Shown here one piece after another: positions 1-37,413 of a DNA stretch of 37,413 bases. Made by a program: the position numbers and the translations under genes. The notes beneath the pieces were generated by a model. That model did no database searches. It had not been told where the DNA came from and saw nothing but the letters and a program-made list of their open reading frames with translations. The stretch comes from an uncultured Actinomycetes bacterium (GTDB taxonomy: Bacteria; Actinomycetota; Geothermincolia; Geothermincolales; RBG-13-55-18). The number at the start of each line of letters is the position of its first letter. Within the stretch, counting starts at the first letter, position 1. Location: positions 1-37,413 of the forward strand of contig CAKZMC010000065.1 of the NCBI GenBank assembly GCA_937128055.1, given 5' to 3'.

Positions 1-124
1 CTCCGCAGGCTGCGCTGCGACCAACTCGGCCGTTCCCGGGCAAGTCGGGTGGAAATCCCTCCTTCTTGCGGGACGGGCCGCCGTGCAGTGGTCTCGCTCC
101 GCAGGCTGCGCTGCGACCAACTCG
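1..124. repeat. Direct repeat, two copies of 28 bp
   Basis: The first 28 bases of the window recur exactly at 97-124 (both begin CTCCGCAGGCTGCGCTGCGA and end CCAACTCG), giving a 96-bp period. The bases after each copy remain loosely similar (both reach a CGTTCC core), so the true unit may be longer and degenerate. The first copy touches the window edge, so more copies may lie upstream. No reading frame with a ribosome site covers it. It may belong to a dispersed intergenic repeat family; function unknown. Confidence 0.6.
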
Positions 125-340
125 TTCGTTCCAAGCCTGTCGGTTGCGGTCAAGCGAAATGGGCATGATCGCCGCCACGGACCCCGTAGCTCTCCGGACT
201 TTTGGGTACAAATAGATATTTCTCCCGGCAAGTTCGCCGGATGGCGATTCCGCTTGCCGACATGAAGCTGACCTATGTCACGATGTTCTGCTAAACTCCT
301 TGCCATGAGAGAACAATCGGTAAGTAGCGGAGAGGACTCC

Positions 341-1735
341 TTGACCCCGCAGTTCAATCGGACGCAGCGAAGGGTACTGAGCGATAAGGAGCGCCGCCGT
401 CAAGCCAAGAAAAGGGCGCGAGAGCTGCGCCGTCGCAAGCGGAGGGGCAAGCATGGCTCAAACAAGCCCGCCTACCTTCGACCGCGGAACATCGCCTTTG
501 CCCTTCTTTTCCTTTTCCTGCTCATATCATGCTTTCTGACCTGGGGCGCGAGCGGGGGAGACGCGAGCCAACGTAAGCTGGAGATCCCCGCCTCCAACAT
601 GGACGCCGTCAAGGATCTCGCCCTGAGGCCGGGAGAGATAAGCGAACCGTACATTCCGGCACGTGCGGCCTACCTGCTAGACACTTCCACGGGCGAGGTG
701 CTCTACGAGAAGAACGCCGACGAAGAGCTCCCCATGGCCTCCACCACCAAGATCATGACCGCGATTGTCGTGTTGGAGCACGCTTCCCTCGACGAGAGCA
801 CGTCCATCAGCGAAATGGCTTCCTCCACGGGGGAATCGTCAGTCTGGCTGGAAAAAGGCGAGGTTCTGACGGTGGAGCAGCTGCTGTACGCCCTCATGGT
901 GCAGTCCGCCAACGACTCCGCCGTAGCCCTGGCCGAACACGTTGCCGGTTCCGTGGAGGCTTTCGTCGCGATGATGAACGGAAAATGCGTGGAGCTGGGA
1001 GCCGCGCATACGCATTTCACGAACCCCCACGGACTGGACCAAAGCGGGCACTACACCACCGCGAGGGACCTGGCTTTGATCTCATCTTACGCGATGCGCA
1101 ACCCCGTCTTTCGTGAGCTGGTTATCGCCGACGCATACCAGATACCATGGCCAGGTCATCCTTATCCCAGGGTACTGGAAAATCATAACAAATTCTTGAA
1201 GCTCTACCCTTACGCCAACGGCATCAAGACCGGATATACCGACGAGGCCGGCAAATGCCTGGTGGCCTCCGCTTTGCGCGATGATAGGGAGCTCATCTCC
1301 GTCATCCTAAACGGAGGGGAAAGCTACTGGGACCAGACCATACAGCTAATGGAATACGGTTACCGTTGCTTCGCGCGCGTGGAATACGCATATGCGGGTC
1401 AGATTCTGGCCGAAATCGATGTGGGAGATTATCCTAGAAAGAAGGTCGCCCTCGTAGCGCAGAGGGACATGGCCTTCACGGTGCGGCGTGACCGCCTGGG
1501 CGATTTCCTCACCGCCAGCCTATACTGCCCGCACTGGATGCCTTACCCGGTCGACAGAGGACAGGCAGTGGGCCAGCTGGTGGCGGGCGAGGGAAGCGAG
1601 GCGGAGGTCAGGGAATCCATGGTAAGCAACGTATCTTGCCGGCCGCCCAACTTCCTATTTCGCATTTTTGCCTTCCTCGGCTCTATCCTGGGGATGTGGT
1701 GGCGTTGGATAAGGTGGCTGGTTCCGGGGCTTTGA
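341..1735 (+). CDS. D-alanyl-D-alanine carboxypeptidase, PBP5/DacF family
   Basis: A serine-type D,D-carboxypeptidase (peptidase S11) that trims the terminal D-Ala from peptidoglycan pentapeptides outside the membrane. From the TTG at 341 the protein has 464 residues: a very basic cytoplasmic tail, one membrane segment (IAFALLFLFLLISCFL), then the catalytic domain with S134-T-T-K137 (SxxK nucleophile), S189-A-N (SxN) and K296-T-G (KTG). A C-terminal domain follows, ending in a Trp-rich hydrophobic segment. I chose TTG 341 because GGAGAGGA lies 5-8 bases upstream; in-frame ATGs at 275 and 305 lack a ribosome site but are possible. The N-terminal anchor replaces the usual cleaved signal peptide. 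It sits 30 bp before hpt, probably co-transcribed. Confidence 0.9.
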   Translation: MTPQFNRTQRRVLSDKERRRQAKKRARELRRRKRRGKHGSNKPAYLRPRNIAFALLFLFLLISCFLTWGASGGDASQRKLEIPASNMDAVKDLALRPGEISEPYIPARAAYLLDTSTGEVLYEKNADEELPMASTTKIMTAIVVLEHASLDESTSISEMASSTGESSVWLEKGEVLTVEQLLYALMVQSANDSAVALAEHVAGSVEAFVAMMNGKCVELGAAHTHFTNPHGLDQSGHYTTARDLALISSYAMRNPVFRELVIADAYQIPWPGHPYPRVLENHNKFLKLYPYANGIKTGYTDEAGKCLVASALRDDRELISVILNGGESYWDQTIQLMEYGYRCFARVEYAYAGQILAEIDVGDYPRKKVALVAQRDMAFTVRRDRLGDFLTASLYCPHWMPYPVDRGQAVGQLVAGEGSEAEVRESMVSNVSCRPPNFLFRIFAFLGSILGMWWRWIRWLVPGL

Positions 1736-1765
1736 GGTGATGGGGGAGCGGCGGAGGCCTATGGC

Positions 1766-2332
1766 ATGCAGGTACCCCTGGAGAGGATAGTGTTCAGCGG
1801 GGAGGAAATCGCCTCCCGCGTCCAGGAGCTGGGGGCCGAGATAACCCGCGATTACCTGGACGAGTATGGGCCCGAGGCGGAGGCGGTGCTGGTGAACGTC
1901 CTCAAGGGGGGCTTTGTCTTCCTTGCCGATCTTGTACGGTGCCTGGAATTCAGCGTAGTGATTGATTTCCTGGCCATCACCAGCTACGCGGGCGACGGCG
2001 CCTCTACAGGCGGGGTTCGCATCATGAAAGACCTCACCGAGAGCATTTACAGGCGCGATGTGCTGGTGGTGGAGGACATCGTTGATACCGGTTTGACCTT
2101 AAGTTACATCCTGCGCAACCTGTCCTCGCGCAAACCGCGCAGCCTCAAGGTCTGCACCTTCCTCGACCGTTTGAGCAGCCGCATCGTTCCCCTGCAAGTA
2201 GACTACCGCTGCTTCGAGGTGGGCGAGGAGTTCGTGGTAGGTTATGGCCTGGATTACGGCCAGAAGTGGAGGAACCTGGGTTACGTCTGCACTTTGCGAT
2301 TAGAGGAGCATCCCCGGAGCGATTGTCCCTAA
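1766..2332 (+). CDS. hpt: Hypoxanthine phosphoribosyltransferase
   Basis: A purine-salvage enzyme of the cytoplasm that transfers ribose-5-phosphate from PRPP to hypoxanthine or guanine. The 188-residue length is typical. The PRPP-binding loop VVEDIVDTG is clear, with acidic pair E103-D104 and D107. An N-terminal LKGGF loop and a C-terminal FVVGYGLDY segment, both usual in bacterial Hpt, are also visible. ATG 1766 follows GCGGAGG at a good distance; the ATG at 1761 is out of frame. In many bacteria hpt lies between tilS and ftsH, but here it follows a carboxypeptidase gene, an unusual neighbourhood. The family call is secure; preference for hypoxanthine over guanine is not visible. Confidence 0.93.
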   Translation: MQVPLERIVFSGEEIASRVQELGAEITRDYLDEYGPEAEAVLVNVLKGGFVFLADLVRCLEFSVVIDFLAITSYAGDGASTGGVRIMKDLTESIYRRDVLVVEDIVDTGLTLSYILRNLSSRKPRSLKVCTFLDRLSSRIVPLQVDYRCFEVGEEFVVGYGLDYGQKWRNLGYVCTLRLEEHPRSDCP

Positions 2333-2560
2333 GGCCTCCCGCACGGACCGGTGTGAAAGCACCGCGGCCACGAAAGGGGCACCCTGTAAGCGCATGTTCA
2401 ACATGCGCCGCCCGCAGTCGATATAAGGAGTGAGGAGAGGGGCAGGCGGTGAGGACCCGGAAGTCCGAACGGGTCATATCCCGGAAATAAAGCGGGAGCC
2501 GTTACCGGGTCCGCCAAGGAGTATGAGCTTGCGTTACTCCTCGGATAATATGTATTGGTG
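2333..2560 (+). ncRNA. Candidate structured RNA region (unidentified)
   Basis: This gene-free stretch is rich in nested inverted repeats. GCGCATGTT/AACATGCGC (2390-2408) is a perfect 9-bp stem. GGACCCGG near 2453 pairs with CCGGGTCC near 2505, and a GACCCG/CGGGTC hairpin inside it is a mutually exclusive alternative. AGGAGTA/TACTCCT (2517-2541) forms a third stem. Together these look more like a folded transcript than spacer DNA. I do not recognise a known class: it lacks the SRP, tmRNA, RNase P and cobalamin-riboswitch signatures. It could be an hpt 3' UTR, an independent small RNA, or a degenerate mobile element. Confidence 0.3.
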
Positions 2561-2583
2561 AGGGGCGTTTGAGAAAGGGGTGT

Positions 2584-2610
2584 TTGACACGCCCCGCGGG
2601 GTGCTATAGT
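2584..2610 (+). promoter_or_regulatory. Sigma70-type promoter for the bifunctional nuclease gene
   Basis: A perfect -35 box TTGACA (2584-2589) is followed after 15 bp by TATAGT (2605-2610). Transcription would start near 2617, leaving a leader of about 25 bases. The spacer is shorter than the usual 17 bp and contains the palindrome CCCCGCGGGG, which could bind a regulator. An upstream GGGGCGT/ACGCCCC dyad overlaps the -35 side. Confidence 0.6.
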
Positions 2611-2641
2611 TTAACCTTGAAACGTTGAGGATGTGATAGCA

Positions 2642-3112
2642 ATGGTGGAGCTAACATTGATAGGGGTCAGGGTTGAACTGCCGGCAAACCAACCCATAGT
2701 CCTGCTCAAGGAGAGGAAGGGCGACCGCTACCTGCCTATCTGGATCGGAGCCTTCGAGGCCACCGCCATAGCCTTCGCCCTCCAGGGCATAGAGACCGCC
2801 CGGCCCATGACCCATGACCTCATGAAGAACATCCTCGACGAGCTGGGCATCACCATGAAGGAGGTGGTGATCTCCGACCTCAAGGAGGGGACTTTCTACG
2901 CCGACATCAACCTCGTTTACCAGGGAAAGCCCTTCAAGATAGATGCGCGGCCCAGCGACGCCATAGCGCTGGCGGTGCGCACCGGCGTATCCATATACTC
3001 GGACGAGCACGTGCTGAACGAGGCCAGCGTCTTCATCCAGACGGACGAGGAGGATGAGATCGAGCGCTTCAGGGACTTCCTGAAGGACGTCAAGCCCGAG
3101 GATTTCATGTAA
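2642..3112 (+). CDS. Bifunctional nuclease (BFN/DUF151) family protein
   Basis: A 156-residue protein made almost wholly of the BFN (DUF151) domain. The family signature is visible: an N-terminal VRVELPANQPIVLLKE strand, LPIWIG, the central HDLM...LDELG helix and the R-P-S-D-A-I-A-L-A-V-R motif. Family members are reported to have nuclease activity in plants and are very widespread in bacteria, where the role is poorly defined. I chose ATG 2642 because GAGG at 2627-2630 lies 11 bases upstream; the GTG at 2633 used by the ORF track would leave only 2 bases. It is a single gene with its own promoter. The C-terminus is acidic (TDEEDEIERF). Family call firm, function inferred. Confidence 0.88.
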   Translation: MVELTLIGVRVELPANQPIVLLKERKGDRYLPIWIGAFEATAIAFALQGIETARPMTHDLMKNILDELGITMKEVVISDLKEGTFYADINLVYQGKPFKIDARPSDAIALAVRTGVSIYSDEHVLNEASVFIQTDEEDEIERFRDFLKDVKPEDFM

Positions 3113-3277
3113 GGAAACGCGCCCCCCAAGACCATGCACGCCGCCTCCCAAGACACATTCGCCGCCCCTGAGGCCCATTTTACCTGCGGTGCCCGCTTGC
3201 GTTACTATTTTAAGGAAAATACGGTGTGGAAACCGGAAAAGCGGCAGCACCGCGGCGACTATCGCGAGAGGTAACGA

Positions 3278-4327
3278 TTGGAACGGCTCAAAGCACTGGA
3301 GAAAGCGGCCATCCTGCTGGTGGCCATCACCATCATCGGCACCATTGGATACATGCTGATAGAGCACCAGAATTTCCTCAACGCCCTATACATGGTCATC
3401 ATCACCATCACCACCATCGGTTATGGGGAAACCTTCACCCTGGGGACCGGCGGGGAGATATTCACCATCTTCCTCATCGTGGCCGGCGTGGGCACCGTGG
3501 GATATACCCTGGTGAGTGGAGTAGAATTCATGTTAGAGAACAGCCTTACGGGACTCATGGGAAGGAGAAAGATGCGCAAGGATATCGAGAACATGATCGG
3601 CCATTACATCCTCTGCGGTTACGGCAGGGTGGGCCAGCATATAGCCGAGGACCTGAAAGACGCCGAGGCCAGCTTCGTGATCATCGAGAAGGACCCCGCG
3701 GCGGCGGAGAGAGCGCAGCAGAAGGGGTTCCTGGTCATCAAGGCCGATGCCACCAACGAGGAGTCGCTGCGGGAGGCGGGTATTGAAAAGGCCCGGGGCC
3801 TGGTCACCGCCCTCTCCAGCGACGCCGAGAACCTTTACATCACCCTCACCGCCCGGGAGCTTTGTCCCCACCTCTTTATAGTCAGCCGCTGCGACGTCGA
3901 GGAGTCCGAGTCCAAGCTGCGGCGTGCTGGCGCGGACAGGGTCATCTCCCCACATTCCATCGGCGGGAGGCGCATGGCGGCCATGCTCCTCAAGCCCATG
4001 GTATGGGATTACCTTGACCTGGTGACCAAAGGCCAGTATATCCAGTTCAACATCGAGAACCTGGAGTGGCGCATCGACGATATGGAGATCCAGCCCAATT
4101 CCTACCTGGACGGGAAGACCATCGAAGAGGCCAAGATATACTCCATTTCCGGGGCCCTCGTCCTGGCCGTGAAAAAGCGGGGGATGAACTTCGACACCAA
4201 GCCGACCAAGGACACCCACCTCGACGCAGGTGACTGCATCATCGCCATCGGAACCGTGGAGCAATTGGCCAAGCTGGAGGAGGTGGCCACATCCAGGACC
4301 TGGTTGCAAGGAGGGCGCTATACCTGA
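3278..4327 (+). CDS. Potassium channel with RCK/TrkA regulatory domain
   Basis: A two-transmembrane K+ channel subunit of 349 residues. The first helix (about 9-27), the pore helix and selectivity filter TTIGYG (45-50) and the second helix (about 60-80) come first. An RCK_N Rossmann domain then starts at about 109 with the nucleotide loop GYGRVG (114-119), followed by RCK_C from about 265. Such channels tetramerise in the membrane and open in response to ligand, often Ca2+ or nucleotide, bound by the cytoplasmic ring. The start is TTG 3278, supported by GAGAGG six bases upstream; no in-frame ATG fits. It stands alone, 165 bp after the BFN gene. No internal Met suggesting a separate RCK product was noted. 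Confidence 0.9.
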   Translation: MERLKALEKAAILLVAITIIGTIGYMLIEHQNFLNALYMVIITITTIGYGETFTLGTGGEIFTIFLIVAGVGTVGYTLVSGVEFMLENSLTGLMGRRKMRKDIENMIGHYILCGYGRVGQHIAEDLKDAEASFVIIEKDPAAAERAQQKGFLVIKADATNEESLREAGIEKARGLVTALSSDAENLYITLTARELCPHLFIVSRCDVEESESKLRRAGADRVISPHSIGGRRMAAMLLKPMVWDYLDLVTKGQYIQFNIENLEWRIDDMEIQPNSYLDGKTIEEAKIYSISGALVLAVKKRGMNFDTKPTKDTHLDAGDCIIAIGTVEQLAKLEEVATSRTWLQGGRYT

Positions 4328-4433
4328 GGCCGCACCTGCCTTTCCCGGCTCCCGACATGATTAACCTGTGCTTCAGAGTGACTATTTTTGCTATCATTAA
4401 ACATGAACCTAAACGGCAAGATGAGGCCATACC

Positions 4434-5471
4434 ATGAAAACAGCGGGAGAGGCGAGGAGCATAGCGTGTAAAGCGGCCATCATGCTGCTGGTTTCCATGA
4501 TGATGGTCGCCACGGTCTGCCCCGTTGCTCTCGCGGAGGGCAGTGAAGAAAAAGAGCTGAGGAAGGAGGCCAATCGCCTCACCTACGAGCTACTCGACCT
4601 GCGGGCCCGCAAGAGGACAGCGGAAGAGGAGGGGGCTGCCCTGCAGCGGGATCTGGAAGGCCTTGACCTGCGTATCGCGGCGGTGCAGGCGGAATTGGGA
4701 AAGCTTCATGAGGAACTTGCCGACCGGCAGAGGGCATACGACGCATCCCTGCGCTCCCTTTACATGCGCGGCGAGGTGAGCGAGCTCGAGGTCATCCTGG
4801 AGTCCCGAGAACTCGAAGAACTCTGGCAGGACACCGGTTACGTAAGGCATATCGGCGGGGCGCACCGGGAGGCAATGGAGCGGCTGAAGGAGAAGATCGC
4901 CGAGAAGGGGCTGGCGGAGCGCGAGCTTAGGGAGTTGCGGGCCAGGCGGGAGAGGATCGCCGCATCGCTGGATATGGAGGGTATCGCTGCGCGCATCTCC
5001 GCCGTGCAGGCAAAGCTGGACGAGATCAACGCCCGCCTGCGTGAGCTGGAGATGGGCAAGGCGCGAAAGCCAGCCGCTCCTCCCCAGAGCTCTCCGCCCG
5101 CATGGTCCGTTCCCGCGCCAGGCAAACTTCTCGACCGCGTGCCGTACATGCCGCCCCTCTCAGACTTCGAGCGCACCGGCATCATGTTCTCCGGCTACAC
5201 GACCTCCTACGGGGCGGAATTCCACGGAAGACCCACGGCAAGCGGCGTCGTCTTCAACATGTACGACTACACCTGCGCCCACCGCACCCTGCCGTTCGGA
5301 ACCTGGCTACTGGTCACCTTCAGGGGGAAGCAGGTGATAGTGCAAGTAAACGACCGGGGGCCCTTTGTCCCAGGCCGGGTACTGGACCTCTCTCAGGGGG
5401 CGGCCCAATACATCGGGCTGGACGGCGTGCAGTGGACGGAGTTCGAGATCATCGTGCCCAAGGGTGGTTGA
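4434..5471 (+). CDS. Secreted coiled-coil protein with RlpA-like double-psi beta-barrel
   Basis: A 345-residue exported cell-wall protein. A signal peptide ends at about A34 (PVALA). Residues about 36-210 are a long charged coiled coil resembling the N-terminal region of PcsB/CwlO-type hydrolases. A Pro-rich linker follows, then an RlpA-type double-psi beta-barrel (about 252-345). The barrel shows SYGAEFHGRPTASG, AHRTLPFGT and VNDRGPF (N306, D307), then R-V-L-D-L-S. RlpA proteins can be septal lytic transglycosylases acting on naked glycan, and the Asp in NDRGPF matches a conserved active-site residue. No SPOR domain is present, so the coiled coil may target or autoinhibit it. A TGAGG ribosome site supports the ATG. 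Enzymatic activity is inferred. Confidence 0.85.
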   Translation: MKTAGEARSIACKAAIMLLVSMMMVATVCPVALAEGSEEKELRKEANRLTYELLDLRARKRTAEEEGAALQRDLEGLDLRIAAVQAELGKLHEELADRQRAYDASLRSLYMRGEVSELEVILESRELEELWQDTGYVRHIGGAHREAMERLKEKIAEKGLAERELRELRARRERIAASLDMEGIAARISAVQAKLDEINARLRELEMGKARKPAAPPQSSPPAWSVPAPGKLLDRVPYMPPLSDFERTGIMFSGYTTSYGAEFHGRPTASGVVFNMYDYTCAHRTLPFGTWLLVTFRGKQVIVQVNDRGPFVPGRVLDLSQGAAQYIGLDGVQWTEFEIIVPKGG

Positions 5472-5552
5472 TATAGGAAGCGCCCGGTGCCGTGATTGCG
5501 CGCCGGGAGAGCTGGCAGGGCTCATGTGCGGCCGTAAAGCCGGAGCACAACG

Positions 5553-5984
5553 GTGGTTGGTTCCGTGGAGGAGGAAAAGACATACAGGCGCTGGGATGAA
5601 GTAAAGTTCGCTCACCGCAGCGAGCAAGAATTCGCCCGCTTGCTCGACTTCTACAATATCAGGTGGCTCTACGAGCCGGTGAGCTTCGACATCGCCTGGG
5701 ACAAGAACGGCAACCCCGTCTCCAAGTTCACGCCCGATTTCTACCTGCCCGAGTTCGATCTCTACATCGAGATCACCACCCTGGACCAGAAGCTGGTGAC
5801 CAAGAAAAACCGCAAGATACGCAGGATGTGCGAACTGTATCCCCAGGTGAAATGCAAGATATTTTACCGCAAGGACTACGAGCACCTGCTCTTCAAGTAC
5901 GGGATTAGCCTGGGCGGGGAGGGAAGGGAAGAGGGCGGGCGTGAGCGGCCCCCCGGACGCGTTCCGCCGGGAGAATCCCGTTGA
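5553..5984 (+). CDS. Small PD-(D/E)XK nuclease-like protein, function unknown
   Basis: A 143-residue protein I cannot assign to a named family. Its core looks like a compact PD-(D/E)XK nuclease fold: an N-terminal helix with S23-E-x-E26, then T-P61-D62-F-Y-L-P followed by Y-I-E73-I-T, and a Lys-rich helix (K80, K84, K85). The canonical Lys of ExK is Thr here, so a shifted Lys would be needed for catalysis. The last about 23 residues are low-complexity Gly/Arg/Pro. GTG 5553 follows CGGAG at 7 bases; GTG 5565 is an alternative. It is 81 bp after the RlpA-like gene and converges with the next gene. No methylase or toxin partner is adjacent. Confidence 0.6.
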   Translation: MVGSVEEEKTYRRWDEVKFAHRSEQEFARLLDFYNIRWLYEPVSFDIAWDKNGNPVSKFTPDFYLPEFDLYIEITTLDQKLVTKKNRKIRRMCELYPQVKCKIFYRKDYEHLLFKYGISLGGEGREEGGRERPPGRVPPGESR

Positions 5985-6150
5985 ACTGCGCCGAGCGACC
6001 GCCCCGGGCAGGGTGGCGGAAAGTCCCTTTCCGCCAGAGCAGCGACGAGGGGCGGGTGCGGACGGGGCATCGTCGCCGCGAGACCGGGTGGGCGAGGAGG
6101 CAGCGGCTGCAAGACCGCTCCCCCTGCCCCGCGTGAACACCGCGCTCCCC

Positions 6151-6849
6151 TCAATCCCGGGACGTGTTTTCCATGCGGGCGAGGAACGTGCAGCCTTCGC
6201 GCACGCGTTCCACCTTCCAGTCGCCGGCCAGTCCGAGCAGGCCTTCCTCCAGTCCGCGGTGTATCTCGCACACCAGCTCGCGGCAGAGGTCGACCACCCC
6301 CCCGAAGGGGCAGGAAGGGAAGCTGACCTCGATGGTCCCCTTATCGCGCAGCCGTTGCCGAGCGCTGATGCCCCTCCGGCTCAAGTCCTTTTTCCACGCC
6401 TCGCCCACCCCCTCAGGCCCGGCACCGCGCGGGAGCTGGGTGAGGGGGGAAGCGGCGCCCATCGCCTCGGAGCGCCCGTAGGCGCGCGCCTCTTCCACCA
6501 TGGAAGCCACGAGGTCCCTGCCGCAGCCTCTCAACCCGGAAGCCATAATAGCCGCCAAGGGCCTGTAGGCGCGCGGCGGCAGATGCAGCTCCCAATCCTC
6601 CTCGCTCACCATGTACATGTGGGCGGGCCGACCTCCCCGCTCGCCGCGACGCCTGGTGGTCGTCAGGAGGCCCCCCCTGACCAGTTTTTCCAGGTGCATG
6701 CGCGCCGCGTTCACGTGCAGACCGAAGCGCTCCGCAACCTCCCGCGCCGATAGGGGAGTGCCGGCATCGAGGAGAAGGTCCATGATCTGGCGGCGTGTGG
6801 GGTCCGCCAGGGCCATGGAAACCATTGCGATCCTGTCCTGGTAAGCCAA
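6151..6849 (-). CDS. ArsR-like winged-helix regulator with Cys-rich C-terminus
   Basis: A 232-residue DNA-binding regulator. An N-terminal winged helix (about 8-75) includes DPTRRQIMDLLL, a recognition helix with HVNAARMHLEKL and a wing RRGERGGRP. This resembles the COG2345 group that includes SufR-type iron-sulfur regulators. The C-terminus holds Cys in S-C-P-F, D-L-C, L-V-C (followed by E-I-H) and E-G-C, with spacings of 8, 4 and about 25 residues. That is a plausible metal or Fe-S site, although it is not SufR's published spacing. It starts at ATG 6849 and diverges from a zinc-ribbon/DUF1858 pair across an AT-rich promoter region, so it probably controls itself and those genes. Ligand inferred only. 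Confidence 0.78.
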   Translation of the reverse strand: MAYQDRIAMVSMALADPTRRQIMDLLLDAGTPLSAREVAERFGLHVNAARMHLEKLVRGGLLTTTRRRGERGGRPAHMYMVSEEDWELHLPPRAYRPLAAIMASGLRGCGRDLVASMVEEARAYGRSEAMGAASPLTQLPRGAGPEGVGEAWKKDLSRRGISARQRLRDKGTIEVSFPSCPFGGVVDLCRELVCEIHRGLEEGLLGLAGDWKVERVREGCTFLARMENTSRD

Positions 6850-6870
6850 CGATTCTCCTGACCTCGCGTA

Positions 6871-6899
6871 TTGACAGCTTTATTATAACATAGTATATA
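6871..6899 (+). promoter_or_regulatory. Sigma70 promoter for the zinc-ribbon gene
   Basis: A consensus-quality promoter: TTGACA (6871-6876), 17 bp, TATATA (6894-6899), with a predicted start near 6906. It lies in an AT-rich island in otherwise GC-rich DNA. A reverse-strand TATAAT inside the spacer (about 6882-6887) could be the -10 box of the divergent regulator, so the two promoters would overlap and compete. Confidence 0.72.
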
Positions 6900-6900
6900 A

Positions 6901-6916
6901 ATACAGTATATACAGT
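6901..6916. promoter_or_regulatory. Candidate operator, tandem ATACAGT repeats
   Basis: ATACAGT occurs at 6901-6907 and again at 6910-6916, sharing the palindrome GTATATAC (6906-6913). The site covers the predicted transcription start of the rightward promoter, where a bound repressor would block it. The divergent ArsR-like regulator is the obvious candidate protein, but this is inference. Confidence 0.4.
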
Positions 6917-6938
6917 TTTTAACGTTAAAGGAGGGGAG

Positions 6939-7235
6939 ATGCTCAGGATCAAGTCGCGTTGCTGGAGGTGCGGGGAGGTCGCGCTGGCTATCGAGGATAT
7001 TATCCTGGTGGAGCACGGGGACGGCGACGGGACCTTCTACGTCTTTACGTGTTACGGGTGCGGCGACCCGCAGGCCTACCCCGCGGACCCGCGTTTCGTG
7101 GACTTCATGCGCATGAACGGGCGGGAACCCATAATCCTGAGTCCCCCCATCGAGTGCAAGGAAGCGGAGAAAAACCCGCCGCTCTCGTGGGACGATCTCC
7201 TCGACCTCCACCTGCAGCTGGAGAGCGACGGCTGA
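6939..7235 (+). CDS. Small zinc-ribbon protein, unknown function
   Basis: A 98-residue protein that I do not recognise. It has two CxxC pairs, C-W-R-C-G near residue 8 and C-Y-G-C-G near residue 38, separated by a strand-rich stretch (ALAIEDIILVE). This is the pattern of a zinc ribbon or rubredoxin-like knuckle. The remaining 55 residues are acidic and Leu-rich (SWDDLLDLHLQLE). ATG 6939 follows an excellent AAAGGAGGGG site, and a consensus promoter precedes it. It is divergent from a Cys-rich regulator and 90 bp before a CxxC-containing DUF1858 gene, which suggests a shared metal or redox theme. The charged tail could mediate protein binding. Confidence 0.68.
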   Translation: MLRIKSRCWRCGEVALAIEDIILVEHGDGDGTFYVFTCYGCGDPQAYPADPRFVDFMRMNGREPIILSPPIECKEAEKNPPLSWDDLLDLHLQLESDG

Positions 7236-7325
7236 CCTATATCAGCGCACACGGAGAAAATGCCCTGGCAAAGTGGGTCGGCATGTGTTTAACTAAGAGG
7301 CAAGAAAAAGCAAGGAGGTAAGGAT

Positions 7326-7538
7326 ATGGCCATCACGAAGCATATGACCATCCAGGAGGTCGTGGAGAAAAACCCCGAAACCATAAGGGTCTTCATGGAA
7401 CACGGGCTGCACTGCGTGGGCTGTGCCGTGGCGCGCTTCGAGAACATCGAGCAAGGCGCCCTGGCTCACGGCATAGACGTGGATGCGCTGGTCAAGGACC
7501 TCAACGCGAGGGTGGGGGAGGGCGGGCAGGAAGAGTAG
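7326..7538 (+). CDS. DUF1858 redox-disulfide domain protein
   Basis: A 70-residue stand-alone DUF1858 domain, the hybrid-cluster-protein-associated redox disulfide family (TIGR03980). The family pattern is present: MTIQEVVEKNPETIRVFMEHGLHCVGC with the Cys pair C-V-G-C, then a helix around ARFENIEQGA and a C-terminal D-V-D-A-L-V. The domain is common in anaerobes, where a thiol/disulfide role is proposed but not well proven. The start is certain, with AAGGAGGT just upstream of the ATG. It probably shares a transcript with the zinc-ribbon gene. No hybrid cluster protein gene is in the window. Confidence 0.85.
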   Translation: MAITKHMTIQEVVEKNPETIRVFMEHGLHCVGCAVARFENIEQGALAHGIDVDALVKDLNARVGEGGQEE

Positions 7539-7852
7539 GGGCTTTCGCTCCCGCCTTACTAGCCGTAAACGGCATCCTCAGACCGCTTCAAGATAGCCTT
7601 TCCGTCAAACGTAAAGGTTACCCGCCAGCATAATGCAGCTTACTTTGGGTCGCCCCAATGCCGGGCCAAGCGGCTGGGCGCCCCGCTGAACCCCACGACG
7701 TCCCCTCCGCAGGGAAGGGGCTAACCAGGCCGCCGAGGCCGCGGTATCGGCCGCTGGTCTGGCGAGAATACTACCTCGGCGCTATGCATCTCACATGCCC
7801 CGGCTTCCGATCGATGAGCGGTACGTAAGATGCGGAGTTGGAGGTAAGCGAG
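7539..7852 (+). other. Gene-free leader region with hairpins before signal peptidase
   Basis: No plausible gene lies in these 314 bases. Two GC-rich hairpins are evident near 7700-7780. One is CCCCT/AGGGG closing a small inner stem. The other is ACCAG/CTGGT enclosing GGCCG/CGGCC. Their position upstream of a gene on the same strand suggests a structured 5' leader or a terminator pair after DUF1858. No poly-U tract follows either stem. No known riboswitch class could be assigned. Confidence 0.35.
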
Positions 7853-8404
7853 ATGCAACACCTGGAAAGGCCCCTGTCGCGACTCCTGGAGGTAGCCGTT
7901 TTAGGCCTGGTCGCAATGGCCCTCGCCTTCAATTTCACTATTATTGCCCAGAGTTTCTTCTCTCCCTTCAGTGAGGTCCGGGGCGACTCCATGAATCCCT
8001 ACATCGAGGAGAACGACGCCGTGCTGACCACGGGAGTGAGCATGGAGGAACTCGCAGCCGGTGACGTGGTGGTTTTTCCGGATCCCGAGGGCGGCCCCGA
8101 TCCCATCGTGCATCGCATCGTATCCCTGCAAGAACGAGAGGGGGAGCTGGTGGCGGTCACCAAGGGGGATGCCAATCCCGACGTGGATCCCTTCGTCGTC
8201 CCCGCAGACAGGATCTACGGCAAGGTGCGCCTTGTGCTCCCCATGGGGGGTGCGTTTCTGCGTTTTCTCATATCGCCGTCCGGTTTCGTGCTCTGTGTGC
8301 TCTGTCCCTTCCTGGTCCTGGCCCTCTTCATTGCTGGTAAATATTACCAGGATAAACGGGGCAAAGGCAGCTGCCTGCTCCTGCGCGAAGTCATAAAGGC
8401 ATGA
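7853..8404 (+). CDS. Signal peptidase I, ER/archaeal (SipW-like) type
   Basis: A membrane peptidase (S26B-like) that removes signal peptides from exported proteins. It has 183 residues. An N-terminal membrane helix (LLEVAVLGLVAMALAFNF) precedes the nucleophile motif GDSMNP (S46), then the I-V-H-R-I motif with His87 where bacterial LepB has Lys, then KGDANPDVDP. A second hydrophobic helix and a short basic tail follow. The Ser-His arrangement marks the ER/archaeal class, in bacteria typified by SipW. ATG 7853 is chosen because GGAGG lies 8 bases upstream; the TTG at 7838 overlaps that site. No SipW-type substrate gene such as TasA or camelysin is adjacent, so its clients are unknown. Confidence 0.88.
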   Translation: MQHLERPLSRLLEVAVLGLVAMALAFNFTIIAQSFFSPFSEVRGDSMNPYIEENDAVLTTGVSMEELAAGDVVVFPDPEGGPDPIVHRIVSLQEREGELVAVTKGDANPDVDPFVVPADRIYGKVRLVLPMGGAFLRFLISPSGFVLCVLCPFLVLALFIAGKYYQDKRGKGSCLLLREVIKA

Positions 8405-8455
8405 CGCGCCCGCTTTCCTCAAGGACCATAGAGGTCCGCCCATGCCAACATTGGA

Positions 8456-8490
8456 CCCTCCGCACCCGGGGGAGCGGAGGGATTTATCTT
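8456..8490 (+). terminator. Probable intrinsic terminator after signal peptidase
   Basis: A perfect 8-bp stem CCCTCCGC (8456-8463) / GCGGAGGG (8474-8481) closes a 10-base loop and is followed by ATTTATCTT. It lies about 50 bp after the signal peptidase stop. The U-tract is imperfect. A smaller GGACC/GGTCC hairpin precedes it at about 8422. Confidence 0.55.
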
Positions 8491-8569
8491 CCGTTGCGGA
8501 AAGCGCCACGCAGGCCGGGATGCTTCAGGGAAGAAGCGGCGTTACCGAAAGAGTTAGCGGAGGTGATGC

Positions 8570-9337
8570 ATGCTTATCCTGTACGAGGAAGACGGCAGGG
8601 TGGAGGAGAGGGATTTCCTCCTGGTAAGCCATCGCGGAGGTCGTGGCTTCGGGCCGGAGAATACCCTGCAAGCGCTGCGGGGGGCCCTGGACTTCGGCGT
8701 GGAGATGGTGGAAACCGACGTGCGCATGTCCAGCGACGGTGTCCCGGTGATCCATCACGGCCCCTTTCTCGGGTATCACATCCTGGGGCGCCTTACGCTG
8801 GAGGAGATAAGGGAGAGGGCTCCCCACGTGCCCACCTTGCGGGATTTCCTGGAAACGGCGGGCACAAGATGCCTTCTCAACCTGGAGATAAAGAAATGCG
8901 ACCCCCGCGTGCTGGCGGAGACCCTGCGGGAAATCCCTCCCTTGCGCGCGCCCCTCATCAGCTCCTTCGACACCGATTTCCTGGCCGCTTTCAGGGAAAA
9001 CGGCTACCCGGCGGAGACGGGCGTCCTCTGCCAGTTCGAGCCGGCCTCGGAGAGGCTCCTCCGCCTGGCGCAACGCTGCGGGGCCACCGTGGTCCTCCCG
9101 GTGTGCTTTAGCGTGGACCGCGAGCTGGTAAGCAAGGCGCACGACGTCGGCCTGCGGGTGATCACCTGGACGGTCAACTCCGCGGATGATCTTGCGGAGC
9201 TGGTCGCCGCGGGCGTCGACGGAGCGATCACCGACGCCTATCCAGAGCTGCTCTCCTTCCTGGAGAACAACTACGGCGCCGGGAACCGCGACGGCGCGGC
9301 CACCCCGGCGGGGGAGGGAGGCAATGCGTCCGGCTGA
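8570..9337 (+). CDS. Glycerophosphodiester phosphodiesterase
   Basis: A GDPD-family enzyme of 255 residues that hydrolyses glycerophosphodiesters to sn-glycerol-3-phosphate and an alcohol. The active-site motifs are intact: H21-R22-G, P-E-N, V-E48-T-D50 (metal ligands), D-G-V-P-V-I-H-H (H62, H63) and N-L-E-I-K. The C-terminal TWTVNS and GVDGAITDAYPE motifs complete the TIM barrel. No signal peptide is visible, so it is likely cytoplasmic. GGAGGTG supports the ATG. A Gly/Ala-rich tail of about 20 residues follows the barrel. The first residues (LYEEDGRVEERD) are an extension before the usual HRG start. Confidence 0.92.
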   Translation: MLILYEEDGRVEERDFLLVSHRGGRGFGPENTLQALRGALDFGVEMVETDVRMSSDGVPVIHHGPFLGYHILGRLTLEEIRERAPHVPTLRDFLETAGTRCLLNLEIKKCDPRVLAETLREIPPLRAPLISSFDTDFLAAFRENGYPAETGVLCQFEPASERLLRLAQRCGATVVLPVCFSVDRELVSKAHDVGLRVITWTVNSADDLAELVAAGVDGAITDAYPELLSFLENNYGAGNRDGAATPAGEGGNASG

Positions 9338-9891
9338 AGCCTCCCACGCCCGGCCTTGCAACCGCCGCGTCGAATGTCGCGCGTATGGCCTCCCTCCAGA
9401 GAGGCGCCGGCCGCTGCAGGAGATGTTGCACAACCGGCAGGCGCCGCACATCGCGCATCTCCCCGAGAGGCGGTGAAGAAGCCGCGAAAAGTGGAAGCAG
9501 CCGACCGGGGATGGCCAGCTGCATTCCGGGTGGGGCGTTGGACTCTAGGTCCTTTGTTTAATTCTGTAATGGTGCAGGGAAGAAGGAAATCGGCCTTTGG
9601 TATTAAAAAAGTGCCGAATATGGTAATATATGGCGATTATGGTAGCATTGCTTAGAGCGTTTTCGCGGCAAGCCCCGGGAAAGCCGCCGCGGGAGCACCC
9701 GGAAACCCTCTCTGGTCCCATCCCGTCGTGAAAGTGCGGGCGGGGCCACGGCTCCTCGCTGGAAGCGCGGCGCCGCTTGGTATATCATGTGAGGAAAAGC
9801 ACGCAGCCTCAACGGGGTAGAGGTGCGCCGGCAGGTCGTCAATCTCTCGTGACCGTGACATTGCCATTCTTAAAACAAGGGGGGAAGCCGC
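9338..9891. other. Gene-free region with AT-rich island
   Basis: No credible gene is seen in these 554 bases. The left half is GC-rich without ribosome sites. An AT-rich island at about 9555-9655 contains TAATATAT-like elements that could be promoter -10 boxes for the acyl-CoA ligase, but no -35 at proper spacing is convincing. It would leave a leader of more than 200 bases. Confidence 0.4.
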
Positions 9892-11613
9892 ATGGAAAAG
9901 AATTTCAAGTGCTGGCCCGAGGGCGTGTATAAGAACCTGACCTACCCGGAGGTGCCCGTATACGAGATCCTGCGCTCCTCGGCCCGGCGCTGGCCCTGGC
10001 GCAACGCCATCATCTTCGGGGGCATGGAGATCACCTACCAGGAGCTGGACAATCTCTCCGACCGCTTCGCCACCGCCCTGGCGGCCATGGGGGTGATGAA
10101 GGGGGACCGGGTGGGCATCCACCTCCCCAACTGCCCCCAGTTCGCCATCGCGTACTTCGGGCTGCTCAAGGCGGGGGCTGTCTTCGTGCCCTTGAGCCCC
10201 TTGCTGGCGGAGAGGGAACTGGAGTTCCAGCTCAACGACGCCGGCGTGGAGACCTTTGTCGGCCTGGACCTGCTCTTCGGGATGCCCCAGCAGGTGCTAC
10301 CCAGGACCCCGGTGCAGCGGACCATCCTGGTAAGCCTGGCCGACTGCTATCCGCCCGTCGCGGCGCCGGCCAAGCTCCTACAGAGGCAGCCGACGCCCGA
10401 GGGGGCCATCGATCTCTCCAGCCTGCTGGCCGAGTACCCGGCAGAGCCTCCCCGGGTGGACTTCGACGTGCGCGAAGACCTGGCCCACATCGCCTATACC
10501 GGGGGCACTACCGGCACCCCCAAGGGGGTGATGATCACCCACTACAACGCGGTGGCCAACTGCTGCCAGTTCGCCCTGTGGTTCGGAGGTGGAGACGCTA
10601 ACTATCACGACGGCATATTCGAGGTCAGGCGCATGGAAGGGGACCGCGCCGAGAACCACCCCACGGGCGAAGCGAGAGAGGTGGCCCTCATCGTGGTGCC
10701 CTGGTTCCACGCCATGGGCGTCATAGGCTACCTTGACATGCAGCTCTTGGGTGGAAGCACGCTGGTGGTCTTCCCCCGCTTCGACCCCACGGAGTACCTG
10801 CAGGCCATCAACAAGTACCGTGCCACCGGCTTCGGGGGAGCCCCCCAGCTCTTCGTGCAGCTGGTGGAGAATCCCCTCTTCCGGGAGATCGATATGTCGG
10901 AAATCAGGCTGGTGGCCTCAGGGGCCGCCCCCATACCCCTGCACCTGCTCGAGTCCCTGCTCGAAAAGATACCCGGGGTGGTGTGCGAGGCCTACGGCCT
11001 CTCGGAGTGCACCATGGGCTGCGCGGCCAACCCGCCCACCCGCGAGGGCTTCAGGCTGGGATCGGTGGGCCTCCCCATGCAGGACACCGAGATAAGGATC
11101 GTCGACCCCGAAAGCGGCGACAAGGAGATGCCGGTGGGGGAGATAGGGGAGATTTGCATCAAGGGCCCGCAGGTCATGAAGGGTTACTGGAAGCGGCCTG
11201 AGGAGACGGCCGAGGTGCTGCGCGACGGGTGGCTCTACACCGGCGATATAGGCAAGTTCGACGAGGACGGCTATCTCTACATCGTGGACCGCAAGAAGGA
11301 CATGCTCATCTACAAGGGCTACAACGTCTACCCCCGCGACCTAGAGGAGGTTATCAACTCCCATCCTTCCGTGGCGCAATCGGCGGTGGTGGGGAAGTAC
11401 GACGAGCGCTCCGGCGACGTGCCCATCGCCTTCGTGCAGCTGGTCCCCGGCGCGCAGGCCACGGAGGAGGAAATCCTCGCTTTTGCCAACGACCGCCTCG
11501 CCAGGTACAAGAAGATACGCCTGTTGAAGATAGTGGATGCGCTGCCGGCCAGCCTGGCGGGGAAGGTGCTTCGCCGGGAGCTGCGCGAGCAGGCCCAGTC
11601 ACTTGAGATATAG
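9892..11613 (+). CDS. Acyl-CoA ligase (AMP-dependent synthetase, FadD-like)
   Basis: A 573-residue adenylate-forming enzyme that activates a carboxylic acid with ATP and CoA. The AMP-binding signature YTGGTTGTPKG (202-212) is exact. It is followed by A5-type YGLSEC, the YTGD motif in GWLYTGDIG, the hinge VDRKKDM and the C-terminal catalytic Lys in G-K558-V-L-R-R-E-L. The length and the AYGLSECTMG motif fit medium/long-chain fatty or branched acyl substrates, but specificity cannot be read by eye. A strong AAGGGGGGAAG site precedes ATG 9892. It converges with the mutase/thiolase operon and may supply that pathway with its CoA ester. Confidence 0.9.
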   Translation: MEKNFKCWPEGVYKNLTYPEVPVYEILRSSARRWPWRNAIIFGGMEITYQELDNLSDRFATALAAMGVMKGDRVGIHLPNCPQFAIAYFGLLKAGAVFVPLSPLLAERELEFQLNDAGVETFVGLDLLFGMPQQVLPRTPVQRTILVSLADCYPPVAAPAKLLQRQPTPEGAIDLSSLLAEYPAEPPRVDFDVREDLAHIAYTGGTTGTPKGVMITHYNAVANCCQFALWFGGGDANYHDGIFEVRRMEGDRAENHPTGEAREVALIVVPWFHAMGVIGYLDMQLLGGSTLVVFPRFDPTEYLQAINKYRATGFGGAPQLFVQLVENPLFREIDMSEIRLVASGAAPIPLHLLESLLEKIPGVVCEAYGLSECTMGCAANPPTREGFRLGSVGLPMQDTEIRIVDPESGDKEMPVGEIGEICIKGPQVMKGYWKRPEETAEVLRDGWLYTGDIGKFDEDGYLYIVDRKKDMLIYKGYNVYPRDLEEVINSHPSVAQSAVVGKYDERSGDVPIAFVQLVPGAQATEEEILAFANDRLARYKKIRLLKIVDALPASLAGKVLRRELREQAQSLEI

Positions 11614-11662
11614 GAAAAAGCAAACTTAACATAAGATATATTATCGGCGCTTGAGGTCTCGC

Positions 11663-11775
11663 ATGGACGGGCCTCGCCAAGGCGTGCTTTTCCCCCCTTG
11701 CGACATGAATTCCGCATGCCTCGAAAAGATGGCGAATGGACGGGCCTCGTCAGGTCGTGCTTTACCCCTTACGAC
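11663..11775. repeat. Imperfect direct repeat, two copies of about 41 bp
   Basis: A unit beginning ATGGACGGGCCTCG occurs at 11663-11704 and again at 11736-11775. Both copies continue through a GTGCTTT core to a C-rich end and a final CGAC. The copies differ at several positions and are 73 bp apart. The first can form a CGCC/GGCG hairpin followed by TGCTTTT, so they may be degenerate terminators or an intergenic repeat family. Confidence 0.5.
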
Positions 11776-11964
11776 CGCCTGAGCCCCGATCCATGTATGC
11801 GGTTATATGCGGTGGCGCCTTCCTACCGGGGACGGGCTTTCCGCGCGAGTGAGCGCACGGACGGCACCGTGTACTCTGCCGTGGAAAGACGGGCGCGCGG
11901 CCTTGGAGCAAGCGCTGCGAACCCACCCCCTGGCGTAAAGCGCCCGAGCCCCTGAACATGAACA

Positions 11965-12000
11965 ATATACACGTTATTGTATATACAGCCCTTATATATT
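11965..12000. promoter_or_regulatory. AT-rich dyad sharing GTATATACAG with the 6.9-kb operator
   Basis: ACAATA/TATTGT flank a short spacer, followed by GTATATACAG (11979-11988), the same ten bases found at 6906-6915. In a GC-rich sequence this is unlikely to be random base drift, but no start codon lies properly downstream on either strand. It may be a decoy site or the promoter of an unannotated small RNA. Confidence 0.25.
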
Positions 12001-12132
12001 TCCTTTATATCAGCAGCGGAACATTCCTCGGCCCGCTTCACGCACGCGAGCGCAGGGATCCGCCGCAACGCGGCGGACCGGCATCGCGCAACGGTACCGT
12101 GCGCGCCCTTGCGGGCGGGGCCACAGGCCCCG

Positions 12133-12549
12133 CTATGCGGGCTCGAAGGCCAGAAAGGTCCTCGCCTTCTCCCCTTCCCCGCGGTGCAGAAAGGTCGCCT
12201 TCATGGGCATGCCAATCTTTATCGATTCGGGCTTGCTCGCGTCCACTCCCTCGATGCGGGCGACCACGCGCAGGCCCTCGGCGAGGCTTACTACCCCCGT
12301 GCAGTAGGGGTTCTTCCTGCCGTACCCCTCCTTGGCCATGAAGGCGGGCCCGATATATATGCATGTGTAGGCGGCCAGCTCCCCCTCGCCCTTTATCTCC
12401 TGCCATTCCATCTGCGAGCTCCCGCACTCGTGGCAGAAGTGGCGCGGCGGCACGTAGATCTTCCCGCACTTGCCGCATTTCGATCCCATGAGCTTTTCCT
12501 CGTCGAGGAACTTGCGGTAAGAGATGTCGCTGAACGGCCTCTCCTCCAT
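12133..12549 (-). CDS. DUF35 OB-fold/zinc-ribbon acyl-CoA-binding protein
   Basis: A 138-residue partner protein of SCP2-type thiolases and related acyl-CoA enzymes. The N-terminal rubredoxin-like zinc ribbon has C25-G-K-C28 and C39-H-E-C42. A DUF35 OB-fold follows, with ELAAYTCIYIGP, YCTGVVSL and RVVARIEG. In archaeal HMG-CoA synthase/thiolase complexes and in steroid-degradation enzymes such proteins bind CoA and channel substrate. ATG 12549 is preferred over the upstream TTG because AGGAGGT lies just before it; the thiolase stop TAG is embedded in that ribosome site. This implies tight coupling with the upstream thiolase. It is the last gene of the operon. Confidence 0.9.
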   Translation of the reverse strand: MEERPFSDISYRKFLDEEKLMGSKCGKCGKIYVPPRHFCHECGSSQMEWQEIKGEGELAAYTCIYIGPAFMAKEGYGRKNPYCTGVVSLAEGLRVVARIEGVDASKPESIKIGMPMKATFLHRGEGEKARTFLAFEPA

Positions 12550-12553
12550 GGCC

Positions 12554-13825
12554 CTACCTCCTCTCAAAAATGGTGAACGTGCAGGTGCCGCCGGTCCCGC
12601 CCAGGTTCTGGGTGGCCCCGATATAGAGGTCCTTCCCCTTTATCTGGCGTTCGCCCGCCTCGCCCCGCAGCTGCTTCCACACCTCGTACATCTGGGCCGT
12701 CCCCGTCGCCCCCACGGGATGGCCCTTGCACTTGAGGCCACCGGAGGTGTTTATGGGCATGCGCCCGTCTCGCCGCGTGGCGCCCTCCGCGATGGCTTTG
12801 TACCCCTCCCCTTCCGGGAAGAAGCCGAGGTCCTCAACGTGGATGAGCTCCGCGATGCTGAAGCAGTCGTGCACCTCCGCGAACTGCACGTCCTTGGGCT
12901 TGAGGCCGGACATGCCGTAGGCCTCCGCCGCCGCCTGCTTGTTGGCCTCGAAGGAGGTGAGGCTGGGGCAGGCGTGCAGGCCCCTGCCGCTCCCCTGTCC
13001 GAAGCCGACCACGTAGATGGGGTTGTCGGTGTAGTTCTTGGCCAGCTCCTCCGCCACCAGGAGGACGCAGCTCGCGCCGTCGCTTATGGGGCAGCAGTCG
13101 TACAGGTGCATGGGCCAGGCCACGGGAGGATTGAAGCTGGGGTCGAAGAGGGCTTCCTTCTCGTCCGCCCAGTCGGGGACGGGCTCGCCTTTCTTCGCCG
13201 CCCGCGCCTTCTTGGCTTCCATGAGGTCCCGGATGGTCTGCTTGAACTGTGCCTTGGGGTTGAGGGGTGCGTTCTCGTGGCTCTTGATGGTGATGTTCAT
13301 GAGGTGCTCGCGCCCCGCCCCGTACTTGTGGAAATAGGCGGTGGCAAGGGCGCCGAAAACCCCGGGGAAGGTGTAGCCGGCCTCCCCTTCATAGGGAGAG
13401 GTCGCCAGGGCAAGGCCCTCCGTCACCTCCTCGGTGGTGCACTTGGACATCTCCTCCACCCCGCCGGCCAGCACGATGTCGTACATGCCGGACGCGATGG
13501 CCATGAGGCCGTCCCGCAGGGCCAGCGTGCTGGAGGCGCAGGCCCCTTCCGTCCTGGTCACCGCCTTAGGCGCGATACCGGTGAGATCGGCGATGATGGG
13601 GCCCCAGTGCGCTTGGTGCACGAAGAAGTCGTTGCTGAAGTTGCCTATCCAGGCTGCCTGGATATCCGCGGGATCGAAGCCCTTGTCCACGCTGGCGAGC
13701 ATCTCGGCGAAGGCCTCCGCGAAGAGGTCCTTGGAGTCCTTGTCCGGGAACATCCCGAAGTTGGACATCCCGGCGCCCACGATCGCCACTCCCCTTCCTA
13801 TCTTTCTCTTGCTCTTGCCTGCCAT
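12554..13825 (-). CDS. SCP2-type thiolase (acetyl-CoA acetyltransferase family)
   Basis: A 423-residue thiolase-superfamily enzyme. The nucleophilic Cys96 lies in T-E-G-A-C-A-S-S. H319 and C321 lie in V-H-D-C-F-S, and H369 in K-G-H-P-V-G-A-T-G. Such enzymes cleave a 3-ketoacyl-CoA to acetyl- or propionyl-CoA, or run in reverse. The HDCF arrangement and the DUF35 gene directly downstream mark the SCP2/archaeal-type, two-component class rather than FadA. The ORF track starts 101 codons too early: ATG 13825 follows AAAAGGAGGT. It sits 101 bp after the mutase small subunit. A long Lys-rich insert around residue 210 was noted. Substrate unknown. Confidence 0.9.
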   Translation of the reverse strand: MAGKSKRKIGRGVAIVGAGMSNFGMFPDKDSKDLFAEAFAEMLASVDKGFDPADIQAAWIGNFSNDFFVHQAHWGPIIADLTGIAPKAVTRTEGACASSTLALRDGLMAIASGMYDIVLAGGVEEMSKCTTEEVTEGLALATSPYEGEAGYTFPGVFGALATAYFHKYGAGREHLMNITIKSHENAPLNPKAQFKQTIRDLMEAKKARAAKKGEPVPDWADEKEALFDPSFNPPVAWPMHLYDCCPISDGASCVLLVAEELAKNYTDNPIYVVGFGQGSGRGLHACPSLTSFEANKQAAAEAYGMSGLKPKDVQFAEVHDCFSIAELIHVEDLGFFPEGEGYKAIAEGATRRDGRMPINTSGGLKCKGHPVGATGTAQMYEVWKQLRGEAGERQIKGKDLYIGATQNLGGTGGTCTFTIFERR

Positions 13826-13926
13826 ATTCCGACCTCCTTTTACCGGTACTGGTGCAGCGGCTACAGACTTCCTTCTCCTGTCCCTCCACCGGCGACCTGC
13901 CAGGGCACGCCCCGGCGCGGGACAGG

Positions 13927-14337
13927 CTAACCCACCTCCACCCTGCCGAGCTTCTCCCTGATGAAAGCGACGATGTCCCCGGTCACCGTCCCGGGGCCGA
14001 AAACGCCGTCCATGCCGATGCGGCGCAGCTCGTTGTGATCCTCCTCGGGGAACACTCCGCCGACGAGCAGGAGAAAATCGCCGCGCACGCCCTTCTCCTC
14101 CAGCATACGCACCAGCTCCTGCGCCCATTCCAGGTGGGCGCCGGAATGTACGGAGAAGCCGATGACGTCCACGTCTTCCTGTATGGCCGCCTCCACCACG
14201 CCCTCCACGGTCTTGAAACCGAAGAAGATGGACTCCATGCCTGCTTCGGAAAGGGCCTTGGAAACGGTCATGATGCCCCTCCAGTGGCCGTCGAGGCCCG
14301 GCTTGAAGAGCAGCACCCGGATCTTCTTCTCCATCAT
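13927..14337 (-). CDS. B12-binding small subunit of acyl-CoA mutase
   Basis: A 136-residue cobalamin-binding domain equivalent to the C-terminal part of methylmalonyl-CoA mutase, encoded separately as in archaea and isobutyryl-CoA mutase. The signature D16-G-H18-W-R-G21 supplies the lower axial His ligand. The G-F-S-V-H-S and V-G-G-V-F-P-E-E-D segments match the remaining SxL and GG cobalamin motifs. I chose ATG 14337, five bases after GGAGG; the GTG at 14343 overlaps that site and ATG 14334 is possible. The gene starts 10 bases after the large-subunit stop, a classic two-subunit arrangement. No MeaB-type G-protein chaperone is encoded nearby. Confidence 0.92.
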   Translation of the reverse strand: MMEKKIRVLLFKPGLDGHWRGIMTVSKALSEAGMESIFFGFKTVEGVVEAAIQEDVDVIGFSVHSGAHLEWAQELVRMLEEKGVRGDFLLLVGGVFPEEDHNELRRIGMDGVFGPGTVTGDIVAFIREKLGRVEVG

Positions 14338-14347
14338 CCCCACCTCC

Positions 14348-16030
14348 TCAAGCCACGAAGGGCAGCTGCCAGATGCCCCACACCTCTCGGTATACGCTGG
14401 TAATTTCTCCCAGGGTAGCCCCGGCGGCGGTCAGCTCGCTGACTACCGGCAGGACGTTCTCGCGCGCTTCGCATACCTTGCGCAGCTGGTCGAGCAGCTT
14501 GCCGACCTTCTGGTTATCCCTCTCGCGGCGCAGGTCCTGCAGGCGCTCCCTCTCTATGTCGGCGGCGCGGGGGTTGGTGCGGAAGGGCGGCGTGGGCTCC
14601 TCGCCTTCCAGGACGTAGCAGTTGACGCCGATGACCTTTTCGTCCCCGCTCTCCTGGTCGCGGCGGCGCTTGTTGAAGGCCTTGCTCATCTCGCCGAAAA
14701 GCCAGCCGGTGTTAAGGGCCTCCACCACGCCCCCCATCTCCTCGATCTGCTGGAAATACTCCCAGATGCGCTCCTCCAGCTCGCGGGTGAGGGATTCCAC
14801 GTAATAGGACCCGGCCATGGGGTCTATGACGTTGGCCACCCCGGTTTCCTCCTGCAGGACCTCCTGGGTGCGCACCGCCAGGCGCACCGCATCCTCGGTG
14901 GGCAGGCAGATGGCCTCGTCGAAGGAGTTGGTGTGCAGGGACTGGCAGCCGCCCAGCACCGCCTCCAGGGCCTGGTAAGCGGTGCGCACGATGTTTACCA
15001 TGGGCTGCTGGGCGGTGAGGGAGCAACCCGCCGTCTGCACGTGGAATCGGAAGCGGTAGGCATCGGGGTTCTCGGGGCGGTAGCGCTCCTTCATGAGGCG
15101 GTACCACAGCTTGCGCGCCGCGCGGTACTTGGCTATCTCCTCGAAGAAGTCGCGGTGGGCGGAGAGGTGGAAGGCCAGGCGGTGCACGAAATCGTCGATC
15201 TTCCAACCCCGGCGCAGCAGCTCGTCGATGTGGGCCACCGCGTTGGCCAGCCCCATGCCTATCTCCTGCACGGCGTCTATGCCTCCCTCGCGGTAGTTGT
15301 AGGTGGTGAAGTTTATGGGGTTCCAGCGCGGCGCCTCCCCCATGGCCGTGCAGTACTCGATGAGGTCGCAGGCCAGCTTGAGCAGGTCCGCCGGCTTCAG
15401 GGAACCCCAGGGGATGTACCCGATGGTCATGGTGAGGATGTCGTTCTGCGTGGTGCCGGCGAGCTGCTCCTTGCGTAAACCCCTTTTCTTGGCCACGTTG
15501 AAATACATGGAGGTGATGGCGGCGGAGGTCAGGGGCTCGACCACCAGCGCAACGCTCATCCTGTCGATGGGAAGATTTTCAACCATAGCCTCCACGCCGC
15601 GTATGGAATACAAGGGCACCCCTTCCTTTCCCACCTCATGGGCCGCCCCGTGCACCTCCTGGTCGGGGTCCACCCCGGCGAAGGTAAGTGAGTCCACCGC
15701 GGCCGAGAAGCCCGTCTCCCCCTCCTCGTAGAGCATCTTCCAGCGCTGGTTGGTCTCCTCCGGAGTCCCGTGGCCGGAGAACATGCGTATGGTCCACAAC
15801 CTTCCCCGGTACATGGTGGGATACACGCCTCGGGTGTAGGGTGGCTGTCCGGGGAACCCGATGTCCTCCAGGTAATCGATCCCCTCCGTGTCCAGGGGGG
15901 TGTAGAGGTCCTTCACCGGGATACCGGCATCCGTGTGGAAGGATTCCCGGCGTTCCGCCCAATTCTCCTTCGCCTTACGCCAATCCTCATATCCGCGTCT
16001 GATCTCCTCAAGGTCGGCCATCCTCTTCAT
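14348..16030 (-). CDS. Acyl-CoA mutase large subunit, noncanonical active site
   Basis: A 560-residue TIM-barrel subunit of the adenosylcobalamin-dependent methylmalonyl-CoA mutase superfamily. Conserved blocks include [43 protein letters not shown] and [11 protein letters not shown]. By ungapped comparison with remembered MCM sequences, the residues that hold methylmalonyl-CoA are changed. Tyr89 becomes F84 (RMFSG), Arg207 becomes Y205 ([10 protein letters not shown]), and the near-universal His244 becomes N245 (TTYNYREGG). It is therefore unlikely to be a plain methylmalonyl-CoA mutase. A related carbon-skeleton rearrangement on an uncharged or bulky acyl-CoA is possible. ATG 16030 follows GGAGAAGGGAAGGGG; ATG 16021 is an alternative. 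The small subunit follows. Confidence 0.88.
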
Positions 16031-16274
16031 CCCCTTCCCTTCTCCGCGTGTCCCGCGCGTGAGCGCCGGCGCACCCGCTTTCCGTCGCACACGGGGCGTT
16101 GCTCTATCCAGCCAAACTCTCAATCGTTGCCGCCGGGCACCTCATGCCCGCAGATCGCCGCCGGGGGGCACGTCCTTACCCGCGCCCCCGCGCTTCTTGG
16201 GATCGCGCGCTCTCCCCTACCGGAGGGCCAAGGCCGCCTCGCGCGCTTTCGGAGCCGTCCTCACCCCCGCCCTC
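16031..16274 (-). other. Gene-free gap inside the operon
   Basis: These 244 bases separate the SDR stop from the mutase start on the same strand. They are GC-rich, with no ribosome site other than the mutase's own. I see no convincing promoter or terminator, although the length leaves room for one. Confidence 0.35.
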
Positions 16275-17033
16275 TTAGAAGGTGAACAGGCTGATGCCCC
16301 CGCTCACCTCGATGGCCTCGCCGGTGAGGAAACTGGCTTCCTCCGAAGCCAGGAAAGCGATGACCTCGGAGAGCTCCCGCGGGTCGCCCGAACGGCGCAT
16401 GGCCACCCTCTTGATGATGCGCTCGCGAAACGGCTCGGCCACGTCGTAGAAGCTGCCCGCGTCGAAGACGCCCAGCACCACCGCGTTACAGGTGATATTC
16501 TTGCGCGCCCCCTCGAGGGCGACGGTCTTGGTGAGGCCGAGGAGGCCCGCCTTGGTCGCCGCGTAGCTGCACTGGCCGAACCCTCCCATGGTCCCGGTCA
16601 CCGAGGAGACGTTGATGATCCTCCCCCAGCCCATTTCCGCCATGTCGGGAAAGACCGCCTTGATGAGCAGGAAGGGGCCGGTGAGGTTGACCGCCACGTC
16701 CGCATCCCAGTCTTCCTTGCTCATATCGGTGATGGTGATCGCCCGCACGATCCCCGCGGCGGCGTTGTTCACCAGGATGGCCACCGGCCCCAGCTCTTCC
16801 CTAACCTTCCGCACGCCCTCGTTGACGCTCGCCTCGTCCGCGAGGTTCATCTTCACCGCCAGGGCTCTGCGGCCCATGCCCTCGATCTCCTTCACAACCT
16901 CCTGCGCCTTGGCCTCGCTGCGGTTGTAGGTCAGGGCCACGTCGGCACCCTTCCCGGCAAGCACCAGGCCGTGCACCCTGCCGAGCCCACCCGATCCGCC
17001 GGTCACCAGCGCTACTTTGCCCTCCAGAGACAT
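16275..17033 (-). CDS. Short-chain dehydrogenase/reductase (FabG-like)
   Basis: A 252-residue classical SDR that interconverts a hydroxyl and a keto group with NAD(P)H. The cofactor loop T11-G-G-S-G-G-L-G18, N-N-A-A (89-92), the catalytic S144 region (NVSSVTG), Y157-A-A-T-K161 and the C-terminal E-V-S-G-G-I are all in place. The ORF track start is 46 codons too early: ATG 17033 lies 7 bases after GGAGG, while ATG 17039 is too close. Between a thioesterase and a CoA-mutase, its likely substrate is a 3-hydroxyacyl-CoA or a hydroxylated intermediate, but FabG-like sequences are not diagnostic. Val-Leu-Gly replaces the usual Pro-Gly after the active site (AVVLGVFDAG), which is unusual. Confidence 0.88.
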   Translation of the reverse strand: MSLEGKVALVTGGSGGLGRVHGLVLAGKGADVALTYNRSEAKAQEVVKEIEGMGRRALAVKMNLADEASVNEGVRKVREELGPVAILVNNAAAGIVRAITITDMSKEDWDADVAVNLTGPFLLIKAVFPDMAEMGWGRIINVSSVTGTMGGFGQCSYAATKAGLLGLTKTVALEGARKNITCNAVVLGVFDAGSFYDVAEPFRERIIKRVAMRRSGDPRELSEVIAFLASEEASFLTGEAIEVSGGISLFTF

Positions 17034-17201
17034 GAGCATCCCTCCTATGAGTTCCCGAAAGATTCCGACCGCCAACAGGCTATCGCATCGACTCCCGGCT
17101 CCCGCCGCCGACCGTACCCCGTGGCGCAAACGCTTGCTCCGGCCAGGCTCAGCGCCACGCGAAACCTCCATACCCGAAAGAAGCAGGCAAGACCGCGGCC
17201 A

Positions 17202-17624
17202 TCATCCCTCATGCTGCAAGGGCCTTTCGGTGTGGTAAGCCCATCCCCGGCACTGGGCTATGCTCTTTCCCTTGTCGTCCGTTACCGACATGCGGTAATA
17301 TCCCATCTTTCCGGCACGCGAGACGAGTTCCACATCGGCCGTTATCTCCCCATCCGTTTCCGGCGCCGCAAGAAAATCTATCCCCACCGAGAGCGCCATC
17401 GCCTTCTTGCCGAAGGAATTGGCCGCCGCCCCGAAAGCCACGTCCGCCAGGGAAAAGATCACTCCACCGTGTATCATGCCCATGAAGTTCGTGTGCTGCG
17501 GTCTCAGCGCGAGCGCCACCCTCGCGTAGCCGGGCCTGATCTCCAGCAACCTGGCTCCCAGGTGCTCCGCGTAGCTGTCGCTCTCTATGACCGCCCTGCT
17601 CTCGTCCGATACCTTCTTCTCCAT
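17202..17624 (-). CDS. PaaI-like hotdog-fold acyl-CoA thioesterase
   Basis: A 140-residue hotdog thioesterase that hydrolyses acyl-CoA esters. The PaaI signature is clear: H-T-N-F-M-G-M-I-H-G-G-V-I-F-S-L-A-D-V-A-F, including the catalytic Asn-Gly-HGG and Asp positions, followed by A-A-N-S-F-G. PaaI enzymes often rescue CoA stalled on aryl or dead-end acyl groups. It is the first enzyme gene of the acyl-CoA operon, directly downstream of the palindromic operator. The start ATG 17624 has only a weak ribosome site (AAGGG). The C-terminus (YHTERPLQHEG) is short. Substrate not readable from sequence. Confidence 0.88.
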   Translation of the reverse strand: MEKKVSDESRAVIESDSYAEHLGARLLEIRPGYARVALALRPQHTNFMGMIHGGVIFSLADVAFGAAANSFGKKAMALSVGIDFLAAPETDGEITADVELVSRAGKMGYYRMSVTDDKGKSIAQCRGWAYHTERPLQHEG

Positions 17625-17734
17625 CCCTTACCCCGTTTAGCCGATTCCCCTACCGCCCGCCCTCGCCGTTTGGCTTCCCTCCCTCCGCCCTTCACTGTGC
17701 GGGAGAGACCGAGGGAGAGAGCAGTTGATTATGG

Positions 17735-17766
17735 AAACTGAAAAACTAAATATGGTTTATCAGTTT
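17735..17766. promoter_or_regulatory. 32-bp palindromic operator
   Basis: The two 12-base arms AAACTGAAAAAC and (reverse complement) AAACTGATAAAC match at 11 of 12 positions around an 8-base AT-rich centre at 17750.5. It covers the -10 box of the predicted promoter, so a bound repressor would block transcription. Its size suits a TetR or PadR dimer. The TetR encoded just upstream is the likeliest binder. Confidence 0.65.
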
Positions 17767-17777
17767 AAATAATTCAA
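17749..17777 (-). promoter_or_regulatory. Promoter of the thioesterase-mutase-thiolase operon
   Basis: On the minus strand TTGAAT (17777-17772) is followed by 17 bp and CATATT (17754-17749). Both boxes match consensus at 4-5 of 6 positions. It is the only good promoter-like pair upstream of the thioesterase and is overlapped by the palindrome. The predicted leader is about 118 bases. Confidence 0.55.
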
Positions 17778-17990
17778 TCATCGTCCCCTCGACCTGTCAA
17801 GCTCGCCACCTCGTAAACCCATGATGCTTCTCCTTGCCAGGGCGGCACGCTTACTCTCCGCCCCGCCATCGCCTGCCCGCACGATCCCTTCGGCCTCGCG
17901 GCAGCGCCCTCGCGCCGAGGGCCGAGCGCGCGGCGAGCACCGCCAAACGCCACGCCGAAGGCCGTTTCCGCGCGCATCCCGCTTGCAGGG

Positions 17991-18623
17991 TCAGCACGCG
18001 GCGCCGGCCTTCCCGCGGCCGGCGGAGCGGCCTTCCGCCGCCTCCCGGTACCCCGGCGCCACTATACCCTCCATGATTATCTTCATAAAAGCGGTGTACA
18101 CCTCCTCAAGGCTGAGACCGCTCTCGATGAGCAGGTAGGGATTGCTGGACAGCTCCACCATTCCCTGCACGAGGTACGCGAACACCACCGGATTGACGTC
18201 GGACCTGAAGATGCCGGTGCGGGTACCCTCCTCGATGATGCTCACCACACCCCCGACGATCCTGCGGTAAAAATCTCCGTAGACGTTGAAGACATCCGGG
18301 AAAAAGGTCTCCACCTCCTTGACCAGCGAGGGCTTGATGTGGGAAAGCTCGTCCACGATGTACTTGCTTGCCAGGTACAGCTTGGTCATGGCGTCCTCGT
18401 CGAGGTCCATTATCTCCTGCATGCGCCTCAGGATCTTGCCGGCTCGCCGGTTCAGAACGGTGGTAAAGAGTTGGTCCTTGGAGGAAAAGGACTCGTAGAT
18501 GGTCTTCTTGCTCATGCGTAACCTCTGGGAGAGATCATCCATGTTGAAACGGCGGTAGCCGACCTCGAAGGCGAGTCTCTCCGCCTCTTCCAGGATCTTC
18601 CTGGTATTGCTATCCCTGCTCAC
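17991..18623 (-). CDS. TetR-family transcriptional regulator
   Basis: A 210-residue TetR repressor. The N-terminal helix-turn-helix is typical: KILEEAERLAFEVGYRRFNMDDLSQRLRMS, then KKTIYESFSSKDQLF at about 38-53. An all-helical ligand-binding domain follows. The start is GTG 18623, overlapping the end of the PadR gene by 14 bases, so translation is probably coupled. TetR proteins near acyl-CoA genes often sense a CoA ester. This one lies immediately upstream of the palindromic operator of the acyl-CoA operon and is the likely regulator. The final about 20 residues are Gly/Ala/Arg-rich. Ligand unknown. Confidence 0.9.
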   Translation of the reverse strand: MSRDSNTRKILEEAERLAFEVGYRRFNMDDLSQRLRMSKKTIYESFSSKDQLFTTVLNRRAGKILRRMQEIMDLDEDAMTKLYLASKYIVDELSHIKPSLVKEVETFFPDVFNVYGDFYRRIVGGVVSIIEEGTRTGIFRSDVNPVVFAYLVQGMVELSSNPYLLIESGLSLEEVYTAFMKIIMEGIVAPGYREAAEGRSAGRGKAGAAC

Positions 18624-19215
18624 CTCTCGCCACGCCTTTCCGCTTACCGCCCTCAGCCGCCTTCCTCTCTCTCCCCTCCCCCGCGTCCACAGCGTCTATT
18701 TTATCAATAATGCTGCGAAGCCAGTCCGCCTCGACGCGATAGAGCCTCATCTCGTGCTCAAGGAGCACGGTGTGCATCTCCTCCGCTACGCCGGCCAGAA
18801 GATCCCTTTCGGTGGCGATGCGTTTCGCCTGGGCTTCCAGGAAGGATAGCCTTCTCTGCAGGGCCTCCCGCGCCTCCTCCGGGCGCAGGGCGTGCACGAA
18901 GGCTAGGCCTATGGCTCCCTCCCAGCGCAGCGGCTCCTCCTCGGCGCATATGTCGTACACCGCGTCCCGCAGCCTCTCCTCGCCTTCGGCGGTGATGCCG
19001 AAGACCCTCCTCTCCGGCATATTGCCGTCCTTTTCCATCCAGGAGCTCAGGCTTCCTTCTTTTTCCAGCCTGGCAAGGGCTTTATAGACTGCGACCTTGC
19101 TCACCCCGCTCCAGCGAAGGAAGCCTCGTTCTTCCATGATACGGAGAAGGTCGTAACCGTGTCTCTCCCCGCCCGCCAGCAACCCTAGGATCATCGTCTC
19201 CACGCGGGAGGTCAT
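18610..19215 (-). CDS. PadR-family transcriptional regulator
   Basis: A 201-residue PadR regulator. The winged helix is well conserved: ILGLLAGGERHGYDLLRIMEERGFL, then VAVYKALARLEKEGSL and a wing with RRVFGITAEGEERL. A long helical dimerisation domain (about 95-175) and a basic tail follow. An AAAGGGGG site supports ATG 19215. PadR repressors respond to aromatic acids or other small molecules in known cases. A perfect 17-bp palindrome lies 30 bp upstream, suggesting autoregulation. It is co-transcribed with the overlapping TetR gene, an uncommon two-repressor arrangement. Confidence 0.9.
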   Translation of the reverse strand: MTSRVETMILGLLAGGERHGYDLLRIMEERGFLRWSGVSKVAVYKALARLEKEGSLSSWMEKDGNMPERRVFGITAEGEERLRDAVYDICAEEEPLRWEGAIGLAFVHALRPEEAREALQRRLSFLEAQAKRIATERDLLAGVAEEMHTVLLEHEMRLYRVEADWLRSIIDKIDAVDAGEGRERKAAEGGKRKGVARGEQG

Positions 19216-19244
19216 ACCGGGTCCCCCTTTATTTCACCGTTAAC

Positions 19245-19261
19245 TATTTAACAGTTAAATA
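19245..19261. promoter_or_regulatory. Perfect 17-bp palindrome, candidate PadR operator
   Basis: TATTTAACAGTTAAATA reads the same on both strands apart from the central base. An overlapping second dyad GTTAA/TTAAC lies at 19239-19252. It is placed 30-46 bp upstream of the padR-like ATG, inside the expected promoter, which fits autorepression. Confidence 0.6.
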
Positions 19262-19451
19262 TTTTTACATCGCTATTCTATACCATGACACGCCCCCGTT
19301 GACATCAGGCAAGCGGCATGCGGAAGCCTCCCTTTGAGGCGTGCATGCTGCCGCTGCATGCCGGGGGCGCGCCGTCAAGGATGCGTCCCGCGCGCTATTT
19401 GTACGCGCGGCAAACGCGCGCCGGGCGCAGCGGGCTGCCGGCAGATGGCGC

Positions 19452-20093
19452 TCACGGGAGCGGTGGGGCTTGCAGGCGGCCGTCGGCGAGGCCGATCAGG
19501 CGGCCGACCAGTTCGCCGCAGAGCATGCGCAATTCGAAGGCGTTGAAATAGCTGGTGGCCGAGGCGTCAAAGAGGATGCGCGCGCTGGGCGGGAACTCCT
19601 CGTCGCCCCTCCAGGCGATGAAAAGGAGGGGGAGCCGCGGGAAGGTGTTGAGCACCATGCCCAGATCGCCCTGCTCCACCTCTCTCCCCCCCAGCGCCAG
19701 GCAGGCCGACCTCATCGCCTCGAGGTCGTCGCCGAAACGGCGGCGCAGGCGATCCTCCACCGTGTCCGAGAAACTCTTCACGTAGAAGAGGCCGTCCTTC
19801 AGCTCGCGGTAGGGCACCCACTGGTTGGCCAAGGGCACGGCCCGCGCATTGGCGAGGTACAGGAGGGCGAGCAGCTTGATCACGAAGTTGTCGAGAAAAT
19901 CCGGCACCTCCATCTTGAGGTCGGGATGGGATATGCGTATCTCCCAGCGCAGGAAAGAGAGGCGCAGCTGGTTTCCCTCCAGGGGGACGCCCGCCGTTTC
20001 CGCGATCTCGTAAGCCTCCCGCGCGCGAAGCAGCTGGCTGGGTTCCGCGAAGGGGTCTTGCGGCCTCTCCGCACCCTCACCGTCCTTTTCCAT
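19452..20093 (-). CDS. DUF3786 domain protein
   Basis: A 213-residue cytoplasmic protein that appears to belong to the DUF3786 family, found mainly in anaerobes and without an assigned function. Matching features are WVPYRELKDGLFY, the stretch from LALGGREVEQGDLG to PRLPLLFIAW, and DEEFPPSARILFDASATSYF. It has no signal peptide, no membrane helix and no Cys cluster. AAGGGAAC precedes the ATG. It follows nrdG by 61 bp on the same strand and is probably the last gene of the anaerobic reductase operon. That may hint at a role in radical-enzyme or corrinoid/iron-sulfur metabolism, but this is inference. Family membership is from memory. Confidence 0.7.
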   Translation of the reverse strand: MEKDGEGAERPQDPFAEPSQLLRAREAYEIAETAGVPLEGNQLRLSFLRWEIRISHPDLKMEVPDFLDNFVIKLLALLYLANARAVPLANQWVPYRELKDGLFYVKSFSDTVEDRLRRRFGDDLEAMRSACLALGGREVEQGDLGMVLNTFPRLPLLFIAWRGDEEFPPSARILFDASATSYFNAFELRMLCGELVGRLIGLADGRLQAPPLP

Positions 20094-20154
20094 AGCCGTT
20101 CCCTTGTTCTCCGATCTCTCACAATGCGCAGCGAGCGCCGCCTCCCCAGGAGGC

Positions 20155-20889
20155 TCACGCGTGCGCCGGCATCGTCAGCACGCCGCACACCTTGGTGGGT
20201 ACGAGGGCGGAGAGCTCCTCCGACCACCGCACTAAAAGCTCCCCCGGGTAGGGCTGTACCTCTCGGTAAGACGCGTCGAGGGTGTTCTCCGCGCGGAACT
20301 GCTGCAGGACCAGCGATGCGGCGCCTTCGATGATACGGGCCAGGGAGAGCAGGTCCGAGAGATCCACCAGCCCCGGCACCACGGTACAGCGGAACTCGTG
20401 CTCTATCCCGCTCTCCAGCACCAGGGCTACGGACTCCCGGATGCGGTTGACGTCCACCGGTCGCCTCGCCACCATAGAATATTTTTCCAGCGATGTCTTG
20501 AGGTCCATGGCCAGGAAATCCAGCAGGCCCGCCTCGAAGAGCCTTCGCAGCACATGCGGGCGGGACCCGTTGGTATCCAGCTTGACCGCGAAGCCGGCTT
20601 CGCGCGCCTGCGAACACAGGCGTGGAAGGTCATCATGCAGGGTGGGCTCCCCTCCCGTGACGGACAACCCGTCTATCCATCCTGAGCGCGAGCGAAGGAA
20701 GGCCTCGACATCCTCCCATTCCATCCTCCCGCCGTCTTCGCCGCCTCCCCCTGCCTCCACCAGCTCCGGGTTCTGGCAGTAGGGACAGCGGAAATTGCAC
20801 CCGCCCAGGAAAAGCACGGCACAGATCTTGCCGGGCCAGTCTATCATGCTCGTGGGCAGCAAGCCCCGCAGGTTACGAAAACACGACAT
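20155..20889 (-). CDS. nrdG: Anaerobic ribonucleotide reductase activating protein
   Basis: A radical-SAM activase of 244 residues that installs the glycyl radical on NrdD using S-adenosylmethionine and a 4Fe-4S cluster. The cluster motif is C31-N-F-R-C35-P-Y-C38. SVTGGEPTL is the SAM-binding GGE motif and KLDTNGS follows. The N-terminal LLPTSMIDWPGK opening is typical of the archaeal/clostridial NrdG subgroup, which is longer than E. coli NrdG. It starts 3 bases after the glutaredoxin gene stop and probably depends on translational coupling, as the ribosome site is weak. The partner NrdD is encoded two genes upstream. Confidence 0.92.
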   Translation of the reverse strand: MSCFRNLRGLLPTSMIDWPGKICAVLFLGGCNFRCPYCQNPELVEAGGGGEDGGRMEWEDVEAFLRSRSGWIDGLSVTGGEPTLHDDLPRLCSQAREAGFAVKLDTNGSRPHVLRRLFEAGLLDFLAMDLKTSLEKYSMVARRPVDVNRIRESVALVLESGIEHEFRCTVVPGLVDLSDLLSLARIIEGAASLVLQQFRAENTLDASYREVQPYPGELLVRWSEELSALVPTKVCGVLTMPAHA

Positions 20890-20892
20890 CTC

Positions 20893-21138
20893 TCAGTTTA
20901 CCCACTCGGCGATCTCGCTTGTGGTGGGCACGGTGCAGCGCCAGGCATGCAGCTCCATGCCCTCCTCGTCGACCACCACGATGGAAGGCGTGCAGAGCAC
21001 GCTGTAAAAGGCGGCCTCCGCCAGGCCGTCCACCTCTTCCACATCGAAGATCTCGGTCTGCGGGAAGCGTCCGGCCACTTCCTTGGCCGCCGGGCATTTC
21101 TGGCAATCTCGCTTGATAAAGACCTTAAGGTACTGCAT
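20893..21138 (-). CDS. Glutaredoxin/thioredoxin-like small redox protein
   Basis: An 81-residue thioredoxin-fold protein with a redox pair C12-Q-K-C15 after a first strand (YLKVFIKRD) and a cis-Pro loop C-T-P-S-I-V-V-V. The size and position suggest an NrdH-like electron donor, although class III reductases usually take electrons from formate or from thioredoxin in the NrdD2 type. That makes it a candidate reductant for this NrdD. AAAGGAGGT precedes ATG 21138, which overlaps the nrdD end by 14 bases. An extra Cys precedes the cis-Pro (L-C-T-P). Function inferred from location. Confidence 0.8.
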   Translation of the reverse strand: MQYLKVFIKRDCQKCPAAKEVAGRFPQTEIFDVEEVDGLAEAAFYSVLCTPSIVVVDEEGMELHAWRCTVPTTSEIAEWVN

Positions 21139-23920
21139 GCCTCATACCTCCTTTCATGTCCGTACGCACGCGGTCCTTCAGCTCCCCCAGCTTTCCCCTG
21201 TTCCAGGTCGTTATCTTGGAAAAATATCCCACTATGCGGGTGATGCCGTACACGTTCTTAGAGCCGCAGTCGCAGCACCTCTCGTGCAGGCCCCTATTGG
21301 TGCGCCTGCAATCGTTGCACACCGTGAACTCCGGGGAAAAGGCGATCTGGGAGGACTGGGTCTGGCGGAAGGTCTTGATGACGAAGTTCTTGATCGACTC
21401 CGGGTCGGGTTCGTGCTCCCCCAGCCAGATATGGCAGATGGCACCCGCCTCTATGAGCGGGTGAAAGAGGCTCTGCTTCCTCACCCTCTCGACATAGTCG
21501 ATGTCCGCGTACACGTTGAGGTGCACGCTGTTGGTATAGTAGTACTCCCCGTTATGCAGGTTTCCCTTGAGCACCCTGGACGCCTGCGCCGGGTAATACT
21601 TCATGTCCAGCTTCGCCAGGCGGTAGCCGCTGGACTCCGCCGGGGATTCCTCCAGCACCAGGTTGATGCCGTATTCCTTGGAAAGGTCCTCGCAAGCCCG
21701 TTTCATGTGCGCCACCACCTTGAGCCCGAACTTCAGGGCCTGTGTGGATTCGTGCAACTGCTGCCCGGTATGGTACTGCACCATCTCGTTGAGGCCCAGT
21801 AGCCCCGACAGGTAGGTCAATCTGTCTAGGCGGAGGTAGGGATCGCCGTCCTTGGCGTCGCAGAGCACGGAGAGGGGGCCGTTTACGCCCAGTTCAAGGA
21901 GGCCGGCGATGAAGTCCCTCTTCTGTATGTGTGCCCTAGCCACCATCTGCATGGCCTTCTGAAGCTCGGCGAAGAGGACCTCGTCGGAGCCGTTGGCCTT
22001 GTAAGCTATGCGGGGCAGGTTGATGGTGATGTTCTGCAGGGCGGTGAAACGCATCTTCTCCGGGGTCCTCGTCTCCTGGAGGTCCTTTTCCTTCAGGCGG
22101 AGCTTGAGGCGGCAGCACTGGGACACGGTGACCTCGTCGCCGCGGTCGAAGACGAAATAGGTTATCCCCTGGCGCGACGCCACCTTGCAGGCCAGCGAGA
22201 GAAACTCCTCGTGCCCCTCGGTGCGGAAGAAATCCTCGCTTATGTGGAGTAGGGGCTTGGGAAAGACGAAGGTCTTGCCCATGGCATCTCCCTCCAGGTA
22301 CACCTCGAAAAGGGCCTTGAGGAAGGTCTGCGCCTCCTTCTCGTATTCGCCGTAGGTCTTACCCGTGTACACGCCGCCGGGACCGATGGCCGGGGTGTCC
22401 CGGAAATGGCGCGGTATGTTCCAGTACAAGTTGAAATCCGTGAAGACGACCTGGCTGCCCCTTGCCCCCGCCAGCTGGTTGAATTCGTAGATGAGCATCT
22501 GCGCCAGCTGCCTGACGCGTTCGTATTCCAGGCCTACCAGGTAGGGGGCGAAGAACATGTTCACCGCCTCCCAGCCGATGGCGCCGGCATAATGAGACTG
22601 CAGGGTGGAGGCCATCTTGACCATGTGCCCGATGAGCACTTCCGGATGCTTGGCGGGACGCGAGGTGCTGGTTATGTTGGGGAGCGAGATGCCGTACTTC
22701 TTGATGTAATCGAGGCTGTGGCCGCCGCAATTATGGGAATAGATGCCGTTGGCGATGAGGGTCCCGCTCTCCGTGGTCACGTCGTAGACGTAGACGTCCA
22801 GCACCTCCACCGGCTCCACCATGATCACCCTGGCCATGTTCGGCGTTCCGCCGGACGACGTCCGCGCCCTTTCGCGACCCTTCTTCTCCCGGCGCGCAGC
22901 AGCCCTCGAGGCGCTGGCGACCATCTCGCTCAAGCGCCGCCTGGCCACCAGGATGTCCCCGGCGTTGAAGCGCAGCCTCAAGGTGGTGGCGTTGGCCTCC
23001 AGGAGGTGGGTGGCGTTTATCTCCTCCAGCTTGCGCGCCTTGCCCTCGGGTATCTCCAGGGTCTCCACCTCCTCGCCGACCTGCACCAGGGATGCCGGCT
23101 TTACCTCCTCCGCCGTGATCACCGGGTGATCGTGGGTGACGACGCAATACCTGCCGTCGGAAGTGGCGATGAAGACCATCTGTTTCCCGAGGCGGTCCTT
23201 CTTGACCACCCTCTTTATGCCCGTCCATTCCCCCGCGTGGTCGAGGATCTCCATGTCCGAGGGGTATTTAACCCTCACCGTGGGCTCCGGCCTGCTCTCC
23301 CCCGGGAGGAGATGGTAAAGCTGCTCCATGGTGGTGGTAAAGACCACGGGGGAGCCCTTGACCCTCCAGTGGATGACCGTGTCACCGAGGTAGGAATAAG
23401 GCCGGATGATGAAGCCCAGGTCGTGCAGGTGTATATCACCCAGCATGTGGGCGCGGGCGATATCCTCGGAGAAGACCTTGCGCAAGGCGAATTCCTTGAG
23501 GATGGCCTCCGCCAGCGTGAGGTTGATGGACTCCGGGTTATGGGTGGTGTTGCTGTTCTCCTTGTTGGCGCTGGTGATGATCTGCTCCACGTCGTACATG
23601 GGAAGGCCCAGGTGAGAGTGTTTCTTGTGCATGGTCCCCAGGCCCCGCTCGAGAAGCTCCAGGTCGACCAGCTCGCGGATGATGGAGGTGGTGACCGTGT
23701 TCATCCTGCCCTGGACTATCCTCTCCTCCACGCGGTCGGCTATCTCCTGGGCCAGCTCCGGGCTGGCCTCGGTCTCCAGGATGAGCGAGTTCACTATCTT
23801 GCTCTTATCCCAGAGGTTGATCTCCTCCTTCGACGAGGTACTTACAAGGAGGGCGATGTCCGTAGAATCCTCGGCGGCCTCCTTGCGCTTGAGAACCCTA
23901 ATGCTGTTGGCAGCCGTCAC
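21125..23920 (-). CDS. nrdD: Anaerobic ribonucleoside-triphosphate reductase with intein
   Basis: A class III, glycyl-radical ribonucleotide reductase precursor of 931 residues, about 709 after splicing. An N-terminal ATP-cone-like domain (about 30-95) precedes the catalytic barrel. HDLGFIIRPY175 is interrupted by an intein (176-397), and the extein resumes at C398-G-G-H-S-L-D-Y. Near the C-terminus a zinc site C-N-D-C...C-D-C-G and the glycyl-radical loop R-I-V-G898-Y are intact. The start is GTG 23920 behind GGGGAGGGGAA, 33 bp after nrdR. It makes dNTPs without oxygen and is activated by NrdG. The extein lacks obvious frameshifts, so the spliced enzyme should be functional. Confidence 0.93.
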   Translation of the reverse strand: MTAANSIRVLKRKEAAEDSTDIALLVSTSSKEEINLWDKSKIVNSLILETEASPELAQEIADRVEERIVQGRMNTVTTSIIRELVDLELLERGLGTMHKKHSHLGLPMYDVEQIITSANKENSNTTHNPESINLTLAEAILKEFALRKVFSEDIARAHMLGDIHLHDLGFIIRPYSYLGDTVIHWRVKGSPVVFTTTMEQLYHLLPGESRPEPTVRVKYPSDMEILDHAGEWTGIKRVVKKDRLGKQMVFIATSDGRYCVVTHDHPVITAEEVKPASLVQVGEEVETLEIPEGKARKLEEINATHLLEANATTLRLRFNAGDILVARRRLSEMVASASRAAARREKKGRERARTSSGGTPNMARVIMVEPVEVLDVYVYDVTTESGTLIANGIYSHNCGGHSLDYIKKYGISLPNITSTSRPAKHPEVLIGHMVKMASTLQSHYAGAIGWEAVNMFFAPYLVGLEYERVRQLAQMLIYEFNQLAGARGSQVVFTDFNLYWNIPRHFRDTPAIGPGGVYTGKTYGEYEKEAQTFLKALFEVYLEGDAMGKTFVFPKPLLHISEDFFRTEGHEEFLSLACKVASRQGITYFVFDRGDEVTVSQCCRLKLRLKEKDLQETRTPEKMRFTALQNITINLPRIAYKANGSDEVLFAELQKAMQMVARAHIQKRDFIAGLLELGVNGPLSVLCDAKDGDPYLRLDRLTYLSGLLGLNEMVQYHTGQQLHESTQALKFGLKVVAHMKRACEDLSKEYGINLVLEESPAESSGYRLAKLDMKYYPAQASRVLKGNLHNGEYYYTNSVHLNVYADIDYVERVRKQSLFHPLIEAGAICHIWLGEHEPDPESIKNFVIKTFRQTQSSQIAFSPEFTVCNDCRRTNRGLHERCCDCGSKNVYGITRIVGYFSKITTWNRGKLGELKDRVRTDMKGGMRHAVP
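22730..23395 (-). mobile_element. Mini-intein in NrdD
   Basis: A 222-residue protein intron (NrdD residues 176-397). Block A is S176-Y-L-G-D-T with a Ser nucleophile, block B contains V-T-H-D-H-P-V-I-T, block F V-Y-V-Y-D-V-T-T-E-S-G, and block G I-Y-S-H-N397 followed by C398. About 100 residues between blocks B and F are Arg/Ala-rich and show no LAGLIDADG or HNH motif, so the homing endonuclease has been lost. All splicing residues are present: Ser1, block-B His, penultimate His, terminal Asn, Cys+1. Splicing is therefore expected. Confidence 0.88.
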
Positions 23921-23953
23921 TTCCCCTCCCCCTTTCTCTACGTGATAAAGGCT

Positions 23954-24430
23954 CTATGGCCTGCGGCTTTTTTCCACCTTTTTTTCCAGCAGCTGTCCCA
24001 GCTCGCTCTGGAATTCGCTGATATCCTTGAATTCCTTGTAAACCGAGGCGAAGCGCAGGTAAGCCACTTCGTCTATCTCCTTCAGCCTGCGCAACACGGC
24101 CATCCCTACAGCGCTCGACGCCACCTCCGCCTTCCCTTCCTCGCGCAGCTCCGCCTCTATCGCCGTCGCGAGGTCCTCTATCTCCTGGCTGGTAACCGGC
24201 CTCTTTTCAAAAGCCTTCCGCAACCCCGCGAGCAGCTTTTCCCTCTTGTACGGCTCCCTGTCACCGTTTCTCTTGATGATGGTCAGCGGCATCCTCTCGT
24301 ATCTCTCGAAAGTGGTGAACCTCTTTCCGCAGCCCTTGCAAGACCTTCTCCTTCTTATCGCCGCCCCGCTTTCCGCATTCCGCGAATCTATCACCTTGCT
24401 GTCCGGATAACCGCAAAAGGGGCATTTCAT
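23954..24430 (-). CDS. nrdR: Transcriptional repressor NrdR
   Basis: A 158-residue zinc-ribbon/ATP-cone repressor of ribonucleotide reductase genes. It senses dATP/ATP and binds NrdR boxes. The N-terminus is diagnostic: M-K-C-P-F-C-G-Y-P-D-S-K-V-I-D-S-R, then S-C-K-G-C-G-K-R-F-T-T-F-E-R. The ATP-cone runs from about 46 to 136 (IIKRNGDREPYKREKLL). The ORF track start is 12 codons too early, and ATG 24430 follows GAGGAGGGG. It is the first gene of the nrdR-nrdD operon and NrdR-box-like sites flank its promoter, so it probably represses its own operon. Confidence 0.96.
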   Translation of the reverse strand: MKCPFCGYPDSKVIDSRNAESGAAIRRRRSCKGCGKRFTTFERYERMPLTIIKRNGDREPYKREKLLAGLRKAFEKRPVTSQEIEDLATAIEAELREEGKAEVASSAVGMAVLRRLKEIDEVAYLRFASVYKEFKDISEFQSELGQLLEKKVEKSRRP

Positions 24431-24460
24431 ATAGCTCCCCTCCTCAGCCGGTACCTGCTT

Positions 24461-24476
24461 AATCAATATGTTGTAT
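24461..24476. promoter_or_regulatory. NrdR box (downstream copy)
   Basis: AATCAATATGTTGTAT aligns to the remembered consensus ACACWATATNTWGTGT at about 12 of 15 informative positions. It lies just downstream of the predicted -10 box of the nrdR operon, a typical repression position. Confidence 0.55.
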
Positions 24477-24486
24477 TGTAGACTAA

Positions 24487-24515
24487 CATTAAAATACTAA
24501 ATATTGCGTTGTCAA
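24487..24515 (-). promoter_or_regulatory. Promoter of the nrdR-nrdD operon
   Basis: On the minus strand a perfect TTGACA (24515-24510) is followed after 17 bp by TTAATG (24492-24487). The region is strongly AT-rich compared with its surroundings. The two NrdR-box-like sequences overlap the spacer and the start region. Confidence 0.6.
24496..24511. promoter_or_regulatory. Weaker NrdR-box-like site
   Basis: ACTAAATATTGCGTTG shares the WATAT core and half of the flanks with the NrdR consensus (about 9 of 15). It lies between the -35 and -10 boxes, 35 bp from the better box. The spacing is not a whole number of helical turns, so this copy is uncertain. Confidence 0.35.
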
Positions 24516-24588
24516 GCCTTTTTACCGATTTTTTGGAAATTCGCATTAACTTTTTACTAAAGGTTCTGAATCATTAAATTCCCTTTCT

Positions 24589-25320
24589 CTAAAGCTTAAT
24601 TTTATGGTTAGACTGTAAACTTACGGTCGAGGATTCCAGGTATCCCTCCCATTCCGGGAAAGAGGCCTCCAAGACCAGCTTTTCACTTTGCAAGCTGGCA
24701 TTTTTCAGCTTTGCGTCAAGTGGCAGCGATTGAAGGGCAGCGCGAAAACCGCCGCCATTAACCACTGGTTCATTATCCGATGCAACGCCGTTCTCGGATC
24801 GCGAGACATCAACTGGGGAGAACGTGAGCTCATTCATGCCCGAAACCTTCACCTCATATTGATATAAAATCCCCTCCCTGCTTGTCTCGAGGCAGCCGGT
24901 AGAGAGCGCTCCGGAGAAGGCTCCCATGCCGAGAAGCGCCGTTACCTCCCCCGCATCCAGCTCGATATGGGCCTGCATGCGTGAAAGGGAGTCTATGCGC
25001 AGGCTGCCACGCATAAGCGATGACATGCTCAGCTCGACATCGTACAGGTAGGCCGTGCAACGGTATGGGATGCCGCCCTCCCCTCCCGCGGTTGCAAGCC
25101 TGCATTCTCCCCGCCACGAGAGGCGCAGCTCGCCCAGGCGGTTACGGGCGAGGCTCACTATGAAGGGGAAGGCGCCTATGGACGCCTCCAGGTCCCCGGG
25201 GAGGCCATACTGGCGAGACAGGGCCCTCACCATCCCCTTCTGGCAAAGGACGGTAAGCGTGATCTCCGCGCCCAGCAGCAACGCGAGCACGATCACCAGG
25301 GCGAACAATAAGCGGCGCAA
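24589..25320 (-). CDS. LmeA/DUF2993 family exported lipid-binding protein
   Basis: A 243-residue protein with an N-terminal membrane anchor or uncleaved signal (RRLLFALVIVLALLLGAEI) and a DUF2993 domain. The family features are repeated beta strands and V-E-L-S-M-S-S-L-M-R-G-S-L-R-I-D-S-L-S. The C-terminus contains AALQSLPLDAKLKNASLQ and LEASFPEWE. In mycobacteria LmeA is a periplasmic phospholipid-binding protein linked to mannan elongation; the family is common in Actinomycetota and Cyanobacteria. I prefer TTG 25320 because AAGGAGGG lies 5 bases upstream; the GTG at 25347 in the ORF track lacks a good site. It is monocistronic as far as I can see. Confidence 0.8.
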   Translation of the reverse strand: MRRLLFALVIVLALLLGAEITLTVLCQKGMVRALSRQYGLPGDLEASIGAFPFIVSLARNRLGELRLSWRGECRLATAGGEGGIPYRCTAYLYDVELSMSSLMRGSLRIDSLSRMQAHIELDAGEVTALLGMGAFSGALSTGCLETSREGILYQYEVKVSGMNELTFSPVDVSRSENGVASDNEPVVNGGGFRAALQSLPLDAKLKNASLQSEKLVLEASFPEWEGYLESSTVSLQSNHKIKL

Positions 25321-25520
25321 GGCACCCTCCTTACTTGACTCGTGCACCTCAATGATAATCGCCCCCGCTGACAGCGATTTCCTGCCGGGAAGTCATCGCG
25401 CGGTGGGGAAAGGTGAAGGGAAGTGGCGCGAGGATCCCTATATATCTCGCGCACATAAGAGTCGGGGTTCGTGAAAGGGTCAGCCTGCGGGCGTGGAGGG
25501 CCTTTCTGCCTGTGCCGCGG

Positions 25521-26567
25521 CTACGGGCCTTTGTTCTTGCGCAACAGGAAGTCGCGGTAGATGGATTCCTCCGTTTCCTCCTTGAGCCGGCGGGTCATGA
25601 GCCAGCGAGCCACCTCCGCGGGTTTGCTCTCCCCTTCCAGGATCGCCTTGACCCCCGCCGCGATGGGCGTTTCCACGCCCCTTTCCTGCGCCAGGCGCAA
25701 CACGATCCCGGTGGTGTAAATGCCCTCCACCACCATGCGGCTCGCCTGCAAGACCTCCTGCGGGGACCTTCCCCGTCCCAGTTCCTCCCCGAAACCGCGG
25801 TTGCGCGAATGGCGGCTTATGGAGGTGACGATGAGGTCTCCCATCCCGGAAAGTCCCGAGAATGTTATGGGGTTCGCGCCAAGGGCGGCCCCGAAACGGG
25901 CCATCTCCGCCAACCCCCTGGTGATCAGGCTCGCCTTGGTATTGTCTCCCAGGCCCAGCCCGTCCAGGACACCGGCAGCTATGGCCACGACGTTCTTGTA
26001 AGCGCCTCCGACCTCCACGCCTATGACGTCGCGGTTGGTATAAACGCGGAAATAATCGGAGCTGAAGACGGCCTGCAGCTCACTCGCCAGCCCCGCGTCT
26101 CCGCACGCTATCACCGTGGCGCTGGGAACCCTGCGCGAAACCTCCTCGGCGTGATTGGGGCCTGAGAGGACCGCCACGCCCCCTTGGGGATCGCGTTTCA
26201 TCTCCTGAGCTATAACCACGGAGAGCCTTTCCCCCTGGCGGTAATCGAACCCCTTGGCCAGGTTGAGCACCGCCGCCCCCCGCGGCACGTGGGAAGCCGC
26301 CTCCGCGGCTACCTCCCGCGTCCAGCGCGAGGGCACCGCCATAACCACGAGCTCCGCGCCCCGCAGCGCATCCTCCAGACGCGCGTGCGCCTCCATGCCG
26401 CGGGGAAGCTCCACGTCCGTCAGGAAGAGGGGATTGCGCCGCTCGCTATTGATGCCCTCCACCACCTCCGCCTCCCGGGCCCAGATGCGCAGCTCGTTCG
26501 CGCTGGAGGCGAGGTGGGCGGCCATGGCCGTCCCCCAGCTGCCCGCGCCCAGGACCGCTATCCTCAC
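25521..26567 (-). CDS. gpsA: Glycerol-3-phosphate dehydrogenase [NAD(P)+]
   Basis: A cytoplasmic enzyme of 348 residues that reduces dihydroxyacetone phosphate to sn-glycerol-3-phosphate, the backbone of phospholipids. The Rossmann loop G-A-G-S-W-G-T-A lies at residues 7-14, SGPNHAEEV in the middle, the catalytic Lys in G-A-Y-K-N-V-V-A-I-A-A-G, and T-F-S-G-L-S-G-M-G-D-L further on. GTG 26567 overlaps the plsY stop by four bases (GTGA), so the two genes are translationally coupled. PlsY uses this enzyme's product. Length and motifs are normal. Confidence 0.96.
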   Translation of the reverse strand: MRIAVLGAGSWGTAMAAHLASSANELRIWAREAEVVEGINSERRNPLFLTDVELPRGMEAHARLEDALRGAELVVMAVPSRWTREVAAEAASHVPRGAAVLNLAKGFDYRQGERLSVVIAQEMKRDPQGGVAVLSGPNHAEEVSRRVPSATVIACGDAGLASELQAVFSSDYFRVYTNRDVIGVEVGGAYKNVVAIAAGVLDGLGLGDNTKASLITRGLAEMARFGAALGANPITFSGLSGMGDLIVTSISRHSRNRGFGEELGRGRSPQEVLQASRMVVEGIYTTGIVLRLAQERGVETPIAAGVKAILEGESKPAEVARWLMTRRLKEETEESIYRDFLLRKNKGP

Positions 26568-27202
26568 GCCCTCTCCCCCTCCTCCGCCCTGCGGCGCATC
26601 CTTATCCTAGGCTCTTCCCCGGCCAGCAGGCGGCGCAGGTTGTCGCGGTGCTTATAGATGGCGAAGGCGCTGGCCAGGCAGGAAACCACGAGGTGGGGCC
26701 AGAACCTGTCGAGGCTTCCGTGCAGCACGGCCGCCGTGGAGGCGGGAAACGCCAGGGCCGCGGAGAGCGAACCCACGGACATTATGCGGGTGACCAGCAC
26801 CATGACCAGGAAGGTCCCCACCACCGCCAGGGTCACCTGCCAGGGGTAGGCGGCGATGATGACGCCACCGCTGGTGGCAATGCCCTTGCCGCCCTTGAAA
26901 CGCAGGTAAAGGCTCCAGTTATGCCCGATGATCGAGAAGAGCCCGGCCAGCAAGGAAAGGGCGGGGCCCAGGCCCATGGCCCTGCCCACCGCCACGGCGG
27001 CGATCCCTTTTCCCATGTCCAGCATGGTCACGGCGATGAAGGGGCGCACCCCGAAGTTCCGCAGGATGTTGGTGGCCCCTATATTCCCCGATCCCAGGCG
27101 CCGCACGTCCTGGCGGAAGACCAGCCTGGACACCACGAGCCCGAAGGGAATCGAGCCCAGCAGATAGCTGGCGACCATCCACAGCACGGCTCTATAGGCC
27201 AT
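26564..27202 (-). CDS. plsY: Acyl-phosphate glycerol-3-phosphate acyltransferase
   Basis: A membrane acyltransferase of 212 residues that moves an acyl group from acyl-phosphate to glycerol-3-phosphate, the first step of phospholipid synthesis. Several hydrophobic helices alternate with the three PlsY motifs: LGSGNIGATNILRNFG (about 36-51), GHNWSLYLRFKGGKGIATSGG (about 93-113) and the C-terminal YKHRDNLRRLL. The first helix (YLLGSIPFGLVVS) is characteristic. A GGAAGAGG site precedes the ATG. A basic tail of about 20 residues follows the last motif. It is coupled to gpsA and separated from der by 163 bp. Confidence 0.95.
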   Translation of the reverse strand: MAYRAVLWMVASYLLGSIPFGLVVSRLVFRQDVRRLGSGNIGATNILRNFGVRPFIAVTMLDMGKGIAAVAVGRAMGLGPALSLLAGLFSIIGHNWSLYLRFKGGKGIATSGGVIIAAYPWQVTLAVVGTFLVMVLVTRIMSVGSLSAALAFPASTAAVLHGSLDRFWPHLVVSCLASAFAIYKHRDNLRRLLAGEEPRIRMRRRAEEGERA

Positions 27203-27365
27203 CCTCTTCCCCCACGCTTGCCGGGCATATTATGCCGAGGGCACGGTGCTCCGCACACGGCCAACGTAGACTATAACACAACACTTGCGCGGCGGTTTCA
27301 GCGGCGCCTTCTCCTGGAGGAGCTTTCGCCGGTCGCCTGCCGGCCTTGCCGACGGCGGCCGCGCG

Positions 27366-28778
27366 TCACGGCGCGTTCTCGCGCATGGCGCGGCGGGGCC
27401 GCAGCACTATACGGACGGGCGTGCCCTCCAGGGCAAAGGTTTCGCGCAACCTGCGTTCCAGGTACCTCTCGTAGGAGGCATCCGCCAAGTCAGGGCGGTT
27501 GACGAAGAAGACAAACTGGGGCGGCGCCGTCCTGGCCTGGGTCACGTAGTAGAACTGCAGCCTCTTCCCTTTGCGCGTGGGAGGGGGAGACTGGGAGAGC
27601 AGGCGGTGAAGGAGGTCGTTGAGGTGGGAAGTCTGCACACGCGTCTCCCAGTTCCGCCTCACGCGGTCCACGGTGGGCATGATGCGTCCCGTTCCGTGCC
27701 CGGTGAGGGCGCTCACGCGCAGGAAAGGCGCGTAGCTCACGAAGCGCAGCTTCTCCAGCGCGTCCCGGTACACCACGTCGGCCCGGCCGCTTCCCTTCAA
27801 GGTATCCCACTTGTTCAGCACCACCACGCAGGCGCGGCCGTCCTCCTTGACGCGGGCGGCAATGCGCTGGTCCTGGTCGCTGACCTTCTGCGATGCGTCC
27901 ACTACCAGCAGCACCACCTGCGCCCGGTCGATGGCTCTCCACACCCGCACCAGGCTGTAGAACTCGACCCCCTTCTTCACGCGCGAGCGCCTCCTCCAGC
28001 CGGCGGTGTCGATGAACCGGTAATGCTTGCCATCTATTTCCAGCAAGGTATCCACCGCATCGCGGGTTGTACCCGGCAGCTCGCTGGTCAGGGAGCGCTC
28101 CTCTGCGAGCAGGCGGTTGAAGAGCGTCGACTTCCCCACGTTGGGACGGCCCACCACCGCCACCACCGTTTCCTGGACCGCGGCCTCCTCCGCGGTAGCG
28201 GCCTCGGGAAGGCTTTCCACCACCGCGTCCAGCAGGTCGCCTATATTGCGGCCGTGCATCGCAGATACCGGCCAGGGGTCTCCCATGCCCAGCGCATACC
28301 ACTCCAGGGCCTCGTCTTCCCGGCGCTGGTTGTCCACCTTGTTGGCCACCAGGATGACCGGCTTTGCGGTCTTCCGCAGGACCTGCGCCACCTCCTGGTC
28401 CAGAGGGGTTATGCCCTCCGTCGCATCCACTAGCATGAGCACCAGGTCGCATTCCTCCACCGCCGCCAGCGCCTGGCGTCCGATGGCCTGGACCAGGGAT
28501 TCCTCCGCTACCGGGTCCAGCCCGCCGGTGTCCACGATGCGGAAATCCCTGCCCCTCCAGGTGGTGGTGAAGTAATTGCGGTCCCTGGTGACCCCCGGCT
28601 CGCTTTCCACTATGGCCTCTCCCCTGGCCACGATGCGGTTTACCAGGGTCGACTTCCCCACGTTGGGACGGCCCACCACCGCCACCAGGGGCAGCGGCGA
28701 GATCACCTTTTTTCCCGCGCCAGCCATGACCTCAGCTTCCCGTTTCTTCGCCGTGTCCTCGTCTTCTCCCAAAATCAT
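27366..28778 (-). CDS. der: Ribosome-associated GTPase Der (EngA)
   Basis: An essential 50S-assembly GTPase with two G domains in tandem, 470 residues. Domain 1 has VVGRPNVGKSTL, D-T-G-G and N-K-V-D. Domain 2 repeats VVGRPNVGKSTL, DTAGW and N-K-W-D. A KH-like C-terminal domain ends with FVNRPD...YLERRLRE and the usual P-V-R-I-V-L-R. About 28 extra residues precede the first G domain, and an internal ATG at residue 18 behind GAAGCTGAGG may be the real start. The gene belongs to the conserved cmk-der-plsY-gpsA neighbourhood. The tail is short. Confidence 0.96.
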   Translation of the reverse strand: MILGEDEDTAKKREAEVMAGAGKKVISPLPLVAVVGRPNVGKSTLVNRIVARGEAIVESEPGVTRDRNYFTTTWRGRDFRIVDTGGLDPVAEESLVQAIGRQALAAVEECDLVLMLVDATEGITPLDQEVAQVLRKTAKPVILVANKVDNQRREDEALEWYALGMGDPWPVSAMHGRNIGDLLDAVVESLPEAATAEEAAVQETVVAVVGRPNVGKSTLFNRLLAEERSLTSELPGTTRDAVDTLLEIDGKHYRFIDTAGWRRRSRVKKGVEFYSLVRVWRAIDRAQVVLLVVDASQKVSDQDQRIAARVKEDGRACVVVLNKWDTLKGSGRADVVYRDALEKLRFVSYAPFLRVSALTGHGTGRIMPTVDRVRRNWETRVQTSHLNDLLHRLLSQSPPPTRKGKRLQFYYVTQARTAPPQFVFFVNRPDLADASYERYLERRLRETFALEGTPVRIVLRPRRAMRENAP

Positions 28779-28909
28779 AACCGATTCGCCGCCGCCTTTC
28801 CCGCGCGGCGCGCACGTTCCTCCGCGCAGAGAGCATGCGCGAGGCTCCGGCAGGATGTGGGTAAGGCGCCGCCCTTGCCCCCTGGTCGGCGCCCATCAGA
28901 AGCGGCGCG

Positions 28910-30247
28910 TCAGCGGGCGGTCAGCGCCTCCAGGAGGCAATCACCGTTCACCGCGGTGGGCAGCAGTCGGTACCCGGCCTCCTCCTCGACCTCCTCGAGG
29001 GTCAGGTCGTCCAGGAAACGCCCCTCGCGCAAGAGGCTCTCGGGGATGAGCAAAGTGTCGCCACGAGGGCGGTATCTCCGCAGCGCTGCCGCCACGTCCC
29101 TTCCCCCCAGCAGGGAAGTCACGGTCACCGTGCCCCCGAACAGCCGATTCTGCGCCACCACTACCTCGAAGCCGTGCGGAGAGAAGCTGGCCTGCAGTCT
29201 CCCTATCACGCTCTTCCCCGCTTCGCCCGTCAGCAGGCCGCGCTTTCCGGCCTCCCCTGACCCCTTTACGGCGGCATGTTCCCTCGCCTCTTCCAGGAAT
29301 TTCCTCGCCATCCCCACCCCGTTTTCCAGCTGAGGGTACCCTTCATAGGCGGCAGCTTCCGGAAAATCCTCTCCCGCGAGAAGGTAAAACTCGTCGGCGG
29401 CGTGGACCATCCTCCTGCCATGCATTTCCAGGGACCTCTCCTGGATCTCCCTCACCGTTTGCAAGAGTTCCGCTGCCCTCCCCCCGTCGAATGGAACGAG
29501 TCCCGGCGCAACCTGCGGCGCCCTGCCGGTGAGGCCTATGGGAACCACCCCCAGGGAAGCGGCAGGGAAGCGCGCGAGCACCTCCCCGCAGGTGCGCCGC
29601 AAAGCCTCCCCGTCGTTCAGGCCGGGGCAAGCCACCACCTGCAGGTGTATTTCCAGGCCGGCACGGAGCAACCTCTCGAGCGCCTCCAGGCCCCGGCGGG
29701 CGTTTCCGCCCATGAGGTAAGAACGCAAGCGTGCGTCGGTCGCATGGAGGGAAACGTAGAGGGGAGCCAGGCGGAGCCGCTCTATCCTGCGCAAGTCCTC
29801 ACGGCCCAGGTTGTTGAGGGTGATGAAGTTGCCGTAATAAAAGGAGAGCCGGTAATCGTCGTCCTTGAGATACAGGGAGGGGCGCAAGCCCGGAGGCATC
29901 TGGTCTATGAAGCAGAAGCGGCAGCGGTTGCGGCAGGTCATCACCCCGTCGAAGACGGGCTCGTCGAAGACCAGCCCCAGGGGCGTCCCCTCTTCCTTGC
30001 GCACCGCGCGGGAGAGGTCGCGTTCCCCGCGCCTCAGGTCGAGCCGCACGCGCGCTGCGTCTCCCCATTCCAGGCAATCGATGATATCGCGCGGCCGCTT
30101 TCCGGAAATTGCCAGCAGGAGGTCTCCTTCCTCGACCATTCCCCGGCACGGGCTCTCCTCCCGCACCTCGAGCACGCGCGGCGGCGTCCACCTGCGCCTT
30201 GCCCTGGACCTCTTTTGCGCCGCCTCCCGGTCAGCCTTCGCGCCCAT
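28910..30247 (-). CDS. PDZ-radical SAM-DUF512 protein
   Basis: A 445-residue protein of the DUF512 family (TIGR03279-like). An N-terminal basic stretch is followed by a PDZ-like domain (about 22-80, with GDLLLAISG). A radical-SAM-type iron-sulfur motif C105-R-N-R-C109-R-F-C112 comes next. The C-terminal half is DUF512, with VPIGLT, DEFYLLAGEDFPEAAAYEGYPQLENGVGM and the terminal VNGDCLLEAL. The function of this family is not established. It is common in anaerobic Firmicutes, Cyanobacteria and Actinomycetota beside der/plsY/gpsA, as here, which hints at a link with ribosome assembly or envelope growth. It starts 8 bases after the cmk stop. Confidence 0.9.
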   Translation of the reverse strand: MGAKADREAAQKRSRARRRWTPPRVLEVREESPCRGMVEEGDLLLAISGKRPRDIIDCLEWGDAARVRLDLRRGERDLSRAVRKEEGTPLGLVFDEPVFDGVMTCRNRCRFCFIDQMPPGLRPSLYLKDDDYRLSFYYGNFITLNNLGREDLRRIERLRLAPLYVSLHATDARLRSYLMGGNARRGLEALERLLRAGLEIHLQVVACPGLNDGEALRRTCGEVLARFPAASLGVVPIGLTGRAPQVAPGLVPFDGGRAAELLQTVREIQERSLEMHGRRMVHAADEFYLLAGEDFPEAAAYEGYPQLENGVGMARKFLEEAREHAAVKGSGEAGKRGLLTGEAGKSVIGRLQASFSPHGFEVVVAQNRLFGGTVTVTSLLGGRDVAAALRRYRPRGDTLLIPESLLREGRFLDDLTLEEVEEEAGYRLLPTAVNGDCLLEALTAR

Positions 30248-30254
30248 GGGCCCG

Positions 30255-30959
30255 CTACCCGGCCAGCCTGCTCCTCGCCAGGCGCAGCAGCCTGTCCACC
30301 ACCTGGGAGGCCGACATCCCCGTGGTGTCGACGAGCAGGGCGTCGGGCGCCCGGCGCAGGGGGTTCACCTTCCGCGTGCGATCGAGACGGTCCCGTCGCA
30401 CCATCTCCTGCTGCACCGTCTTCAGTGAGACGTCGTACCCCTCCTCCTTCATCTCCCGGTAGCGGCGGCGCGCGCGTTCCGCCGTCGACGCGGTCAGGAA
30501 GAACTTTAGATGCGCGTGGGGAAAGACCACCGTTCCCACGTCCCTGCCCTCCACCACCACGCCCCCCTTTCCGGCGAGAAGGCGCTGTTTCCTCACCATC
30601 TCCTTCCTCACCGCGGAATGGGAAGAAACCTGGGAGACGTGCACGGAAACCTCGCGGGAGCGGATGGCGGCGGTCACGTCTTCCCCGTCCATCAAAACGC
30701 GGTAGGGAGGCTTGCCGCCCGCCTCGTAACCGCTCGCGATCTCCGTGGACCTCGCCATGCCGGCAAGGCCCCTCTCGTCATCCAGGTCCAGGTGTACGCG
30801 CAGGGCCTTGAGGGTCAGGGCGCGGTACATGGCGCCTGTATCCAGGTAGCGCAAGCGGAGGCGGCGGGACAGCTCTTGGGCCACCGTGCTCTTCCCCGCC
30901 CCCGCCGGCCCGTCGATGGCGATGATCGCCTGTTCAGCCCTCACCCTCTCGCGGCACAT
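30255..30959 (-). CDS. cmk: Cytidylate kinase
   Basis: A nucleotide kinase of 234 residues that phosphorylates CMP and dCMP to the diphosphates. The P-loop I-D-G-P-A-G-A-G-K-S-T-V is followed by LDTGAMYRALT, the CMP-specific insert with SREVSVHVSQVSSHSAVRKEMVRKQR, VVEGRDVGTVVFP and the Arg-rich LID (RRDRLDRTRKVNPL). A GGGAGG site lies 8 bases before ATG 30959. It stands 21 bp after aroA, a pairing conserved in many bacteria. Everything looks complete. Confidence 0.96.
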   Translation of the reverse strand: MCRERVRAEQAIIAIDGPAGAGKSTVAQELSRRLRLRYLDTGAMYRALTLKALRVHLDLDDERGLAGMARSTEIASGYEAGGKPPYRVLMDGEDVTAAIRSREVSVHVSQVSSHSAVRKEMVRKQRLLAGKGGVVVEGRDVGTVVFPHAHLKFFLTASTAERARRRYREMKEEGYDVSLKTVQQEMVRRDRLDRTRKVNPLRRAPDALLVDTTGMSASQVVDRLLRLARSRLAG

Positions 30960-30980
30960 CCCGCATCCTCCCGCACCGCT

Positions 30981-32264
30981 TCAAGCGACGAGCTCCCTCA
31001 GGAGCCCGGCGAATCCTGGAAAGGAGATATCCACGCATTCCCAGCCGGATACCACCGTCTCCCCCTCCGCGCAGAGCGCCGCCACCGCCAGGGCCATGGC
31101 GATGCGGTGATCCCCGCGGGAATCCACCCGCGCCCCCTTTAGTTCACACGGCCCCTCGACCAGGAAACCGTCCGGCAATTCCTCGATCTTCGCCCCCATC
31201 TTGCGCAGCTCCCCGCAAATGGCGGCTATACGGTCGCTCTCCTTGACCCGCAGTTCTTCCGCCCCCCGCACCACCGTCGCCCCGCGCGCGCGGCATCCCG
31301 CCACCGCCAGCAGCGGCACCTCGTCGATGAGGGCGGGTATGCGCCACCCCTCCACCTCCACCCCGGTCAAGGATGAACTCCCCACCTCCAGGTCGCCACG
31401 CGGTTCGTTGCACGCCTCGCGGTATCCGGACTCCATGACCAGGGCTCCCATGGTGTTGATCACGGACAGGAAGCCCGCCCGGGTGGGATTGAGCCCCACC
31501 CCCTTGAGCAGCAGCCGCGATCCGGGCACCAAGAGGGCGGCCGCCAGCAGGAAGGAGGCGCTGGAGATATCGCCCGGTATCTCAATGTCCCCCGCTGCGA
31601 GTTCGCTCTTCCTTATCACCAGGGCATCCTCGCCCTCGCAGCTCAGGTCGGCTCCCATGAGCAGCAGCATCCTCTCCGTATGATCGCGAGAGGAACGCCC
31701 TCCCAGTATGCGCGTTTCGCCCTCCGCCTGTAATCCCGCCAGGAGCAGCGCCGACTTTACCTGCGCGCTGTCCACCTCCATGCGGTATTCTATTCCCCGC
31801 AGGTTTCCGCCCTCAATGACAAGCGGGGGGCGGTTTCCCTCTCCCATTCCCTCTATGCGTGCTCCCATGCGGCGCAAGGGCTCGATGATACGGCCCATGG
31901 GGCGCCTGCGCAGCGAAGCGTCGCCGTCTATCTCGCAGCGGAAAGGCCTCCCCGCCAGGGCTCCCGCCAGCAGGCGCATGGTGGTCGCCGAGTTCTCCGC
32001 CTCCAGCACACCGCCGGGCTGCCTCCATGCCTCCGGACCCTTCCCCTCCACCTGCAGGCGGTTTCCCTGCAGCCTGATATCCACCCCCAGGTCCCGCAGG
32101 CAGGAAAGGGTGCTCAGGCAGTCCCCGGCGCGCAGGAAGGGTGCGGCGGTGGTGCGCCCGCGGGCCATGGCGCCCAGAATGGCGGCGCGGTGGGAGAGGG
32201 ACTTGTCCGGCGGGACGGACACCTCGCCCCGCAGGGGCCCCGCCTTGCTGAAGGTCATGTCCAC
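30981..32264 (-). CDS. aroA: 5-enolpyruvylshikimate-3-phosphate synthase
   Basis: The sixth shikimate-pathway enzyme, joining PEP to shikimate-3-phosphate; 427 residues. Conserved motifs are P-P-D-K-S-L-S-H-R (substrate binding), RPMGRIIEPLRRMGA, VDSAQVKSALLLAGL, DIEIPGDISSASFLLAAALL and the catalytic R-V-K-E-S-D-R. The PEP loop reads N91-S-A93-T-T-M-R-L, with Ala where E. coli has Gly96. That is the class II arrangement associated with natural glyphosate insensitivity. The start is GTG 32264, 8 bases after GGGGAGG; ATG 32258 is possible. It is 16 bp after tyrA. Confidence 0.96.
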   Translation of the reverse strand: MDMTFSKAGPLRGEVSVPPDKSLSHRAAILGAMARGRTTAAPFLRAGDCLSTLSCLRDLGVDIRLQGNRLQVEGKGPEAWRQPGGVLEAENSATTMRLLAGALAGRPFRCEIDGDASLRRRPMGRIIEPLRRMGARIEGMGEGNRPPLVIEGGNLRGIEYRMEVDSAQVKSALLLAGLQAEGETRILGGRSSRDHTERMLLLMGADLSCEGEDALVIRKSELAAGDIEIPGDISSASFLLAAALLVPGSRLLLKGVGLNPTRAGFLSVINTMGALVMESGYREACNEPRGDLEVGSSSLTGVEVEGWRIPALIDEVPLLAVAGCRARGATVVRGAEELRVKESDRIAAICGELRKMGAKIEELPDGFLVEGPCELKGARVDSRGDHRIAMALAVAALCAEGETVVSGWECVDISFPGFAGLLRELVA

Positions 32265-32280
32265 CGCGGGAGCCTCCCCC

Positions 32281-33408
32281 TCATCGTTCCTCCCCCAGGG
32301 CCTTGCTCAGGGTCACGCGGTATCCCTTTCCCCGCAGGGCATCGCCGGCCCTGCGGGCGGCCTGCTCGCCGGTTATGGTGAGGCGCAGTATGGCTTGGCC
32401 ACTTTCCAGAGTATGCATGAGCTCGAGGTCGTCGATGTTGATCCCCATCTCCCCGACGGTGAGGGTGATATCGCTGATCACCCCGGGGCGGTCCTCGACG
32501 GGGAGCGCCAGGACGAAGAGCTCCTCCAGGGATTCCCGCAGGGCGGGAGCCAGGTTCCGCCTTCCGGAGCTGGCCTTCTCCATCCAGGAAAGAAGCGCGT
32601 CCTCCTCGCCCTCCCGCAGCAAAGCCTGCACCTGCTGCAGGGAGCCTATGAACTCGTGCAGGCACTCCTCCACCGCCGCGCGGTTCTCCATCAGGATATC
32701 CAGCCACAGGCTGGGATCGGAGGCCGCGATGCGGGTCACGTCGCGGAACCCGCCCGCCGCCAGGGCGAGCAGTGGATATTTCTCGGCACGCAGCAGGGCG
32801 AGGTTCATAAGGCCCATGGCCGTCACGTGCGGGAGGTGGCTGATCACCGACACGGCGCGGTCGTGGAGGCCCGGTTCCATGGCGATCACCCTCGCTCCCA
32901 GGGAAGTGACCAGGGCATGCAGCCGCGAATATGCTTCGCTGTCGCAGTCCTCGCTGGGGGTCAACACGTAGTATGCATCGCGGAATAGGGCGGGGTCGGC
33001 GAACTCCACGCCCCTCTGTTCCGACCCCGCAAGGGGGTGCCCGCCGACGAAGTGGCAGTGGCGGGGAAGCACGCGCTTCGCTGCCTCCACTATTCCCGCC
33101 TTTACCGAACCCACGTCGCTCACCGTGGCCCCGGGTCGCAACGAGCCGGCGATGTCCGCCAGGACTGCGGGTATGGCGCGCACCGGCACCGCGACTATCA
33201 CCAGGTCGCACCGGGACGCGAGTTCCCTCGCGCTCCCCGCCGCCTCCCGCACGGCCCCGCGGCGCAACGCAGCCTGCAGCATGCGGGCGTCCGCATCGTA
33301 GCCGATGACCTCCTCCACCAGCCCTTCCGCGGCCAGGGCCATCCCCATGGACCCCCCTACGAGGCCCGTCCCCAGGATACCGGCCTGTTTATAGAACTTA
33401 TATGCCAT
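32281..33408 (-). CDS. tyrA: Prephenate dehydrogenase with ACT domain
   Basis: A tyrosine-pathway enzyme of 375 residues that oxidatively decarboxylates prephenate to 4-hydroxyphenylpyruvate. The NAD-binding fold begins I-L-G-T-G-L-V-G-G-S. The catalytic region shows FVGGHPLAGSEQRGVEFAD and VISHLPHVTA, with the family His, followed by FRDVTRIAASDP. Residues about 295-375 form an ACT domain (RPGVISDITLTVGEMGINIDDLEL), likely the tyrosine feedback site. ATG 33408 has no clear ribosome site and lies 128 bp after aroF. It feeds on the product of AroH encoded two genes upstream. Confidence 0.95.
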   Translation of the reverse strand: MAYKFYKQAGILGTGLVGGSMGMALAAEGLVEEVIGYDADARMLQAALRRGAVREAAGSARELASRCDLVIVAVPVRAIPAVLADIAGSLRPGATVSDVGSVKAGIVEAAKRVLPRHCHFVGGHPLAGSEQRGVEFADPALFRDAYYVLTPSEDCDSEAYSRLHALVTSLGARVIAMEPGLHDRAVSVISHLPHVTAMGLMNLALLRAEKYPLLALAAGGFRDVTRIAASDPSLWLDILMENRAAVEECLHEFIGSLQQVQALLREGEEDALLSWMEKASSGRRNLAPALRESLEELFVLALPVEDRPGVISDITLTVGEMGINIDDLELMHTLESGQAILRLTITGEQAARRAGDALRGKGYRVTLSKALGEER

Positions 33409-33536
33409 GATTTACCATTTATCTCCCGCGCGCGACCCGCCCTGCATCGCGCGCTCCTCGCCGTTTGCGGCGACGGTCGGCCGTCATCCCACCTCCGTAC
33501 GGCAACACGCCACCCGCCAGCATGCGCCGGCTCCCC

Positions 33537-34547
33537 CTATTTCAGCCCGAGAAAGCCGGCCATCCTGGTAATCTCTCCCATCATGGCCTCGAAGCCCTCG
33601 GGGGTCAGGGACTGCGAGCCGTCGCAGAGGGCCTCGCGCGGCCGGGGATGCATTTCCACCATCACCCCGTCCGCACCTGCCGCCAGCGCGGCAAGGCAGA
33701 GGGGCGGAACCAGGTCCCTCACCCCGGTGGCGTGGCTGGGATCGACGATGACCGGCAGGTGCGAGAGGCCCTTGATCTGGGGAACCGAGGATATGTCGAG
33801 CGTGTTGCGGGTACCGGTCTCGAAGGTCTTTATGCCCCTCTCGCAGAGGATGACCTTGCCGTTCCCTTCCTTGAGGATGTACTCCGCAGCCATCAGCCAT
33901 TCCTCCACCGTGGCGCTCATCCCCCTCTTGAGAAGCACCGGCTTGTCCTGCCCTCCGAGCTCCTTGAGCATGAGGAAGTTCTGCATGTTGCGCGCCCCCA
34001 CCTGCAGGACGTCCGCGTAGCGGTATACCAGCTCCAAGTCCCGCACATCAAGGAGCTCGGTTACTATAGGAAGCCCCGTCTCCTCCCGCGCCCTCTCCAG
34101 CAGCTTCAGCCCCTCTTCCCCCAGGCCCTGGAAGCTGTAGGGAGAGGTGCGGGGCTTGAAGGCTCCCCCCCGGAAAAGCCGGGCTCCCGCCCGCCTGGCG
34201 ATGCGGGCCGCTTCCACCACCTGTTCCTCGCTCTCCACCGAGCAGGGGCCGGCGATGACGGTGAAGGTCCCTCCCCCGATCTGAACCCCGTTCACCCTGA
34301 CCACCGTGGCCTCGCTCTGGAATTCGCGGCTGGCCAGCTTGTAGGGCTTCATGATGGGGACGACCTTCTCCACCGCCGGGTAGGCCTGGAAGGGCACCTG
34401 CATGACCAGTTCGTCATCCCCGATGACCCCGATTACGGTGCGGAATTCCCCCCGCGAGATGTGAGCCTCCAGGCCCGTCTCGTGCAGCAGCTGCACGATC
34501 TCCTCGATTTCCTGCTCGGTCACCCCCGGGCGCATCACGATGACCAT
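33537..34547 (-). CDS. aroF: 3-deoxy-7-phosphoheptulonate synthase, type I-beta
   Basis: The first shikimate-pathway enzyme (DAHP synthase), 336 residues. An N-terminal ferredoxin-like regulatory domain of about 75 residues (MVIVMRPGVTEQEIEEIVQLL) resembles the Thermotoga enzyme, in which it mediates tyrosine inhibition. The KDO8PS-like barrel follows with I-A-G-P-C-S-V-E-S, FRGGAFKPRTSPYSFQG, V-G-A-R-N-M-Q-N, VLLKRGM, L-C-E-R-G-I-K-T-F and DPSHATG. ATG 34547 is chosen because GGAG lies about 9 bases upstream; the GTG at 34556 abuts that site. It lies between aroH and tyrA. Confidence 0.95.
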   Translation of the reverse strand: MVIVMRPGVTEQEIEEIVQLLHETGLEAHISRGEFRTVIGVIGDDELVMQVPFQAYPAVEKVVPIMKPYKLASREFQSEATVVRVNGVQIGGGTFTVIAGPCSVESEEQVVEAARIARRAGARLFRGGAFKPRTSPYSFQGLGEEGLKLLERAREETGLPIVTELLDVRDLELVYRYADVLQVGARNMQNFLMLKELGGQDKPVLLKRGMSATVEEWLMAAEYILKEGNGKVILCERGIKTFETGTRNTLDISSVPQIKGLSHLPVIVDPSHATGVRDLVPPLCLAALAAGADGVMVEMHPRPREALCDGSQSLTPEGFEAMMGEITRMAGFLGLK

Positions 34548-34669
34548 CCTGACCACTCCCCCTTCCTTCTCGCGGCAATATCGTCCGAACGGACGCTTGC
34601 TGGCTTAGCCCTCCTTGCCGTCCCCTCCGCCCGCAACTATATTGCCGACAATTTTTCCGGGTTAATGTA

Positions 34670-34697
34670 GGGAGTCCGAGCTCTCACTCGAACTCCC
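34670..34697 (-). terminator. Hairpin between aroH and aroF
   Basis: On the minus strand GGGAGT pairs with ACTCCC and an inner CGAG pairs with CTCG around a short loop, with one mismatch between them. TACATTAAC follows rather than a U-run, so termination would be partial. It may attenuate or process the transcript between chorismate mutase and DAHP synthase. Confidence 0.4.
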
Positions 34698-34724
34698 CAG
34701 CTTCTTCGCAGCAGAGAGGGTGGC

Positions 34725-35087
34725 TCACTCGGGGAGGTCGGTCCTCAGCTGGCGCGCTCCCTCCAGGTAGGGATGGCGCAGCTCGTGCGGGTGCTTGCGC
34801 GTGTAGAAATGCATGAGCACCCTTATGCAGCGCGGCGCTCCATCCGGGATGGACAGCTCCCTCGCGCACAGCAACGGCACGTGCGTGAGCCCGATGTGGC
34901 GCGCGGCCGCAGCGGGGAACTCCGCGGTGAGATCCTCGGTCGCGGTGAAGATGACGTCCACGATATCCTCCGGGCGGATGTCGTTGCGCTTTATCATCTC
35001 CCGCAGCAGCTGGGCTGTCCTCTCGACGATCTCCTCCTTACTGTTCTCCCGGCAGAGGATGGCTCCCCTTAAGGCTCTCAGCTGCAT
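34725..35087 (-). CDS. aroH: Chorismate mutase, AroH type
   Basis: A trimeric, monofunctional chorismate mutase of 120 residues that converts chorismate to prephenate. By comparison with the remembered B. subtilis enzyme, the active-site residues are present: R7 (LRALRGA), E77 (CARELSI) and R89 (CIRVLMH), with Y95 nearby. The VDVIFTATEDLTAEFPA and HIGLTHVPLLCA motifs are diagnostic. AAGGAGGCGTGG precedes ATG 35087. As the first gene of the aromatic cluster it supplies TyrA. The 171 bp upstream separate it from rluB. Confidence 0.95.
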   Translation of the reverse strand: MQLRALRGAILCRENSKEEIVERTAQLLREMIKRNDIRPEDIVDVIFTATEDLTAEFPAAAARHIGLTHVPLLCARELSIPDGAPRCIRVLMHFYTRKHPHELRHPYLEGARQLRTDLPE

Positions 35088-35258
35088 TCCACGCCTCCTT
35101 GTGCTTTGGCATTAAAGTTTACCACAATTCGCTGCGCCGGTCTTGCCTTCCCCGCCCCCCTGCCCGACCCGCGCCGGCCCGCACCGCGCGGGCGCGACGT
35201 GAGGCGCATACGCTCGCAGATGCCGCGCAGCCATGCCGCTACAAGGCGCCCCTTCGCC

Positions 35259-36068
35259 CTAACGCTTTCCGGGACCCCCCTCCCCCTCCATCTCCAGCAA
35301 CGACGCGACCTCGCGGGGAGTGAGGTGGCGATAGCTCCCCTCCGCGACCCCGCGGAGGTCGAGGGGGCCGAAACGCTTGCGCACCAGGTCCACCACCCGC
35401 AGGCCCACCGCCGCGCACATGCGCCGTATCTGCCTCTTCTTCCCCTCGTGGATAGTCAACTCGAGGAGGCACTGGTCGCCCTTCCTAGCCAGGACCTTGA
35501 CCTTGGCCGGCGCGGTCACGCCCTCCTCCAGGCGTATTCCCTTGCGCAGACGGGCGAGCCTCTGCGCGCTGAGGTATCCCTCCGCCCTCACCAGGTAGGT
35601 CTTCTCCACCCCCATGCTGGGATGGAGCAGCCTCTGGGCCAGGTAACCGTCGTTGGTCAGGAGCAGGAGCCCCCGGGTGTCCTTGTCCAGGCGCCCCACC
35701 GGGAAGAGCCTGCATTCCTCGTGGACGAGATCCATCACCGTGGCGCGGCCGCGCGTGTCCCTGGCGGTGGTAATGTATCCGGCAGGCTTGTTGAGCAGGA
35801 TGTACACCTTTTCGCCCTTGGGCTGCAGGGGTATGCCGTCCACCGTAATGCGGTCCCGTTCCGGATCCACGCGGTCCCCCAGGCGAGCCGCTTTTCCGTT
35901 GACCATGACGCGCCCGGCCTCGATGAGCTCCTCGCAGCGCCTCCTCGAGCCCAGACCGCATTCCGCAAGCACCTTCTGCAGCCTCGGCACGGCGGGCTTC
36001 TGTTTCCCGCCCGCACCCTTGCGTCCGCGTGAGGCGCCGCCCTCCTCCGGTCCTCCCGCAAGCGCCAA
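35259..36068 (-). CDS. rluB: Pseudouridine synthase, RluB/RsuA family
   Basis: An enzyme of 269 residues that isomerises a uridine in rRNA, probably in 23S helix 89 by analogy with RluB. An N-terminal Gly/Lys-rich tail precedes an S4 RNA-binding domain (about 28-75: RLQKVLAECGLGSRRRCEELI) and the catalytic domain. The catalytic Asp lies in G-R-L-D-K-D-T-R-G-L-L-L-L-T-N-D-G, and HEGKKRQIRRMCAAVG is the conserved C-terminal motif. The start is TTG 36068 after GGGGGTAGG, 15 bases after the scpB stop. RluB versus RsuA cannot be fixed by eye, but the scpAB neighbourhood favours RluB. Confidence 0.93.
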   Translation of the reverse strand: MALAGGPEEGGASRGRKGAGGKQKPAVPRLQKVLAECGLGSRRRCEELIEAGRVMVNGKAARLGDRVDPERDRITVDGIPLQPKGEKVYILLNKPAGYITTARDTRGRATVMDLVHEECRLFPVGRLDKDTRGLLLLTNDGYLAQRLLHPSMGVEKTYLVRAEGYLSAQRLARLRKGIRLEEGVTAPAKVKVLARKGDQCLLELTIHEGKKRQIRRMCAAVGLRVVDLVRKRFGPLDLRGVAEGSYRHLTPREVASLLEMEGEGGPGKR

Positions 36069-36083
36069 AGCAGTGCCTACCCC

Positions 36084-36815
36084 CTAATCCTGCGCCGGAC
36101 TCTCCTCCGCCTCTTCATCGTTCTCGTCCAAGGACAGGAGGTTGTCCCGCGCGGCGCCGACGCATCCTTCCCCCTCTTCCGCTCCCTGTTTCCCGCCCCC
36201 GGAAAGGGAGCGCGCGATGCGCTCCGCCGTCTCCCGGTCCGGCTCGAAATCCTCCAGGGGAGGCAGATCCTCGAGGCCGTTGAGGCCGAAGCGTTCCAGG
36301 AACCTATCGGTGGTCACGTAGAGGGCGGGTCCGCCGGGGGCTTTTTCCTTGCCCGCCTCCGCCACCAGGCCCAGCTCCTCGAGCACCTTGACCATGTTCT
36401 CGGATTGCACCCCCCTCAGGTTGGCGATCTGCCCCCGCGTGACCGGCTGCAGGTAGGCGATGATGGCCAGCGTCTCGACCGCAGCGCGCGTCAAGCGGGC
36501 TCGCCGGGAGGAGAGGAGGAGCTGCTCCACGTATGAGGCATATGCGGGATGGGTATGCATGCGCCAGCCCCCTCCCACTTCCCGCAGTTGTATGCCCCTG
36601 TTGTAGCGCATGTACTCCTCGTGGAGTTCCTGCAAGGATGAGAGCACCGTCCCCTCGTCGCATCCGAGGGCCTCCGCGAGCCGCTTGGCCGGCAGCGGCT
36701 CCCCGCTTACGAAGAGCATGGCTTCCAGCGCCCCCTTTATCTCCTCCCCCCTACCGGGATCCTCCTGCCCGGTTCCCATCCTCCATATCTTTCCACCCAG
36801 CGGCTTAAGCTCCAT
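36084..36815 (-). CDS. scpB: Segregation and condensation protein B
   Basis: The kite subunit of the SMC-ScpAB condensin, 243 residues, cytoplasmic. Two winged-helix domains are seen. WH1 is about 26-95 (IKGALEAMLFVSGEPLPAKRLAEALG). WH2 is about 105-175 (RARLTRAAVETLAIIAYLQPVTRGQIANLRGVQSENMVKVLEELGL), followed by YVTTDRFLERFGLNGLEDLPPLEDF. An acidic low-complexity tail of about 55 residues is longer than usual. ATG 36815, 9 bases after GGAGG, is preferred to the GTG at 36824, which abuts that site. It overlaps scpA by 11 bases. Confidence 0.95.
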   Translation of the reverse strand: MELKPLGGKIWRMGTGQEDPGRGEEIKGALEAMLFVSGEPLPAKRLAEALGCDEGTVLSSLQELHEEYMRYNRGIQLREVGGGWRMHTHPAYASYVEQLLLSSRRARLTRAAVETLAIIAYLQPVTRGQIANLRGVQSENMVKVLEELGLVAEAGKEKAPGGPALYVTTDRFLERFGLNGLEDLPPLEDFEPDRETAERIARSLSGGGKQGAEEGEGCVGAARDNLLSLDENDEEAEESPAQD

Positions 36816-37413
36816 GTCCTTCACCCTCCAGGGGATATACTTCGATGTCGCCGAAACGCACCGCCTGACGCAGGTCTATCTCCTCCAGCTTGTACAGCTC
36901 CAACAGGGCCAGAAAGGTGGCGATGAGCTCGATGCGCAGGGCGCAATCGGAGGTCAGTTCCCGGTAAGTCGTGTGCCCCCTTTCCCGCAACGCCTCCCGC
37001 ACGCGCTCGATGAAATCGGATATGTTGACCCTGATGGGAGCGATATATGATATGTCGACCTCTCCTTCCGCCTCCACGATGTCGCGCGCCACCTCTGCCA
37101 GCCTCTGCAGGTCAAGCCCGCGCAGGACGTCGGGGACCAGGTTGCGGAAGGGGTCCTCCAGGTCCACCTGCCGGTAATAGTATCTCTCTTCCTGCCCGAG
37201 TCTCTCCCAGAGGAGCGAGGCCACGTTGCGGAACTTCTGGTATTGGAGCAACCTCCAGATCAGCTCCTCGCGCATCTCGGCAGGGGTCGTTTCCTCCTCC
37301 TCCCTCTCCGGGGTAGGGAGCAGGTAATCCGACTTCAATTTCAGGAGCGTCGCGGCGATAAGCAGGAATTCGGTGGCCACCTCCAGGTCCAGCTGGCGCA
37401 TGGACGCGATGTA
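36805..37413 (-). CDS. scpA: Segregation and condensation protein A (5' part outside window)
   Basis: The C-terminal 202 residues of the kleisin ScpA, which bridges the SMC head domains and binds ScpB. The frame is open to the right edge (Y-I-A-S before MRQLDLEVATEFLLIAATLLKLKSDYLLP), so the N-terminal SMC-binding domain is outside the window. The C-terminal winged helix (about the last 70 residues) has the usual FLALLELYKLEEIDLRQ motif, which contacts SMC. The overlap with scpB implies translational coupling. The apparent start at 37401 in the ORF track is an internal Met. Confidence 0.95.
   Translation of the reverse strand, partial: YIASMRQLDLEVATEFLLIAATLLKLKSDYLLPTPEREEEETTPAEMREELIWRLLQYQKFRNVASLLWERLGQEERYYYRQVDLEDPFRNLVPDVLRGLDLQRLAEVARDIVEAEGEVDISYIAPIRVNISDFIERVREALRERGHTTYRELTSDCALRIELIATFLALLELYKLEEIDLRQAVRFGDIEVYPLEGEGHGA

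Follow-up and report, generated by a model that had tools for sequence, protein, structure and literature searches.

A conserved palindrome as the predicted TetR operator of a B12-dependent acyl-CoA enzyme operon in uncultured Actinomycetota

Introduction

Bacillus subtilis FadR and Mycobacterium tuberculosis FasR are TetR-family regulators which bind acyl-CoA and regulate acyl-CoA metabolism; FasR is an activator, as its NCBIfam title also indicates. In Azoarcus, an anaerobic acyl-CoA pathway is repressed by MbdR, a TetR-family protein which responds to 3-methylbenzoyl-CoA. QacR regulates a drug pump, and its IR1 operator is a long inverted repeat to which two dimers are bound. Two TetR dimers are also found on overlapping palindromes in the case of DarR, a TetR-family repressor of mycobacteria and Rhodococcus (PMC10636190).

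The DNA analyzed here (the window) is a stretch of 37,413 nucleotides from an uncultured bacterium; among its relatives, those with names are the Actinomycetota MAGs Candidatus Solincola and Candidatus Geothermincola. It contains a palindrome which, judging from sequence comparison, is very likely bound by the neighboring TetR repressor and sits on the predicted transcription start of an operon for B12-dependent acyl-CoA enzymes. In this way, a lone palindrome would become a predicted regulator-operator pair for an uncharacterized B12-dependent acyl-CoA pathway in the uncultured Actinomycetota related to Candidatus Solincola.

The TetR Locus and Its Operon

PadR, TetR, and the operon genes are all encoded on the minus strand. 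The PadR regulator (18610-19215; Pfam PadR, 3.2e-13) is followed by the TetR regulator (17991-18623; Pfam TetR_N, 1.3e-11), whose recognition helix was read from an alignment as RMSKKTIYESF. After TetR, a gap of 366 nt holds the palindrome, and the first operon gene past it, identified by profile matches, encodes a PaaI-like hotdog thioesterase (17202-17624). This is followed by a FabG-like short-chain dehydrogenase (16275-17171, with a start that may lie further in), the large subunit of a B12-dependent acyl-CoA mutase (14348-16123), its small, B12-binding subunit (13927-14343), an SCP-x type thiolase (12554-13830, with the start placed at about 13830 in an ORF open to 14128), and a ChsH2/BbsA-like zinc-ribbon OB-fold partner of the thiolase (12133-12567), with which the operon ends at 12133. 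These gene annotations support the preliminary description of the locus, made from the sequence alone, in which an acyl-CoA operon was placed beside a TetR gene.

The linked regulator has the helix-turn-helix of its family, scoring 44.5 bits with Pfam TetR_N against a cut-off of 24. The all-helical C-terminal ligand and dimer domain of the TetR fold is also present, as seen in an AlphaFold model (pLDDT 80) which Foldseek matched to TetR structures with a best E of 1e-6. The protein scores well below the cut-offs of the NCBIfam equivalogs for FadR (36.7 bits vs 200) and FasR (32.9 bits vs 330).

For the mutase large subunit, the nearest solved structure is 2-hydroxyisobutyryl-CoA mutase. Ile90 and Asp117 of HcmA, which we take to be the specificity residues of that enzyme, align to Phe and Ala in the window protein, which in this respect departs from 2-hydroxyisobutyryl-CoA mutase. 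The loop near the MCM Arg207 region of the large subunit (14348-16123) differs too. In other genera (L040, 7722-8933; also L043 and L047), an acyl-CoA dehydrogenase-like gene lies between the dehydrogenase and mutase genes; it is missing in the window genome and in its genus mate L038. Elsewhere in the window, the anaerobic ribonucleotide reductase ORF (21125-23920, 931 aa) includes a segment which resembles an intein and ends in ...NGIYSHNCGG.

The Palindrome and Its Promoter

The palindrome is an inverted repeat, AAACTGAAAAAC / TAAATATG / GTTTATCAGTTT, located at 17735-17766. Its arms of 12 nt are complementary at 11 positions around a spacer of 8 nt, which confirms the palindrome originally reported. 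In terms of conserved tetrads, the 32 bp element has the form AAAC-N4-AAAC-N8-GTTT-N4-GTTT and was assigned to neither strand. By comparison with other loci, it resolves into two AAAC-N16-GTTT units which interleave at an offset of 8 bp, namely unit 1 (17743-17766, minus strand) and unit 2 (17733-17758, minus strand), the latter as AAAC-N16-GTTTCC, the form common to distant TetR relatives.

No other repeat of this class (12-nt arms, at least 11 matches, spacers of 3-30 nt) was found in the window. Since Markov sequences of equal composition contain about five such repeats per window, the symmetry of the palindrome is not significant in itself; in 100-nt stretches with the local AT-rich composition, such a repeat arose in 0.6% of trials. 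The support beyond chance is the phylogenetic conservation of the sequence, not its symmetry.

The palindrome is preceded by a predicted minus-strand promoter with a -35 hexamer TTGACA at 17795-17800, a -10 hexamer TTGAAT at 17772-17777, and an extended -10 TG at 17779-17780. Comparison of the 11 genomes of the family showed both hexamers and the TG to be exact in eight of them, in the arrangement TTGACA-17/18-TGn-TTGAAT, with a spacer of 17 in the window. TTGACA is also exact in both genomes of family f3, where TTGACA-16-TAATAT or TTGACA-16-TATCCT, each with TG, lies just ahead of the site; three genomes of genus g4 are without the TTGACA/TTGAAT promoter. The transcription start is better read as lying at about 17765, a predicted position which would place the operator over approximately -1 to +31.

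The preliminary description had proposed another promoter, in which TTGAAT (17777-17772, minus strand) was the -35 and CATATT (17754-17749) the -10, so that a TetR operator would cover the -10. Both hexamers are indeed present in the window at a 17-nt spacing, and a similar pair is found in L038. However, the spacer in which CATATT lies shows little conservation, the spacing drifts to 18-19 in other genomes, and 10 of 13 genomes give TTGACA-16/18-TGn-(-10) the higher score. Because TTGACA-17-TGn-TTGAAT is kept in the same eight family genomes and has an equivalent in both order-level relatives, the proposed -35 is more plausibly the -10, with the operator over the start site instead. Use of the TTGAAT-17-CATATT promoter is unlikely.

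Conservation of the Site With TetR

Genomes of the class (31 in total) were scanned for the site pattern AAACTNANAAAC-N8-GTTTNTNAGTTT with at most three mismatches. The TetR ortholog is present in 13 of the 31; exactly one match was found in each genome with the ortholog (13/13) and none in those without it (0/18). The site is thus a palindrome at the target promoter which is conserved together with its regulator, as in TetR-family operators. A reversed-pattern control gave no matches in the class genomes, and among 297 genomes of the phylum the core pattern was confined to this clade.

The 13 genomes with the ortholog therefore share the motif, a condition which the preliminary description had set for defining a regulon, and this conservation, along with the linkage to TetR in f3, supports its suggestion of a repressor operator as far as sequence comparison reaches. 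The wider regulon for which it had hoped did not materialize, since the genome-wide scan returned one site per genome. In the window's own genome, no second site was found by scanning with the arm or with the full site; single units with at most one mismatch gave more than 100 matches, and exact ones occur four times elsewhere, near the chance number, mostly in GC-rich sequence. Genome G008 encodes a second TetR with 39% identity, yet has no second site. In G017 (L049, 3594-4157), the TetR ortholog has an in-frame TGA stop, which may reflect damage to the gene or faulty assembly; the operator is intact.

Across the 13 sites, the tetrads AAAC, AAAC, GTTT, and GTTT at site positions 1-4, 9-12, 21-24, and 29-32 are invariant, with the exception of position 1 (12/13), and the positions between them vary freely. 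The base after GTTT is C in 13 sites, and 12 of them have CC there. The minus-strand RNA of one copy folds well (-11.5 kcal/mol, z -5.4), which would suit a hairpin acting as an attenuator or terminator in the leader. This function is extremely improbable, as the U-run is absent, positions 5-8/25-28 are unpaired in 4-8 of the 13 genomes, and copies of the element are also found ahead of unrelated genes associated with the TetR class. Tetrads fixed in sequence, free positions between them, inner pairs which are often broken, and covariation not above that of shuffles argue for a protein site rather than an RNA stem.

Gene order is kept in the 11 family genomes, and PadR is encoded beside TetR in 11/11, an arrangement in which PadR rather than TetR could be the protein that binds the palindrome. 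In the two f3 genomes, the site persists directly upstream of tetR, after which come the two mutase genes, and PadR was not found at either locus. As the site moves with tetR in f3 while PadR is gone, comparison assigns it to TetR as the cognate regulator and not to PadR. Moreover, a separate palindrome, TWAACT-N7-AGTTWA, lies upstream of PadR, and the AAAC-N16-GTTT site also accompanies TetRs from other phyla with this class of helix, making PadR a highly improbable binder. In the window, the sequence upstream of padR is TTAACTATTTAACAGTTAA (19240-19258), and several genomes of the family again have TWAACT-N7-AGTTWA ahead of padR; it is likely the autoregulatory operator of PadR.

A Shared Operator Grammar Across Phyla

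Distant TetRs were retrieved using protein patterns, chiefly the helix R[MI]SKKTIY, without reference to DNA sites. This gave 71 loci, mostly at 20-33% identity, from Ignavibacteriota, Bacteroidota, Bacillota, Actinomycetota, and others. Of these loci, which are not phylogenetically independent, 46/71 had AAAC-N16-GTTT no more than 160 nt ahead of tetR, where shuffles gave about 1, and 45/71 had AAAC-N16-GTTTCC, where shuffles gave 0.08 and random places 0.7. A scan of spacings over the 71 loci produced a sharp peak at N = 16 and near-background levels at all spacings other than 16, 17, 7, 2, and 24-26, of which 7 and 25 are those expected from a second unit offset by nine. Five Bacillales loci have the whole quartet at offset 8 with 0-1 mismatch, beside tetR-adjacent amidohydrolase-transporter operons. 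The unit is also carried by SKRT-helix paralogs in genomes of the class studied here, three of which paralogs have the full quartet at offset 9. Given that TetRs with other helices, taken from the same and related genomes, have AAAC-N16-GTTT in 0/30 cases, this comparison marks the element as the type of operator belonging to one helix class. In L022 and L023, a different SKRT-helix TetR has a quartet operator (offset 9) upstream of its gene, and a further B12-binding subunit of an acyl-CoA mutase is encoded after tetR, which suggests a repeated pairing of TetR and mutase.

For this analysis, TetRs with the recognition helix SK[KR]T[ILV]Y and an AAAC-N16-GTTT unit close to their gene were defined as an SK[KR]T-helix TetR group. 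The window TetR belongs to it, with RMSKKTIY and both units present. Putative target genes in the group include acyl-CoA mutases, efflux pumps, dehydrogenases, and amidohydrolase-transporter operons. It is reasonably likely that TetRs with this helix form a subfamily spanning several phyla whose operators follow one grammar, in which AAAC-N16-GTTT units are interleaved at an offset of 8 or 9 bp, and that targets and ligands have diverged. If true, the operators of hundreds of unstudied regulators would be readable from the helix alone. The recurrence of the four-part signal upstream of related TetRs in several phyla would make sites predictable for many unstudied repressors, and the correspondence between recognition helix and DNA signal is a testable rule across phyla which would aid regulon annotation in genomes without experiments. 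A search of open papers returned no earlier description of this grammar, and its newness is provisional. The palindromes of lugdunin LugR/LugJ differ from the one described here.

Proposed Mode of Regulation

Taken as a whole, the palindrome is with high probability the operator of the adjacent TetR, with two interleaved units just past an extended -10 promoter, from which TetR would block the start site of the operon until released by an acyl-CoA of the pathway. TetR would occupy both AAAC-N16-GTTT units, probably as two dimers. The half-sites within one unit are 20 bp apart, which is wide for a single TetR dimer, and the two-dimer arrangement is likely since overlapping palindromes with two dimers are known for DarR and QacR. 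Bound at the start site, the repressor would stop transcription of the thioesterase-dehydrogenase-mutase-thiolase operon at initiation or in early elongation, and binding of an acyl-CoA or a related pathway intermediate would release it. An acyl-CoA is the best guess for the effector, by analogy with FadR and FasR.

FasR, one of the nearest solved relatives, activates its target, and TetR could conceivably activate the operon from the palindrome in the same manner. However, the site overlaps or follows the transcription start, a position typical of repressors, and in f3 it lies between the promoter and tetR, as in autorepression. Activation is distinctly improbable, and we infer repression, as we do the two dimers and the acyl-CoA effector.

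Comparison With Known Systems

FadR and FasR are among the closest named solved relatives of the window TetR in both sequence and fold, at approximately 15-20% identity, and the operator of B. subtilis FadR differs from the window site. MbdR is a weak match in sequence and fold; its pathway differs from that of the window operon, and its operator from the window site. QacR is a weak sequence relative, and the half-sites of IR1 differ from those found here. The DarR motif is ATACT-N4-AGTAT (PMC10636190), whereas the window site is built from AAAC and GTTT tetrads, in a grammar of N16 units offset by 8 or 9 bp.
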